Origin: Chromatiales bacterium
GTDB taxonomy: Bacteria > Pseudomonadota > Gammaproteobacteria > Chromatiales > Chromatiaceae
NCBI GenBank assembly: GCA_022360905.1
Contig: JAKSBX010000156.1
Span: forward strand, 62,001-126,000
Reading direction: 5' to 3'
Length of the DNA: 64,000 nt
Part shown: positions 1 to 64,000 of the stretch, piece after piece
Position numbering within the stretch: the stretch's first letter is position 1
Layout of the letters: each line of letters opens with the position of its first letter
Program-made: the position numbers and the translations under genes
Notes under the pieces: model-generated
The model's database searches: none
Told to the model about the DNA's origin: nothing
What the model saw: the letters and a program-made list of their open reading frames with translations, nothing else

Positions 1-1
1 G

Positions 2-1384
2 ACCGTGCAACTGGTGGTGGAAAACGGCCCATCCAATATCGACTGGCTGCTCAAGGGCGGGGTTAATTTCACCCGGGACGACAAGGCCGCATCGAGTGGC
101 GGCTACCATCTGACCCAGGAAGGCGGGCACTCCCACCGGCGGGTCATTCACGCAGCAGATGCTACCGGCAGAGAGGTGGAAACCACCCTGCAGGGACAGG
201 TCAAGGCCCGCTCGAATATCGAAATCTTCGAACACCATATCGCCATCGACCTGATCACCAGTGAAAAGGAGCAAACCAAGCACCAGAAACGCTGCTATGG
301 CGCCTATATCCTTGATCACAAAAGCAATCATGTGCAGACCTTCCGGGCCCGATTCGTCGTTTTGGCGACCGGCGGCGCCAGTAAGGTCTATCTCTACACC
401 AGCAACCCGGATGTCTCTACAGGCGACGGTATCGCGATGGCCTGGCGGGCGGGCTGCCGGGTTGCCAACATGGAGTTCATCCAGTTTCATCCAACCTGCC
501 TCTACCACCCGGAGGCGAAGAGTTTCCTGATTTCCGAAGCGGTCAGAGGTGAAGGAGGTCAACTCAAGCTTCCCGACGGCAGCCGCTTCATGGATCGCTT
601 CGATGAACGCGGGGAACTGGCGCCAAGAGATATCGTCGCCCGGGCGATCGATCATGAGATGAAGCGCATTGGTGCCGACTGCCTCTACCTGGATATCAGC
701 CACAAACCGGCTGAATTCATCCAGGAGCACTTCCCCACCATCTACCAGCGCTGTCTCGACTTCGGCATCGACATGTCGAAACAACCGATTCCCGTGGTGC
801 CGGCAGCCCACTACACCTGTGGTGGCGTGATGGCGGACCATAAGGCGCGTACCGATATCGCCGGACTCTATGTGGTCGGTGAGAGTGCCTACACAGGTCT
901 TCACGGTGCCAATCGAATGGCCAGCAACTCACTGCTTGAGTGTCTGGTCTTTGCCAAACTTGCTGCAGAGGATATTCAGGATCTGGATTCCACCACACCT
1001 GAGCCTCCACAGATTGCCCCCTGGGACGAAAGCCGCGTTACCGAGCCGGATGAAGAGGTAGTGGTATCCCATAACTGGGACGAGTTGCGCCATTTCATGT
1101 GGGACTATGTGGGTATCGTCAGGAGCAACAAACGCCTGGTACGCGCCCGCCGCAGAGTTGACCTGCTACAACGGGAAATTGTCGAATATTACAGTAATTT
1201 CAGGGTCAGCATGGATCTGCTGGAGCTGAGAAATCTGGTCGATGTGGCCGATATGATCATCCGTTCGGCCCAATGTCGACGTGAGAGTCGAGGACTCCAT
1301 TTCACTCTGGACTTCCCCTACCCCGATGACCGGGTGCAGAACAAACCAACCATATTGATCCCAGAGGCCTATTCTCCCTATTGA
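2..1384 (+). CDS. nadB: L-aspartate oxidase, 5'-truncated by window edge
   Basis: ORF translation matches NadB C-terminal two thirds ([73 protein letters not shown]). Frame is open to the window start, so the true start lies upstream. Confidence 0.95.
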
Positions 1385-1487
1385 GAGCTGGCTCATACCA
1401 CAAGAATACTCGTTGGGTTATTGCTGAGTTGTGGATAGGCAATCGAATTCACCGCCGGCTGGCCCTGGCCTGGCATTTCCAGTTTGA

Positions 1488-1940
1488 TCAGACAACCGGC
1501 TCCTCCCTGGTGAATGAGCCATGCTTCAAAAATATCCTTAAACTGCGCATTTCTGTCGGCGGTAAAGTATCCTGAAAAAGCACCATCACCGGATGGCGCC
1601 AGCGCCCCCGGACATCAAATCGCAATAAGATCAGCCAGGGTGTTACCAGGCTATCAGTACGTAATCTCGCTGTACGTTTCGTCCCATCTGCCAGGACAAT
1701 TTTCGACCAGCCATTGCCTTTGATTACCGCTTTTATTACCTGTTCAGGGGTAAATTTCCCGTAAACCGGCAGTTTGGTCAGCAAAAGTACGATCAAAAGT
1801 AGAATTTTGACGATCAGTCCAATCGAGGCAGAGATAATCGCCAGAAATGTCATGAGGTAGAGACTGCGATGCCAGATCACCTGCTGTCTTGAGGGACCTG
1901 GCTTTATATGGATTGCCGGTAATCGATTGGTCATATCCAC
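1488..1940 (-). CDS. YgfX/CptA-family small membrane protein
   Basis: 150 aa with two hydrophobic N-terminal helices and a RxDSLVTPWLILLRF-type C-terminal region typical of YgfX; located next to nadB as in many gammaproteobacteria. Confidence 0.65.
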   Translation of the reverse strand: MDMTNRLPAIHIKPGPSRQQVIWHRSLYLMTFLAIISASIGLIVKILLLIVLLLTKLPVYGKFTPEQVIKAVIKGNGWSKIVLADGTKRTARLRTDSLVTPWLILLRFDVRGRWRHPVMVLFQDTLPPTEMRSLRIFLKHGSFTREEPVV

Positions 1941-1964
1941 AGCCTCCTTGCTGTTGGTTATGTT

Positions 1965-3302
1965 CTACAGATTTTTCAGAACCACCCTAACCCGTAACCC
2001 GCCATATTGAGGGGAACGGTCAAAATAGATCTCTCCCCGGTAAAGTTGCACCACTTCGTGAACGATGGCCAAACCCAAACCATGCCCCTCAGTAGACTCA
2101 TCCAGACGGCTGCCCCGCTGCATCAGACTTTGCAAATCCGATGCTGCCAAACCATCCCCATCATCTTCAATCACAACGCGCAGATTGTCAGTACAATCAA
2201 TCTGACAAAGGACATTCCTCTCGGCCCATTTACAGGCATTGTCCAAAAGATTTCCTAACAGTTCGAGCATATCTTCTCGATCACCGAACGGAGGACACTC
2301 TTCCTTGAAAATCGCCTCAATATTAAGATCACGCCCCTGATAGATTTTTCGTAATACATCCAAAAGGTCAGGTAAATCAACTTTTGCGTTGAATTTCTGA
2401 TTGATGCTCCGCTCGCCACTGAGCCTTGCTCTTTTGAGTTCCCGATCGATCAGCAAGCGTATGCGGTCCAGCTGTAGGCTGGCCTGATGATGTTGCTCAC
2501 TACCCTGATCCCGCACCTGCCTGTCAAAGTATCCCGTCAACAGATTGAGTGGCCCTTTCAACGCGTGGGCCAGGTTGCCGAGTGCATTACGGGTCCGCTG
2601 ATTGCGCTGGGAAAGTAGTTGCAGCAAGTGGTTTACCTCTTTGACCAGCGGCACCATCTCGTTGGGAACGTCTTCAGTCAACGGCTGTTCGCACCCCGAT
2701 GAAAGGTTTCTCACATCCTCCCGCAGGGGTTCGAGACGACGAAATGCCAGTCTTACCACCAGTCGCTGCAGAAGCAACAGGGCCACCAGTCCCAAGATTG
2801 ACAACAGGGCAAAGTTCCAAAGAAAGGTTTGTCGCTGATTGGTGATCGGCAAGAGATCCTCGGCAACCGCTATGGTCAGATTCCGATTCTTTTTTCGATA
2901 GCCGGTCAACCACACCAGTAACTGTTGTCCATCAGGACCCTGACGATAGAGACGTTCGCTCTCCCCTGGCTTCAGGATAGGTAGATGAAGCTTATAATCC
3001 CACAACGAACGGGAAGTTATCTCCGATCCACGATCGCCATAGATGAGATAGTAGTGACCCGAAAACGGTCGATGGTAAATTTGATTGATGTAGGCTTCCT
3101 TAACTGATAATCGGGGTTCTGTCACGATTGCACCCAGTATTGACTCCCCATCATGTTCAAGCCTTGAGGCAATGAAATCTTCGGTAAGTTTTGCAATTGA
3201 ACCCGCACCAAATAGCCACAACAACCCCATCAACAGGATCAGACTGACCATCAGGCCAATCTGCAATTGTCGCTCGATGGATTTAGGATTCAATACCGAC
3301 AT
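1965..3302 (-). CDS. Sensor histidine kinase (PhoQ/QseC type)
   Basis: HxxKGPL-type H-box (NLAHALKGPLNLL), N-box (LLDNACKWA), G-boxes (EDDGDGL, GHGLGLAIV), two TM segments. Start chosen at MSVLNPKS (3302), overlapping the upstream regulator gene; the longest ORF begins at 3380. Confidence 0.9.
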   Translation of the reverse strand: MSVLNPKSIERQLQIGLMVSLILLMGLLWLFGAGSIAKLTEDFIASRLEHDGESILGAIVTEPRLSVKEAYINQIYHRPFSGHYYLIYGDRGSEITSRSLWDYKLHLPILKPGESERLYRQGPDGQQLLVWLTGYRKKNRNLTIAVAEDLLPITNQRQTFLWNFALLSILGLVALLLLQRLVVRLAFRRLEPLREDVRNLSSGCEQPLTEDVPNEMVPLVKEVNHLLQLLSQRNQRTRNALGNLAHALKGPLNLLTGYFDRQVRDQGSEQHHQASLQLDRIRLLIDRELKRARLSGERSINQKFNAKVDLPDLLDVLRKIYQGRDLNIEAIFKEECPPFGDREDMLELLGNLLDNACKWAERNVLCQIDCTDNLRVVIEDDGDGLAASDLQSLMQRGSRLDESTEGHGLGLAIVHEVVQLYRGEIYFDRSPQYGGLRVRVVLKNL

Positions 3303-3951
3303 AGATGTAACCCTGACCGCGTCGGGTTTTGATTGCCTGCTTTCCCAACTTTTCACGCAATCGACTGATGTAAACCTCAATTAAATTGCTGTCCCGGTCG
3401 AAATCCTGCTCATATACATGCTCTGTAAGCCGAGTTTTGGATAGAATTCTCCCTTGATTGAGAATAAAAAATCTCAACAACCTGAATTCTGTACCGGTAA
3501 GTTCCAGCCGTTGCTGATCAGGCAGTATGAGCTGCTGCTTCTCCTCATCCAGTTCGACACCACCGGCCTTGAGACTGCGGCCAACCATTTCATGTGATCG
3601 ACGCGTTAGTGCCTGCAGGCGAACAACCAATTCCTCAACATGGAACGGCTTTCCCAGATAGTCATCCGCCCCCGCTTTAAATCCTGCCACTCTTTCATGC
3701 CAGGCATCTCGGGCGGTAAGAATAAGCACCGGAATATCATTCCCTTTTGAGCGCCAATTTTTTAAGACCTCGATGCCTGATCGTTTGGGTAATCCAAGAT
3801 CCAAAACGACCAGATCGTATTCCATCTCGTCGCCCATGTACTCCGCTTCGATGCCCTGCTTTGCCAGATCCACCGCGTATCCCTGTCGCTCAAGATCCTG
3901 TTTGAGCGATGCCGATAACAGATCATCATCTTCAACCAGCAGCAGTCGCAT
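3283..3951 (-). CDS. OmpR/PhoP-family response regulator
   Basis: MRLLLVEDDDLLSASL receiver, VVLDLGLPKRSG phosphoacceptor region, winged-helix C-terminus (LTGTEFRLLRFFILNQG...VYISRLREKLG). Confidence 0.95.
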   Translation of the reverse strand: MRLLLVEDDDLLSASLKQDLERQGYAVDLAKQGIEAEYMGDEMEYDLVVLDLGLPKRSGIEVLKNWRSKGNDIPVLILTARDAWHERVAGFKAGADDYLGKPFHVEELVVRLQALTRRSHEMVGRSLKAGGVELDEEKQQLILPDQQRLELTGTEFRLLRFFILNQGRILSKTRLTEHVYEQDFDRDSNLIEVYISRLREKLGKQAIKTRRGQGYIYVGIES

Positions 3952-3954
3952 GCT

Positions 3955-4266
3955 TCAATCCTCCAACTCGAGCTCCAGAATCTCTCCACTTACTGCATCG
4001 AGCTTGTATTCCCATACCACTCCCTGCTCATCGAGTATCTCAATTTCGTATACGTAGGCCTGACCTTTGCGTTCCAACTCCACTTCGATCACTCTGCCTG
4101 GTTTTTCTGCCTGAATGTTCCTCAACAACTCCGTCAATGGTACGATCTTTCCGCTTTGAGTAAGACGCCGCACCTCCTGATAACCCACATCTTCATCTGC
4201 ATAGAGCAGTGTGGTAGTCACTGAAACCAACAGCAACAATGCCATGTTGACGCTTTTAGGCATCAA
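3955..4266 (-). CDS. PepSY-domain periplasmic protein
   Basis: 103 aa with signal peptide; GRVIEVELERKGQAYVYEIEILDEQGVVWEYKLDAVSGEIL is a PepSY signature. Confidence 0.85.
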   Translation of the reverse strand: MMPKSVNMALLLLVSVTTTLLYADEDVGYQEVRRLTQSGKIVPLTELLRNIQAEKPGRVIEVELERKGQAYVYEIEILDEQGVVWEYKLDAVSGEILELELED

Positions 4267-4851
4267 TCAGTCATCCCAACGACCATAACCTGGTATTTTA
4301 ATCTCATGTTCGTTAAATGCCCCCTGCATTGCCCGAGTGTGGCAGCTGTCACAATTGCTGAATTGAATCTTCTCACCATTGTTATGCAGCATCCAGGGAG
4401 AGATCTCATCATGTTCATGCCTGAAGAAATCAGTTTCCGTAATGCGTAGTGGTGGCTGTTTTGAGCGGATTGACCAAATAACTTTCCGGGAGATTTCACC
4501 ATGGCTGTTTTCAGCCGCATTTCGTGTTAGATAATTCAAAATGATCTCGGTTTCATAATCTGATAATTCAGCATTTTCGCCGAAATGTTCCTCCAGTCCC
4601 GACATCACCAATCGCCATGAGGCGCCCGGTAAAAAGCCAGGCTGATAGGGAAAATGACAGCTACCGCACTCTTCCTGGTATTGCGGACTTCCCTTACTAT
4701 CAACCATCATAGAGTCTGAACCTAGCCAGCGAGAGAGAAATCCATGTTCTGCTTCATATTCATGCTCTTCCCGATCGGCTAGCACCACCCCAACACTGAA
4801 TATTAGCGCTAGAATCAAAACCAATGGTAACCATAGCTTTTTCACTTTCAT
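4267..4851 (-). CDS. Diheme cytochrome c (DHC-type)
   Basis: Signal/anchor N-terminus, two CxxCH motifs (CGSCH, CDSCH); neighbours are SHP-type cytochrome and cytochrome b561. Confidence 0.85.
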   Translation of the reverse strand: MKVKKLWLPLVLILALIFSVGVVLADREEHEYEAEHGFLSRWLGSDSMMVDSKGSPQYQEECGSCHFPYQPGFLPGASWRLVMSGLEEHFGENAELSDYETEIILNYLTRNAAENSHGEISRKVIWSIRSKQPPLRITETDFFRHEHDEISPWMLHNNGEKIQFSNCDSCHTRAMQGAFNEHEIKIPGYGRWDD

Positions 4852-4864
4852 CGCAAACCTCCAT

Positions 4865-5263
4865 TCATAACTGCTGCAGATAACTTAATATGTCGCCCTT
4901 TTCCTGGGCTGTGCATGCCCTGCCCCAGGTCCATTTGCAGTTACGTTTGAACCACTTTTCAATCTTTTTGCCATCTTTCAGCCGTTGGGAGTTGACAGAT
5001 AGCGCCATAGGCTCGATGGCTTTGCCTGTCTTTCGATGCTTTCCTGGCTTAGTTAAATCATCACCATGACAATCACCGCATGAGCGGGATTTGCCACTTT
5101 GTGCGTGCATAATCTCTTGTTGCCAGATAGCTCGTCCTTTATCCGGATTGAATGATGCAACACCTTTCTCCTGATAGCTGGCAAGCCGTTCCTCCAATGT
5201 CTCTGCATGAACTACGGCTGGAAGGCAAGTCAGCAGTAAAACTAATTTAATACTGGATTTCAT
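4865..5263 (-). CDS. DUF1924 / SHP-like monoheme cytochrome c
   Basis: Signal peptide, single CGDCH heme motif, 132 aa; located between the DHC and cyt b561 genes. Confidence 0.8.
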   Translation of the reverse strand: MKSSIKLVLLLTCLPAVVHAETLEERLASYQEKGVASFNPDKGRAIWQQEIMHAQSGKSRSCGDCHGDDLTKPGKHRKTGKAIEPMALSVNSQRLKDGKKIEKWFKRNCKWTWGRACTAQEKGDILSYLQQL

Positions 5264-5267
5264 TACC

Positions 5268-5831
5268 TTATCCTCGCTTTGTGCCTGTAATCATCGAGCG
5301 CACAAGATTTTCCTGGTGGAGTAGGGATCCGACCAATACCCCCGTCAAATGAACCGCAACCAACACGAGCGCCAGATTGGCAAAAAATTCGTGTATCTCC
5401 TCGTACAATTCACCACCATAGGGCCTGTTGGAAAACAGTGGTTCAGCCAAGGGTCCCAGTCCCTCTGCACCATAAGCCAGCATGCCTGTCAGCGCCGTTA
5501 TCAGCAGACAGAACATCAGCATCACAATCATGGCGCCACCGGCCGGATTGTGTCCGATAAAACGTTTCGCTTTGAACCTGAGCAGATCCTTCAGGTAAGC
5601 CAGCACCTTGCCCGGAGATCTCACGAAATCGCTGAATCGGGCATAGCGCGTTCCAATCAGCCCCCAGACAACACGGACCAACAGCAGAGTAGCCACGGTG
5701 TAACCGGCATAGACATGCAGATCCATCCACTCATCCTCCGTCATCCAGCAGATAGCAAAAGCCCCTACCAGTGACCAATGGAAGAGTCGCACTAAGGGAT
5801 CCCAGACCTTTATCATTCGCTTTTTAGCCAT
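5268..5831 (-). CDS. Cytochrome b561-like membrane protein
   Basis: MIKVWDPLVRLFHWSLVGAF... multi-TM with spaced His residues; start chosen at MAKKRMIKVWDP (ORF extends to 5930). Confidence 0.85.
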   Translation of the reverse strand: MAKKRMIKVWDPLVRLFHWSLVGAFAICWMTEDEWMDLHVYAGYTVATLLLVRVVWGLIGTRYARFSDFVRSPGKVLAYLKDLLRFKAKRFIGHNPAGGAMIVMLMFCLLITALTGMLAYGAEGLGPLAEPLFSNRPYGGELYEEIHEFFANLALVLVAVHLTGVLVGSLLHQENLVRSMITGTKRG

Positions 5832-6065
5832 ACTCACTCTCTCTATAACCTGAATGTGGCTAAGCATGGCTGAAGAAAATGAAATCAAGCTGAAAATGGT
5901 GAAATATCTTTTCAGGCCAGACAAAGCCAATCCAAATGGGTCGGAAACCGCTGATAAGTATTGAAAACAGACAGGAGGCTAAACTTAGCCCAAAAAGGTA
6001 CGCCAAGCCCCTATCTCAGGGCCTGCTAATACTAATGTCGGGGATTATATTCTGGGTAAAGTACG

Positions 6066-6084
6066 GGTGGGGCCCTGCCCCACC
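6066..6084 (-). terminator. Hairpin downstream of hydrogenase large subunit gene
   Basis: GGTGGGGC-CCT-GCCCCACC, perfect 8-bp stem, 17 nt past the hynL stop; weak T-tract, so could be a stabiliser rather than an intrinsic terminator. Confidence 0.5.
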
Positions 6085-6100
6085 ACGCAATGAGATTGAA

Positions 6101-7822
6101 TCAGGTTACCTTCAGTTGCAGCATCTCCTCACCCTCTTCATCTGAGAGATGGACGGCACAGGCGATGCAGGGATCGAAGCTGTGAATGGTTCTGAGAATC
6201 TCCACCGGCTGCTTGGCATCGGCCAACTGGTGATTATCCTGCAGAGCGGCCTCGTAGGCACCCGGTTGACCGTTGGGATCCCGGGGCCCCGCATTCCAGG
6301 TACTGGGAACCACAGCCTGATAGTTGGCAATCTTGCCATCCTCGATCACGATCCAGTGCCCCAGGGCACCTCTGGGCGCTTCCATGAAACCCACACCACG
6401 GCATTCGCTCGGCCAGGTGGAAGGATCCCACAGAGCCTCGTTAAAGGTCTTGGTATCGCCAGCCTTGATATTCGCCACCAGTTGGTCATACCAACCCTGC
6501 ATGGCGTCGGCGAGTATCTTGGTTTCCAAGGTTCTAGCCGCCGTCCGTCCGAGTGTCGAGAAGAGTGCCCTGGTGGGCAGATCCAGTTTACTCAAGGTCA
6601 TACCGACCAGCTCTTTGGTCTGTTCATGGCCGTTGGCATAGAGCATCAGCACCCGGGCCAGCGGTCCAACTTCGACCGCCTTGCCCTTCCATCTGGGTGC
6701 CTTCAACCAAGAGTAGGATTCGTCGACGTTGAGATGCTTGTAAGGTAGCTCCGGACCTGTGTAGTTGAGGTTGGTCTCGCCATCATAGGGGTGCAACCCC
6801 TGATCCTTGCCGCCAGAATAGTCGTACCAGGAGTGAGAAATGTGCTCCTGAATCTCATCGGCACTGTTGAGATCGAGCGGATGAACCGTGGAGAGATCCC
6901 GATCCAGAATCACCCCGCTCGGGAAGAAGAAGCTGTCCGGATCATCCATCGAGGTTCCGGGCAGATCCCCATAGCAGAGGAAATTGCCCAGTCCTTCGCC
7001 ACGCTCACCCCAATCCTTGTAGAAACTGGCCACCGCCAGGGTATCGGGCACATAGACCTGATCGGTGAATTCACGCATCTTGGTGATCACATCCTGCACC
7101 TGGGAGAGCTTCTTGGTATTGATCGCAGAATCGGAATTGAGATCGATCGCAGAAGCAACCCCACCCACCAGAAAATTGGGATGTGGATTCTTACCACCAA
7201 AGATGGCATGCAACTTCACCACATCCCTTTGCCAACTCAGCGCCTCAAGATAGTGAGCCACCGCCATAAGGTTCGCTTCAGGGGGAAGTTTATAAACCGA
7301 ATGTCCCCAATAGGCTTTGGCGAAAATACCCAACTGCCCAGCTTCAACAAACCCTTTGAGTTTCTTTTTCACATCGGAGAAGTAACCTGGAGAGGCTTTT
7401 GGCCAGTTACTCAATGATTGTGCAAGTTCTGCCGTCTTGCCTGGATCAGCCGACAAGGCAGAAACCACATCCACCCAATCCAGGGCATGCAGATGATAAA
7501 AATGCATCACATGGTCATGAATATACTGGGCGCCGATCATCAAATTACGGATCAACTGGGCGTTCTGCGGGATCTGATAATTCAGGGCATCCTCGACCGA
7601 CCGGACTGAAGCGATACCATGCACCAGGGTGCAGACACCGCAGATCCGTTGTGCAAAGGCCCAGGCATCACGGGGATCCCGACCCTTGAGGATAATCTCT
7701 ATGCCGCGAACCATGGTGCCTGATGAATAAGCACTGCTGATCTGATCGCCTTCCATCTGCGCTTCAATACGCAGATGGCCTTCGATTCTGGTGATGGGAT
7801 CAACGACGATTCTGTCACTCAT
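6101..7822 (-). CDS. hynL: [NiFe] hydrogenase large subunit (group 1, Isp-type)
   Basis: L1 motif RICGVCTLVHG, N-terminal RIEGHLRIE, C-terminal DPCIACAVH followed by a 15-residue cleavable tail (LSDEEGEEMLQLKVT). Confidence 0.95.
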   Translation of the reverse strand: MSDRIVVDPITRIEGHLRIEAQMEGDQISSAYSSGTMVRGIEIILKGRDPRDAWAFAQRICGVCTLVHGIASVRSVEDALNYQIPQNAQLIRNLMIGAQYIHDHVMHFYHLHALDWVDVVSALSADPGKTAELAQSLSNWPKASPGYFSDVKKKLKGFVEAGQLGIFAKAYWGHSVYKLPPEANLMAVAHYLEALSWQRDVVKLHAIFGGKNPHPNFLVGGVASAIDLNSDSAINTKKLSQVQDVITKMREFTDQVYVPDTLAVASFYKDWGERGEGLGNFLCYGDLPGTSMDDPDSFFFPSGVILDRDLSTVHPLDLNSADEIQEHISHSWYDYSGGKDQGLHPYDGETNLNYTGPELPYKHLNVDESYSWLKAPRWKGKAVEVGPLARVLMLYANGHEQTKELVGMTLSKLDLPTRALFSTLGRTAARTLETKILADAMQGWYDQLVANIKAGDTKTFNEALWDPSTWPSECRGVGFMEAPRGALGHWIVIEDGKIANYQAVVPSTWNAGPRDPNGQPGAYEAALQDNHQLADAKQPVEILRTIHSFDPCIACAVHLSDEEGEEMLQLKVT

Positions 7823-7867
7823 TTTGTCTCGTCTCCTATCATAAGGAATGGCGCTAAGGTTTCAGAG

Positions 7868-9136
7868 CTACTTTTCATCTTCAACCAGATGCTCTGCAAT
7901 CATCTCGGTCAGACCGACGACCGGCATCTCCATGCGATACTCTTCCAAGCCCTCTTCGATGATCAGGCGGCAGTTGGCACAGGCGGTCACCAGCGTCTCC
8001 ACATTGAGTTCATCGAGTTGGGTCTTCTTACGTTTGAATACTTTAATGCGCAACTCTTCGGCCCGTTCATTGGCACTGACACCGCCGCCACCGCCGCAGC
8101 ACCAGTTCATTTCACGGCTGTCGTTCATATCGACAAAGTTTGTTGCAACCATATTCAGCAGATTGCGCGGTGGTTCCAGTACACCACCTTTGCGCACAAT
8201 CTGGCAGGGATCGTGGAAGGTCAGGCGGTCATCTTCCGTACCCTCTGTCTTCAAACGCCCTGAGGATCGCAATTCATCAAGCAGTTCCAGGATGTGTACA
8301 ACTTTGAAATCGTATGGCCGACCGATCAGGTTTGGCCCCTCCCAACGGATGGCCGTGTAGGCATGTCCGCATTCAGGACTGATCACATATTTGACCTTCA
8401 GCTTCTCTGCCGCCACCACCACACGATTCACCAGCTCCCGAGCGATATCGGAAGAGCCGATCTGAATCCCCGAATTGGTTGCCTCAAACGCCTCCGAGCT
8501 GATCGTCCAGGTAACCCCAGCTTGTTTGAAGATTCGGGCAAGGGCCTCCAGATACTCAGGAAAGTTCATGATCTCCATGGAGGACAACAGCGCCATGTAA
8601 TCAACACCCTCAACATCCACCGGGATGCTAAGGCCGCTGTCCGCCTCGATATGTTTGATCTGTGCGGCCAAGGCCGGAAACTTAACCCCCATCGGGCTAC
8701 CGATGGTCACCGCCCGACGGCTTGCCCCTTTGATGCCTTCCGGCGCATAACCGGCTGCTACGAAACCTTCCCGGGCACGGCGGATCATATAGCTGATGTC
8801 CTTACCCACCGGACAAACCATGGAGCAACGGCCACACAGAGTGCAACCGTCGTAGATCAGGGTTTCCCACTCCTCCAGCAGCTCGTTGGTAACTGGCTTG
8901 CTCAGACCCAGCATGGATTTCAGTCGACCCCACAGGGTGTATTCCTGTTCCCATACCCGGCGTAGAGGTTCCAGTTTATGAATCGGCGTATATTTGGGAT
9001 CACCGGTCTCGGTATAGAAGAGACAGGCTTCAGCACACATTCCGCAATTCACACAGCTGGAGAAAAAAGACGCCACAGGGGCATTCATCTGTTCACGAAA
9101 GGCGTTCATGCCTCTTTCTAAGGTTGCCTCACTCAT
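7868..9136 (-). CDS. isp2: HdrD-like Fe-S protein Isp2 of Isp-type hydrogenase
   Basis: Two 4Fe-4S motifs (CVNCGMCAEAC, CTLCGRCSMVCPVG) plus CCG-domain motifs (ECGHAYTAIRW, CCGGGGG, ACANCRLIIEEG); overlaps isp1 start. Confidence 0.92.
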   Translation of the reverse strand: MSEATLERGMNAFREQMNAPVASFFSSCVNCGMCAEACLFYTETGDPKYTPIHKLEPLRRVWEQEYTLWGRLKSMLGLSKPVTNELLEEWETLIYDGCTLCGRCSMVCPVGKDISYMIRRAREGFVAAGYAPEGIKGASRRAVTIGSPMGVKFPALAAQIKHIEADSGLSIPVDVEGVDYMALLSSMEIMNFPEYLEALARIFKQAGVTWTISSEAFEATNSGIQIGSSDIARELVNRVVVAAEKLKVKYVISPECGHAYTAIRWEGPNLIGRPYDFKVVHILELLDELRSSGRLKTEGTEDDRLTFHDPCQIVRKGGVLEPPRNLLNMVATNFVDMNDSREMNWCCGGGGGVSANERAEELRIKVFKRKKTQLDELNVETLVTACANCRLIIEEGLEEYRMEMPVVGLTEMIAEHLVEDEK

Positions 9137-9795
9137 GACTGAACTCCTCTGCGACCTGCCATAGCCCCGTTGTACCAGCGGGCAATAATAAAGGTGAAGG
9201 CATGCATCAGTTTGGTAAAGGGAAACAGCACCATCAACAGCTCAACGCTGAGTATGTGCAGACCCAAGACCAGCGGATAGGGATCGATCATACGATGGTA
9301 GGCAAGATACCCGGTAAGCATGGGCAGAAAGGTGACCACCCAGGTCAGATAGTCCTCCGGGCCGCTGAGAAAACGTTTCACCGGATGGGTCAAACGACTG
9401 AACAGCATCGCCACCAGGGTCACAATGGTCACGGCAGAGATGGCATCGACCAGATTACTGGCAATACCAGGCCAGCGGATACCAAGCACCGAATCGATCA
9501 GTTCGATATGGGGCACAAACAGAAACAGACTGACCAGAAAACCGATGTGCCAGATATAACCTCCCACAACCGTAAAAGGCGAGCGTTTGAAGCTACCTCC
9601 TTCCGGAGCGGTACGAGTGACCAGGGTCAACAATCCGGCTCCCAGTTCAGCACCACGAGGCTCTGAATAATCGGGTTTACGTCCCAAGATCAAAATCTCG
9701 AGCAGGCGTATCAGAACTCCAACAATAAAGATGAACAAAGCAATATCGAACCCTGGTCCTCTTACCCACAAAAGAAAATCAATTGATGTGCTCAT
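9133..9795 (-). CDS. isp1: NarI-like b-type cytochrome subunit Isp1
   Basis: 220 aa, multiple TM helices, between hydrogenase small subunit and Isp2 with overlapping start/stop codons. Confidence 0.9.
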   Translation of the reverse strand: MSTSIDFLLWVRGPGFDIALFIFIVGVLIRLLEILILGRKPDYSEPRGAELGAGLLTLVTRTAPEGGSFKRSPFTVVGGYIWHIGFLVSLFLFVPHIELIDSVLGIRWPGIASNLVDAISAVTIVTLVAMLFSRLTHPVKRFLSGPEDYLTWVVTFLPMLTGYLAYHRMIDPYPLVLGLHILSVELLMVLFPFTKLMHAFTFIIARWYNGAMAGRRGVQS

Positions 9796-10922
9796 GATTT
9801 CTTATCCAAGTCGTCAATGGTAACGGTTTCATGTTGTGCAGCCGCTTTCGCCCGGGTGCTGCGATTGAGTGCGCCAGCAGCGGCACCCAGTGCAACACCG
9901 GCACCCACAACATAGCCTGTCTTTCTGGTGAGATCGCTATCTGGAATGGAGAGCGCGTTATAAAAACCGCCGGCATCCCAAAAGTCGGGCTCAGAACACC
10001 CCAGACAACCATGACCAGATTCAACAGGCCAACTGGTGCCCTGATTCCATTTAGCCGTGGCGCAGGCGTTGTAGGTCATTGGGCCTTTGCAACCCAGCCG
10101 GAACAGACACCACCCCTTCCGTGCACCTTCATCGTCAAACGTCTCGGCAAACAGACCTTTGTCATAAAAAGGCCGTCGATAACATCGGTCGTGAATGCTC
10201 TGCCCAAAGAACACCATCGGCCGCCCCAGATCATCCAGTTCAGGGAGTGAACCAAAGGTCAGGAAGTGGGCCAGTACACCGGTAATTACCGTAGGGATAG
10301 GTGGACAGCCGGATACATTGACCACCGGTTTATCCTTGATGATCTCACCCACGGAGACCGCACCGGTGGGATTGGGATTGGCATGAGGCAGACCTCCGAA
10401 TGCGGCACAACTACCTACCGCGACCACCGCCGCTGCACCGGCCACAGTCTCTTCAAGCATTTGCAGATTACTGATACCGGCAATCGCCGAATAGCCCGGA
10501 TTGGCCAATGGAATGGAACCATCGACAACCACGATATATTTGCCTTCATTCTCATGCATGGCCGCTTCCCTGGCCGCTTCCGCGGCATCACCTGACGCAA
10601 CCTGCAAGGTATGGTGATAATCCAGTGAAATATGATCGAATATCAGGTTTTCCACACTTGGGGAGTGACTACGGGTCAGAGACTCGGTACAACCGGTACA
10701 CTCCTGAAATGAGAGCCAGATCACCGATGGGCGTCTAGCTTTCTCCAGTGCCTGCGCAATCGCAGGAACCATGGTTGGTGGCAACGCCATCATCGATGCG
10801 GTGGCGGCGCAATACTTCAGAAATCCCCGCCTGGAGACCCCTTGCTGACGTAGGCTTTCGCCGAGTGTCATAGAGAGTTTTTTTCGATCATCAGCCATCA
10901 CAACTCCTACCGCTTCGATCAA
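9792..10922 (-). CDS. hynS: [NiFe] hydrogenase small subunit
   Basis: Tat signal (SRRGFLKYCAATASMMALPP), proximal cluster motif QECTGCTES, GHGCLGCSEPDFWD distal region. Confidence 0.95.
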   Translation of the reverse strand: MIEAVGVVMADDRKKLSMTLGESLRQQGVSRRGFLKYCAATASMMALPPTMVPAIAQALEKARRPSVIWLSFQECTGCTESLTRSHSPSVENLIFDHISLDYHHTLQVASGDAAEAAREAAMHENEGKYIVVVDGSIPLANPGYSAIAGISNLQMLEETVAGAAAVVAVGSCAAFGGLPHANPNPTGAVSVGEIIKDKPVVNVSGCPPIPTVITGVLAHFLTFGSLPELDDLGRPMVFFGQSIHDRCYRRPFYDKGLFAETFDDEGARKGWCLFRLGCKGPMTYNACATAKWNQGTSWPVESGHGCLGCSEPDFWDAGGFYNALSIPDSDLTRKTGYVVGAGVALGAAAGALNRSTRAKAAAQHETVTIDDLDKKS

Positions 10923-10940
10923 AATGCGGACTTAATGGTC

Positions 10941-11363
10941 TTATGGGCTTGCTAACCCTAACTGTTCTTCTAGCCGGTCTATGGCGTCAACGATATCTTC
11001 CTGCTGTGAGAATACGATTTGTGGAACAGAGCCGATCTCGATCTGCAAAGCGACACGTTCGCCCTCGGCATTCCGATGATCGACAACCCAGACCCCGGAA
11101 AATGCCGTCTCCCAGATGGTGCTTTCACCCAAAGCATCCATCGTCATATTGATTTCGCCTCGGCCCAGCAGGCGTAACAGCTCCTCTTCATCACCCGGCC
11201 CAAACGGCAGTGAACGCAAATCGATGCAACTCTGTTCACCTTCGGCGGAGAAGCGCTGAAGGGCGTGGTGGATTTCGTGCATGATGGGGAGTGCGTTCCC
11301 ATGGCTGGTCTGAGTGCCTTCGGGAGTCTCTACTTTTATGGCGATGTCCTGGATTCGCTGCAT
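10941..11363 (-). CDS. HupH/HyaF-family hydrogenase expression protein
   Basis: 140 aa; PIMHEIHHALQRF...SFLPFGPGDEEELLRLLG-type sequence and ...ESTIWETAFSGVWVVDH typical of the HupH C-terminal domain; upstream of hynS. Confidence 0.75.
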   Translation of the reverse strand: MQRIQDIAIKVETPEGTQTSHGNALPIMHEIHHALQRFSAEGEQSCIDLRSLPFGPGDEEELLRLLGRGEINMTMDALGESTIWETAFSGVWVVDHRNAEGERVALQIEIGSVPQIVFSQQEDIVDAIDRLEEQLGLASP

Positions 11364-11385
11364 CAGGAAAGCCCTAAATATTTAC

Positions 11386-11417
11386 TTATCAGAAAGAATA
11401 TCACCTATTTCTGATAA
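11386..11417. promoter_or_regulatory. 10-bp perfect inverted repeat upstream of hupH-like gene
   Basis: TTATCAGAAA-12 nt-TTTCTGATAA, between the maturation protease stop and the HupH-like start, 23 bp upstream of the latter. Confidence 0.4.
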
Positions 11418-11488
11418 AGGTGCTGATCTGGATCATCAATGAGACATTAAAAGATCTGATTATTATGAGAAGATTAAATAAAATCCTG

Positions 11489-12031
11489 TTATGAAATTAT
11501 TCCCCATTCATTAAGTATGGATATTATTTCATTGATGCCCTGCTCTACCGATGGGGCAACCGCATCACTCAGGGTCTCCCCCCAATCCAGCTCTTTCGGT
11601 TCAATACCCACCAGGCAGCGCTGAGCCGGCAGGGTTTCCGATAAACGAGCAATGTCCAATAAATCCCCCAGGCTGACTTCGTGAACACTTGACCGGTTAC
11701 CACTCAGGTAACGATCCATTGCTTCGTTATGAAACACCTGAAGTGTACCGGGTGGCTGTTTCATGCGCGCCGCATCCACCACGATCAATCCATCGGCATC
11801 GGCAATGGGTTCTGCCAGCGTAAAACTCAGAGTACCTCCATCCATATAGGTAACCCCGGGAATATCCCCGGTCTTCTGTTGCATGGCAGTCACTAAATGG
11901 ATGCCAATACCCTCGTCACTGAGCAGGGTGTTTCCAATGCCCAGGATTAAAACGCTTTCTATCGTCATATTCTCAGTCCTGAAATCTACCGAGTTATTGT
12001 GCTTGATCAACATTCTACCTTGAAGCAACAC
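11489..12031 (-). CDS. Hydrogenase maturation protease (HupD/HyaD family)
   Basis: VLILGIGNTLLSDEGIGIHLV...VVDAARM...EVSLGDLLDIARL...LVGIEPKELDWGETLS. Probable start is internal (MTIESVLILGIGN). Confidence 0.92.
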   Translation of the reverse strand: MLLQGRMLIKHNNSVDFRTENMTIESVLILGIGNTLLSDEGIGIHLVTAMQQKTGDIPGVTYMDGGTLSFTLAEPIADADGLIVVDAARMKQPPGTLQVFHNEAMDRYLSGNRSSVHEVSLGDLLDIARLSETLPAQRCLVGIEPKELDWGETLSDAVAPSVEQGINEIISILNEWGIIS

Positions 12032-12220
12032 CGGACTCCCTGCGAGAATAACTTTAAGGGAAGTTTGATTGATTTGTCACGCTTGCTTAGCGCATGATCC
12101 AGGTACAGACCCGGATGATAAAGATCCCGATCTGAGCAGGCATGAATCAATCAGCTCTCCTTTGGACCTATATAGAAGCCCAAACAGGCGGACTCAATTA
12201 CCTCACAGGCAGGTTACACC

Positions 12221-12463
12221 ATGTGTCTTGGCATACCCATGCAGATAAAAGAGATTGATGGCTTCACCGCACGTTGTGAAGCCAAAGGCGTTGAAAGGGA
12301 GGTCAGCCTGTTTATGTTGCAGCATGAGGCGTTGGCTACGGATGATTTCGTGGTGGTACACGTTGGCTACGCAATACAGAAGGTCTCTCCTCAGGAGGCC
12401 CAATCCGCCTGGGAAATCTATGACGAGATGTTAACCAAAATGGATCCACAAACTGATGCATGA
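12221..12463 (+). CDS. hypC: Hydrogenase maturation factor HypC
   Basis: MCLGIPMQIKEIDG...VVVHVGYAIQKVSPQEA. Confidence 0.95.
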   Translation: MCLGIPMQIKEIDGFTARCEAKGVEREVSLFMLQHEALATDDFVVVHVGYAIQKVSPQEAQSAWEIYDEMLTKMDPQTDA

Positions 12464-12803
12464 GCTGTCGGTGTGCCAATCCATGCTGAGACAAGTGGAA
12501 GAGATCGCCCATCGTGAACAGGCGATCTCGGTGGAACGTATCATCATTCAGATCGGGCCACTCTCCGGGGTGGTTCCTGAGCTGTTGCAACAGGCCTTCA
12601 CCATAGCCAGATGCGGAACCAAAGCCGAGGCGGCAGAGTTGGTGACGGAAACCCAGCCGGTGCGGGTCCATTGTCTACAATGTGGTTATGATTCCGATGC
12701 CCAGGCCAATCGTCTGCTTTGTGCCGAGTGTGGGGACTTTCGCACCCGCCTGATCAGTGGCGACGAACTGCTGTTGGCCAGTGTTGAACTCACAAAAAAC
12801 TAA
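12456..12803 (+). CDS. hypA: Hydrogenase nickel incorporation protein HypA
   Basis: MHELSVCQSMLRQVEEIA; zinc-site CLQCG...CAECG. Confidence 0.95.
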   Translation: MHELSVCQSMLRQVEEIAHREQAISVERIIIQIGPLSGVVPELLQQAFTIARCGTKAEAAELVTETQPVRVHCLQCGYDSDAQANRLLCAECGDFRTRLISGDELLLASVELTKN

Positions 12804-12821
12804 CTTGGGAGTAGCTGTAAA

Positions 12822-13601
12822 ATGTGTGACACCTGTGGATGTAATATCACCCATGGTAATAGACATCTGATTGAAGAGGGTGGCAAACACGCCCACACCT
12901 CCGATGACCATGTCGCTATCGAGGTATTGGAAAATCTGTTGAGCGAGAACGACCATCAGGCGGCACACAACCGGGAGCACTTCGAAAAACATGGCGTGCT
13001 GGCGATCAATCTGATGTCATCTCCGGGCAGTGGCAAGACGCGTCTCTTGGAACGCACCATTGACCACCTCAAAGGCCGCTACAAAATCGGTGTCATCGAG
13101 GGGGACCTGGAGACAGAAAACGATGCCCAGCGCATCAGAGACAAAGGTGTACCGGCGATTCAGATCACCACCGGCACAGCCTGTCATCTGGACGCCCACA
13201 TGATCCATCAGGCCTTGCACCAGACACCCCTGGATGAGCTGGACCTGCTGTTTATCGAGAACGTGGGAAATCTGGTCTGTCCGGCAAGCTTCGACCTGGG
13301 GCAACACCTCAATGTCACCCTGTTATCGGTAACCGAAGGGGATGACAAACCGGCCAAGTACCCAGTGATCTTCCGTGCAGCAGATCACGTTCTGATCACC
13401 AAATCAGACCTGCTCCCCCTATTGGATGATTTCAACCCCGACAACGCGAGCCAGTCACTGCAACAACTCGCCTATAAAAACCCGATCACGCTGATTTCAG
13501 CAAAATCGGACCAGGGCATGGATGAGTGGCTTGCCTGGCTGGAGGCACAAATAAATCAGACAAGGACGAACTCGACAGAACTGGAAACAGCATCACTCTA
13601 A
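12822..13601 (+). CDS. hypB: Hydrogenase nickel incorporation GTPase HypB
   Basis: MCDTCGCNIT N-terminus, P-loop MSSPGSGKT, IENVGNLVCPASFDLG. Confidence 0.96.
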   Translation: MCDTCGCNITHGNRHLIEEGGKHAHTSDDHVAIEVLENLLSENDHQAAHNREHFEKHGVLAINLMSSPGSGKTRLLERTIDHLKGRYKIGVIEGDLETENDAQRIRDKGVPAIQITTGTACHLDAHMIHQALHQTPLDELDLLFIENVGNLVCPASFDLGQHLNVTLLSVTEGDDKPAKYPVIFRAADHVLITKSDLLPLLDDFNPDNASQSLQQLAYKNPITLISAKSDQGMDEWLAWLEAQINQTRTNSTELETASL

Positions 13602-13622
13602 GGTCGCAGGTTCGATCCAAAC

Positions 13623-14714
13623 ATGTCTCTGACTGCAAAAGCGTGGCTGACACAGCTTCGCCAGCTGCCATTAACTGAACGCTTCAGGATCATGAATGTC
13701 TGTGGTGGACACGAACGATCCATTACGCAGGCCGGATTGCGTGGCGCCCTCCCGACGCAGATCGAACTCATCCCGGGCCCAGGCTGCCCGGTTTGCGTCT
13801 GCCCGGAGGAGGATATCTATCAGGCGATAGAGTTGGCCCTGAATGAAGAGATCACCCTGCTCGCCTTTGGCGATATGTTGCGGGTACCGGTAAATGTCAG
13901 TAAACAGCAGCCCCGTTCCCTCGATCAGGCCCATGGAGCCGGTGCCGATATCCGGCCCATCGCCTCACCAATCGAGGCGCTGAAGCTGGCAAAATCCGAT
14001 CCGAACCGGGAGTTTGTCTTCTTTGCGGCTGGATTTGAGACGACCACCGCACCGGTTGCCTCCCTGCTGGTAGAGGGTATACCGGACAACCTCTCGATCC
14101 TGCTCTCCGGTCGCCTAACCTGGCCGGCCGTCTCTATGCTGCTGGAATCCGATACCCCAGGTTTCGATGCTCTGGTGGCTCCGGGACATGTGGCCACTGT
14201 CATGGGACCTGAAGAGTGGCAATTTGTCGTCGAAAAACATCAACTGCCGGCTGCCGTAGCCGGATTCACCAGTGAAAGCCTGCTGGCGGCAACCTACTCT
14301 GTCTGCCGCCAATCCCTGGAAGATCGGCGTTTTCTCGATAACTGTTATGCGGAACTTGTTAAACCCGAGGGAAACCCAAGCGCAAGAGCCCATTTGAGTG
14401 CCGCCCTTGAGGTTGTCGATGCCAATTGGCGGGGTATTGGTACCATTCCACAGTCAGGTTTTTCACTGCATGCCGACTATGCCCAATGGGATGCCAGACT
14501 CCGCTATCCCGAGTATGACAAAGCCGATCGTAAACGGGCCGGAGAGATGCCGGCCGGTTGTGATTGTGCCCAGGTGGTATTGGGCAAAAAGTATCCCAAT
14601 CAATGCAAACTCTACGGTACTGCCTGTGTACCACGGAATCCTGTTGGACCCTGTATGGTTTCGGATGAAGGGGCTTGCCGGATATGGTGGAGTGGCGGTG
14701 TAAGACCGGACTAA
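13623..14714 (+). CDS. hypD: Hydrogenase formation protein HypD
   Basis: NVCGGHERSITQAGLRGALP, GPGCPVCVCP, FFAAGFETT, GTACVPRNPVGPCMVSDEGACRIWW. Confidence 0.96.
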   Translation: MSLTAKAWLTQLRQLPLTERFRIMNVCGGHERSITQAGLRGALPTQIELIPGPGCPVCVCPEEDIYQAIELALNEEITLLAFGDMLRVPVNVSKQQPRSLDQAHGAGADIRPIASPIEALKLAKSDPNREFVFFAAGFETTTAPVASLLVEGIPDNLSILLSGRLTWPAVSMLLESDTPGFDALVAPGHVATVMGPEEWQFVVEKHQLPAAVAGFTSESLLAATYSVCRQSLEDRRFLDNCYAELVKPEGNPSARAHLSAALEVVDANWRGIGTIPQSGFSLHADYAQWDARLRYPEYDKADRKRAGEMPAGCDCAQVVLGKKYPNQCKLYGTACVPRNPVGPCMVSDEGACRIWWSGGVRPD

Positions 14715-14878
14715 CTCGTCGAAACTAGACTCAACGATTAATTCCACGCCTAGTTCAGCGACAGATTCACCGATGGGTTGTTTCCAGCCAGTTCGGCTAT
14801 TCAGCCCGGTGAGCAACTCTACCTCGGCTGACACAATGCGCTATGCAACTCTGAAGTAACCTCATTGGATGTTCTAAA

Positions 14879-14944
14879 CAACACCGGTTTCTCCATGGGC
14901 GTACAATCCGTTACACAGCACCCATGGAGTGTTACACGGTGTTG
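14879..14944. repeat. Nested inverted repeat between hypD and TonB receptor
   Basis: Outer arms CAACACCG (14879-14886)/CGGTGTTG (14937-14944); inner arms CTCCATGGG (14891-14899)/CCCATGGAG (14921-14929). Confidence 0.75.
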
Positions 14945-15098
14945 CATCTATGATGACATGTAGATCCGGGCAGGGATGGCTACTATGAGCCGAAGGATAA
15001 GGGAATCACTATCTGTTTAACCGCTAGATACTCCTTTGAGCATGCAGATAGCTTCATCTGTAGAAAAGCAATGGCGATTTATCAGGGAAGGAGCAGCC

Positions 15099-17120
15099 AT
15101 GAATCGTAAAATCATCAAGGAATTTGTCGCCCGGGGGTGCTTACTACTGGCCCTCACAATCGGCGCCAGGGGTGCAATTGCCGAGGAGCGTGAACAACTG
15201 GAACAGATTACTGTCACGCCAGATCAGGAGCCTTCCAGTCTTGAGACAGCGCCCCCTCTGGGTTACCACATCGACAGAAAAACCATGGATAGAATACCCG
15301 GTAGCGGCAGTGATCCATTGCGCGCCATGCAAGCGCTGCCTGGGGTGACCGTCAATGATGATACCAGTGCCGACCCGGCGATTCGCGGCTCCCGCCCGGA
15401 AGATAACAGCTACTTTGTCGATTTCCTGCCTGCTGGCTATCTGTTCCATGCCGGGGGTACAGTGAGTGTATTCAACACCCAATTGGTGGAGAGCTTCGAT
15501 TACCTTCCGGCGGCCTATGGCGCTGAATACCATGGTGGCACAGGTGCGGTGATCGACACCCGATTGCGTGACCCCCGTAGTGACGAGTTTACCACTACCA
15601 TTGATGTCAGCGTGCTTCAGGCCGGTGTACTGCTCGAAGGACCGGTGAGTGCAGGACACTCATTCTATCTGGCCGGCCGAATGAGCTATATGGATCTGAT
15701 CTTAGAGGATATCGTGGAAGACAACGAAGACGGTATCGAATTCGTTCAATTTCCGCGCTACACAGATTATCAGGGGAAATACCTCTGGCAAATGCACAAC
15801 GGCAGCCGCCTCAGACTGCAAGCGACCGGTGCCAGCGATGAGATGGAGGTGACACTGGACTCCGACAGCGATACCGCACAACAGGAGCCGGTACTGATCG
15901 GTACCCACAGCAACGATACGGCATACCATAGCCAGGGTATCGTCTGGGAGTCCTCCCCTGGGATTAGGGAAACCACGCTCGCTAGCGGGCACATGAGTAG
16001 TGAAACCCGCGCTCAAGCAGCCGCAGCGGGTGACTGGGCGGTGGAGACAGATACTTGGTTTGCCAAAGGGCGATGGACTCAGTCACTGGGCAGCAAACAC
16101 CTTCTCGCCCTTGGTGGAGAGGTTTCCCGTTTAAAAGTTGACTACGACATCAGTTTTCGCGACACCGGCTGCACCGAATTCGATGTGGACTGTAGCTACA
16201 CCGATGCTGATCAGCTTAATAGCGATGCCCAGGTTGAAGTGACCTCCGAGCAACTCTACATTGAAGACAACTGGTATCCCAATCAAAAGCTTGCTATCAC
16301 AGCAGGCCTCTCCGGGCAGCACGAAGACTACCTGGATGAGACTTTTATCGAACCGCGTCTGCGTATCGAGTATTCCCAGCAGGACGAATGGACATACAGT
16401 GCTGGATTCGGTCGATATCATCAAATGCCCAGCCTGATTCAAGTGGAGAAGGTGTTCGGAAATCCCCAACTGAGTCATTTCGACGCTACCCACTATGTGG
16501 CGGGTATAGAACATATCGGTATGGATGGATGGGAGTGGAAGTCAGAGCTCTACTACAAAGTGATCGACAATCTTGTCAGCAGTGATCCAGTAACGCGCTA
16601 CAACAACTCCGGAGAAGGCAAGGCCGCCGGTGTGGAGCTGTTTCTGCGTAAAATACGCACCGATCGCTGGTCGGGCTGGCTTTCGTTGGCGCTGTCCAAA
16701 GCAGAACGCACCGATACGGCAACAGGCGAGCGTTTTCCATTTGAATACGATCAGCCTGTCGCAGTCACCCTGGTAGGTAACTACCATATCAACGGAAACT
16801 GGGAAGTAGGCGCCAAGTGGTGGTACCACTCTGGCGCACCCTATACCCCCATCATCGGCTCAACTGAAGACACAGAGAGAGAAGAGCGCTACAGGCCGGT
16901 CTATGGCGACATCAATTCTGAACGTATGCCGGACTACCACCGCCTGGATCTACGCTTGAGCCGTCGTTTCAGCGACAAGACCACCGCCTATGTCGAACTG
17001 ATCAATGCCTATGGAAAGAAGAATGTCAGCGGTTACGAATATAACGCTGATTACAGTGATCGCGATCCTATCTACCAATTACCGATGCTGATCTCGTTTG
17101 GTGTCACTTCCAGTTTTTGA
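15099..17120 (+). CDS. TonB-dependent outer membrane receptor
   Basis: Signal peptide, plug (MQALPGVTVNDDTSADPAIRGSRPEDNSYFVDF), beta-barrel repeats ending ...PMLISFGVTSSF. Start chosen at MNRKIIKEF (ORF begins at 15036). Confidence 0.88.
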   Translation: MNRKIIKEFVARGCLLLALTIGARGAIAEEREQLEQITVTPDQEPSSLETAPPLGYHIDRKTMDRIPGSGSDPLRAMQALPGVTVNDDTSADPAIRGSRPEDNSYFVDFLPAGYLFHAGGTVSVFNTQLVESFDYLPAAYGAEYHGGTGAVIDTRLRDPRSDEFTTTIDVSVLQAGVLLEGPVSAGHSFYLAGRMSYMDLILEDIVEDNEDGIEFVQFPRYTDYQGKYLWQMHNGSRLRLQATGASDEMEVTLDSDSDTAQQEPVLIGTHSNDTAYHSQGIVWESSPGIRETTLASGHMSSETRAQAAAAGDWAVETDTWFAKGRWTQSLGSKHLLALGGEVSRLKVDYDISFRDTGCTEFDVDCSYTDADQLNSDAQVEVTSEQLYIEDNWYPNQKLAITAGLSGQHEDYLDETFIEPRLRIEYSQQDEWTYSAGFGRYHQMPSLIQVEKVFGNPQLSHFDATHYVAGIEHIGMDGWEWKSELYYKVIDNLVSSDPVTRYNNSGEGKAAGVELFLRKIRTDRWSGWLSLALSKAERTDTATGERFPFEYDQPVAVTLVGNYHINGNWEVGAKWWYHSGAPYTPIIGSTEDTEREERYRPVYGDINSERMPDYHRLDLRLSRRFSDKTTAYVELINAYGKKNVSGYEYNADYSDRDPIYQLPMLISFGVTSSF

Positions 17121-17331
17121 AGTAGCGCTCGGTATGGACCATATAGGCGAGAATCGGTTAAAAATCGTTAACAATTGACCCTCAGCCACTCTTTACAAAA
17201 CCAACCACAAGTCTCTGATCACACACTAGTTAGTGAGCATATTTGGTGCTTTTGCAGAACTCAATGAAACTCGCCCCCTCCGATAAAGGTCTATACTTAA
17301 ACTAATACATACTGTTTTACTGGGTTTTAGT

Positions 17332-18282
17332 ATGCGCAGAATCGGGCAGAGGATCATGCAATGGATCGCTGAGTGGCTGACCAAAGAAGGTCCGCCCTCC
17401 TCTTCCCCATTGTGTGATTTCAATCGACTCAGTTATGAACTTCGGCCAGGTGACGTGTTGCTGGTCGAGGGGCGCAGTCGTGTCAGCAATGTCATCAAAA
17501 CCATCACCCAAAGCACTTGGACCCACTCCGCCCTCTACATCGGCAGAATCTACGATATCCGGGATCCCGATCTGCAACAGCGGGTGAGGATGGCCTACAA
17601 GGGGGATCTGAGCGAGCAGCTGATGGTCGAGGCGCTGCTCGGTGAAGGCACCATCATCGCCCCAGTCTCCAAATATCGCCGTGACCACCTGCGAATCTGT
17701 CGGCCTACCGGCCTGGAACCGGAAGATGCCCATAAAGTGGTGGCGCATGCCATCAAGCATATCGGCACAGATTATGACGTCCGCCATCTGCTGGACTTAG
17801 CACGGTTTTTCTTTCCTTGGGGTTTTTTACCGAGACGCTGGCGATCCAGTCTGTTCGAACACAATGCAGGCATGCCGACCCGCACTGTCTGTTCCTCCAT
17901 GCTCGCATCGGCCTTCAATCGAGTCAATTTTCCGATCCTGCCATTCATTGATCGTGACGATGACGGCAGTCTGCGCTTCTTCAAACGTAACCCCAGACTC
18001 TTCACGCCTAAGGATTTCGATTACTCCCCCTATTTCGACATTATCAAATATCCGTTTCTGGGGCTGGATGATCTGGGAGTCTACCGCCGGCTACCCTGGT
18101 GTGAGGATGACATTCTCTACAACGACGACGAACGGGCCTTTGTGGCCGCAACCCGTGGTGAGACCGTGAGCCGTGTGGATGACCGCACCGTATTCTCATT
18201 CACCAAGAAGGATAAAGAAAAAGCAGAACCCATTGATGACAATACGCCCTCCGTTCCTAACACCACCGTTAAGGGAGGCTGA
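17332..18282 (+). CDS. Permuted NlpC/P60 (YiiX/YebB-like) cysteine hydrolase
   Basis: LRPGDVLLVEG...WTHSALYIG...VEALLGEGTIIAP...TVCSSMLASAF arrangement typical of the YiiX family; 3 nt between its stop and fadE. Confidence 0.75.
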   Translation: MRRIGQRIMQWIAEWLTKEGPPSSSPLCDFNRLSYELRPGDVLLVEGRSRVSNVIKTITQSTWTHSALYIGRIYDIRDPDLQQRVRMAYKGDLSEQLMVEALLGEGTIIAPVSKYRRDHLRICRPTGLEPEDAHKVVAHAIKHIGTDYDVRHLLDLARFFFPWGFLPRRWRSSLFEHNAGMPTRTVCSSMLASAFNRVNFPILPFIDRDDDGSLRFFKRNPRLFTPKDFDYSPYFDIIKYPFLGLDDLGVYRRLPWCEDDILYNDDERAFVAATRGETVSRVDDRTVFSFTKKDKEKAEPIDDNTPSVPNTTVKGG

Positions 18283-18285
18283 CCG

Positions 18286-20769
18286 ATGACACTTCTAGGA
18301 CTGACACTTTTATTAATGACTTTCTGGGGACTGGCCTACGGCTCGGCGCGGGCCATTGTCTGGATCATCACCCCACCGATACTGCTGGTCACACTGATTC
18401 TGGCAGGTTTGGTCACACCGGTAGGATCCCTGTTGGTTGTCCTGCCCTACGCAATCTCTCTGTTTTTCTATCTGATGCCCGAGTATCGCAGGCAGTGGAT
18501 CAGCAAACCTCTGCTCGCTGCCTTCCGCAGTGTCATGCCCGCCATGTCACAGACAGAAAAGGAGGCCCTGAATGCCGGCAATGTCTGGTGGGACGGCGCG
18601 CTCTTTTCCGGTCAACCCAACTGGCAGAATCTGCTGCATCAGCCCGCCTGCCAACTGAGTGAGCGAGAGCAGGCATTTCTCGACGGACCGGTTGAAGAGC
18701 TCTGCAAGATGCTCGATGACTGGCAGATCACCCATGAGGATAAGGATCTGTCACCGCGCATCTGGGAGTTCATCAAAACCTCTGGGATGTTCGGCATGAT
18801 CATTCCTGAGAGTTATGGCGGCCTGGGTTTTTCTGCCTATGCCCATTCTCAAGTCGTGATGAAGATCGCCAGTCGCAGTATCACGGCGGCTGTCACCATC
18901 ATGGTGCCCAACTCCCTGGGCCCTGCCAAGCTGCTGTTGCAGTATGGCACCCAGGAGCAGAAAGAGCGCTATCTGCATAAACTCGCGAAAGGGGAAGAGA
19001 TACCCTGCTTCGCACTCACCAGCCCCAAAGCAGGCAGCGATGCCGGAGCTATCCCTGATAGCGGCGTGGTCACCTATGGTAGCTATCAGGGCAAAGAGGT
19101 ATTGGGTATCCGCCTGAACTTTGAAAAGCGTTACATCACACTGGCACCCATTGCGACACTGATCGGTCTGGCTTTCAAACTGGAAGATCCGGAGCGACTA
19201 CTGAGTGACGATCCATTACCCGGCATTACGGTGGCCCTGGTACCCAGAGAGACAGCCGGGATCAAAGTCGGCAAACGGCATATGCCTTTGGATATCCCTT
19301 TCCAGAACGGTCCGATCTATGGCCGGGATGTTTTCATCCCTATCGATTGGGTGATGGGTGGCGCTGAAGGGGCTGGACAGGGCTGGCGGATGTTGATGGA
19401 TTCGCTTTCTGAAGGTCGCGGTATCTCCCTGCCCGCACTTTCAACCGGCGCGGGAAAAACGGCCAGCCGTTATACCGGAGCCTATGCGGCGGTTCGCAGC
19501 CAGTTCAACCAGCCAATCGGCCATTTCGAAGGCGTCGAGGAGGCACTGGCCAGAATCGGTGGACTCACCTACCAAATGGATGCCGCACGTAAACTGACAC
19601 TGAGCGCCCTGGATAGCGGAGAGACCCCATCCGTTATTTCGGCAATCGTCAAATACCATCTGACCGAGCGCTATCGTCAGGTGATCAACGACGCCATGGA
19701 TATTCAGGGTGGCAGTGGCATCTGTCTTGGCCCGGATAATCTGCTCGGCCGAGCCTATCAGGCGATTCCCATCGGCATCACAGTGGAAGGCGCCAATATT
19801 CTCACCCGCAGCATGATCATTTTCGGTCAGGGTGCGATTCGCGCCCATCCGTTTGTACTCAAGGAGTTTGAAGCGGCTGAGAATCCTGATCAACAGGCCG
19901 GTCTGACACAGTTCGACAGTGCGCTGTTCGGCCACATCGGTTTTGTTGTCACCAATTTTGCCAGAACCCTCTGGCTGGGCCTCACCCACGGGCGTCTTTC
20001 AGAGAGCCCGAAAGGCGGCCCCATGCGTCGTTACTTCCAGCGACTCAACTGGATGTCGGCATCCTTTGCCCTGACCACAGATCTCGCCCTGATGACCCTC
20101 GGCGGATCTTTGAAACGCAAGGAGCGTCTGTCGGCAAGACTGGGTGACATTCTGAGCAACCTCTATATCGCCAGTGCCTGTCTGAAACGGTTTGTTGAAG
20201 AGGGTGAAAAAGATGAAGATATACCACTGATGCAGTGGGCGCTGGATGAGTCACTCTATCGTATACAGCACGCCTTGAGAGGACTTTTGCGCAACATGCC
20301 CGTCAGACCTCTGGCCTGGATTATGCGAGTGTTGATCTTCCCCACAGGCTTGCCATTCCATAAGCCCACAGATCGATTGGATCACCAGGTTGCCCGTGCT
20401 CTGCTGACTCCAGGAGAGGTACGGGATCGCCTCACCCAGGGTGTCTTCACGGACGATGACCCGCAACAACGTATCGCTCAGCTCGAACAGGCTATGCTTG
20501 CTGTATCAAAAGTGATCCCCCTGGAAAAGACCCTGAAACGGGCGAAACGGGCAGGACAGCTGCATGCACGTGAGTTGCCGGAATTGATTCAGGAAGCGAT
20601 CAAACTGGGAATCTTGAGTGAATCTGACAAGACCCTGCTGGCAGAAGCGGAACGCTTGCGTAACCAGGTCATAGAAGTCAACGCCTTTGAACGGTTAATG
20701 CCGAGCGGCGCAGGCTCCGGGAAACAGCAGTCGAAGGTATCAACGATCAATAAATTGGGTGCAGCCTGA
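18286..20769 (+). CDS. fadE: Acyl-CoA dehydrogenase, FadE type
   Basis: 827 aa with N-terminal TM region, FALTSPKAGSDAGAIPD, AMDIQGGSGICLGPDNLLGRAYQ, long C-terminal DUF1974-like region. Confidence 0.95.
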   Translation: MTLLGLTLLLMTFWGLAYGSARAIVWIITPPILLVTLILAGLVTPVGSLLVVLPYAISLFFYLMPEYRRQWISKPLLAAFRSVMPAMSQTEKEALNAGNVWWDGALFSGQPNWQNLLHQPACQLSEREQAFLDGPVEELCKMLDDWQITHEDKDLSPRIWEFIKTSGMFGMIIPESYGGLGFSAYAHSQVVMKIASRSITAAVTIMVPNSLGPAKLLLQYGTQEQKERYLHKLAKGEEIPCFALTSPKAGSDAGAIPDSGVVTYGSYQGKEVLGIRLNFEKRYITLAPIATLIGLAFKLEDPERLLSDDPLPGITVALVPRETAGIKVGKRHMPLDIPFQNGPIYGRDVFIPIDWVMGGAEGAGQGWRMLMDSLSEGRGISLPALSTGAGKTASRYTGAYAAVRSQFNQPIGHFEGVEEALARIGGLTYQMDAARKLTLSALDSGETPSVISAIVKYHLTERYRQVINDAMDIQGGSGICLGPDNLLGRAYQAIPIGITVEGANILTRSMIIFGQGAIRAHPFVLKEFEAAENPDQQAGLTQFDSALFGHIGFVVTNFARTLWLGLTHGRLSESPKGGPMRRYFQRLNWMSASFALTTDLALMTLGGSLKRKERLSARLGDILSNLYIASACLKRFVEEGEKDEDIPLMQWALDESLYRIQHALRGLLRNMPVRPLAWIMRVLIFPTGLPFHKPTDRLDHQVARALLTPGEVRDRLTQGVFTDDDPQQRIAQLEQAMLAVSKVIPLEKTLKRAKRAGQLHARELPELIQEAIKLGILSESDKTLLAEAERLRNQVIEVNAFERLMPSGAGSGKQQSKVSTINKLGAA

Positions 20770-20823
20770 GCCGCTCCTCGGTAACGGCATCCACCCTGAT
20801 AACAGCTGGAGTGAGGAACCACC

Positions 20824-22125
20824 ATGGTTATGGACACTTACCCACCAAGAAACGTATTCGTGGTAGATGGCAGTCGAACGCCTTTTCTCAAAGCTCGAGG
20901 CAAACCGGGCCCCTTCCGCGCCTCGGATATGGCTGTTTCAGCCGCTCGTCCCCTGCTGACCAGGCAACCCTTTGCGGCGGAAGAGCTGGATGAAGTGATT
21001 GTCGGGTGTATTGCACCGGGTCCCGACGAGGCCAACATTGCGCGAATTATCGCGCTGCGACTCGGCTGTGGAGACAAGGTGCCGGCCTGGACCGTTCAAC
21101 GCAACTGCGCCTCCGGCCTTCAGGCGATCGATAGTGCCGCGCTGGATATCGCCTCGGGCCGGGCCCATCTGGTGCTTGCCGGCGGCACCGAATCCATGAG
21201 CCATCACCCGATACTGCTCAATCAGGCGATGGTCGCCTGGCTGGCTGACTGGAACAGGGCGAAGAGCTTTGGTGCCAAAAGCCGACAGCTTGCCGCTTTG
21301 CGCCCTCAGCATCTGCAACTGGTTATTGCCCTGCTGCGAGGCCTGACCGACCCACTGGCCGGACTCACCATGGGTCAAACTGCCGAGAAACTGGCCTGGC
21401 GATTCGGTATTGACCGAGCGGCAATGGACAACTTTGCGGTACGCAGTCATCAAAGAGTTGCGGAGGCGATCGATGCGGGGCGTCTCGATGAGATCGAACC
21501 CATCTACAGTAACGGCGGTGAGCTTTTTGAAACGGATGATGGCTTGCGACGGGACAGCACGATTGAAAAACTGGCGACCCTCAAGCCGGCCTTCGATCGA
21601 CCGGTGGGACAGGTGACCGCCGGCAACAGTGCCCAGATCACTGATGGGGCAGCCATGTTACTGCTGGCATCGGAAGAGGCTGTGGAGAAACACAATCTCC
21701 CGATCCTCGGACGGGTGATCGACTCCCAGTGGTCTGCGCTCGATCCAACCCAGATGGGGTTGGGCCCGGTACATGCCATGGGCAGTCTGCTGCAGCGACA
21801 ACAGATGGATGGGGAGGCGATCGACTACTGGGAGATCAATGAGGCCTTCGCCGCGCAGGTACTGGCCTGTCAGGCCGCCTGGCAGGATAAGGACTACATG
21901 CAGCAGGAAGTGGGTTTGCAACAACCCCTGTCGGCAATCCCAGAAGAGCGGTTGAATGTGGATGGTGGCGCAATCAGTATCGGTCACCCGGTTGGCGCGA
22001 GTGGTGCCCGACTGGTGCTCCATCTGCTTAAGACCCTTGAGCAAAGGGGCGCAACGCGAGGTATGGCAAGTCTTTGCATTGGTGGCGGCCAGGGTGGCGC
22101 CATGTTGCTGGAGGTGGCGAAATGA
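20824..22125 (+). CDS. Acetyl-CoA C-acyltransferase (thiolase)
   Basis: VQRNCASGLQAIDSAA, INEAFAAQVLACQ, GGAISIGHPVGASGARLVLHLL, CIGGGQGGAMLLE. Confidence 0.95.
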   Translation: MVMDTYPPRNVFVVDGSRTPFLKARGKPGPFRASDMAVSAARPLLTRQPFAAEELDEVIVGCIAPGPDEANIARIIALRLGCGDKVPAWTVQRNCASGLQAIDSAALDIASGRAHLVLAGGTESMSHHPILLNQAMVAWLADWNRAKSFGAKSRQLAALRPQHLQLVIALLRGLTDPLAGLTMGQTAEKLAWRFGIDRAAMDNFAVRSHQRVAEAIDAGRLDEIEPIYSNGGELFETDDGLRRDSTIEKLATLKPAFDRPVGQVTAGNSAQITDGAAMLLLASEEAVEKHNLPILGRVIDSQWSALDPTQMGLGPVHAMGSLLQRQQMDGEAIDYWEINEAFAAQVLACQAAWQDKDYMQQEVGLQQPLSAIPEERLNVDGGAISIGHPVGASGARLVLHLLKTLEQRGATRGMASLCIGGGQGGAMLLEVAK

Positions 22126-24149
22126 GTAAGCACTGGCATCCCGAAACCGATGAACATGGTATCTGCTGGTTACACTTTGATCATGCCGACAGCCCAGTCA
22201 ACATTCTATCTCAAGACGCCTTAGCCGAATTGGCTGAATGTTTGGACGAACTGGATGCGCTGCAACCCAAAGGGCTGATCTTCATCTCCGACAAATCCTC
22301 CGGCTTCATTGCCGGTGCAGACGTCAACAGTTTCCGCAGTGGCATGCGTCAGCGGGAAGCAGAAGAGCACATCCATGGGGTTCATGAGCTGTTTGCGCGA
22401 ATCGAGAGTCTCGACTTTCCAACCCTGGCGCTGATTCACGGCTTCTGTTTGGGTGGTGGATTGGAATTGGCACTCAGCTGCAAGATCCGTATCGCGCAGG
22501 ACGATCCATCAACCCGGCTCGCCTTTCCGGAAGTCCGCTTGGGTATATTCCCCGGATATGGCGGCACTGTACGATCAATCCGCCGTCTCGGTGCCCTGCC
22601 CGCCATGCAGATGATGTTGAGTGGACGCAGTGTGAGCGCCCAACAGGCGAAAAAGATGGGACTGGTGGATCAGATTGCCCCGCAGAGGCAAATCAAAGCC
22701 CTGGCTTCACAGCTGATCCGCAAAGCCCCAAAACCACGCCCGCAAAAATTGCTCAGCCGCCTGGCCAATACACTGCCTGGGCGGATGATTGCCGCACCTC
22801 TGCTAAGGCGTGAAACCGCCAAGCACGCCAACAAGAACCACTATCCCGCCCCCTTTGCACTGATCGATCACTGGCAAAAGCATGGCGGTGACCCCGGGGC
22901 CATGTATCGCAGTGAAGCGAGTGAGGTGAGCCGTCTCGTGGTCGGTAGTACGGCACAAAACCTGATCCGGGTCTTCTTTCTGCAGGAGCGCTTGAAATCC
23001 CTGGGAGGCAAACAGGATTTTCATCCACACCATGTGCATGTGGTGGGCGGTGGCATCATGGGTGGCGATATCGCTGCCTGGTGTGCCCTGAAAGGCATGC
23101 AGGTAACTCTGCAGGATCGGGAAGCCAAGTTTCTCACCCGCGCCATCTCAAGAGCCCATAGCCTGTTCAGTCGAAAACTGCGTAAACCCCGTCTGGTAAA
23201 CGCCGCAATGGACCGACTGATGCCGGACCCGAAAGGATACGGTATCGCCAGAGCTGACGTGGCAATCGAGGCGATCTTCGAGGATATCGAAGCAAAGCAA
23301 CAGCTGTTCAAGCAACTTGAGGCGCAGATGCGGCCTGATGCCCTGCTGGCCACCAATACCTCCAGTATCCCTCTGGAAACCATCAGTGAGGTTCTAGACA
23401 ATCCTGGCCGCCTGATCGGTCTGCATTTCTTCAATCCGGTGGCCAAGATGCAGCTGGTTGAGGTTGTCCATGGCGAGCAGACGGATGCTGAATTGATTCA
23501 CAAAGGCGCCGCATTTGTCCGCTGCATCGATCGGCTGCCTCTGCCGGTGAAGAGTAGCCCGGGTTTTCTGGTCAACCGCATCCTGATGCCCTATCTGCTT
23601 GAGGCGATGAAGTTGATCGACGAGGGAGTACCGGCCCCGGTAGTCGACCAGGCGGCGGTGGATTTCGGCATGCCGATGGGACCGGTTGAACTGGCCGATG
23701 CGGTGGGATTGGATATCTGTCTGGCGGTTGCTGAAAAACTGGCCCCCCTGTTTGATCTGGAGATCCCAAATCAACTTAAGCAACAGGTGGCAGCACAGCA
23801 TCTGGGCAAGAAAAGCGGCCAGGGCTTCTATGCCTACGAAAAGGGACGCATCCGCAAGGATAAGGTTAAGAGTGGCTATATCCCACCCGAAGATCTGACC
23901 GACCGGATGATTTTCCGCCTGCTCAACGAATCGGTAGCCTGCCTGCGTGAAGGCGTGATTGAAGATGAGGATCTTTTGGATGCCGGCGTGATATTCGGCA
24001 CCGGTTTTGCCCCCTTCCGGGGCGGTCCGATGCATACCATTCACAGCGGCGGACTCGATACTCAGCGTCATCAGCTCGAGTTACTTGAAAAACGTCACGG
24101 TAATCAGTTCCATCCTGATGACGGATGGGCTAACTTAAGAGGTGTGTAA
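22122..24149 (+). CDS. Fatty-acid oxidation multifunctional protein (enoyl-CoA hydratase / 3-hydroxyacyl-CoA dehydrogenase), FadJ-like
   Basis: Crotonase domain (FIAGADVNSF, HGFCLGGGLELALSC) plus NAD-binding VVGGGIMGGDIAAWCALKG, HFFNPVAKMQLVEVV. ATG overlaps the thiolase stop (ATGA); the listed ORF extends upstream to 22074. Confidence 0.93.
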   Translation: MSKHWHPETDEHGICWLHFDHADSPVNILSQDALAELAECLDELDALQPKGLIFISDKSSGFIAGADVNSFRSGMRQREAEEHIHGVHELFARIESLDFPTLALIHGFCLGGGLELALSCKIRIAQDDPSTRLAFPEVRLGIFPGYGGTVRSIRRLGALPAMQMMLSGRSVSAQQAKKMGLVDQIAPQRQIKALASQLIRKAPKPRPQKLLSRLANTLPGRMIAAPLLRRETAKHANKNHYPAPFALIDHWQKHGGDPGAMYRSEASEVSRLVVGSTAQNLIRVFFLQERLKSLGGKQDFHPHHVHVVGGGIMGGDIAAWCALKGMQVTLQDREAKFLTRAISRAHSLFSRKLRKPRLVNAAMDRLMPDPKGYGIARADVAIEAIFEDIEAKQQLFKQLEAQMRPDALLATNTSSIPLETISEVLDNPGRLIGLHFFNPVAKMQLVEVVHGEQTDAELIHKGAAFVRCIDRLPLPVKSSPGFLVNRILMPYLLEAMKLIDEGVPAPVVDQAAVDFGMPMGPVELADAVGLDICLAVAEKLAPLFDLEIPNQLKQQVAAQHLGKKSGQGFYAYEKGRIRKDKVKSGYIPPEDLTDRMIFRLLNESVACLREGVIEDEDLLDAGVIFGTGFAPFRGGPMHTIHSGGLDTQRHQLELLEKRHGNQFHPDDGWANLRGV

Positions 24150-26005
24150 TGTTATTGTTTGAAAACTTACATCAACCTGAAGCAAACAGACAACAGTCCG
24201 ATAACAACGATAGTCTGAATATGAACAAACCAAATACAGATTACATCAGTCTCGATGTGGCAGATACACTAGCCGGTGTTTTTCAGGAACGGGTCAGGCG
24301 GACACCTGATGATGTCGCCTATATCCAATTCGATCCAGACGCAGAGCAGTGGCAAAAAAGCACTTGGCGTGAGATGGCGCAGCGGGTAGCACATTGGCAG
24401 GCAGCACTGAAACAGGAAGCGCTGAAACCGGGTGACCGGGTCGCCTTGATGATGAGAAACTGCAAGGAGTGGGTGATCTTCGATCAGGCAGCTTCCGGCA
24501 TGGGTCTGGTCACCGTTCCCCTCTACACCAATGACCGGGCGGAAAATATCGGTTATATCCTGCAGGATGCCGGGGTGCGTTTATTGCTGCTTGAAAATGA
24601 TCAGCAATGGCAGGATCTGCAACAGATCCGCAATCAGCTGGCCGGCCTGAATCGTATTGTCACCATGGAGAAAGTCGATCCACTGGGTCTTCAGCCACGC
24701 CTGATGCACATCGATGACTGGTTGCCCGATGTAACCGATCCAGAGTTGCAGATTGTCGACCAACCCAGTGAAGGCCTGGCGACCATCGTATACACCTCTG
24801 GGACCACAGGGCGATCCAAAGGGGTTATGTTGAGCCACAGAAATATCCTTTGGGATATCGAGAGCGGTGTAAAAATCATCGATATTCTGCCGACTGATAC
24901 CTTTCTCTCTTTTCTGCCCCTGTCTCACACCCTGGAACGAACGGTTGGCTACTATCTGGCAATGGTCGCTGGCGCGACAACCGCCTATTCCCGATCCATT
25001 GCGGATTTGGGTGAGGATTTGCAGATCATCAAACCGACCATTCTCGTCTCTGTACCACGTATTTTCGAACGGGTCTTTGCCAAGATTCAGGATAAGCTCG
25101 CCGCCGATTCCGCCATTGCGCAAAAACTGTTCAAGTTATCGGTCGAGACAGGTTGGCAGGTCTTCGAAAATATGCAGGGGCGACAACCCTGGAATGCAAA
25201 CATGTTACTTTGGCCACTACTGAAAAAGGTGGTAGCCGGTAAGATACAGCAGAAACTCGGTGGTAGATTACGCATCGCGGTCTCTGGCGGCGCACCACTC
25301 TCATCCGAAATTGCAAAAGTATTCATTGGACTTGGAGTACCTATTTTACAAGGCTATGGTCTGACCGAAACCAGTCCGATCATTTCTGCCAATACCCACG
25401 AAAACAACATTCCATCGAGTGTCGGTATCCCTTTTCCTGGCATCGAGGTCAAGATCAGCGATCAGGATGAGCTTTTATGCCGTGCACCCAATGTGATGTT
25501 GGGCTATTGGAACAATCGAACGGCCACAACCGAATGCATCGATGATCAGGGATGGTTCCACACCGGTGACAAAGCGAAGATTGAATCCGACCACATCTTC
25601 ATCACTGGAAGACTCAAAGAGATCATCGTACTCGCCAATGGAGAAAAAGTGCCTCCTGCAGATATGGAAATGTGTATCTCAATGGACAGCCTGTTTGACC
25701 AGGTACTGATTATGGGTGAAGGAAAGCCTTATCTCAGCGCACTGATTCACCTCAACCCTGAGCATGAAGATGCTGCCAACTACAATCCTGAAAATTTGAC
25801 TGAGGCAGAGGAGAAGAGCCTGCTTGAACGCGTAAACAGTCATCTGGATAACTTTCCCGGTTATGCCAAGATTGTAAGGTTAGCTTTGATTGGTGAAGCG
25901 TGGAGTGTGGAAAACGGTTTCATGACCCCAACACTTAAACTGCGTAGAAACAAGATATTCAGCGAACATGAAGAGGATCTTGATCAACTCTACAAAGGCC
26001 ACTGA
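24149..26005 (+). CDS. Long-chain acyl-CoA synthetase / AMP-dependent ligase
   Basis: IVYTSGTTGRSKGVMLSH, QGYGLTETSPI, GWFHTGDKAKI, GRLKEIIVLANGEKV. Confidence 0.94.
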   Translation: MLLFENLHQPEANRQQSDNNDSLNMNKPNTDYISLDVADTLAGVFQERVRRTPDDVAYIQFDPDAEQWQKSTWREMAQRVAHWQAALKQEALKPGDRVALMMRNCKEWVIFDQAASGMGLVTVPLYTNDRAENIGYILQDAGVRLLLLENDQQWQDLQQIRNQLAGLNRIVTMEKVDPLGLQPRLMHIDDWLPDVTDPELQIVDQPSEGLATIVYTSGTTGRSKGVMLSHRNILWDIESGVKIIDILPTDTFLSFLPLSHTLERTVGYYLAMVAGATTAYSRSIADLGEDLQIIKPTILVSVPRIFERVFAKIQDKLAADSAIAQKLFKLSVETGWQVFENMQGRQPWNANMLLWPLLKKVVAGKIQQKLGGRLRIAVSGGAPLSSEIAKVFIGLGVPILQGYGLTETSPIISANTHENNIPSSVGIPFPGIEVKISDQDELLCRAPNVMLGYWNNRTATTECIDDQGWFHTGDKAKIESDHIFITGRLKEIIVLANGEKVPPADMEMCISMDSLFDQVLIMGEGKPYLSALIHLNPEHEDAANYNPENLTEAEEKSLLERVNSHLDNFPGYAKIVRLALIGEAWSVENGFMTPTLKLRRNKIFSEHEEDLDQLYKGH

Positions 26006-26088
26006 AATCTGTTTCAATCAACACCGATCAGATTGCTTTATTAACTCGAGCTGGTATTCAGCTTCCTGTTAAGGCAGAGAGAAGAATA

Positions 26089-26454
26089 ATGATTAAATTC
26101 GTAATGTGCTTAACCAGACACCCGAATATCAGCCGAGCAGAGTTCAAAGACTATTGGATGAACAAACATGGCCCTTTTTTCATGCGTAATGCTCCGGCAA
26201 TGGGCGCAAAAAAATATGTGCAATCTCACACCCTGGAATCACCTTTAAATCAAGCACTCAAAGAATCCAGAAACATGCAACCGGAGTATGACGGTATTGC
26301 CGAAGTGTGGTTTGAATCTGCAGAGGCTCTGATGGAGGGCATGAGTTCTCCAGAAGGTCAGCAACTTGGCGCAGCTCTACTGGAAGATGAGAAGAATTTT
26401 GTTGATCACTCAAAATCTTCGGCATTCATTGTTGAAGAACACGAATTCGACTAA
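26089..26454 (+). CDS. EthD-domain protein
   Basis: MIKFVMCLTRHPNISRAEFKDYWMNKHGPFF...YDGIAEVWFESAEAL typical of EthD/Dabb-like ferredoxin folds. Confidence 0.8.
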   Translation: MIKFVMCLTRHPNISRAEFKDYWMNKHGPFFMRNAPAMGAKKYVQSHTLESPLNQALKESRNMQPEYDGIAEVWFESAEALMEGMSSPEGQQLGAALLEDEKNFVDHSKSSAFIVEEHEFD

Positions 26455-26492
26455 ATCGGCCGCTCATTAATGTCCCGCAATAGCCTGATTTT

Positions 26493-28985
26493 TTAACTAC
26501 TTGATGGCTTGACAGTTAATTGGCTGCTCATTTTTATAAATGACTTTGTCTGTTCAAGGCTCATTGGAGGACTACACAATTCACCCTGATATTCATCCAC
26601 ACCTTCCTGCTTCAACCATTCGAGCTGAAGTTCGTTCTCTACACCTTCGGCAACAATATCCAGGTCCATCTCTTTTGCCATGGTGATTAACGCTCTACAG
26701 ATACCTTCGGCATAGCGGTCATGCGGAAGATCCTTGATGAAACTATGATCAAGTTTCAGACAATCAAGATCAAAATCTCTCAGATAGGTAAATGCTGAAT
26801 AGCCAGTGCCAAAATCGTCCACCGCAATCTTGATACCCAGTTTTTTGAGTTCTTTGATGGTATTCCTGCTCAACTCAATATCATCGATCAAACTACTCTC
26901 GGTAATCTCCAACTTTAACATCTGAGGATTAAAGCCAGTTTTTTTGAGGATTGCAGATACCCTGGCAGGAAAGTCGAGTTGATTAAACTGATGCATTGAG
27001 ACATTCACATTCAGAGATATCATGTGGTCAGTTAGCGCTTGACATGCAAGCGCCTCCTGGCAAGCAGTCTCAAGCACCCAGTCTCCCAACTCATTAATCA
27101 TTCCGGAGTTTTCTAAAATAGGCAGAAACTCGATTGGACCTATGAAACCTTGCCTGGGGTGGTTCCAACGCAGTAACGCTTCAAAACTTGAAACCTGATT
27201 TGTATCAACTCTGACCAAGGGCTGGTAGTTCAGATGAAAACCGTTGTTTCTAATAGCCTGTACCAGCTCATGCTCCAGGCGTACAGATCCATCCTGTTCC
27301 AGGCCTAATTTATGATGATAGATTTCATAATGCCCTCGTCCGTTCTGTTTGGCATGATACATTGCCATGTCAGACTGCTGGATAAGATTGTCCAAAGTAT
27401 CATCACCGAAAGGATAATACGTGATACCAATACTACATCCAATATAGAGTTTTCTACCCTCGATCTCGAATGGCTCCTTTAGGGTTTCAATGATTAAATC
27501 GGCAACACGATAAGCACTGTCGACTGTATTGATTTGCTCAGTAACGACAACGAATTCATCACCACCAACCCTGGCAACTGTATCACCAAGTCTCAGCAGC
27601 TTTTTCAATCGTGATGCGACTTCCTTGAGCAGGCGGTCTCCGACATGATGCCCAATGCTGTCATTGATTTTCTTGAATCTATCCAGATCGATAAACATTA
27701 CCGCAATCAAATACTCACCACGTATCGCTTGCTCCATCGCATGGTTCAAACGATCTCTTAGAAGTTGTCGATTCGGCAGATTGGTAAGACTGTCATACTG
27801 AGCAAGATAGCGAATACGTGCTTCACTACGTTTACGTTCGCTGATATCCTGTGCAGCACAGATAATCTGGTTATTACCATCTTTTTTATGCAGAAAGGCG
27901 GCAGAAAGTGTTACCGGAAGTTGCTCACCATTCGGCAAACGGTATGCCGTATCAATCGGCTCAGCCCCTTTTTTGATTACCTGCTTAAGCCAGCCTTCGA
28001 CTCTGTCCGTCTCCTTTCTGGCAATGAGCTCTAGATAGGGTTTGCCGATCAGTTCGTCATCCGCATACTGCAACATATCCACTGCCGACTCATTGACTAA
28101 CAGCACTTGCCCTTGCTGGGATATGACCGTCAGAGCATCATGCATGTTGTTGAGTATGTCCTCGAGATACTGACGGGACACGGTACTCTTCGAGAGATCA
28201 AGGCTCATTCTGTTGAACGCGTCGATCAAATGCCCCAACTCATCCTCTCTTTGATGATCAATCTGCACCCCCTGATCACCCTGCCCCACTTGGTAAACAG
28301 ACTCTGCCAATTGCCTTATAGGTTTTACAAAACGCCTGGAGATCAACAACGCAAGCAGCAAACCGACTAAAAGCAGGAACATGGCTACGACGATCACGAT
28401 CTTGCCAGTATCTTTTTCAAACTGAGTGATAACCCGAGATTGGTCATCAGCCATGCGCTTGATCGTGTGTAGTTGAGGTTGCAGCGAAAGCCCTATAATA
28501 ACCCAGCCAGTCACTTCATCGGCGATATGAATAGGTGATACCACCTCCAGGGTCTTTGCCTTTTGTTGAATCAAGGGTTTGTTTTCAAACTCAATCCACT
28601 GCAAAACCGACGCATCCTCTATAGTCTCACCGTAGCGACTTAGCAGTTCAGTACCATCATGGACAACAGTCCCTTTGGAGTCGATAACAATGACGTACTC
28701 TATATCATCCAGATTGGATACACTTTGCAGCAGTTGAAACATAGCAAGCATATCGTATTCGTACAGTGGATTTACCAGATCCTCACTTAAAATCATACCT
28801 AGCATACGCAAGCGTTTATTGGCTTCTGCATGTAACGCACTACCCATAGCAGCAGCACTGGAGGTATTAATTCGTGAGAATACAGAGCCCGATTGGAGAA
28901 AAAAGACAATTGCCAGTACGATCACGACAACAATAATCACCATGCCAAAGGCGATCGTATAGCGATGTAGAAGTTTTTTTACCAT
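26493..28985 (-). CDS. Membrane-anchored HAMP-PAS-GGDEF-EAL cyclic-di-GMP protein
   Basis: Two TM segments with periplasmic sensor, HAMP, PAS, VARVGGDEFVVV, FEALLRWNHP, DDFGTGYSAF. Confidence 0.95.
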   Translation of the reverse strand: MVKKLLHRYTIAFGMVIIVVVIVLAIVFFLQSGSVFSRINTSSAAAMGSALHAEANKRLRMLGMILSEDLVNPLYEYDMLAMFQLLQSVSNLDDIEYVIVIDSKGTVVHDGTELLSRYGETIEDASVLQWIEFENKPLIQQKAKTLEVVSPIHIADEVTGWVIIGLSLQPQLHTIKRMADDQSRVITQFEKDTGKIVIVVAMFLLLVGLLLALLISRRFVKPIRQLAESVYQVGQGDQGVQIDHQREDELGHLIDAFNRMSLDLSKSTVSRQYLEDILNNMHDALTVISQQGQVLLVNESAVDMLQYADDELIGKPYLELIARKETDRVEGWLKQVIKKGAEPIDTAYRLPNGEQLPVTLSAAFLHKKDGNNQIICAAQDISERKRSEARIRYLAQYDSLTNLPNRQLLRDRLNHAMEQAIRGEYLIAVMFIDLDRFKKINDSIGHHVGDRLLKEVASRLKKLLRLGDTVARVGGDEFVVVTEQINTVDSAYRVADLIIETLKEPFEIEGRKLYIGCSIGITYYPFGDDTLDNLIQQSDMAMYHAKQNGRGHYEIYHHKLGLEQDGSVRLEHELVQAIRNNGFHLNYQPLVRVDTNQVSSFEALLRWNHPRQGFIGPIEFLPILENSGMINELGDWVLETACQEALACQALTDHMISLNVNVSMHQFNQLDFPARVSAILKKTGFNPQMLKLEITESSLIDDIELSRNTIKELKKLGIKIAVDDFGTGYSAFTYLRDFDLDCLKLDHSFIKDLPHDRYAEGICRALITMAKEMDLDIVAEGVENELQLEWLKQEGVDEYQGELCSPPMSLEQTKSFIKMSSQLTVKPSSS

Positions 28986-29980
28986 ACTACTGCTTGATCA
29001 ACTGCCTTTATCATATTGCGCAAATTGTAAATAGATTGTTTTTGATCCTCAGTCAGCTGGTCAAATTTTGCAGTTCTCTGATAGGCTCTCAGTACAGGAG
29101 CGGCTGCAGGGTTAGCGTTGGCATCAAGGAGTATTTCCGACAATCGTTGACGAATTTTCGGATCCAGATCCTGCCGGACAATCTCCAACGCCCTAACCAT
29201 ATCGGGAGTACGATGAAAAATCTCAAAATCTTCCCGGTATTTTTTGGGAAGGTGATCATCTTTAACCCAGTCATCACTACTGAAAGCACCCGCATCGACT
29301 ACGCCTTTATGCACCAGTGTGGCAATATTGATCTCCTCTCTTGAAAATACAAATCCCACTGCATTGGCAGGCGGCTCATCCCTCGCACTATCAAGCCTGA
29401 CCAGTTTCAACCCTCGTTGAATAAGTGCATTGGCAGGTGCATAAAATGCAGAGGTTGAGGCAGGATCTTCCAACGCAATAACCCGACCCTTTAAATCCTC
29501 CAGACGATCAATACCCTGTCCGGATAGACTGAAAAATACTGTATGGTATTGAGCGACACCTTTTTTCCACTTTCTCAAGAGAATTTCAGCACCGGCAACT
29601 TCATTCAGATAGGCTGCTGCTACCGGTGTTTCAGTAACCCAGTCTACTTCACCCTGTTGCAGTAAATCAGCCAGATGCTCCTTGCTTTTTGCCAGACGTA
29701 TCTTGATTTTTTCAATACCCAGATCTGTCATTCTCTCGGCTACATATTTGGCCATCGGCTTGAGATATTGATAGTGCTTTTTCGGATTGTGGCTAATTTT
29801 ACCAATAACCAAGGTATCTTTTTGATGACTGGCCGCATGGCAAGGGGTAACCATGAGCAACACCATCAGGCAAAACAGTATGATATTCATCAGCTGTCTA
29901 CTGAGACGATTAAAACACCAATCGTGTAGCTGCATATTATTTAAGCACCATATGAATCTCTGCAATTGCACTTTTATCAA
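28979..29980 (-). CDS. PhnD-like phosphate/phosphite/phosphonate periplasmic binding protein
   Basis: Signal peptide then LVIGKISHNPKKHYQYLKPMAKYVAERM...GEVDWVTETPVAAAYL...DPASTSAFYAPANAL; overlaps the GGDEF-EAL start. Confidence 0.85.
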   Translation of the reverse strand: MIKVQLQRFIWCLNNMQLHDWCFNRLSRQLMNIILFCLMVLLMVTPCHAASHQKDTLVIGKISHNPKKHYQYLKPMAKYVAERMTDLGIEKIKIRLAKSKEHLADLLQQGEVDWVTETPVAAAYLNEVAGAEILLRKWKKGVAQYHTVFFSLSGQGIDRLEDLKGRVIALEDPASTSAFYAPANALIQRGLKLVRLDSARDEPPANAVGFVFSREEINIATLVHKGVVDAGAFSSDDWVKDDHLPKKYREDFEIFHRTPDMVRALEIVRQDLDPKIRQRLSEILLDANANPAAAPVLRAYQRTAKFDQLTEDQKQSIYNLRNMIKAVDQAVVW

Positions 29981-30064
29981 CTAACCAGCCACCCTGTCTG
30001 GCGGCTTACAACTCCATTTGCTTTCTGTTTTTATCAAACCATCAATCTGAATTGAGTAAGCGGC

Positions 30065-31279
30065 TTAAAAATCGAGCTGCGCACGAAGCTGAAGAATATT
30101 TGGTTCATCCTCGTTTTCCACATCACCGTCAGCATCGGCGTATCGATCATTATTCACTACTATATAGTTCATCATAAATCGTAACTGAGGTTTGTAATAC
30201 CAGTTCACAGCAAATGCGAGCTGATCACTGGAACCTCCTTCCACATCCTGGTCATTCAGATCCAGTGTGCTGTACCTCAATGCCAATTCGAGAGCACCCT
30301 GTTCACTGAGCGGGTTAACCCTGCCAAAACGGGCTTGCTGGCTCTTGTAGTGCCTACTCTCTCCAGTGGGGAACCAACTGGCCTGAATATACCAACCACT
30401 GAATTCGATATCGGCAGCATCATCCCGCTCAAGATTTGATGCTATCCACTCACCTTGCAACGAAGCCTCACCATAGACCCAGGCAGATTCCAACCCAACC
30501 AGAGTCAAAGTTCTGCTCTGTTTGATCTTACCGGTATCCAAATAGTGAATATCGGTCAAATGGGATTCAGGACGGCTGTCTACACGGTATTCCTCTTCAT
30601 CGTCCAGTTTTCTATGGCTAGCAGACACACCAAAGTGAACTACCGAACGATCTGTAGCAAGCGGAGCATACGTCAGCCTGGTTGAGCCCCCCCATCCTTC
30701 ATCACCCTCATCATCCGAGTCATCGTTGTAATCATCGCCAAAGAGTCCTGCAGCCACACTGATTTGTTCACCATACCAATGTAGGCCCAGCCCCATATTA
30801 CGCCCAGGCACCAGTGCGTTAGGTAAAGCCCGCTCCATAAATGTAAGGTGTTTTCTACTCGTAAGCTCTTCCAAACTGAATGGTTCTTTGAAATGCCCTA
30901 GGGTAAATCGCCATGGGTGGTATGCGTCATAAGCCAGCCAGGCATCTTTCATGTCAGCATCGCCATCGGCAAAATCAACGCTTAATTCATAGATGATATC
31001 TGCGTATATCCGCCCTTCCATTTCAAGCCTGGCACTTCTTAGCTCTGTACCATTACCCAGACTGTTTTTATCTTCATCATAATAGGCAGCATCCAAAAGC
31101 AATCTACCGCCCAAGGTTGCAGAAAACTCACCATCACTGGAGACAATCTCTAGGCCACCTCTGGTTGAGGAGAAATTATCATCTCTACTAGCGGCTGAAG
31201 AGCTGTTCATCTGTGTGGAACCTGCAAACAGACTGCAAGGCAATAGCAAGATTAGTATGAGTAGATTTCGTTTGACCAT
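30065..31279 (-). CDS. OprO/OprP-like porin
   Basis: Signal peptide; GEFSATLGGRLLLDAAYYDEDK...ELRSARLEMEGRIYADIIYELSVDFA...LGHFKEPFSLEELTS...C-terminal LQLRAQLDF. Confidence 0.88.
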   Translation of the reverse strand: MVKRNLLILILLLPCSLFAGSTQMNSSSAASRDDNFSSTRGGLEIVSSDGEFSATLGGRLLLDAAYYDEDKNSLGNGTELRSARLEMEGRIYADIIYELSVDFADGDADMKDAWLAYDAYHPWRFTLGHFKEPFSLEELTSRKHLTFMERALPNALVPGRNMGLGLHWYGEQISVAAGLFGDDYNDDSDDEGDEGWGGSTRLTYAPLATDRSVVHFGVSASHRKLDDEEEYRVDSRPESHLTDIHYLDTGKIKQSRTLTLVGLESAWVYGEASLQGEWIASNLERDDAADIEFSGWYIQASWFPTGESRHYKSQQARFGRVNPLSEQGALELALRYSTLDLNDQDVEGGSSDQLAFAVNWYYKPQLRFMMNYIVVNNDRYADADGDVENEDEPNILQLRAQLDF

Positions 31280-31354
31280 GACACATTCAACTTGGGTATC
31301 GATAAATAATCATAGGATCTTCCCTGATCTCTTAAACAACAGAGGAGTAATGAA

Positions 31355-32134
31355 TCAGCGACCTGCCTGAGGAAAGCATTGGTAGTAGTTTTCCGTCGTT
31401 TGAGCTGCCACCTGTTCTACATTCAGCTCTTTTATCTCGGCTACACATTCTGCCACCTGGTGAACATAGATAGGCTGATTTGGTTTACCACGATAGGGTA
31501 CAGGCGCAAGATAGGGAGAGTCCGTTTCAATTAGCAGCCGTTCCAACGGTACCCGTTTCACCACTTCACGCAACTCTGCAGCGTTTTTGAAGGTGATAAT
31601 GCCTGAAAAGGAGATATAAAAGCCCATCTCTATCGCCTGCTCAGCCATTGACCAATCTTCTGTGAAACAGTGCATAACACCACCCGCCTGGTCAGCACCC
31701 TGGGACTGCATGATACTGATCGTATCCTGTTTGGCATCACGGGTATGGATGATCAGCGGCAGTTTGGCCTGTTTGGCAGCCTCGATGTGCTGTTGAAATC
31801 GTGCGCGCTGCCAGTCCAATTCGCCTTTACCATGAAAGTAGTCGAGACCTGTTTCACCGATCGCGACCACCTTGGGGTGTTGGGCGAGTTCAACCAGTTC
31901 AGCCGGGCTGGGATCATGCCGGTCACGATCATTGGGATGCACACCAACAGATATGGAAATCTGGGGGTAGGATTCAACCAAGGAGACCATTGACGGCCAG
32001 GACTCCAAGTCGATCGAGACACAGAGCATATGACTGATGCCACCGTCCAGGGTCGTAGCAACGAATTGACCGAAATCATTCGCATAATGATCGAGTGCAA
32101 CCCGATCAAGATGGCAATGTGAATCAACAAGCAT
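31355..32134 (-). CDS. TatD-family hydrolase
   Basis: MLVDSHCHLD, VGVHPND, AIGETGLDYFH, LIIHTRDA, IETDSPYLAPVPYRGKPNQP. Confidence 0.93.
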   Translation of the reverse strand: MLVDSHCHLDRVALDHYANDFGQFVATTLDGGISHMLCVSIDLESWPSMVSLVESYPQISISVGVHPNDRDRHDPSPAELVELAQHPKVVAIGETGLDYFHGKGELDWQRARFQQHIEAAKQAKLPLIIHTRDAKQDTISIMQSQGADQAGGVMHCFTEDWSMAEQAIEMGFYISFSGIITFKNAAELREVVKRVPLERLLIETDSPYLAPVPYRGKPNQPIYVHQVAECVAEIKELNVEQVAAQTTENYYQCFPQAGR

Positions 32135-32226
32135 AAAACTATCTCTGGCTATGGGGCGGATATTCTATAACTACCCTACCATCCTGGGAAGGTTAACTGC
32201 TGACAGGAGATGGCGATGAGCTGGAA

Positions 32227-32574
32227 TCAGAGGGTATGGGTAGGCCGATCAGATTTGAGGGCACCGGCAAGATAGGTCTCGATCTTATTACGTGCAGCGC
32301 CACCGTCCTGATCACTGAACTGGACGCCAATCCCGGCAGCCCGGTTACCCTCGGCGCCAACCGGCGTAATCCAGATGATTTTCCCAGCCACTGGCAGGCG
32401 TTCAGCCTCGTCCATCAGGGTCAATAGCATGAAAACTTCATCACCGAGGCGGTACTGTTTGGTGGTGGGAATAAAAAGACCGCCAAATTGTACGAACTGC
32501 ATATAGGCCGCATACAAGGCGTTTTTATCCTTGATGGTTAGCGAGAGAATTCCTTGTTTTGGTCCACCAGCCAT
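32227..32574 (-). CDS. pilZ: PilZ-domain type IV pilus assembly protein
   Basis: LSLTIKDKNALYAAYMQFVQFGGLFIPTTKQYRLGDEVFMLLTLMDE; next to holB. Confidence 0.9.
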   Translation of the reverse strand: MAGGPKQGILSLTIKDKNALYAAYMQFVQFGGLFIPTTKQYRLGDEVFMLLTLMDEAERLPVAGKIIWITPVGAEGNRAAGIGVQFSDQDGGAARNKIETYLAGALKSDRPTHTL

Positions 32575-32591
32575 ACGTTACCTGACCTGAT

Positions 32592-33572
32592 TCAGGCACC
32601 CTGTCGAGAACAGGTCTGCCATTCGATAAGTAGTTTTTCCAATGTCAATTGCAGATTGATATTGCTATCGGTTAAAGCTCTAACCGCATAGAGTTTCTTC
32701 AGATAGCTTTGTATCGCCCTAGAGTTTAACTTGTCGGCTGTCTTCTGCAAAGCTTGAGCCCGGTCCGGATTGCACAACGCAACCCCAGTGGGCGACACTT
32801 TGAGGCGCTGGATATCGATCACCCAGCCGATAAGCCACTCAATCAACAGTTTATAGTCAAATTTTTGCCAGATATTGGCCAATTTGACCGGATCAAGGCG
32901 CTGTTCGCTCAACGCCAGAAACTGATTCAGCATTTCACTGCGGTTCTCTAGCAGGGCTTTGTCATCCAAAGCCAGGGCCTTGAGTGGCGCACCGTTCGCC
33001 AATGCCAGCAGCAGACCGGGATCACTCTGATCAACCTTTCCAGAGAGCCAGTCCAGGGCCTGAGCCTGCTGCGGTGGATGAAACAGCACAGACTGACAGC
33101 GACTTCGAATGGTGGGCAATAACCTGGCGGGTTGATCTGTCAATAGCAGGATGACAGTACCTGGCGTTGGTTCTTCCAGGGTTTTCAACAGACTGTTCGC
33201 CGCCCCGTTGGTCATCCGATGGGCCGGTTCAATGCCGATTACCTTGTATTTCGCAGAGTGTGCGGTCAGTGAGGCAGAACTGGTAAGTGCCCGGATTGAT
33301 TCGATTTTTATCTCGCCACTCTTGCTCCCCTCCTCCGGGCCGACCCATTGCAGATCCGGGTGGTTGCCGGCCTGGATCAGGTGGCAATGCTGGCAGGTCC
33401 CGCAGGATTGACCTGTCTCACTGGGATTACTGCAAAGCAGGGATTGGGCAAAACTGAGGGCAAACTGCTGCTTACCCAATCCTGGAGCTCCGCAGAGCAG
33501 CAGCGCATGGGACAGCCGCCCCTGAGAGAGAGACTGCTGTAATTGCTGCCACTGCGGCTGGTGCCAGGGCAT
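32592..33572 (-). CDS. holB: DNA polymerase III delta' subunit
   Basis: LSHALLLCGAPGLGKQQFA, CGTCQHCHLIQAGNHPDLQWV, NSLLKTLEEPTPGTVILLLTDQPARLLPTIRSRCQ; start at MPWHQPQ. Confidence 0.93.
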   Translation of the reverse strand: MPWHQPQWQQLQQSLSQGRLSHALLLCGAPGLGKQQFALSFAQSLLCSNPSETGQSCGTCQHCHLIQAGNHPDLQWVGPEEGSKSGEIKIESIRALTSSASLTAHSAKYKVIGIEPAHRMTNGAANSLLKTLEEPTPGTVILLLTDQPARLLPTIRSRCQSVLFHPPQQAQALDWLSGKVDQSDPGLLLALANGAPLKALALDDKALLENRSEMLNQFLALSEQRLDPVKLANIWQKFDYKLLIEWLIGWVIDIQRLKVSPTGVALCNPDRAQALQKTADKLNSRAIQSYLKKLYAVRALTDSNINLQLTLEKLLIEWQTCSRQGA

Positions 33573-33588
33573 GGGGCTGTAGCTCAAC

Positions 33589-34233
33589 TCAGCCACCGCT
33601 CTGCTCCAGAAACGCGGTGACGACTGAATTGATCTGCTGCTGTACGGTTTCAAGTGGTTTGGAAGCATCAATCACTTTGACGCGATCCGGCTCTCTGACG
33701 GCAATCTCCAGATAACCAGCCCGGACCTTCTCGAAAAAACTCATCTCCTGTTTCTCGAAGCGATCCGGTTCGGATCTTTGTCCAGCCCGGGCCAGCCCCT
33801 GCTCCACCGGCAGATCCAACAACAGGGTCAAATCGGGGCGAAGGTCGCCCTGCACAAATTGCTCCAGGGTAGCGATACGATCCCCGGCAAGTCCACGCCC
33901 GGCGCCCTGATAGGCGTAGCTGGCATCGGTAAAGCGGTCGCACAAGACCCAGTGACCCTGCTCCAGTGCGGGTATGATCTTTTGCTGAAGGTGTTCAGCC
34001 CGAGCCGCGAACATCAGCAACAACTCCGTATCATCAGCCATCCCGGTATGCTGATGTCCCAGCAGCAGATCCCTGATCGCCTCACCCAGCGGGGTTCCGC
34101 CGGGTTCACGGGTAAACACGACCTGTTTGCCCGCTCTATTCAGCAGATTGCGGATAAAATCCAGATTACTGCTCTTACCGGCGCCTTCACCGCCTTCAAC
34201 GGTGATGAATCGTCCTTTCAAAATGTTACTCAT
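33589..34233 (-). CDS. tmk: Thymidylate kinase
   Basis: RFITVEGGEGAGKSSNL, FTREPGGTPLGEAIR, DRFTDASYAYQGAGRGL. Confidence 0.96.
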   Translation of the reverse strand: MSNILKGRFITVEGGEGAGKSSNLDFIRNLLNRAGKQVVFTREPGGTPLGEAIRDLLLGHQHTGMADDTELLLMFAARAEHLQQKIIPALEQGHWVLCDRFTDASYAYQGAGRGLAGDRIATLEQFVQGDLRPDLTLLLDLPVEQGLARAGQRSEPDRFEKQEMSFFEKVRAGYLEIAVREPDRVKVIDASKPLETVQQQINSVVTAFLEQSGG

Positions 34234-35225
34234 CGCTTCAACTGATACTTACGGACTGCATTGTTATGCTCTTTCAGAGTCTCTGAAAAGTAGTGACCGC
34301 CCTCGCCAGTCGCAACAAAGTAGAGTGCCTTGCCCGCCTTGGGGTTGAGTGCCGCCTCGATTGCCGCACCACTTGGCATGGCGATGGGTGTGGGCGTCAG
34401 CCCCTTACGGGTATAGGTGTTATAGGGTGTGTCGCGGGTCAGATCCCGCTTGCGAATATTGCCATCATAGCGCTCCCCCATGCCATAGATCACTGTCGGG
34501 TCGGTCTGTAACAGCATCCCTCGTTTAAGTCGCCTGACAAAAACCCCGGCAATCTCCCCCCGTTCATGCGGCAGACCGGTCTCCCGCTCAATAATTGAAG
34601 CGAGAATCAGTGCTTCATAAGGTGTTTTCAACGGCAGATCGGAGGCCCGCTTTGTCCAGGCATCCTGCAATGTCTTCTGCATTCGGCGATAGGCTCGTTG
34701 CAGGAACTCCACATCCGTGGTGCCCCTGGGAAAATGGTAGGTATCCGGATAGAAACGTCCTTCGGGATGTTCATTTTCATACCCCAGACGAGACATGATC
34801 TGTTGATCATCCAATTCATCCAGGGATTTGATCAGAACCGGGTTTGCCCGAACGGCTCGCATCAATTGCCGGAACGTCCACCCTTCGATGATGGTCAAGG
34901 AATGCTGAACCACCCTTGCCGAGCTAAAAATTTGCAGCAGTTTTGTCGGTGTGGTGTCAGCCGGAAGGTAGTACTCCCCGGCTTTGAGCTGACCGGCCTG
35001 GCCACTCCAGCGGGCCAATATCTCGAGTAGTATCGGCTTTTGGATGATCTCTTTTTGTTGCAGATCATCAGCCAGACCTCTCAGACTGGTACCGGCTTGC
35101 AGATGGTAGTTAATACCTGAAGGTGGCAGATTCAAAGGTTGGTGGACAAAATCATCGTATTCAAGCCATCCCCAGGCCATAAGGAGGCTTAATACAAAGA
35201 TCGTGATGCCTAGCAGTCTGTTCAT
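34230..35225 (-). CDS. mltG: Endolytic transglycosylase MltG
   Basis: EGRFYPDTYHFPRGTT, LASIIERETGLPHERGEIAGVFVRRLKRGMLLQTDPTVIYG, PTPIAMPSGAAIEAALNP. Confidence 0.96.
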   Translation of the reverse strand: MNRLLGITIFVLSLLMAWGWLEYDDFVHQPLNLPPSGINYHLQAGTSLRGLADDLQQKEIIQKPILLEILARWSGQAGQLKAGEYYLPADTTPTKLLQIFSSARVVQHSLTIIEGWTFRQLMRAVRANPVLIKSLDELDDQQIMSRLGYENEHPEGRFYPDTYHFPRGTTDVEFLQRAYRRMQKTLQDAWTKRASDLPLKTPYEALILASIIERETGLPHERGEIAGVFVRRLKRGMLLQTDPTVIYGMGERYDGNIRKRDLTRDTPYNTYTRKGLTPTPIAMPSGAAIEAALNPKAGKALYFVATGEGGHYFSETLKEHNNAVRKYQLKR

Positions 35226-35243
35226 GCGCCACTCATAATCTGT

Positions 35244-36062
35244 TCATCCTGCAGCAAGATAGGTACGTCCAATGAACATCATCAGTTCTGCCGGGATTTT
35301 TTTCAATTCATAGGCCGTCTGCTCAAAGCGTACCACAGGACAAAGCCCCATGATCGCATTGGTCATGAACAGAGCATCACCCTGCTTCAGATCATCAACG
35401 GAGAGCTCAGTGAGCCTGGGTTTCAGAGAGAATTGTTGTGCCGATTCGAGTATCAGCTCTCGCACAACACCGGCAACACCTGCCATTGAAAGCCTCGGTG
35501 TCAGTAGCTGATCCCCTTTGAGCAAAAAAAGATTGGACTGGGTTCCGCAAATCACCCGATCCTGCTGATCCAGCATCAGACCTTCAGCGATGTGGGGCTT
35601 ATCCCACTCAGCTCTGGCCAACACTTGTTCCAGGCGATTGAGATGCTTGATGCCAGCCAGTTGGGATTGGCTTGATAAACGGGTCTCGCAGATCCGAATT
35701 TCAATGCCCTTTTCATACCACTCTGCTGGATAGTCAGGCCAGGGGTGGATTGAGAGAATGCGCCGTGGATGACAGGGGGAAGGTGGACGATAGCCTCGAC
35801 CGCCACTGCCCCGGGTCACGACTATTTTCAGAACTGCGGCGGTCTGTCCGGCCGCTACCTGGAGCGCTTCCTGCCAGAGCTGCTGTTTATTTGTGGGAGT
35901 GAAACCAAGTGCCTGTTCACCTTTTTCCAGCCGCACCATGTGGCGTTGCCAGAGACAGGGAAGACCATCCTTTACAGCGATGGTCTCAAACAGACCATCC
36001 CCGTATTGCAGACCACGATCCGTGATGGGTATCTGGTCTGCGGGTAATCCGTCAATCAGCAA
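35244..36062 (-). CDS. pabC: Aminodeoxychorismate lyase
   Basis: ITDRGLQYGDGLFETIAV, TRGSGGRGYRPP, ICGTQSNLFLL; between mltG and fabF. Confidence 0.92.
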   Translation of the reverse strand: MLIDGLPADQIPITDRGLQYGDGLFETIAVKDGLPCLWQRHMVRLEKGEQALGFTPTNKQQLWQEALQVAAGQTAAVLKIVVTRGSGGRGYRPPSPCHPRRILSIHPWPDYPAEWYEKGIEIRICETRLSSQSQLAGIKHLNRLEQVLARAEWDKPHIAEGLMLDQQDRVICGTQSNLFLLKGDQLLTPRLSMAGVAGVVRELILESAQQFSLKPRLTELSVDDLKQGDALFMTNAIMGLCPVVRFEQTAYELKKIPAELMMFIGRTYLAAG

Positions 36063-36080
36063 CAGAGATCTTCGAAGCTA

Positions 36081-37319
36081 TCAGACTCGGCGGAATGCCA
36101 ATGTGCCGTTGGTACCACCAAATCCGAAGGAGTTGGAGATCACCACATCCAGCTTCATCTCCCGGGCTGTATTCGGTACGTAGTCCAGATCGCAATCCGG
36201 ATCCTGATTCTCCAGATTGATGGTCGGGGGTACCACCTGGTTGTGCAACGCCAAAATGGTGAACACAGCTTCGGCGCCGCCAGCGGCACCCAGCATGTGT
36301 CCGGTCATCGACTTGGTCGAGCTGACACAGAGTTTGTGGGCATGATCACCAAAGGCCCGTTTGACCGCCAGGGTTTCAGCCACATCACCGGCTGGAGTGG
36401 ATGTACCATGGGCATTGATATAGTCAACCTCTTCCAGGTTGATACCCGCATCCTTGAGGGCCATCTCCATACACTGAGCCGCGCCTGAGCCATCCTTCGA
36501 AGGTGCGGTCATATGATAGGCATCCGAGTTCATTCCCACACCCACCAATTCAGCGTAGATTTTTGCGCCACGGGCCTTGGCCTGTTCGTACTCTTCCAGT
36601 ACCACCACACCGGCACCGTCACTCAGTACAAAACCGTCACGATCCTTGTCCCAGGGACGACTGGCCGCCTGCGGATCATCGTTTCTGCGTGACAGGGCAC
36701 GCGCTGCAGCAAAGCCACCCAGACCGACCGGAGAAGTGGCCATTTCAGCCCCACCGGCGATCATCACATCAGTCCGACCGAAGCGAATCATCATCGCCGC
36801 CTCGGCAATACTGTGTGCGCCGCTGCTGCAGGCAGAAACGATGGAGTAGTTAGGCCCTTTCAATCCATACATGATGGAGAGGTTGCCCGATACCATGTTG
36901 ATGATGCTGGAGGGAACAAAGAATGGTGAAATCTTGCGCGGTCCGCCATCGAGGTATGACTGATAGCTGTTCTCAATCCCAGTGATACCGCCGATACCCG
37001 AGCCGATCAGCACACCGATACGGTCAGCATTCTCTTCGGTCACTTCCAACCCGGAGTCTTTGATCGCCTGAATACCGGCCGCAACACCGTAATGGATAAA
37101 TTTATCCATTTTCTTGGCTTCTTTCTTCGGGATGTAGTCGGTGACTTCAAAGCCGTATATGGGACCACCAAACTGAGTCGAGAACGATTCGACATCAAAG
37201 TGGGTGATCGGTTGGATCCCACTCTTACCGGCCTGTATGTTCTCCCATGAGGAAGCCACATCCAGTCCAACAGGAGCTACCATGCCCAGCCCAGTTACGA
37301 CAACCCTTCTTGCAGTCAT
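36081..37319 (-). CDS. fabF: Beta-ketoacyl-ACP synthase II
   Basis: [62 protein letters not shown]. Confidence 0.96.
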
Positions 37320-37423
37320 GTATGACTACCCCCAAATCTCATCGGTATTGCTGAAAAACAAAAGGCCGCGCCCCGTTATGGATGGAGCATGACGGCCTGC
37401 AAAAATTAGTTCTGCTGTACAGC

Positions 37424-37657
37424 TCAACTATGTGCGTTGATGTAATCAACAGCCAATTGCACAGTTGTAATCTTTTCAGCCTCTTCATCAGGAATCTCGG
37501 TTTCAAATTCCTCTTCAAGGGCCATTACCAGCTCTACTGTGTCGAGAGAGTCAGCGCCAAGATCATCGACGAAAGAAGCTTCAAGTGTCACCTCTTCATC
37601 TTTAACGCCCAGTTGTTCTACCACGATTTTTCGAACTCGTTCTACGACATCGCTCAT
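37424..37657 (-). CDS. acpP: Acyl carrier protein
   Basis: [21 protein letters not shown] phosphopantetheine site, 77 aa. Confidence 0.98.
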
Positions 37658-37851
37658 TTTATTAATTTCCTCTGGATTAACCGACGACCACCAATAGGGC
37701 CGATGCGGTATTGTAGTAACAAAAAAGTTCTGAGAAAAGCGTAATCATTAGTTCAGTTTAATGTCACTAATTTATTGATTATCTTTTTCTAAACAAACAA
37801 TTATAAGCTAAACTTCATTTAACTTATAATGTTTTTAATCTGAAAATGTCC

Positions 37852-38595
37852 TTAGGACATGTACATTCCGCCGTTTACATGCAGGGTCTCACCTGTGATA
37901 TAGCGTCCAGATGCACCGGCAAGAAACAGAACGGCGTTCGCTATATCCTCGGGTAATCCCAGTTGCTGCAGCGGAATATTTTCGATCAGACTCTTCCGTT
38001 GAGCCTCCGGCAGTTCGTTGGTCATGTCGGTTTCGATGAAACCCGGTGCCACAGAATTTACCGTGATCCCCCTGGAACCTACCTCACGGGCCAGTGAACG
38101 GGTAAATCCATCGATGCCGGCCTTAGCGGCTGCGTAATTGGACTGACCCGCGTTCCCCATTGAGCCAACGACTGAGGAGATATTGATGATTCGCCCTTTG
38201 CGCGCCTTCATCATACCTCTCAACACACCCTTGCTGAGACGGTAGACCGAGGAGAGATTGGTGTTGATCACCCGCTCCCACTCATCATCCTTCATCCGCA
38301 TCAGCAGATTGTCGTTGGTGATTCCTGCATTATTCACCAGAATGGTCGGTGCACTGTATTTTTCTGCGATGGCGCTCATCAATGCGTCAATAGAGGCTTG
38401 ATCTGCCACATCCAGCACCATGCCGCACCCAGTAACAGAAGCCTCATTCAGACGCGCAGTGATCGCCTCGGCACCGCCCTCAGAGGTTGCGGTTCCCACC
38501 ACAGTGGCACCGGCAGAGGCCAGGCAGTCAGCGATCGCTGCACCGATGCCGCGACTGGCTCCAGTGACCAGGGCAATTTCATTCTCCAGACTCAT
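37852..38595 (-). CDS. fabG: 3-oxoacyl-ACP reductase
   Basis: ALVTGASRGIGAAIA, SSVVGSMGNAGQSNYAAAKAG, overlaps fabD. Confidence 0.96.
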   Translation of the reverse strand: MSLENEIALVTGASRGIGAAIADCLASAGATVVGTATSEGGAEAITARLNEASVTGCGMVLDVADQASIDALMSAIAEKYSAPTILVNNAGITNDNLLMRMKDDEWERVINTNLSSVYRLSKGVLRGMMKARKGRIINISSVVGSMGNAGQSNYAAAKAGIDGFTRSLAREVGSRGITVNSVAPGFIETDMTNELPEAQRKSLIENIPLQQLGLPEDIANAVLFLAGASGRYITGETLHVNGGMYMS

Positions 38596-39533
38596 TTCAA
38601 AGCCTCCATAGCCTGATTCAGGCTATTCGTGTCATATACCGCCATACCGGTTAGTTTCCGGTCGATTCTTTTTGTCAGCCCTGCCAGCACTTTGCCAGGC
38701 CCAGCTTCGATGATTCTGCTGCTACCGGCAGCCGCCATCTTCTGTACCGCTTCAACCCAGCGTACCGGACTGTACAACTGTGCTGCGAGTAGTGATCGGA
38801 TCTCGTCACCATCTGCTGCAGATGCCACATTGACGTTGTGAAGCACGGGAATTTCGGCTGCAGAAAGGCTTATTGTAGCCAATTGTTCACTCAACTGCTC
38901 TGCTGCAGGTTTCATCAGCGCACAATGGGACGGCACACTCACAGGAAGGGGCAATGCCCGCTTGGCACCGGCCTCCTTAGCCAACTCACACGCCCGTTCA
39001 ACGGCACTTTTACTGCCGGCAATGACCACCTGCCCCGGGGAGTTGAAGTTGACCGCTTCAACCACCTCTCCCGATGCTGCGGATTGACAGACCTGCCGCA
39101 CAACCTCATCTTCAAGACCGAGAATGGCGGCCATACTGCCGCTCCCTTCAGGCACCGCGTTCTGCATGAATTTGCCACGCTGCGCAACCAGTTTCACCCC
39201 ATCCTGAAAGCCAAGTGCACCGGCACAAACCAGAGCGGTGTACTCTCCCAGACTGTGCCCTGCCATCAAATCTGGCGATGGCCCGCCTTGCTGCTGCCAA
39301 ACACGCCAAACCGCAACACCGGCGGTCAACATGGCGGGTTGGGTATTCTCTGTTTGATTGAGTGATTCAGCCGGGCCGTTTTGAGCCAAATCCCAAAGAT
39401 CAAAACCCAGCACCTCGGATGCTTCGTTAAATGTCTCAGTTACAACGGCAAAATCTTCCGCCAGTTGTTTCAACATACCCACAGATTGGGAACCCTGACC
39501 GGGAAATACCATGCTGAATTGTGTATCACTCAT
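38592..39533 (-). CDS. fabD: Malonyl-CoA:ACP transacylase
   Basis: MVFPGQGSQSVGML, AGHSLGEYTALVCAGAL, VPSHCALM. Confidence 0.96.
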   Translation of the reverse strand: MSDTQFSMVFPGQGSQSVGMLKQLAEDFAVVTETFNEASEVLGFDLWDLAQNGPAESLNQTENTQPAMLTAGVAVWRVWQQQGGPSPDLMAGHSLGEYTALVCAGALGFQDGVKLVAQRGKFMQNAVPEGSGSMAAILGLEDEVVRQVCQSAASGEVVEAVNFNSPGQVVIAGSKSAVERACELAKEAGAKRALPLPVSVPSHCALMKPAAEQLSEQLATISLSAAEIPVLHNVNVASAADGDEIRSLLAAQLYSPVRWVEAVQKMAAAGSSRIIEAGPGKVLAGLTKRIDRKLTGMAVYDTNSLNQAMEALK

Positions 39534-39551
39534 AATCGACTTTCGCAGGAG

Positions 39552-40520
39552 TTAGAATTTTGCCAATACCGAGCCCCATGTGAAGCCGCCACCAAAGGCT
39601 TCCATGAGAATTGTCTCACCTCGTTTTATTCTTCCATCCCTGACCGCCACATCCAGTGCCAGCGGCACTGAAGCAGCCGAAGTATTACCATGATCTTCCA
39701 CAGTGACCACCACCCGTTCCATCGGAGTCTGCAGTTTCCTCGCAGTGGCATTAATGATACGGATATTGGCTTGATGGGGTATCAGCCAATCAATGTCCGA
39801 TTTTTGCATCCCATTCGCAGCGAGCGTCTCATCCACGATGCGACCGAGGGTGGTCACCGCCACCTTAAAGACCTCGTTGCCTCGCATCTGCATATACGCC
39901 TCACTCTCGCGAAGCTTGTCGTAACCCCGTGAGATACCCGAGGGGACACGCAGCAGGCTTTCATAGGCTCCATCCGCATGCAGGTGAGTCGAGATGATGC
40001 CCGGCTCATTACTCGCCTCGATCACCACAGCACCTGCACCGTCACCAAACAGCACACAGGTATTCCGGTCGTTCCAATCGAGAATCCGTGAAATGGTCTC
40101 AGCACCCACAACCAGCGCCTTTTTGGCCGATCCGGTTTGAATGAATTTGTCAGCGACACCCAGGGCATAGACAAAGCCGGTACATACGGCCTGAACATCA
40201 AACGCCGCGGGGCCGCGGATCCCCAGGCGTGCCTGCAGCAGACATGCGGTGCTCGGAAAGACTTGATCAGCCGTGGTTGTCGCCACCACGATCAGGTCGA
40301 TCTCATCAGGCTTCAGACCCGCCATATCGAGGGCATTCCGCGCGGCCTTTTCAGCCAGATCGCAGGTAAACTCCCCCTCTTCCGCAATGTGGCGTTTACG
40401 GATGCCGGTACGCTCTACGATCCACTGATCGGTAGTATCAACAATCTTTTCGAGGTCGTGATTGGTCACGACTTTCTCAGGCAGATAACCACCTGTGCCG
40501 GTTATACGCGAATAGATCAC
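39552..40520 (-). CDS. fabH: Beta-ketoacyl-ACP synthase III
   Basis: [54 protein letters not shown]. Confidence 0.96.
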
Positions 40521-41539
40521 GCGGTTTCCCTTTTATCCAGATGAGCCTTGACTTGTTCCGCAATGCGGCTTGGCACATCGCTTGAAACCTCTTTGCGGGC
40601 AATGCTGATTGCATTCATAAAGGCAATTTTGTCTGCCCCGCCATGGCTTTTGATTACAATCCCACGCAGTCCCAACAGACTGGCGCCATTGTAGTGTCTA
40701 TGATCAATGCGTTTCGCTAAGCTACGTAATACCGGCAATGCGATCAATCCAGCCAATTGGGTCAGGAGATTCTTTTTGAATTCCAACCGCATGAAATGGC
40801 GGATCATCTTGGCAACCCCTTCACTGCTTTTCAGGGCAATATTTCCAACAAAACCATCGGAAACAATGACATCCGTGCCACCCTGGAAAATATCGTCCCC
40901 TTCAACATAACCTACATAGTTGAGTGAACTGGCGTGCAGCAGTTCATGGGCCTCTTTCACCTGCTCATTACCCTTTATCTCTTCCTGCCCGATATTCAGC
41001 AAACCGATTTTCGGGTTACTGATATCGGTTACCGCAGAGACGGTTTCACTGCCCATAACCGCAAACTGAAACAGGTGTCCAGCGCTGCAATCCACATTCG
41101 CGCCCAGATCGAGCATAAATGTCTGCCCTGTCATGGAGGGTAAAGCGGTAATGATTGCAGGACGATCGATATTCGGTAGCATCTTCAGCACAAATCGGGA
41201 TGTCGCCATCAAGGCGCCGGTATTACCAGCGCTGACACAGGCATCCGCATCCCCGGATTTGACCAGATCAATAGCCACTCTCATGGATGAATCTTTTTTG
41301 TTTCGCAGCGCTTTGGACGGCAGCTCATCCATAGCAACCACTTCAGATGCGTGCTTAATACGCAATCTGTCACCAAATCCATGATTTCCAAGCTTTGCCT
41401 GAAGCGTATCTTCGTCACCGACCAGTATCAGTGCAGTCTCCTTATCCTTGGTCAGATATCCTAAAGCAGCAGGCACTACGACATCTGCGCCGATGTCTCC
41501 GCCCATTGCATCCAGAGAGATTGTGACTGGCCTATTCAT
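40517..41539 (-). CDS. plsX: Phosphate acyltransferase
   Basis: [56 protein letters not shown]. Confidence 0.96.
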
Positions 41540-41566
41540 TTGAAGATAAATTCACCCAAATAAGAA

Positions 41567-41600
41567 GAACCCGTCAGAGGCCATTGCCCCACACGGGTTC
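41567..41600 (-). terminator. Inverted repeat between rpmF and plsX
   Basis: GAACCCGT-18 nt-ACGGGTTC; no clear T-tract. Confidence 0.3.
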
Positions 41601-41631
41601 CAAACAGGTCATTGAACCGACGAGTTGAGAA

Positions 41632-41811
41632 TCACTCGCCTTTGGTATCGACTACTTTACGGCCTTTATAGAAACCATCCGCAGTCACGTGGTGACGCAG
41701 GTGAGTTTCACCGGAAGTTGAATCAATAGAGAGGGTCTCACTCTTCAGACCGTCATGTGCACGGCGCATACCGCGCTTAGATGGGGTCTTTTTGTTTTGT
41801 TGAACAGCCAT
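41632..41811 (-). CDS. rpmF: 50S ribosomal protein L32
   Basis: Hand translation: [59 protein letters not shown]; too short for the supplied ORF track. Confidence 0.96.
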
Positions 41812-41847
41812 AGCTGATCTCCTGAAAAAATTTATACAAACTAAAAA

Positions 41848-42375
41848 CTAATGCCTGTCCTTTTTTAGCGCGGACAACACGGCAAACGGATTTTCCTGTT
41901 GCTCAGGTTCTGACACCTGTGGCTCCTCATCTGAGACAAACTCATGAGGCACCTGACAAACATCTGTGTCGTGCATCGGCACTTGAGGCAGTGCCAAAAG
42001 AAGCTCATCTTCGATCAGCTCCCTGAAATTCACCACACCCTCTTCTACCAGACATGGGTCCAGATCTTCAGGCAACCTCTCAGCTTCATTCAGTCCTTGA
42101 ACAAAGACCACCGAGAACCTTCTCTCTACAGGAAATCTCAATGCCCCAAGACAGCGTTGGCACTCTAGTGTCAACTCGGTCCGGACATTCCCGTCAAGCC
42201 GGGCATGCCGCTGCTCGTCACGACTGAAGCTTAAATTGAACAAGACCTCGCCATCTGCCTGCATCAGGCAATCTCGGAGTCTCACAAAAGCCTCAACAGG
42301 CAACTCTCCGCTGACCTCTTTGCCGAGATCAGCGAAACGCCAGGGATCCAATCGATCGGGAAAGCGCTTCGACAT
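41848..42375 (-). CDS. YceD / DUF177 family protein
   Basis: RLDGNVRTELTLECQRCLGALRFPVERRFSVVFV...DLDPCLVEEGVVNFRELIEDELLLALPQVP; directly upstream of rpmF. Confidence 0.92.
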   Translation of the reverse strand: MSKRFPDRLDPWRFADLGKEVSGELPVEAFVRLRDCLMQADGEVLFNLSFSRDEQRHARLDGNVRTELTLECQRCLGALRFPVERRFSVVFVQGLNEAERLPEDLDPCLVEEGVVNFRELIEDELLLALPQVPMHDTDVCQVPHEFVSDEEPQVSEPEQQENPFAVLSALKKDRH

Positions 42376-42398
42376 AAGCGCGAGATAATATTATGAGA

Positions 42399-42431
42399 CC
42401 ACCTCTCATGTCAAAATGACATGAGAGGTGG
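42399..42431 (-). terminator. Strong hairpin downstream of oadB
   Basis: CCACCTCTCATGTCA-AAA-TGACATGAGAGGTGG (perfect 15-bp stem, 3-nt loop) between the oadB stop (42452) and yceD start (42375). Confidence 0.75.
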
Positions 42432-42451
42432 GGTCCCGCCGGACTGCGGAG

Positions 42452-43591
42452 TTAACCGCCAACCATCGCCAGCAGAATACCTGCAGCTACCGCCGAACCG
42501 ATCACGCCCGCCACATTCGGCCCCATGGCGTGCATCAGCAGAAAATTGTGGTGATTGGTCTCCAGGCCTACCTTGTTGACCACCCGGGCCGCCATAGGTA
42601 CGGCGGAAACCCCGGCTGCACCAATCAGCGGGTTGACCTTGCCCCCGGTGACCCGATGCATGATTTTACCCATGATTACACCGGCCGCCGTGCCAATACA
42701 GAAAGCAAAGGCGCCCAAAGTCAGGATTCCAAGCGTATCGATGGTCAGAAACTTATCTGCAGAGAGCTTGGAGCCGACCGCCAGCCCGAGGAAAATCGTC
42801 ACGATATTGATGATTTCGTTTTGCGCGGCATGACTCAGACGCTCCACCACACCACTTTCACGAAGCAGGTTGCCGAAGGTCAGCATGCCGATCAACGGCG
42901 CTGCCGAGGGTAGAAAGATGATACACAGCAAAAGCACCGCGAATGGAAACAGTACCTTCTCTAACTTATTGACATGCCTCAACTGCTGCATCTCGACATT
43001 ACGTTCTGCCTCGGTTGTCAGCAAGCGCATGATCGGTGGCTGGATGATCGGCACCAGCGCCATATAGGAGTAGGCCGCCACCGCGATCGCACCCAACAGG
43101 TCTGGTGCCAGTCTGGAAGCGAGAAAAATCGCTGTCGGTCCATCCGCGCCACCGATGATCGCAATCGCTGAAGCCTCAGCCAGGGTGAAATCGAAACCGG
43201 GAACAAAATTCAGCGCCAAGGCGCCCAACAGAGTGACGAAAATACCGAACTGAGCGGCCGCTCCCAACAACAGGGTCCACGGCATGGCAATCAATGCCCC
43301 GAAATCAGTAAGCGCTCCGACTCCCATGAAGATCAGCAGCGGAAACACGCCAGTCTCTATCCCCACACTGTAGATAAGGCCCAGCAGCCCATCGCTACCG
43401 CCGATTCCAGCTAGCGGGATATTACTCAGAATGGCGCCGAATCCGATCGGCAGCAGCAGCAGTGGTTCGAATTTTTTCACCACAGCTAAGTAGATCAATG
43501 CACAGCCAACGCCCATCATCAGGACCTGGCCCCACTCCAGATTCGCCAGACCAGTCGACTGCCATAGCGGTTCTAAGCCTATTTCAACCAT
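42452..43591 (-). CDS. oadB: Na+-translocating decarboxylase (oxaloacetate decarboxylase) beta subunit
   Basis: [63 protein letters not shown]. Confidence 0.95.
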
Positions 43592-43592
43592 A

Positions 43593-45398
43593 TCAGGAAA
43601 GACTCAACAGCGGGGTTCCAACCTGTACGGCATCACCCTCTTTAACCAATACCTGAGACACGGTACCTGCTGAATTTGCACGTACTTCGGTCTCCATCTT
43701 CATTGCTTCCAGCACCATCACCACGTCACCCGCAGCCACCTGCTGACCGGCTGACACTTTGATGGCATGGATGTTTCCAGACAACGGTGCGGTAATGTCA
43801 GTACCACCCGCCGGTGCGGGCGCTGCCGTAGGTGCAGGTGCAGCAGCGGCGGCTGCAGGTGTCACATCCGTCACAGCGCCAGCTGGGGAGACCTTGACGT
43901 TATAGGTCACACCGTTGACTTCAACCTGGTAGGCCTCAGGCCCACCGGCCGGTGCCGCCGCAGGCGCCGAGGCCGGAGCGGCGCTCGGAGCCGGTGTTTC
44001 TGTACCCGGTGCTGGCTCAAACGCATCCGGATTGTCTCTGTTTTTGAGAAACTTCAGACCAACCTGAGGGAAGAGCGCATAGATGAGTACGTCATCAACT
44101 TCATCTTTTGCCACTTTGATGCCGTGTTCATCGACCAGACCACGGAATTCCGCGGTCAACTTGTCCATCTCGGCATCGATCAGATCGGCTGGACGGCAGG
44201 TAATGGCCTCTTCGCCATCTTTCAGAACCCTGGACTGAAGCTCAGCATTGACCGGGGCCGGTGTCGCACCGTATTCCCCTTTCAATACGCCTTCAGTCTC
44301 TTTGGCGATGCTCTTGTAGCGCTCGCCCATCAGCACATTGATAACCGCTTGGGTTCCGACAATCTGGGAAGTCGGCGTGACCAGTGGAATGTAGCCCAGA
44401 TCCTCGCGTACTTTGGGAATCTCCTCCAGCACATCATCGAGTTTGTCAGAAGCACCCTGCTCCCTGAGTTGATTCTCCATGTTGGTCAACATGCCTCCAG
44501 GCACCTGAGCAACCAGAATCCGGGAGTCCACACCCTTCAGGGAACCTTCGAATTTTGCATATTTTTTACGCACTTCGCGGAAATAGGCTGCAATCTCCTC
44601 CAGCAGGATGAGATCCAATCCGGTATCCCGATCACTCTCCTTGAGAATCGCCACAACGGACTCTGTGGCAGAGTGGCCATAGGTCATACTCATTGAGGAG
44701 ATTGAGGCATCCATCATATCAACACCCGCTTCGGCGCATTTAACTGCGGTCGCCATACTCATCCCTGTGGTTGCATGGCTATGCATCGCAATCGGTATCG
44801 ATATGCTCTCTTTCAGGCGGGTGACCAGTTCATAACCGGTATAGGGATTCAACAGCCCCGCCATGTCCTTGATGCAGATAGAGTGGCAACCCATATCTTC
44901 CATGCTTTTGCACATATCCAGCCAGTACTCCATGTTGTGAACCGGACTTACGGTATACGACATGGTGCCCTGTGCATGTTTATCGACTTTCAAAGTCGCT
45001 TTAACCGCAGTCTCCAGGTTGCGCAGATCGTTCATCGCATCGAAGATACGGAATACGTCAACGCCGTTGGTGGCCGCTCTTTCGACAAATTTATCCACCA
45101 CATCATCCGCATAATGCCGATATCCCAGGATGTTCTGTCCGCGAAACAGCATCTGCATCGGAGTATTCGGCATGGCCGATTTCAGAATGCGGATACGCTC
45201 CCAGGGATCTTCACCAAGGAATCTGATACAGGCGTCGAAAGTTGCCCCGCCCCAGGTTTCCAATGACCAGAAGCCAACTTTATCCAGCTTTTCTGCAATC
45301 GGAAGCATATCGTCGATACGCATTCTGGTCGCAAACAGAGACTGATGCGCATCTCTCAACACAACTTCTGTTATTCCTAGTGGTTTCTTTTCGCTCAT
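43593..45398 (-). CDS. oadA: Oxaloacetate decarboxylase alpha subunit with biotinyl domain
   Basis: [24 protein letters not shown]-like [16 protein letters not shown], Ala/Pro-rich linker, biotin site [11 protein letters not shown]. Confidence 0.95.
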
Positions 45399-45466
45399 AA
45401 GCTAGCCGCCGTTGTTAATAAAACAGCCTGGTATCAGGTGTTACAATAATGATGAAAAAGTCAGAC

Positions 45467-45727
45467 TCAATGACGAATCGAACGATATTGGTTAATTGCC
45501 GCCGATATTACGGCAACAAGATCGCCACGCATAGTGGCCGGATCCTGGCCTGCCAAGACGGGTGTACTGGCATGTGTGCTAACTGTCCCTTGTCTTTCCA
45601 TCACGGCCATAGCTAGTTTTGACATCCCCTTCATGGCAAAAACCAGAACAAGAAGGAAAGTGAAAACTATCCCCATTCCAAGGAGCATCAGGTTGACGCC
45701 TGATAGCAACAAGTCTTCAATTGGCAT
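45467..45727 (-). CDS. oadG: Oxaloacetate decarboxylase gamma chain
   Basis: 86 aa, single N-terminal TM (LLSGVNLMLLGMGIVFTFLLVLVFAM), upstream of oadA. Confidence 0.88.
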   Translation of the reverse strand: MPIEDLLLSGVNLMLLGMGIVFTFLLVLVFAMKGMSKLAMAVMERQGTVSTHASTPVLAGQDPATMRGDLVAVISAAINQYRSIRH

Positions 45728-45993
45728 TGGATATTTTTACTCTTCGGTGATTATTTTTGTCTTTCTACGTTGGGTGAAGACATGTTGTCAAGCAACATGT
45801 GTATTAACAATATCGATTAACCCTTTGTTTTTAAGCAGATAATACTCCATTTATTTAGAATATACATATTCAGTATTGAGCCCATCAATCAATTCTATAC
45901 CTTCATGAGGCTGCATGGCGAGATTTTTTCAATCCATCGCCACCCTGTCTGGTAAAATGGGTGAAATTTTATTCCTTAAATCCATGGACCAGT

Positions 45994-46602
45994 ATGACCC
46001 AGGTAACCCAGTCTGATCACTTACCGCTCGTATTAGCCTCAAGCTCCCCATTCAGAAGAGAACTGCTCAGCCGACTTGGCTTGGAATTCAGCACATCTTC
46101 ACCCGACGTGGATGAGACCAGGCTGAACAATGAGTCAGCAGAAGCGCTGGTTATGAGGCTATCCCAGCAGAAAGCCATGGCCGTTGCAAAGAGCCACCCC
46201 GAGGCGCTGATTGTCGGTTCGGATCAGGTTGCCACGGTGGACGGGGCGATTTTGGGTAAACCCGGCAATCACGAAAAGGCTGTAGAGCAGCTACTCAACG
46301 CCTCCGGCAAGAAGGTTACTTTTTACACCGGCCTCACCCTTTACAACAGTAAAACCGGACAGAGCCAAACTTGCTGTGAGCCTTTTCATGTTCAATTCAG
46401 AACACTCAATCAAACCGAGATCGAGAATTATCTGTTAAAAGAGCAGCCCTACAACTGTGCCGGCTCCTTCAAATCTGAAGGCCTGGGGATCAGCCTGTTT
46501 GAATATATGGAGGGAGCGGATCCGAATGCCTTGATTGGTCTGCCGCTGATTCGTTTGAACACAATGCTGCGGCAGGAAGGCGTGGACATCCTGGCACAAT
46601 GA
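45994..46602 (+). CDS. Maf-family nucleoside triphosphate pyrophosphatase
   Basis: LVLASSSPFRRELLSRLGLEF, SDQVATVDGAILGKPG, YNCAGSFKSEGLGISLFEYMEGADPNALIGLPL; start at MTQVTQSD. Confidence 0.94.
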   Translation: MTQVTQSDHLPLVLASSSPFRRELLSRLGLEFSTSSPDVDETRLNNESAEALVMRLSQQKAMAVAKSHPEALIVGSDQVATVDGAILGKPGNHEKAVEQLLNASGKKVTFYTGLTLYNSKTGQSQTCCEPFHVQFRTLNQTEIENYLLKEQPYNCAGSFKSEGLGISLFEYMEGADPNALIGLPLIRLNTMLRQEGVDILAQ

Positions 46603-46739
46603 ATGGTCTCATCTCACTAGGCTGAGGCAGATTGATCGATAAGTGGAGATCGGGGCTAACTGGCTAGGACCTGTTAACAGGCTCTAAAGGCAGGCACGCT
46701 CAAAGCCTTGAGTCTTAGATCGATACTAAGTACCGAGCG

Positions 46740-47651
46740 CTAAAATAGTGTATCTTCGATTTTTTTGGTGTCGGCATCGAGATCACCGCCGTTTTCACCC
46801 TGCTCCAGCCTGGCAAAAGCTTTGATGGTGGATCGATCCACCGAAGCCAGGTAGTGATCAGTTCCCTCATGGGCAAGGATATTCGCCACCTGAATGATAT
46901 CCACATAATCGACTGGCGCATCCTCACCCGGATCCCGGCTCAAATCCTCGTGATGGGCTGCCACGTCGATGATAGCCTCATCAAATTTCCACAACTTCAA
47001 GATACTGCCGCCTATATGGGGATGCAGCTTGCGAAGGACCCTGTCCAGAAATTCAGGGTTCTCTATTAATTCTTTGTAATTACACGCTTTAATCAATAGA
47101 GGAATATGCCCGATGTCGTGCACCAGTCCAGCCACCAGAGCCACATCCGGATCCAGTCCTGGCTGTCCTTTGGCCAACATGGCCGCTTGCGCCCCCACTT
47201 TGACAGAATGATTCCACAACTTGTCCATTCGCTTCTCAATCACTTTGACAGAGGTGCGGAAAACCTCTTTCATGGAAACGGCATAGACCGCATTTTTCAC
47301 CCGCTGAAATCCGATCCGGGTAATCGCAGGTTTAATGGTAGCGATTTTATTCATACCCCGGTAGAGGGGGCTGTTGGCGTATCGTATAAGCCGGGCGGTC
47401 AAAGAGGCATCCCGGGCGATGACCTTTTGCAGATCGGATGCCGAGCTGTCCACATCGTTTATGATAATCAGCGCTTCCAGCGCTAAAGCCGGCAAGGTTG
47501 GCAGATAGATATTGTTGGCAAGCAGATCCTCTTTTACCGAGTCGACAAAAGCCTTGGTTGTCGCAGATTCAAGCTGCTTCTGCTCACGCTCCTGTTCCGT
47601 CTCAGTATCTACCCGCTCACCATCTGCAAGTGTAAAAACCGATTTTGTCAT
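46740..47651 (-). CDS. HDOD-domain protein
   Basis: LPTLPALALEALIIINDVDSSASDLQKVIARDASLTARLIRYANSPLY, LVHDIGHIPLL. Confidence 0.9.
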   Translation of the reverse strand: MTKSVFTLADGERVDTETEQEREQKQLESATTKAFVDSVKEDLLANNIYLPTLPALALEALIIINDVDSSASDLQKVIARDASLTARLIRYANSPLYRGMNKIATIKPAITRIGFQRVKNAVYAVSMKEVFRTSVKVIEKRMDKLWNHSVKVGAQAAMLAKGQPGLDPDVALVAGLVHDIGHIPLLIKACNYKELIENPEFLDRVLRKLHPHIGGSILKLWKFDEAIIDVAAHHEDLSRDPGEDAPVDYVDIIQVANILAHEGTDHYLASVDRSTIKAFARLEQGENGGDLDADTKKIEDTLF

Positions 47652-48392
47652 CCGCTTACTGCCAGCCCATTTTATCGAGTTGTGAATTCATAGATTAGGT
47701 GATACCCATCGGTTCCCGCTAGGAAACTGTCCCGTAAGATCAACATGTCACACATATCCAAGCCTTACATGTTGACCGATAAACGTATTATAATTCAATA
47801 GTTAATCACCCCATATTAAATTTTACTTGAACTAAGAGTCCATACTGCTAAGCAAAAAGAGGGGGCGATTGTTGGCCATTGGGACTCACCTAACGCCTGA
47901 ATTAAAAAAACCTGAAAAAGTTAGCGGCAAGACACACCGATTTCTCCAGTTTCCGAACCATTTCAAGCTAGCCGAGTGGCCGCTATGCGTCAAGCATCAC
48001 ACAAATACTGTTTTAAATGGCAAAACAGGCATCTATCTGCAGCTTAACGATAGCGCCATTCAGCTAAAATGGGCGCTTAATTAAACAGACCATTTTTTTA
48101 AATCTTTCACAAAAAATAAATATATTGTTGCCGATAATAGTACCCATCGATGAGCTGTTGGACGAATTTATCCCAATACCGCTCAACTCCATCACCGTGC
48201 CGACCAGGAGTACGCTCTGAGTTGAATATTAGTGATTTATCTCTCATTTCTAGCTTTTGATCAGCCCCATAACTAAAGTATTAACACTTATTTTTCATGT
48301 TGTTACTGAATATATTTAGAATTTTTTTTAACTATTGGTTGTTCAAGTTTTAGCTCGATGAGACGACTCTATGGGTAGGCTAAACAATAAAC

Positions 48393-50849
48393 ATGTCTAA
48401 CGATCAAGACTTTGACGGTATGGCAGAACAAGCACTCAATCGCTTTACTCAGCATACTGGTGACAAGCCGGTAGTGCTTATCGCAGACGATTCACGGGTT
48501 GTCCGGGTATCTCTGAGGAATATTCTTAATGAAACCTGCCAACTCATTGAAGTTGAAGATGGGGAACAGGCTTGGCAGGCCGTTTGCCAGACTCCCTCAA
48601 TCGATATGGTTTTCAGCGACCTCTCCATGCCAAAAATTGATGGTCGCAAGTTATTAACCAATATCAGAAATTCTACAACCGGACGAATATCCAGCCTTCC
48701 GTTCATCGTCGTCACCGGTAATGAAGTAACAGATGCCATCGCCGAAGAGCTTGAGAAGCTTGGGGCATCCGGAATGGTTAGCAAGCCATTTGATCCAACC
48801 TTGATCCGGCATTTCGTTGAAGAGTTATCTACAGAAACAGAACAAGAGACCTCTGCAGAAGCGCATCCCCCCTCAGTTCAGGGTGATTTTCTCGACAATA
48901 CCACGGATAAAACACAATTTTTGGAGATTGCCAGCCGAGAGCTCTCATTCGCGATCCGCAATAAGAATGAACTTGCTTTGGCGCTGGTCAAAGTTGATCA
49001 ATTCAGCAGCATTCTGGACCACTATAGTGAAGCGGCCATAGAACATATCCTATTGGCACTGAAAGAGATCATTGAGAAGCACATCCATCCTGATGACACC
49101 CTGGGCTATTTCGGTGAGGGATGTTTTTCCATATTACGTCCTGCCTCTAATGCCATAGGGACAAAATACCTGGGCCGCAGAATTCTGGAAGATCTCACCT
49201 CCAAGCAGTTCTACCTGGGTGAAGCCGACGAAAGCGTCACCGCCAGCATTGGAATATCAGCTCCGGATATCAAACCGGGAATCCGTTTACAGGATCTTCT
49301 AAAACTTGCAGAAGGACGCCTGAAAGCCGCTTTTGAGAATGGTGGCGATAAAGTCATCGACAAGGGTAATGAGAATCTGACACCGGTATCCATGCAAGAC
49401 AGCATGGAAATATCTAATATCATATCCAATACACAACCCAGCTCACCCCATGTTTTGAGTAAAAGCTCTTCTGAAATCAATCGACTGGCAGCAGAACAGG
49501 TCGCTGAAATCAAGGCTAAATACTCTACTCAAGCGAAAGATTTCGAAGCCCAGTCCAGTCAGATTGCTGAATACAAGAAAGCACTTGAGGATCTGACGGC
49601 TGAGAATAGATCTCTGATCGAAGATGTTAAACATTGGAAAAATGAATCCGCTGAAGCCGAACATCTGCGCAGGCAACTGTTTGAAGTGGAAAGCCAGTTC
49701 CAGCAGCTCAAACTCAAGTTTGGGGATATGCAAAAGCAAAATGATGAGCTGGCACATCGCGCTGAGACCACGGAAAGAGAGAACCGACGACTGATTGACG
49801 AGGAGGAAGAGAGAACTGCCTCGTTAAGGCAATCTCACCAACTTATTGAAGGTGAGAACAAGCGCCTGGAGAGTCAAATCAGCGACCTGAATAGCCGGGC
49901 TGAGAAAGCAGAGTTTGAAAGCCTGAAATCCAACCAGTTGGTCACCAGCCTGAGAGATAACAGCAATCTACTAAAGATGCAGGTCGATCAGCTGCAACAG
50001 GAAGTCAACGAGCTGCGGGAACAGCAGTACCAACAACCCAAAGCAGCTGAGAAACAGGATAGCTCGTTAAGCGACGGGCCCAACTCGGAACTCAAATCAG
50101 ACACCGATCTGTTGGATGAGTTATATCAGCCTGAACTGGCTCTGTCGGCCACCCCGGAGGCCAAGCAGCAAGATAGTCAGGCACAAGCGACTAAAACGGA
50201 CTCGGTTCATCTGTTTCCGGATAAGGAGCAGGTCGACCTGAAACAGAAGCAGGCGAAAGAATCCAGGATTCCACCATTTCGGGTTGAAGCAGAACCGATG
50301 TTTTTCAAGAATGGCTTCAATCCCTCCTCATTCACCATTGCCAGCTTGATACTGTTGGCCATCTTGGTAATCGGTGGTGTCTATTTCTTCACAGTAATGA
50401 GCGCACCGACCACCGATCAACTTGTGTCAGACTCAAAACAGGAGAGATTGCACAACGACGCCCCCCACAAAGCAGCATTGCCGTTAGCCACCGAGGCCCG
50501 TGTTGAACAGACCGGGAATAACAGCAATTCCACTGCCCCGGCAAGCAACAGGGAGCAGGTTGTGGAGAGTCGACGTAAAAATATTCCAACAACCGGGGTG
50601 AGCACTATTTCTGAGGAGCTGAGGCTCGAAAAAGAGTTAACTTTACGCCAGATGGCTGAGGAAGAGTTCAATCGCAGTCTGGTTAACAGCACTCCAACTG
50701 AAACAGAGCTTTCAGTTGAATCGCAAATAATTTCTAATGAGTTGGAATATCAGTCGGAACCAGTCAACGAGGTGCTTCCCTTACCACTTGATTTTGAAGC
50801 AGAGGCTACATCAGTGGATATCGACGCTACTGTCGAAAGTGATAATTAA
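48393..50849 (+). CDS. Receiver / degenerate-GGDEF / coiled-coil / TM hybrid signalling protein
   Basis: Intact REC (LIADDSRVVR, FSDLSMPKIDG, VVTGNE, SKPFD); GGDEF-like domain with FGEGCFSIL at the signature; long Q/E/L-rich coiled coil; single TM (FTIASLILLAILVIGGVYFFTVM) near the C-terminus. Confidence 0.85.
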   Translation: MSNDQDFDGMAEQALNRFTQHTGDKPVVLIADDSRVVRVSLRNILNETCQLIEVEDGEQAWQAVCQTPSIDMVFSDLSMPKIDGRKLLTNIRNSTTGRISSLPFIVVTGNEVTDAIAEELEKLGASGMVSKPFDPTLIRHFVEELSTETEQETSAEAHPPSVQGDFLDNTTDKTQFLEIASRELSFAIRNKNELALALVKVDQFSSILDHYSEAAIEHILLALKEIIEKHIHPDDTLGYFGEGCFSILRPASNAIGTKYLGRRILEDLTSKQFYLGEADESVTASIGISAPDIKPGIRLQDLLKLAEGRLKAAFENGGDKVIDKGNENLTPVSMQDSMEISNIISNTQPSSPHVLSKSSSEINRLAAEQVAEIKAKYSTQAKDFEAQSSQIAEYKKALEDLTAENRSLIEDVKHWKNESAEAEHLRRQLFEVESQFQQLKLKFGDMQKQNDELAHRAETTERENRRLIDEEEERTASLRQSHQLIEGENKRLESQISDLNSRAEKAEFESLKSNQLVTSLRDNSNLLKMQVDQLQQEVNELREQQYQQPKAAEKQDSSLSDGPNSELKSDTDLLDELYQPELALSATPEAKQQDSQAQATKTDSVHLFPDKEQVDLKQKQAKESRIPPFRVEAEPMFFKNGFNPSSFTIASLILLAILVIGGVYFFTVMSAPTTDQLVSDSKQERLHNDAPHKAALPLATEARVEQTGNNSNSTAPASNREQVVESRRKNIPTTGVSTISEELRLEKELTLRQMAEEEFNRSLVNSTPTETELSVESQIISNELEYQSEPVNEVLPLPLDFEAEATSVDIDATVESDN

Positions 50850-50982
50850 GGCATCCATAATCAACCTGGGATACTCCTTAGCCGACTATTATCAAAGACT
50901 TGGCTTTACTCGCATAGATCCGGCAACGGCTCACGATAAATCTATCATCAGCGATCGCCTCGATCATCGAACTACTGCCAAC

Positions 50983-51513
50983 TTAATTATCCGCCAAATT
51001 GCTAACCCGCTGCTGGAAGATACTGGCATGTAGCGGCCAACCCGATTCATCAATCACAAAAACAGTCCATTTTCCCTCCTCTCCAGGATTGAGGCTTTTA
51101 ATTGAGTAGGCCCGCCAACGGGGGCCCTGGACTTGAATATTGACCTCGCTGATCACTTCCCCTTCAAATTCCCACCTGTGAATGACAGTACGCCCCTGAA
51201 GGTTTCTCAGATCCGTGAAAAAAGAGACCTCTGTGGCATTCTCATCCAGGCTGACCACCTGATCCACCGGTTCCCTATTTACCACGGCTGTGGTGAATAC
51301 AGCCCGGGCGACATAGGCATCGGGAACTGGAGACTCCTCGATACCTTGTGAATCCAACAGCTCTTGCGCTTCTGCCTCAACCTCTTTCGAGGTCAGGCTC
51401 CCCTGTGGCGGATCAATCCCTTCCTGAGACCATACCGATGTCTGAATGGACATCAGAAAGATGGCCAAGCAAACATGTTTTATAACCATAACTCCCTCTA
51501 GTTTTTTTATCAT
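50983..51513 (-). CDS. DUF2914-domain exported protein
   Basis: VARAVFTTAVVNREPVDQVVSL...FFTDLRNLQGRTVIHRWEFEGEVISEVNIQVQGPRWRAYSIKSL...W.V.V.DESG; signal peptide; start uncertain (ORF to 51609). Confidence 0.8.
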   Translation of the reverse strand: MIKKLEGVMVIKHVCLAIFLMSIQTSVWSQEGIDPPQGSLTSKEVEAEAQELLDSQGIEESPVPDAYVARAVFTTAVVNREPVDQVVSLDENATEVSFFTDLRNLQGRTVIHRWEFEGEVISEVNIQVQGPRWRAYSIKSLNPGEEGKWTVFVIDESGWPLHASIFQQRVSNLADN

Positions 51514-51584
51514 TAACGCCCCCAACAAACTGTTCTTGAAAAATTGAAACAGAAATCTCTGACCCACGCCAGTTTTCTCAACTG

Positions 51585-52268
51585 CTATCTTCGCAGAACG
51601 CGAATCCATTGCCAGAAATTCAATAAACCGGCCAATGATGCAGACAGATAGGTGAACGCGGCCGCCCGCAAAATTTTTTTTGCCGCCGGATATTGCTCAG
51701 ATGTCAGATAGCCGTCCTTCAGCAATGGCATCGCTTTCTTAAAACTTGCATCCAGTTCAACCGGTAGGGTCAACAACTGCAACAGAACATTCGTTCCCAT
51801 GATCAGAAATGCCGCCAGGGCGCTGATCATCCCGATGGCAGGCGCCCTGGAGATCACTGAGGCAATAGGAGCCAGAAACAGTAGAAATGAACCAAGGCGT
51901 TGGGCAAATTGTGCAAATCGAGCTAGCCGCGTCCGCCAGCGAAACATTGGCTCATCCGCTGCGTCCTGCAAAGCATGCCCCACTTCATGGGCGGCTGTTG
52001 TAATTGCAGTCAGCGATTTCCCGGTTAATCTCTCTTTGGACAGCCTGACAGCTTTGTCACTCGGATCATAGTGGTCACCCAGGTCGGTGCTCTCAACACG
52101 TACATCGTTCAGTGAAAATCGATCCAGCAGATGCCTTGCCAATTCGCCGCCATTACCAGGAAAGTTGTCTTCATCCCGTTGACTGTGCTTTTTCATGGTC
52201 CGGTTGACCCACCATTGTGGCCCCAGTAAGAGCAAAAGCAACAGCGTTAAAATAATCACATAGTGCAT
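51585..52268 (-). CDS. YugP-like membrane zinc metallopeptidase
   Basis: DPSDKAVRLSKERLTGKSLTAITTAAHEVGHALQDA, multiple TMs, LPVELDASFKKAMPLL. Confidence 0.9.
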   Translation of the reverse strand: MHYVIILTLLLLLLLGPQWWVNRTMKKHSQRDEDNFPGNGGELARHLLDRFSLNDVRVESTDLGDHYDPSDKAVRLSKERLTGKSLTAITTAAHEVGHALQDAADEPMFRWRTRLARFAQFAQRLGSFLLFLAPIASVISRAPAIGMISALAAFLIMGTNVLLQLLTLPVELDASFKKAMPLLKDGYLTSEQYPAAKKILRAAAFTYLSASLAGLLNFWQWIRVLRR

Positions 52269-52495
52269 GCCGTGTCTTAACCGATAGCAAAACGAAATTG
52301 GAATGGATCAGTCAGCAAAAAAACGTAGCAGGCTATTTACCTACTACTCTGATGATCAGTGACAGGAAAAGTTTGAAAACACCGCAAAATTATTCTCAAT
52401 TCTGAGCGGGATGCAAAGGCATGGCGAGGCTGCATCGGCTGGGAATATCTGTATAAACCCACGGCGATGATCCGGCCAGTCTTTTCAAAATCAAG

Positions 52496-52526
52496 GCCAT
52501 AACCATATTTTTAATATGGTTATGGC
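52496..52526 (-). terminator. Terminator-like hairpin downstream of DUF4332 gene
   Basis: GCCATAACCATATT-TTT-AATATGGTTATGGC, perfect 14-bp stem; minus-strand product is followed by CTTGATTTTG. Confidence 0.7.
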
Positions 52527-52538
52527 GGATTTTATCAG

Positions 52539-52943
52539 CTAGTAGGTCACTACTCTTGGAAGCTCTTTAGCTTCAGCGACCCATTTCTCTACTGAGGAGA
52601 GGCTTGGCGTTGCGCGTACCAGATTTTTTGCTTCGTTGACCTCCACCATTTTGGCGTGCAGATTTTCAGCTTTTCTTTGCGCCAGCTCAGGCACAGTATC
52701 CACCCCGGCAGCCTCCAATAGATCGGAATACTGTTCACCGATACCCTTGACCCTGAAAAGATCGGCCATATTGACCCATCTGAGTATCAATTTCCCACTG
52801 ATTCCGGTTGAATCCTCAAGCGTTTTACGCCCTTTCTTGGTGCTCCCCTGCTCCAGCAAAGCTTCAAGGTTCTTGATATCAGCAGCTTCCAGTTTTGATG
52901 CGTATGTCGCACCAATACCCTCGATTTCGACCAGCTTAGTCAT
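52539..52943 (-). CDS. DUF4332 / helix-hairpin-helix protein
   Basis: VEIEGIGATYASKLEAADIKNLEALLEQGSTKKGRKTLEDSTGI...VKGIGEQYSDLLEAAGVDTVPELAQR. Confidence 0.85.
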   Translation of the reverse strand: MTKLVEIEGIGATYASKLEAADIKNLEALLEQGSTKKGRKTLEDSTGISGKLILRWVNMADLFRVKGIGEQYSDLLEAAGVDTVPELAQRKAENLHAKMVEVNEAKNLVRATPSLSSVEKWVAEAKELPRVVTY

Positions 52944-53273
52944 GATTTAAGTCTCTCTCTGGTAGGATAGGTGGTTATTTTTCTTCCATAGTGAGCGTTC
53001 CGATACTCAACATCTGCCATCCCTATGCACCCTCTGAAAGGCTTATAATCCTGCATAATCACCACACCAGCATACACTTCAAAGTTTCCACTGACTCAAA
53101 GGCTTGTTGCCCTGAATCCCGCGACAACGATTATGCAGTACAAAAATCTCGCTGGCTTTCCATTGCCTCCGTGTCATCCCTGTGAGACGTCCATGATACA
53201 CACTATAAGAGTCTGATAAATCTTGATTTAGCTCCAGATTCTAAACAAGTGTTAAATATTTTATCGAGGTATG

Positions 53274-53684
53274 CTAATTCATCGTGTCGACAACCTGACT
53301 GGCCAGATTGATCCGACGCCGATCCTGCCTTCTTCGATCACCGGGATACCTGTGAGCACTATCGAGAACCAACCTTCGTCGATCCCGTGAGGCTTCCCTA
53401 TGGACGTAAGGATGCGCACGCAACCTCCTACCTACCCGTGAGGCGGCATTGAGTCTGCCAATCAATTTATGGGCAGATTCGGATGGATCGACAAATACAA
53501 GTCCATGAATTTCCCAGTTTTGGGCCTTATTGAACTTTAACCTCAGGACTTTCGATCTGGTGATATCCACACCTTTGGCTTTGTCGACAAAAAATGACCA
53601 CCCGGGCATCACTACGCGGTTGACCATTTTGGCCAATTCACGCGCAGAGCACTCTTCCGATATCCCATTAATGAAAACCCACAT
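53274..53684 (-). CDS. RRM-like protein with Arg-rich tail
   Basis: MWVFINGISEECSARELAKMV...IHGLVFVDPSESAHKLIGRLNAASRVGRRLRAHPYVHREASRDRRR; RRM-like layout, divergent. Confidence 0.55.
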   Translation of the reverse strand: MWVFINGISEECSARELAKMVNRVVMPGWSFFVDKAKGVDITRSKVLRLKFNKAQNWEIHGLVFVDPSESAHKLIGRLNAASRVGRRLRAHPYVHREASRDRRRLVLDSAHRYPGDRRRQDRRRINLASQVVDTMN

Positions 53685-53852
53685 TATTCTTCTCGCAACA
53701 TGGTCTTTAGCAATTCAATATAGCAGACTATTATCCCGACACCTTCATTAGAACTTGTTAACTATAATGAATATTCCTGTAAATGAGTAATGTTTCAGGA
53801 GTATTGCGGTTTAATATTGTAAAGGAACAATTGTCGGATAGCTGTACTCATA

Positions 53853-54044
53853 TTAACCAGGCCATAAGCACAAATACACTCAGCTCGACAGGCCCGGCTC
53901 GCCGGCGAGAGTGGCACATGAATGTGCCGTTTACGAACCTAAGGAGGGAATGGCCCACAACAGCGAACTCAGCCACGCTTGTAGCCCATAACCTTTTGCG
54001 ACTTAGTGACCGGCGGTCGTGTGTAATACTTATAGCCTGGTTAG
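53853..54044. repeat. ~190-bp element bounded by imperfect inverted repeats (possible MITE or structured RNA)
   Basis: TAACCAGGCCATAAGCA (from 53853) versus reverse complement TAACCAGGCTATAAGTA of the right end (to 54044); 15/17 identical; internal palindrome CTCGCCGGCGAG and hairpin GGCACA-TGAA-TGTGCC. Confidence 0.55.
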
Positions 54045-54073
54045 TAACTATTGAAAGGCCTGTAGGAAGCACA

Positions 54074-54727
54074 ATGCCAAACCCATTTATCACTCAGTTT
54101 CAGCAGTTGCCCGATACCATCCCGATATTTCCGCTTCCCGGTGCCATCGTGATGCCTGGAGCGCAACTGCCGCTGAATATTTTTGAACCCCGATATCTCA
54201 ATATGATAGAAGATGCGCTGGCCAGTCATCACCTCATTGGCATGGTACAACCCCTGGATGAGTCAGAAAATAGCAAAAATAAGGTATTCAACACCGGATG
54301 TTCAGGCAGAATCAGCTACTATAACGAAACTCCGGATGGCAGAATCGAGATCATTCTTACCGGGGTCTGTCGTTTCGATATCGGTGAAGAACTCAAGACC
54401 ACCCGAGGCTATCGACTCATAACCCCAATCTGGACAAGGTTTGAATCGGATTACAACCCGGCCTCCTCGACATTGCTCAAAGATCGAAAGCAGATTGAAA
54501 CCACCCTCCAACGCTATCTGCTGGCCAATGACCTGCAGACCGACACTGAACAGCTGAAACAGCTTCCAACTGACCTACTGGTGAATGTCCTGGCTACTTC
54601 ACTCCCCCTTCCCCATGAGGATAAGCAATCTATTGTCGAGACTGTAGATATCGGTGAGCGACTTCAAATGCTGGTAACAAAACTGGACTTGAGCAGCTAT
54701 CCGCAAAACAGTCATTTGAAACACTGA
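54074..54727 (+). CDS. Lon N-terminal (substrate-binding) domain protein
   Basis: IPIFPLPGAIVMPGAQLPLNIFEPRYLNMIEDAL...GCSGRISYYNETPDGRIEIILTGVCRF; start MPNPFITQF; the upstream ORF extension overlaps the inverted-repeat element. Confidence 0.9.
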   Translation: MPNPFITQFQQLPDTIPIFPLPGAIVMPGAQLPLNIFEPRYLNMIEDALASHHLIGMVQPLDESENSKNKVFNTGCSGRISYYNETPDGRIEIILTGVCRFDIGEELKTTRGYRLITPIWTRFESDYNPASSTLLKDRKQIETTLQRYLLANDLQTDTEQLKQLPTDLLVNVLATSLPLPHEDKQSIVETVDIGERLQMLVTKLDLSSYPQNSHLKH

Positions 54728-54760
54728 ATTTCCTGCGCCGATACAGATTGGTTAACGTTC

Positions 54761-55771
54761 ATGGCCAGTGTCACCTATAGCCCTTTCAAACCTGCCTGGT
54801 GGCTCAAGTCACCCCATCTTCAAACCATTTGGCCAAGCTTGTTCAGATCAAGAGTCAAGCTCGATTTTCATGCGGAAAGAATCGATCTCAAAGATGGGGA
54901 CTTCATAGACCTTTCTTGGCATCAACATTCCAGCGGGCCTCTGGTGATGCTGATACACGGTTTGGAGGGCTCAATCAGCTCCCACTATGTCACACCTACC
55001 CTTCAAGCATTACACCAAGCTGGATTCAGCACCCTGTTCATGCACCTTCGCGGCTGCAGTGGCGAACCGAACCGACTGCTGCGCAGCTATCATTCCGGGG
55101 CCTCTGAGGATCTCAATGAGATCCTGGAACAGCTACACTCCAGGAATCAGATTCCGCAAGCTGTAGTTGGATTCTCCCTGGGGGGAAATCTGCTATTGAA
55201 ATACCTTTCCGAAACAGGTGCAGAGAGTGCACTTGGTGCCGCTATTGCCGTGTCCGTACCCTTCAATCTTGTCCAGGCAGCAGCTCGCCTGGAACAGGGC
55301 CTATCCAGGATATATGGACGTTACCTTCTTAATAAACTAAAGAAAAGTTATTCGGAAAAGTGTCAACTACGCGGTTTCGATGAAACCGTTGACCTATCTG
55401 CGATTCAAAGCATTTATCAATTCGATGACAAAATAACCTCACAAGCCAATGGTTTTTACGATGCGGATGATTACTACAGCAAGTGCAGCTCGGGCACAAA
55501 ACTTAAAAATATCCATACCCCAACCCTGATCATCCATGCGCTGGATGATCCGTTCATGTACCCCGCCAATGCCCCGACACTTGACCAATTAGGCCCGGGT
55601 GTTGACCTGGAACTCTCCCGGAGTGGTGGGCATGTGGGATTTATCCAGGGTAATCTGCCACTCAGAGCGGACTATTGGCTGGACAAGCGCATTACGGAGT
55701 ATCTCACAGCTCAACTCAAGCCTGACGATCAGCCAAACGAAAACAGCGACTTGCAATTATCCTCCAACTGA
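54761..55771 (+). CDS. Alpha/beta hydrolase (YheT family)
   Basis: FKPAWWLKSPHLQTIWPSLF, MLIHGLEGSISSHYVTPTLQAL, VVGFSLGGNLLLKYLSE, RSGGHVGFI. Confidence 0.9.
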   Translation: MASVTYSPFKPAWWLKSPHLQTIWPSLFRSRVKLDFHAERIDLKDGDFIDLSWHQHSSGPLVMLIHGLEGSISSHYVTPTLQALHQAGFSTLFMHLRGCSGEPNRLLRSYHSGASEDLNEILEQLHSRNQIPQAVVGFSLGGNLLLKYLSETGAESALGAAIAVSVPFNLVQAAARLEQGLSRIYGRYLLNKLKKSYSEKCQLRGFDETVDLSAIQSIYQFDDKITSQANGFYDADDYYSKCSSGTKLKNIHTPTLIIHALDDPFMYPANAPTLDQLGPGVDLELSRSGGHVGFIQGNLPLRADYWLDKRITEYLTAQLKPDDQPNENSDLQLSSN

Positions 55772-55806
55772 CACAATCTACCCCCATCAACTGCAAGCTT
55801 AGTTGC

Positions 55807-55903
55807 CTAGGGCCTGTTAACACCAGCCCTGTTGTGCCTTGCTGGACACAAAAACAGACCCAGCAGGGCGTATTGGATTTGTGTTAAACAGACTTTAAGG
55901 AGT
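55807..55903. repeat. Palindromic repeat unit carrying motif CTAGGGCCTGTTAACAC
   Basis: Left end CTAGGGCCTGTTAACACC; right end reverse-complements to CCTTAAAGTCTGTTTAACACAAA; internal CCTTGCTGG...CCAGCAGGG hairpin. Confidence 0.6.
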
Positions 55904-55958
55904 CAGTCGAGCTGGTTGCAGTGGATAAACCTGTTTTGTGTATTTATGGTGTATTTGA

Positions 55959-56663
55959 ATGCCGGATCCCAGTGGTAAAGAGACAGATCAGATGGTGGTG
56001 GATATCGCCTGTCTCGATCACAGTCGTTTCCGGGCAACCCTCATTTCGACCATCGGCAGCCATTGTGAAGTTTGGCGCAGTAGCAAACGCCACGAAAAAC
56101 TGGTCGATGGTGAAATGGAGACAACCTATACCGAATTCGTTATTAAATGGCCTTTTGCGGACTACTCGGAAAGTGAGACAAAACTACTAGCGCGTCACTA
56201 TCGTCAACTCAAGGATACCCTGGATGAGATTATCCCGGATGCACTATTCGTAGTAACCAAAATCAATGGTCGTGCAAGTGTATTGGTACTGGCGCAGGCT
56301 ATCAATGTCTGGTTCAACATCGCGAATCAGCAAAATGAAGAAGAGGCAATCAAGCTGCTATGCGCCAATCCGAAATCACGGATTCAACTCTCCCGTTTCG
56401 TTAAAGCCGCACAAGCCTGGCGCAAGTCGGATAATCCAAAAGTCATCGATCTGTTCGGTATCGATAATCTGGTCATGGATACCAATCGGGACATCCATTT
56501 TCTGGACAGTTTTTTTGTTTTCTTTTTTGAAGACACCTTCCACTTGATCGATGGCTGTGAAGAGGATACCGAATTAGCGGATAAGGTTAATCTCTCAATC
56601 AAAAGAATGAACTATCTTGAAAGACTGCTGGAGCAGGTTAAGGCTTCATGTGATCAACAGTAG
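55959..56663 (+). CDS. Hypothetical protein, family not recognised
   Basis: 234-aa ORF with protein-like composition (ETTYTEFVIKWPFADYSESETKLLARHYRQLKDTLDEIIPDALFVVTKING...), flanked by two copies of the 17-nt motif. Confidence 0.6.
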   Translation: MPDPSGKETDQMVVDIACLDHSRFRATLISTIGSHCEVWRSSKRHEKLVDGEMETTYTEFVIKWPFADYSESETKLLARHYRQLKDTLDEIIPDALFVVTKINGRASVLVLAQAINVWFNIANQQNEEEAIKLLCANPKSRIQLSRFVKAAQAWRKSDNPKVIDLFGIDNLVMDTNRDIHFLDSFFVFFFEDTFHLIDGCEEDTELADKVNLSIKRMNYLERLLEQVKASCDQQ

Positions 56664-56670
56664 TTGCTTG

Positions 56671-56687
56671 CTAGGGCCTGTTAACAC
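56671..56687 (+). repeat. Motif CTAGGGCCTGTTAACAC
   Basis: Exact 17-nt copy of the motif at 55807. Confidence 0.7.
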
Positions 56688-56714
56688 ACCCTAAGTACAT
56701 TGGTTACAGGATTA

Positions 56715-58181
56715 TTAACCCGGAAAGCTCACAGAAACGGTTAATCCACCATGATTCTCTCTGTTTTCCATATCAATGGTTGCGTGGTGAAGATCGACGA
56801 TCCTCTTAACAATCGCCAAGCCCAAACCACTGCCTTGGGTCTTGGTATCCTCTCCCCGCCGAAATCGTTGATACAAGCCTTGCTGCTTAGATTCAGGGAT
56901 ACCTGGCCCTGTATCATGCACCTCAATTTTTGCACCCGCATCCTGCTCTACCAGTTTTACCGTGACTTCGCCATTATTTGGCGTATAACGGATGGCGTTA
57001 TCGATGATATTTCTCAATAAAATCTGTATAGCTGGTGAAAATCCAGGTACAACCACCGTATCAGTTGGACCGTCGTAAGATATATCGATATCTTTCTCTA
57101 ATGCCAAGCCGGCTATGGCTGCAATTGCATTAATAGCCTCCTGTTGCAGGTCTACCTGATGGGTATGAGACTCATCGAAAGACTGACTATCCATTCTGGC
57201 CAGAGTCAACAACTGTTCTAGCAGGTGCGTAGCCCGATCCACCCCACGAATCACCTGATCAAGAAACCCTTTATGAGCCTGTTCTGTTGAGAGGGATTTG
57301 GCTTGGGCCAATGTCTTTAAAGCCGCCAAGGGCGTTCTGAGTTCATGGGCCGCATCAGCGGTAAATCTTCGCTCATTTTCCAACGCCGAATGCACCTTGA
57401 GAAACAGATGATTCAATGACTCCACCATGGGTACCACTTCGCTCGGTACATCAGTCGTGGATATCGGATCGAGTGAATTTGGATCCCTGTTCTCGACTTT
57501 ATCTGCAATCGTACTCAATGGTTTCAGGCCATTGCCAACCATGATCCAGATAATAAAGCCAAGTAAAGGTAGAGAGATAATGATTGGCCATAAGCTGTTA
57601 AAGACGATCTCCGATTCGATCTCCTCTCTCACAGAGAGTAGTTCGCCCACAAGAACATTGAACTGGCCACTGGACTCCCTGAGCCCAAACATCCTCCACG
57701 CTTTGTCTTCTATCACAAAATTGTTGTAACCAACCTTAAAGTCATTAAATGATGCCGGTAGATTAGAACGCAAATAGGTTTTACCGTTGACCCCCTTTAT
57801 CAAAAAAGCAATTTTCGACTCATAACGGTGGCCTTCTACCAGGTCCCTGGGCACCAGGGTCAAATAATCCTGTTCGCTTTCACTCTCATCTGATTCGAAA
57901 TCTTGCAGGATCTCCATAAACCTCGAAGAGCGTTGCGCGCTATCTTCGCCAACTTCCGCAACCAGTTTCTGCAGTGTCTCTTTGACCTCATTATCCTCTT
58001 CAATCTCATGAATCATCAATGTGGCAAGGATCCTTGACTCCTGAGCCAGGGTAGCGTCGTAGATCTCTTCAACTTCATGAGAAGCGACCTGGTAGACGGA
58101 CAGTGCGGTGATCAGCCATAAGAATATGATGGTCGTTATCAGACTGGCCAATAGGCGACGGCGGATTGATGGATTACTCAT
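56715..58181 (-). CDS. Sensor histidine kinase (QseC-like)
   Basis: FTADAAHELRTPLAALKTLAQ, RNIIDNAIRYTPNNGEV, VHDTGPGIPESKQ, GSGLGLAIVKRIVDLH. Confidence 0.95.
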   Translation of the reverse strand: MSNPSIRRRLLASLITTIIFLWLITALSVYQVASHEVEEIYDATLAQESRILATLMIHEIEEDNEVKETLQKLVAEVGEDSAQRSSRFMEILQDFESDESESEQDYLTLVPRDLVEGHRYESKIAFLIKGVNGKTYLRSNLPASFNDFKVGYNNFVIEDKAWRMFGLRESSGQFNVLVGELLSVREEIESEIVFNSLWPIIISLPLLGFIIWIMVGNGLKPLSTIADKVENRDPNSLDPISTTDVPSEVVPMVESLNHLFLKVHSALENERRFTADAAHELRTPLAALKTLAQAKSLSTEQAHKGFLDQVIRGVDRATHLLEQLLTLARMDSQSFDESHTHQVDLQQEAINAIAAIAGLALEKDIDISYDGPTDTVVVPGFSPAIQILLRNIIDNAIRYTPNNGEVTVKLVEQDAGAKIEVHDTGPGIPESKQQGLYQRFRRGEDTKTQGSGLGLAIVKRIVDLHHATIDMENRENHGGLTVSVSFPG

Positions 58182-58184
58182 GTA

Positions 58185-58198
58185 TTGACAGGTCCTAG
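58185..58198 (-). repeat. Variant motif CTAGGACCTGTCAA overlapping the response regulator stop
   Basis: Reverse complement of TTGACAGGTCCTAG; contains the TAG stop of the regulator gene. Confidence 0.5.
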
Positions 58199-58869
58199 CC
58201 GGATTGATTCTGTTTGGGGATCATATAGCCAACACCACGGACAGTCTTGATCAAATCCTTACCCAGCTTTTTGCGAAGATGGTGTATATACACCTCAATG
58301 GCATTACTTTCCACACCTTCATCCCACCCATAAAGTGATTCTTCCAGAGCCTGCCGAGACATAATCCGTCCCGGATGGGATATCAGAGTCTCCAATATGG
58401 AAAACTCATTCGCACCCAATATGACCTCTACACCATTCTTATGCAAAGTGCGAGATGCGGGATCCATGGTTATTCCAGCAAATTTTATTTCAGGTGCCGA
58501 ACGCCCTTCCCGCCGTCGGCAGATGGCCCTTAACCTGGCATCGACCTCAAGTAGATCAAAGGGTTTCATGACGTAATCATCAGCCCCAAAGTCCAATCCC
58601 TGAATACGGTCTTCAACCGTGTCACGGGCGGTTAGCACCAGTACCGGCACATTGTTACCCCGGCTTCGCAAATGCTTTAATACATCTAGACCATCCTGTT
58701 TTGGCAGTCCAAGGTCCAGAATCAGAGCATCTATATTCTCACTCAACAAGGCTTGTTCCGCTGCCGAACCGTCGACCACCCAGTCTACCGTATGGCCCAG
58801 CTCTCTCAGCCCCAGACTCAGGCCTTCACCCAGATGACGATCATCCTCCGCCAAAACAATTCGCATCAA
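58195..58869 (-). CDS. OmpR-family response regulator
   Basis: MRIVLAEDDRHLGEGLSLGLRELGH, ALILDLGLPKQDGLDVL, GVGYMIPK. Confidence 0.95.
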   Translation of the reverse strand: MMRIVLAEDDRHLGEGLSLGLRELGHTVDWVVDGSAAEQALLSENIDALILDLGLPKQDGLDVLKHLRSRGNNVPVLVLTARDTVEDRIQGLDFGADDYVMKPFDLLEVDARLRAICRRREGRSAPEIKFAGITMDPASRTLHKNGVEVILGANEFSILETLISHPGRIMSRQALEESLYGWDEGVESNAIEVYIHHLRKKLGKDLIKTVRGVGYMIPKQNQSG

Positions 58870-58960
58870 ACAGTACCTGATTAATTCTATTCAATTTGTA
58901 ATGTATCTACTCGGTTGTTCGAGCCAACGACTTGTTGCAGTCGCTGCAGCACTATTAGTC

Positions 58961-58974
58961 TTAACAGGCCCTAG
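58961..58974 (-). repeat. Motif CTAGGGCCTGTTAA overlapping the TPR-protein stop
   Basis: Reverse complement of TTAACAGGCCCTAG; contains the TAG stop codon. Confidence 0.6.
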
Positions 58975-59699
58975 AATACGTGAGGAAAACCCGGTTGATT
59001 GACATCCTTTAACTGTAGCTGCTTTTTGGCCGTTGAAAGCGCTGCTTTAGCCGCTCTTTTAAGCCCGGCATCAGCCACTCGATTATTTGCTCTGATGGGT
59101 AAAGTCAAAACCTTTTCAAAGGCCTCGATTGCAGACTGAAAGCGCTTTTCCTGAAGCAGGAACTCACCATAATAGAAGTTGGCATCAATATTATCCGAAT
59201 TCACATCCAGAGCCTTGAGCAAATGTTGCTCGGCTTTTTCATCATCACCGAATCCCAGCGGGTATCCTGGCACCTGGTAGTAGAGACTCCCCAGCACGGT
59301 ATATAAGGTACCATCCAGAACCGTCGGGTCTATCGATTCCGCCTGCTCAAGGAGACGTTTTGCCCGTTTCGCCAGGCCAAGACCGGTCATATTGCCGCTA
59401 TCCTTGGCTAGGGTTGAAAGCACCACCGCTTGCCAAACCATTGCAGCCGGGTTTCCCGGTTGCTCATTTACCACTTGATCCATCTCAGCGGCCAGTGCCT
59501 GCAGCGGCTCACGACGCTGATCCAGCTCAGTGTCGAATTTCAGAATCGCCCAGCGCTCGCTCATTTCCAGCAGTGCAGGAGACATTTCAGTCGCCCAAAT
59601 AGAGCTCTGGTAAAACAGAAATAGAAGAATACAGACGGATAATTTTTTCATGACTGTTATCTTACTCAATCTTTGCGCACTGCAGCATAAGAAACCCAC
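58971..59699 (-). CDS. TPR-repeat exported protein
   Basis: Signal peptide (LSVCILLFLFYQSSIWA), TPR-like LLKALDVNSDNIDANFYYGEFLLQEKRFQSAIEAFEKVL. Confidence 0.8.
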   Translation of the reverse strand: MGFLCCSAQRLSKITVMKKLSVCILLFLFYQSSIWATEMSPALLEMSERWAILKFDTELDQRREPLQALAAEMDQVVNEQPGNPAAMVWQAVVLSTLAKDSGNMTGLGLAKRAKRLLEQAESIDPTVLDGTLYTVLGSLYYQVPGYPLGFGDDEKAEQHLLKALDVNSDNIDANFYYGEFLLQEKRFQSAIEAFEKVLTLPIRANNRVADAGLKRAAKAALSTAKKQLQLKDVNQPGFPHVF

Positions 59700-60108
59700 A
59701 ACTTTCGTATCCCATTTTTACCAATTGTAAAACGGATTGATTGCCAGGACAGCTAAATAACGCACTGATTAAATTAATATTTCCACATTTTTTTACATTT
59801 TTTTGACGGAAAAGTTACATCGATGATCTCAAACTTTTGTGAGCTGTGATGTCAACAGGCAATATTCTAAGTGAAAGCATTGGCATATTATTATTTACAT
59901 GGGTATCATTCCGTATAGGCAAAGAAACAGACCCATATCCGCTCCTCATTTGATTTATCTTCAGGTCGAGAATCGGCATCCTTCGTTTCCAAGCTAACAA
60001 GCGAGGCGAAACGCCAGCGCTTTAGCGTTCAAGGTCTGTCTGGCAGGTTTACACATGGGACCGTCAGACCCTGAACAAGATCAATTATCTGTTTAGGAAT
60101 GTAAATCG

Positions 60109-60390
60109 ATGACTAAATTGTATGTTGGCAACCTGGCCTGGTCTGCCACAGAAGATGATATCCGGGAACTGTTTTCCGATATCGGTGAGGTGCAATCTGC
60201 TAATCTGATCCTCGACCGGGAAACCCGCCGTTCCCGTGGTTTTGCTTTTGTTGAAATGGGCCAGGCTGATGCCGAGCGCGCCATTACCGAGCTGAATGGA
60301 AAAGATTTTCAAGGCCGTAGTTTGAGAATTAATGAAGCCCAGGAAAAGCCCCGACGCAACTCCGGTGGCGGTGGCGGCGGTCGCTGGTAA
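60109..60390 (+). CDS. RRM-domain glycine-tailed RNA-binding protein
   Basis: KLYVGNLAWSATEDDIRELFSDIGEV...RSRGFAFVEMGQADAERAITELNGKDFQGRSLRINEAQEKPRRNSGGGGGGRW. Confidence 0.97.
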   Translation: MTKLYVGNLAWSATEDDIRELFSDIGEVQSANLILDRETRRSRGFAFVEMGQADAERAITELNGKDFQGRSLRINEAQEKPRRNSGGGGGGRW

Positions 60391-60434
60391 GCACCAAATT
60401 CCGAATTTATCGCTTTACAACGAAGATTCTTGAG

Positions 60435-60460
60435 AACGGTAGGCTGATACGCCTGCCGTT
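60435..60460 (+). terminator. Intrinsic terminator downstream of RRM gene
   Basis: AACGGTAGGC-TGATAC-GCCTGCCGTT followed by TTCG; stem of 10 with one U-G pair. Confidence 0.7.
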
Positions 60461-60669
60461 TTCGATTGACTACTGGCCAATCAGTCCGGCTCGCTGATTG
60501 CGCTCATTCCCATAGCCCCCTACCACCGGTGTAGGCGGGTCAAAGACTTACTGCATCATAATATCCATCCAACCGGTACTCATTCCAGCCGGAATGCTGT
60601 CTGTGACCCTGATCTCCATTTCGACCGGCTTTCACAGCTGTGTAACAGATAAGCTCTAAACTGCGCTTC

Positions 60670-61533
60670 ATGAAGAGTGAAACACGCATCAGCTCTATTG
60701 GACATAAAATTGTCGATCGTAGACGCGAAGAGATCGAGCCATTGCTGGTCAGTTGTCGACAACAGCACAGACCCATTGAGATTGGACTCTACTTCAACGA
60801 TCCATCCTGTCATGAGTTCATTGAGATGTGGTTACCGGATGATCAGGTGATATTGAATACCCATCTCGATCATCGCAAGCTCAGTGTTTTCAGCCTCGAT
60901 GAACATGAGAACGTGCCGCTATTGCAGCGACAGATAGAGCTCTCTCTGAACTGGGGTGCCGACTACGGAATCAACCATGTATCTGCATTCCCCCTGAGCC
61001 GACGGGAAGAGTACCAGCCAGCCTTGATGGATAAACTAACCAGGCGACTGCACTTACTGAATAGTATCTGCCGGAAACATCACTTCCCGGTCTATCTTGA
61101 GAACACCTATCACGATCTGAATTTCTACAAACAGCTCTTCAAGTCGATCATCGATAACCACTTCGACTATCTGCACTGCTGTTTTGATATCGGCCACGCA
61201 AAAGTCTGGTCCAACCAGCCCCTATCCGAGTGGTTGGGATTCCTAGAGGCGCTGAAAAAGGCTGGAAAGCGTATCCATTTTCATCTGCATGCCAACCGGG
61301 GACTTTCAGACGAACACCTCTCATTCATTGAGGCGGAATGGTTGGATATCATCAAAGCTGACAGTTTCACCGCTCCTCTCAACAGCTTCGAAGCCATCGA
61401 AATGATTGACACCCGGTTTCCTGACTGCAGAAAGCTGATGGAGGTGCCGACCCATGAGGCCATTGAGAACCTGCACAAAGTGGCTGAAGAGATCGAGCGG
61501 ATCAGGCAGTCGAAACAACTGAGAAGAGCCTGA
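60670..61533 (+). CDS. TIM-barrel sugar phosphate isomerase/epimerase-like protein
   Basis: FPVYLENTYHDL...FDYLHCCFDIGHAKVWSNQPLSEWL...GKRIHFHLHANRG, AP-endonuclease-2-like layout. Confidence 0.75.
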   Translation: MKSETRISSIGHKIVDRRREEIEPLLVSCRQQHRPIEIGLYFNDPSCHEFIEMWLPDDQVILNTHLDHRKLSVFSLDEHENVPLLQRQIELSLNWGADYGINHVSAFPLSRREEYQPALMDKLTRRLHLLNSICRKHHFPVYLENTYHDLNFYKQLFKSIIDNHFDYLHCCFDIGHAKVWSNQPLSEWLGFLEALKKAGKRIHFHLHANRGLSDEHLSFIEAEWLDIIKADSFTAPLNSFEAIEMIDTRFPDCRKLMEVPTHEAIENLHKVAEEIERIRQSKQLRRA

Positions 61534-61588
61534 TATCCATAGCTCTCTTTGCAGTATACCCGGGCCTGAAAACAGCAGAAAGACCTGA

Positions 61589-62461
61589 CTATGCAGACTC
61601 GAGCGCTGCGATACGATCCTCCAATGGCGGGTGGCTGGCGAACAGTTTCTGTACCTTTCCCGCGCTGATGGCGAATGCCGCCATCTCTTCCGGCATCGGT
61701 TCCGGCTCATGGGCCTGCTGCAATCGCCTCAGGGCTGCAATCATCTTGCCTCTACCGGCCAGATCGGCGCCGCCCTTGTCTGCCCTGAATTCACGCCAGC
61801 GGGAGAACCACATCACGATCGTCATCGCCAGGATACCCAGAACAAATTCTGCAACCAACGAGACAATATAAAAGGCTGGCCCATAACCCCGCTCAGTCTT
61901 GAACACCACCCGATCCACAGTATGTCCGATGATTCGCGAGAGAAATACCACAAAGGTATTGACCACGCCCTGAATCAAAGAGAGGGTCACCATATCCCCA
62001 TTGGCCACATGGCTGACTTCGTGGGCCAGTACGGCCTCCACCTCGTCCCGGTTCATCTGCTGCATCAGGCCGGTGCTGACCGCAACCAGGGCATCGTTTT
62101 TATTCCAGCCGGTGGCGAAAGCATTGGGTGAAGCGTGATTGAATATACCCACTTCCGGCATACCTATACCTGCCCGCTGAGCCTGGGATTCAACGGTGGA
62201 GACCAGCCAGCGTTCCACCTCGTTGCCGGGAGTCTGGATAAGCTGAACCCCCATGCTCCGTTTAGCCATCCATTTGGAGATAAAGAGAGAGATCAGCGAT
62301 CCGGAAAAGCCGATTACCGCCGAGTAGATCAGCAGTGCATTGATATCCAGGTCGACCCCATTCTGCATCAGCAGCCCTTCAATACCGAGGAGTCTGAAGG
62401 TGATACTGATTAAGGCCAGAATCGCCAGGTTGGTGCCGAGAAAGAGTGCAATCCTCATCAT
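61589..62461 (-). CDS. htpX: Membrane protease HtpX
   Basis: MMRIALFLGTNLAILALISITFRLLG, AVLAHEVSHVANGDMVTLSLIQGVVNTFVVFLSR, EFRADKGGADLAG. Confidence 0.96.
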   Translation of the reverse strand: MMRIALFLGTNLAILALISITFRLLGIEGLLMQNGVDLDINALLIYSAVIGFSGSLISLFISKWMAKRSMGVQLIQTPGNEVERWLVSTVESQAQRAGIGMPEVGIFNHASPNAFATGWNKNDALVAVSTGLMQQMNRDEVEAVLAHEVSHVANGDMVTLSLIQGVVNTFVVFLSRIIGHTVDRVVFKTERGYGPAFYIVSLVAEFVLGILAMTIVMWFSRWREFRADKGGADLAGRGKMIAALRRLQQAHEPEPMPEEMAAFAISAGKVQKLFASHPPLEDRIAALESA

Positions 62462-62645
62462 ATCCTATTCACGCCCTGATCGTTTTAATGGTGAAATTTA
62501 TCCATTTGAATATGGGATCATTGATAGTGATTTTCAACTGAAGTTCCCTACCGCATTTCATGGGTATGTCTCCAAGCCCATAATATCAATGACGGTAGCG
62601 GCCTCAAATTGCTAATGGTCTATCGGTACCAAACCCGTTGCGATT

Positions 62646-63890
62646 TCAGGCCGACATCTTGGCCACGCGATCAGCTCCAGTTGCACTGCCTTCACGTTCT
62701 ACAGCCTGGTAATCGATACTGATGCGATCCCCGGCGATAGGCCGAAAAAAACCGTCTGCAAACGCTACATGGTCCGCATGCTCCCGATAACTGTCAATCA
62801 CAGCGGGATGACAGAATGTTACCAGCCAGGTGTAGCGATAACCTGCGCTCTCCTGCACCGCATCACCAGTGAATACCCGGCGTACACCGGGAATGGCAGC
62901 AAGGACACGCCTCCCCTCCGCCATCATATGATCGATCTGCCTACCATCATCGATACTGGTGTTGTAGATGATCAGATGCTCAACCGGCAACCAGGGTTCA
63001 CAATGTGCCAATACTTCAGAAGCACGTCCAGCGGATCCCCAGAGTGTCATACAGCGTGCAGCCTCGGCCTGGACCCCATCACTTACGCCCTGCATCAGCC
63101 CGGTAAAGCCCAACCGACGTTGATCCGCATTTTTCCCGACGCATGCGCCGGCTGCATCGGCCAGGGCCGTGTAATAGTTGATCTTAGCGATACCGTTCTC
63201 AATCAGCCTTTTGTACTGCTCTGCAGTGAGTCCGGTGCCGCCGTGCAGGACCAGCGGGATCGCCAGAGACGCGTTGATCTGCTGCAGACGCTCGAAATCG
63301 AGTTTCGGCTCACCGTTCATACGTCCATGAACTGTTCCAATCGAGACAGCCAGAAAATCCACGTCGGTCAGCTCGACGAATTGACTGGCCTCGTTGACCG
63401 AGGTGTAGCGCATTTCACCTGGGTGCTGTTCTGCATCCTCACCCTCTACTCCAGGCACATAGCCAAGCTCCCCTTCCACCGGTATACCACAAGCATGAGC
63501 CATGGAGACAACCTGGGCGGTAGTCTCTACATTCTCCTTGAACGAAGTGTGGGAGGCATCGACCATTACTCCATTACAACCCAGCCGAATCGAGTCGATG
63601 GCAGATTCAAGGCTCTCTCCGTGGTCCAGGTGGATTGCCACCGGCACCTCGGCACGCTTTGCAGCCGTCTCTACTGCGGCCATCAGCAGTTCGAAATCGT
63701 AGTGTTGGAAATGGGACTCGGCCAGGGAGAGGATGACCGGAGAAGCGGTCTTCTCTGCCGCAGCCATCACACCTGTCACAAAGTCCAGGTTGACCACATC
63801 AAAGGCACCCACAGCGTAACCATTGGTATAGGCGTGGTTAAGCATCTCTTTCATATTGACCAGCGGCACAGGATCTCTCCTTATTCCCAA
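62646..63890 (-). CDS. Class II (GatY/Fba-like) ketose-bisphosphate aldolase fused to C-terminal Dabb-like domain
   Basis: Aldolase: AFDVVNLDFVTGVMAAAEKTASPVILSLAE, AIHLDHGESLESAIDSIRLGCNGVMVDAS, VLHGGTGLTAEQYKRLIENGIAKINYYTAL. C-terminal ~105 aa PVEHLIIYNTSIDDGRQIDHMMAEGRRVLAAIPGVRRVFTGDA...YTWLVTFCHPAVIDSYREHADHVAFAD looks like Dabb. Confidence 0.88.
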   Translation of the reverse strand: MGIRRDPVPLVNMKEMLNHAYTNGYAVGAFDVVNLDFVTGVMAAAEKTASPVILSLAESHFQHYDFELLMAAVETAAKRAEVPVAIHLDHGESLESAIDSIRLGCNGVMVDASHTSFKENVETTAQVVSMAHACGIPVEGELGYVPGVEGEDAEQHPGEMRYTSVNEASQFVELTDVDFLAVSIGTVHGRMNGEPKLDFERLQQINASLAIPLVLHGGTGLTAEQYKRLIENGIAKINYYTALADAAGACVGKNADQRRLGFTGLMQGVSDGVQAEAARCMTLWGSAGRASEVLAHCEPWLPVEHLIIYNTSIDDGRQIDHMMAEGRRVLAAIPGVRRVFTGDAVQESAGYRYTWLVTFCHPAVIDSYREHADHVAFADGFFRPIAGDRISIDYQAVEREGSATGADRVAKMSA

Positions 63891-64000
63891 TCAAGGTTTA
63901 TTTGTGAAAAGCATTTTCCCGGCAACTTTACGCCTACTTAACTGTTAGGTTAATTTAAATTAAACTAATATTTTGTTAAATTTGAGTAAAATAGTTGATC

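Follow-up and report, generated by a model that had tools for sequence, protein, structure and literature searches.

A very probable IS630-type MITE in front of a Lon-N gene belongs to a dispersed family in Candidatus Thiodiazotropha and its relatives

RUP is the textbook example of a non-autonomous DNA transposon (MITE) that was traced to an IS630 parent, in its case IS630-Spn1, through similar terminal inverted repeats (TIRs) (PMC2229807, PMC3049150). In Candidatus Thiomargarita nelsonii, the dsrA intron contains a MITE with TATA ends that forms a large hairpin and has been compared to Correia elements, and for the MITEs of this organism a parent insertion sequence was not found (PMC4853749). 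The element described here occupies positions 53853-54044 of the window, which is the whole 64,000-nucleotide stretch of DNA that was analysed, and comes from a genome assembly (G000) of 4.59 Mb in 288 contigs that is 93% complete. We assign it, with little room for doubt, to the non-autonomous DNA transposons of the IS630/Tc1-mariner type. It is a member of a dispersed family, and TIRs with the same terminal TATTAACCCGGC enclose related IS630 transposase genes. Comparison of the Lon-N protein places G000 nearest, among named organisms, to Candidatus Thiodiazotropha (88-90% identity), whose species are sulfur-oxidising symbionts of lucinid clams.

The coordinates of the 192-bp element are confirmed to the base. 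An earlier reading of the window, made from its sequence only, had described an inverted-repeat-bounded element of ~190 bp with ends matching at 15 of 17 positions, and this description is exact for 53853-54044: counted from the second base, the ends form an inverted match of 15/17 with mismatches at element positions 11 and 17, and the very first base is a further end mismatch (T/C). The left TIR, TTAACCAGGCCATAAGCA (53853-53870, plus strand), is of the CTAACCAGGCCATAAGTATT subtype, and the right TIR (54027-54044), which reads CTAACCAGGCTATAAGTA on the minus strand, matches the sub-family TIR pattern exactly. The TIRs are flanked by two copies of TA, at 53851-53852 and 54045-54046. The interior comprises an alternative hairpin-2 tip module (53890-53958, plus strand), a hairpin-2 arm of the MITE family (53955-53998, minus strand; GGTTATGGGCTACAAGCGTGGCTGAG.. 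in family orientation) that matches G000:C81, G000:C8 and a full-length copy in a related genome (G007), and what is left of the hairpin-1 right arm (54004-54024, minus strand; family orientation ACACACGACCGCCGGTCAC), which was placed by global alignment to a full-length copy, the remaining hairpin 1 being deleted. The longest open reading frame (ORF) of the element's own is 81 amino acids, too short for a transposase.

BLAST with the element, a check that the sequence-only reading had proposed, returned the homologues it asked about, as partial copies in G000 and across the genus; a search with the TIR pattern added further copies, with zero matches in G000 for the reversed-pattern control. 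Full-length relatives, present as dozens of copies in related genomes, are about 280 bp long and have 30-bp TIRs, TA flanks and two internal hairpins. One of them (G007, C38:3239-3518) has perfect arms, with a fold of -173 kcal/mol (z = -19.9), and is laid out as a 30-bp TIR, hairpin 1, the spacer CCTGTCATTCAATATCAAAAGGTTAG, hairpin 2 and a 30-bp TIR. The minus strand of the window copy aligns locally to this copy with a score of 140.9 (shuffle maximum 37.2, n=200), and the large gap in the alignment is the deleted hairpin 1. A second copy in the same genome as the window (G000 C193:8266-8410) is a deletion derivative of a different kind. TIR arms match at about 31/32 positions in intact copies, compared with 15/17 in the window copy, and TA is found on both sides in 30 of the 35 extracted family copies, one of the other five being mis-bounded.

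The TIR pattern TATTAACCCGGCRMCYNAATA has 19+24 matches in G000 and 133+129 in one relative, and is present in 32 of 116 genomes of the taxonomic family, with reversed controls near zero (one match in each of two genomes). Combined with a different TIR, TTAACCCGGC(A/G)ACC..AATA, the family interior is found many more times; G007 alone has it in 34 places, some of which may be one locus on two contigs. The features by which a MITE is recognised were found here: TIRs, a target-site duplication with empty sites in relatives, and short, dispersed, multicopy elements that carry no transposase gene. A limited full-text literature search did not find a description of this family, and for TTAACCCGGC it returned unrelated matches only. 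Another repeat with related ends, TTACTAACCTGACCATCAGTATT, lies beside GGTGGGGCATGGCCCCACC palindromes at several contig ends of G000 (L045, L047, L048, L050), where it probably breaks the assembly. Elsewhere, a degenerate copy with TTGCTAACCAGGC ends adjoins the same tRNA-like sequence in three species (L054, L059, L066) and is an old shared insertion.

The hairpin-2 tip module holds the CTCGCCGGCGAG palindrome (53898-53909) and GGCACATGAATGTGCC, the GGCACA-TGAA-TGTGCC hairpin (53913-53928), both of which had been reported from the sequence and are located here, followed by GTTTACGAACCTAAGGAGGGAATGGCC. The block recurs in other genomes, with 84-91% identity in the closer, Thiodiazotropha ones. 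It forms the hairpin-2 tip of the same MITE family in L228 and L236, and lies inside elements with quite different ends in L227, L229-L235, L237 and other genera. Judged by these comparisons, the window copy is a family member with an alternative hairpin-2 tip and not a chance assembly of hairpins, which explains both the palindrome and the hairpin. The hairpin-tip module GTGGCACATGGATGTGCCGTTTACGGACCGAAGGATGGAATGGC is common to MITE-like elements from several genera that have entirely different terminal repeats (L227-L242, L013-L015). An integron attC site, suggested by the GTTATGGGC/GCCCACAAC look of the interior part, was dropped as a candidate, that part being the hairpin-2 arm of the MITE family; a REP/RAYT-type palindrome was set aside for the tip module, which occurs in the hairpin tips of several MITE families.

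TA is the established target of IS630-type elements, and it is also the target that we find for this family. Two full-size insertion sequences share the main TIR subtype: a 1105-bp element (L081, in G009) has TATTAACCCGGC at both ends and encodes an IS630-family transposase (NCBIfam NF033545, 234.9 bits, cut-off 100; DDE_3 by Pfam), and a 1095-bp element (L175, in G116) has the ends TATTAACCCGGCAACCAACAA and TATTAACCCGGCAATAAAGG. For the CTAACCAGGC subtype the sharing concerns one end only, which in L191 (G100) reads TTAACCAGGC, the TIR subtype of the window copy; an intact transposase with the TIR of the CTAACCAGGC sub-family was not found. The partner is thus assigned from the related TTAACCCGGC TIR and this single TTAACCAGGC end. 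A related transposase pseudogene with five stops (G000:C105) is the only relative in the own genome, and the incomplete G000 assembly gave zero DDE_3 matches. DDE_3 (IS630-type) transposases occur in only three genomes of the own genus, so the active partner may have been lost or may lie in unsequenced parts; a matching TIR was not seen at two of the four DDE_3 loci in the genus (L082, L083), and L084 is bounded by different ends of its own. In the related genome G134 this IS630 clade is represented by many decayed fragments (58 first-look candidates, 18 scored matches); most of them have stops or are shortened, the product of a burst followed by decay.

The comparison of the insertion site between species dates the event relative to the divergence of these bacteria. 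In the window the occupied site reads CTCA-TA-[element]-TA-ACTATTG, and other species have the uninterrupted sequence CTCATAACTAGTG or CTCATAAATACTG. The empty site, with exactly one TA (CTCATA|A(C/A)TA), was found at nine loci in five species. A query of the joined flanks aligns unbroken over the junction in G002, G016, G009, G008 and G011; four of these five genomes duplicate the L067-L070 alignments, and the independent count is five species. From the uninterrupted sites it follows that the TA is a target-site duplication and that the insertion took place on the branch leading to G000: the element entered a TA in the intergenic DNA ahead of the Lon-N gene, once this lineage had separated from five or more other sequenced species. 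The sequence-only reading had offered a MITE as one of two alternatives on the clue of the TA ends, and this alternative is borne out. In Ca. T. taylori (L068, ~2750-2900), inspection by eye reveals that this MITE family has left another, separate remnant before the Lon-N gene, consisting of hairpin 2 and a right TIR that ends in GGTCGCCGGGTT; the region before this gene has thus been struck more than once.

We propose that an IS630-family transposase acting in trans would bind the TIRs, excise the element and paste it into a TA, a route suggested by the TIRs, the TA target and the empty sites. During later decay the window copy would have lost most of hairpin 1 and part of an arm of hairpin 2, and gained mismatches in its TIRs. 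The window copy is thus old and damaged, and the one related transposase in its genome is broken, so that it is probably immobile now.

The Lon-N gene (54074-54727, plus strand; PF02190, E 7.3e-31) encodes a stand-alone LON substrate-binding domain protein and is followed by an alpha/beta hydrolase gene; the divergent ORF upstream had no family match. The Lon-N start codon (54074) lies 27 bp from the duplicated TA, and the start and flanking bases are conserved in orthologues. A mechanically called ORF (53783-54727) runs through the MITE, and automatic annotation may consequently give the Lon-N protein a false N-terminal extension. If the insertion affects the cell at all, it would do so as a side effect in cis, by parting the region upstream of 53852 from the Lon-N start codon, and a transcript arriving from upstream would gain a strong hairpin in its leader.

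For the Correia/NEMIS elements of Neisseria, processing of the hairpin by RNase III and effects on translation or termination have been proposed. Co-option of the MITE as a cis-regulatory Lon-N leader, either as an RNase III-processed hairpin or through an effect on translation or termination, would add to the MITE explanation, and is suggested by the strong folds on both strands and by the position of the element, just ahead of the start codon, where it parts the ribosome-binding region from an upstream block that is otherwise conserved. However, the copy is degenerate, it is present at this site in a single lineage only, and a promoter inside it is not beyond chance, so that we consider co-option unlikely; with the element 27 bp ahead of the start codon, Lon-N expression may be affected in cis.

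It is far less probable that the minus strand yields a functional structured RNA with a fold kept by selection, the other alternative of the sequence-only reading. The predicted fold is strong, at -81 kcal/mol (z = -4.7) for the minus strand and -68.8 kcal/mol (z = -3.5) for the plus strand, and the pairing covaries extensively. Over the whole element, two-sided changes are seen in 49 of 96 predicted pairs (family alignment of L115-L154 and L057). In the outer stem, 21 distinct TIR pairs show them in 20 of 30 pairs; 98.3% of cells are paired, and among distinct rows two-sided cells number 105 and one-sided cells 6, in counts drawn from family copies that are not independent of each other; every shuffle and slide control falls far below the observed covariation score. 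Such covariation would pass for that of a structured RNA. In contrast, the mismatches show no G-U preference on either strand. The two mismatches of the ends had been taken to be G-U wobbles of a minus-strand transcript, an argument that rests on these two; 30 distinct family copies have 9 G-U and 10 A-C mismatches in the outer stem. In family orientation, and with shared positions counted repeatedly, the counts tip towards A-C in hairpin 1 and towards G-U in hairpin 2, and in a hand tally over the whole structure the two states are about equally frequent. Pairing conserved for one strand, with G-U tolerated and A-C not, was not observed, and the balance fits a DNA palindrome that is read by neither strand in particular.

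Other observations also argue against an RNA gene. A search of Rfam with the element gave no match near a gathering score, promoter-like or terminator-like sites in or near the element were not found beyond chance, and copies flanked by TA are scattered over many unrelated loci. The empty site in five related species means that no conserved RNA gene exists at this position. The sequence-only reading had named a single copy with neither homologues nor covariation as grounds for giving up its proposal; homologues and covariation do exist, and in this respect it holds, but they do not carry the RNA alternative, as a transposon explains both.

A scan of the window (17-bp arms, at least 15 matches, 80-400 bp separation) finds four inverted repeats of comparable strength, the element included, so that the inverted repeat by itself is not decisive and the family homology is. 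The three other repeats of like strength and spacing are what might favour the explanation that unique intergenic DNA contains an inverted repeat here by chance; we give this next to no credence since the dispersed homologous copies, the exact family TIR and the TA duplication with its empty sites refute it.

A further argument against the RNA reading is that the arms change together. Differences between copies in the left arm and in the right arm are correlated (0.96), and copies that are 91-94% identical inside may be unlike at 5-9 of the 17 inner-TIR positions, in both arms. In one copy (L149) the hairpin-2 tip is inverted relative to other copies (score 29 inverted, 9 direct). When a polymerase switches template between inverted repeats, the two products known to result are homogenised arms and inverted spacers (PMC8604942). 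From the balanced mismatches and the inverted tip we infer template switching at the DNA level rather than selection on an RNA of one strand. Tentatively, and with slightly less than even confidence, we suggest that the arms of this family have repeatedly been rewritten in concert by replication template switching in the hairpins, through arm homogenisation and tip inversion; new TIR variants would then arise matched on both sides, and the inner-TIR sub-families would diverge fast as the interior stays alike. Alternatively, the matched arms may stem from founder effects of sub-families that already carried matched arms.

The hairpin before the Lon-N gene is a transposon relic of an ordinary kind and not a new RNA, and it is a caution against taking strong covariation of a bacterial intergenic repeat as sufficient evidence for a functional RNA. 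The clade of the parent transposase, the TIR sequences and empty sites are now given for this MITE family, which is widespread in Candidatus Thiodiazotropha and among its relatives. The part worth following is the concerted evolution of the arms: the family shows unusually clear matched evolution of hairpin arms, and the matched arm changes together with the inverted hairpin tip provide many natural cases for the study of template switching at palindromes. If the concerted rewriting is true, the many copies of the family would amount to a natural record of how quasipalindromes are corrected in bacteria.

Among described elements, RUP of pneumococcus is likewise small and non-coding, has TIRs like those of an IS630-family insertion sequence, inserts at TA, and has had its mobilisation in trans deduced from TIR similarity (PMC2229807, PMC3049150). 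In contrast to RUP, which is 107 bp long, AT-rich and found in Streptococcus, the Thiodiazotropha family is about 280 bp long, has two long internal hairpins and a different TIR, and resides in gammaproteobacterial symbionts. The Correia/NEMIS elements of Neisseria are MITEs with TIRs of about 24-26 bp, a terminal TA and a strong hairpin in transcripts (PMC2229807, PMC3049150); their likeness to the window family is in plan only and by description, and we do not file the element as a member (PMC2229807). The MITEs of Candidatus Thiomargarita nelsonii, like those described here, are found in a sulfur-oxidising gammaproteobacterium, the likeness again being by description (PMC4853749). The IS630-family insertion sequences L081 and L175 are unlike the MITE in being 1.1 kb long and carrying a transposase gene, with no resemblance to its interior noticed beyond the ends, and have the terminal TATTAACCCGGC of the TIR and the TA flanks just as the MITE family does.
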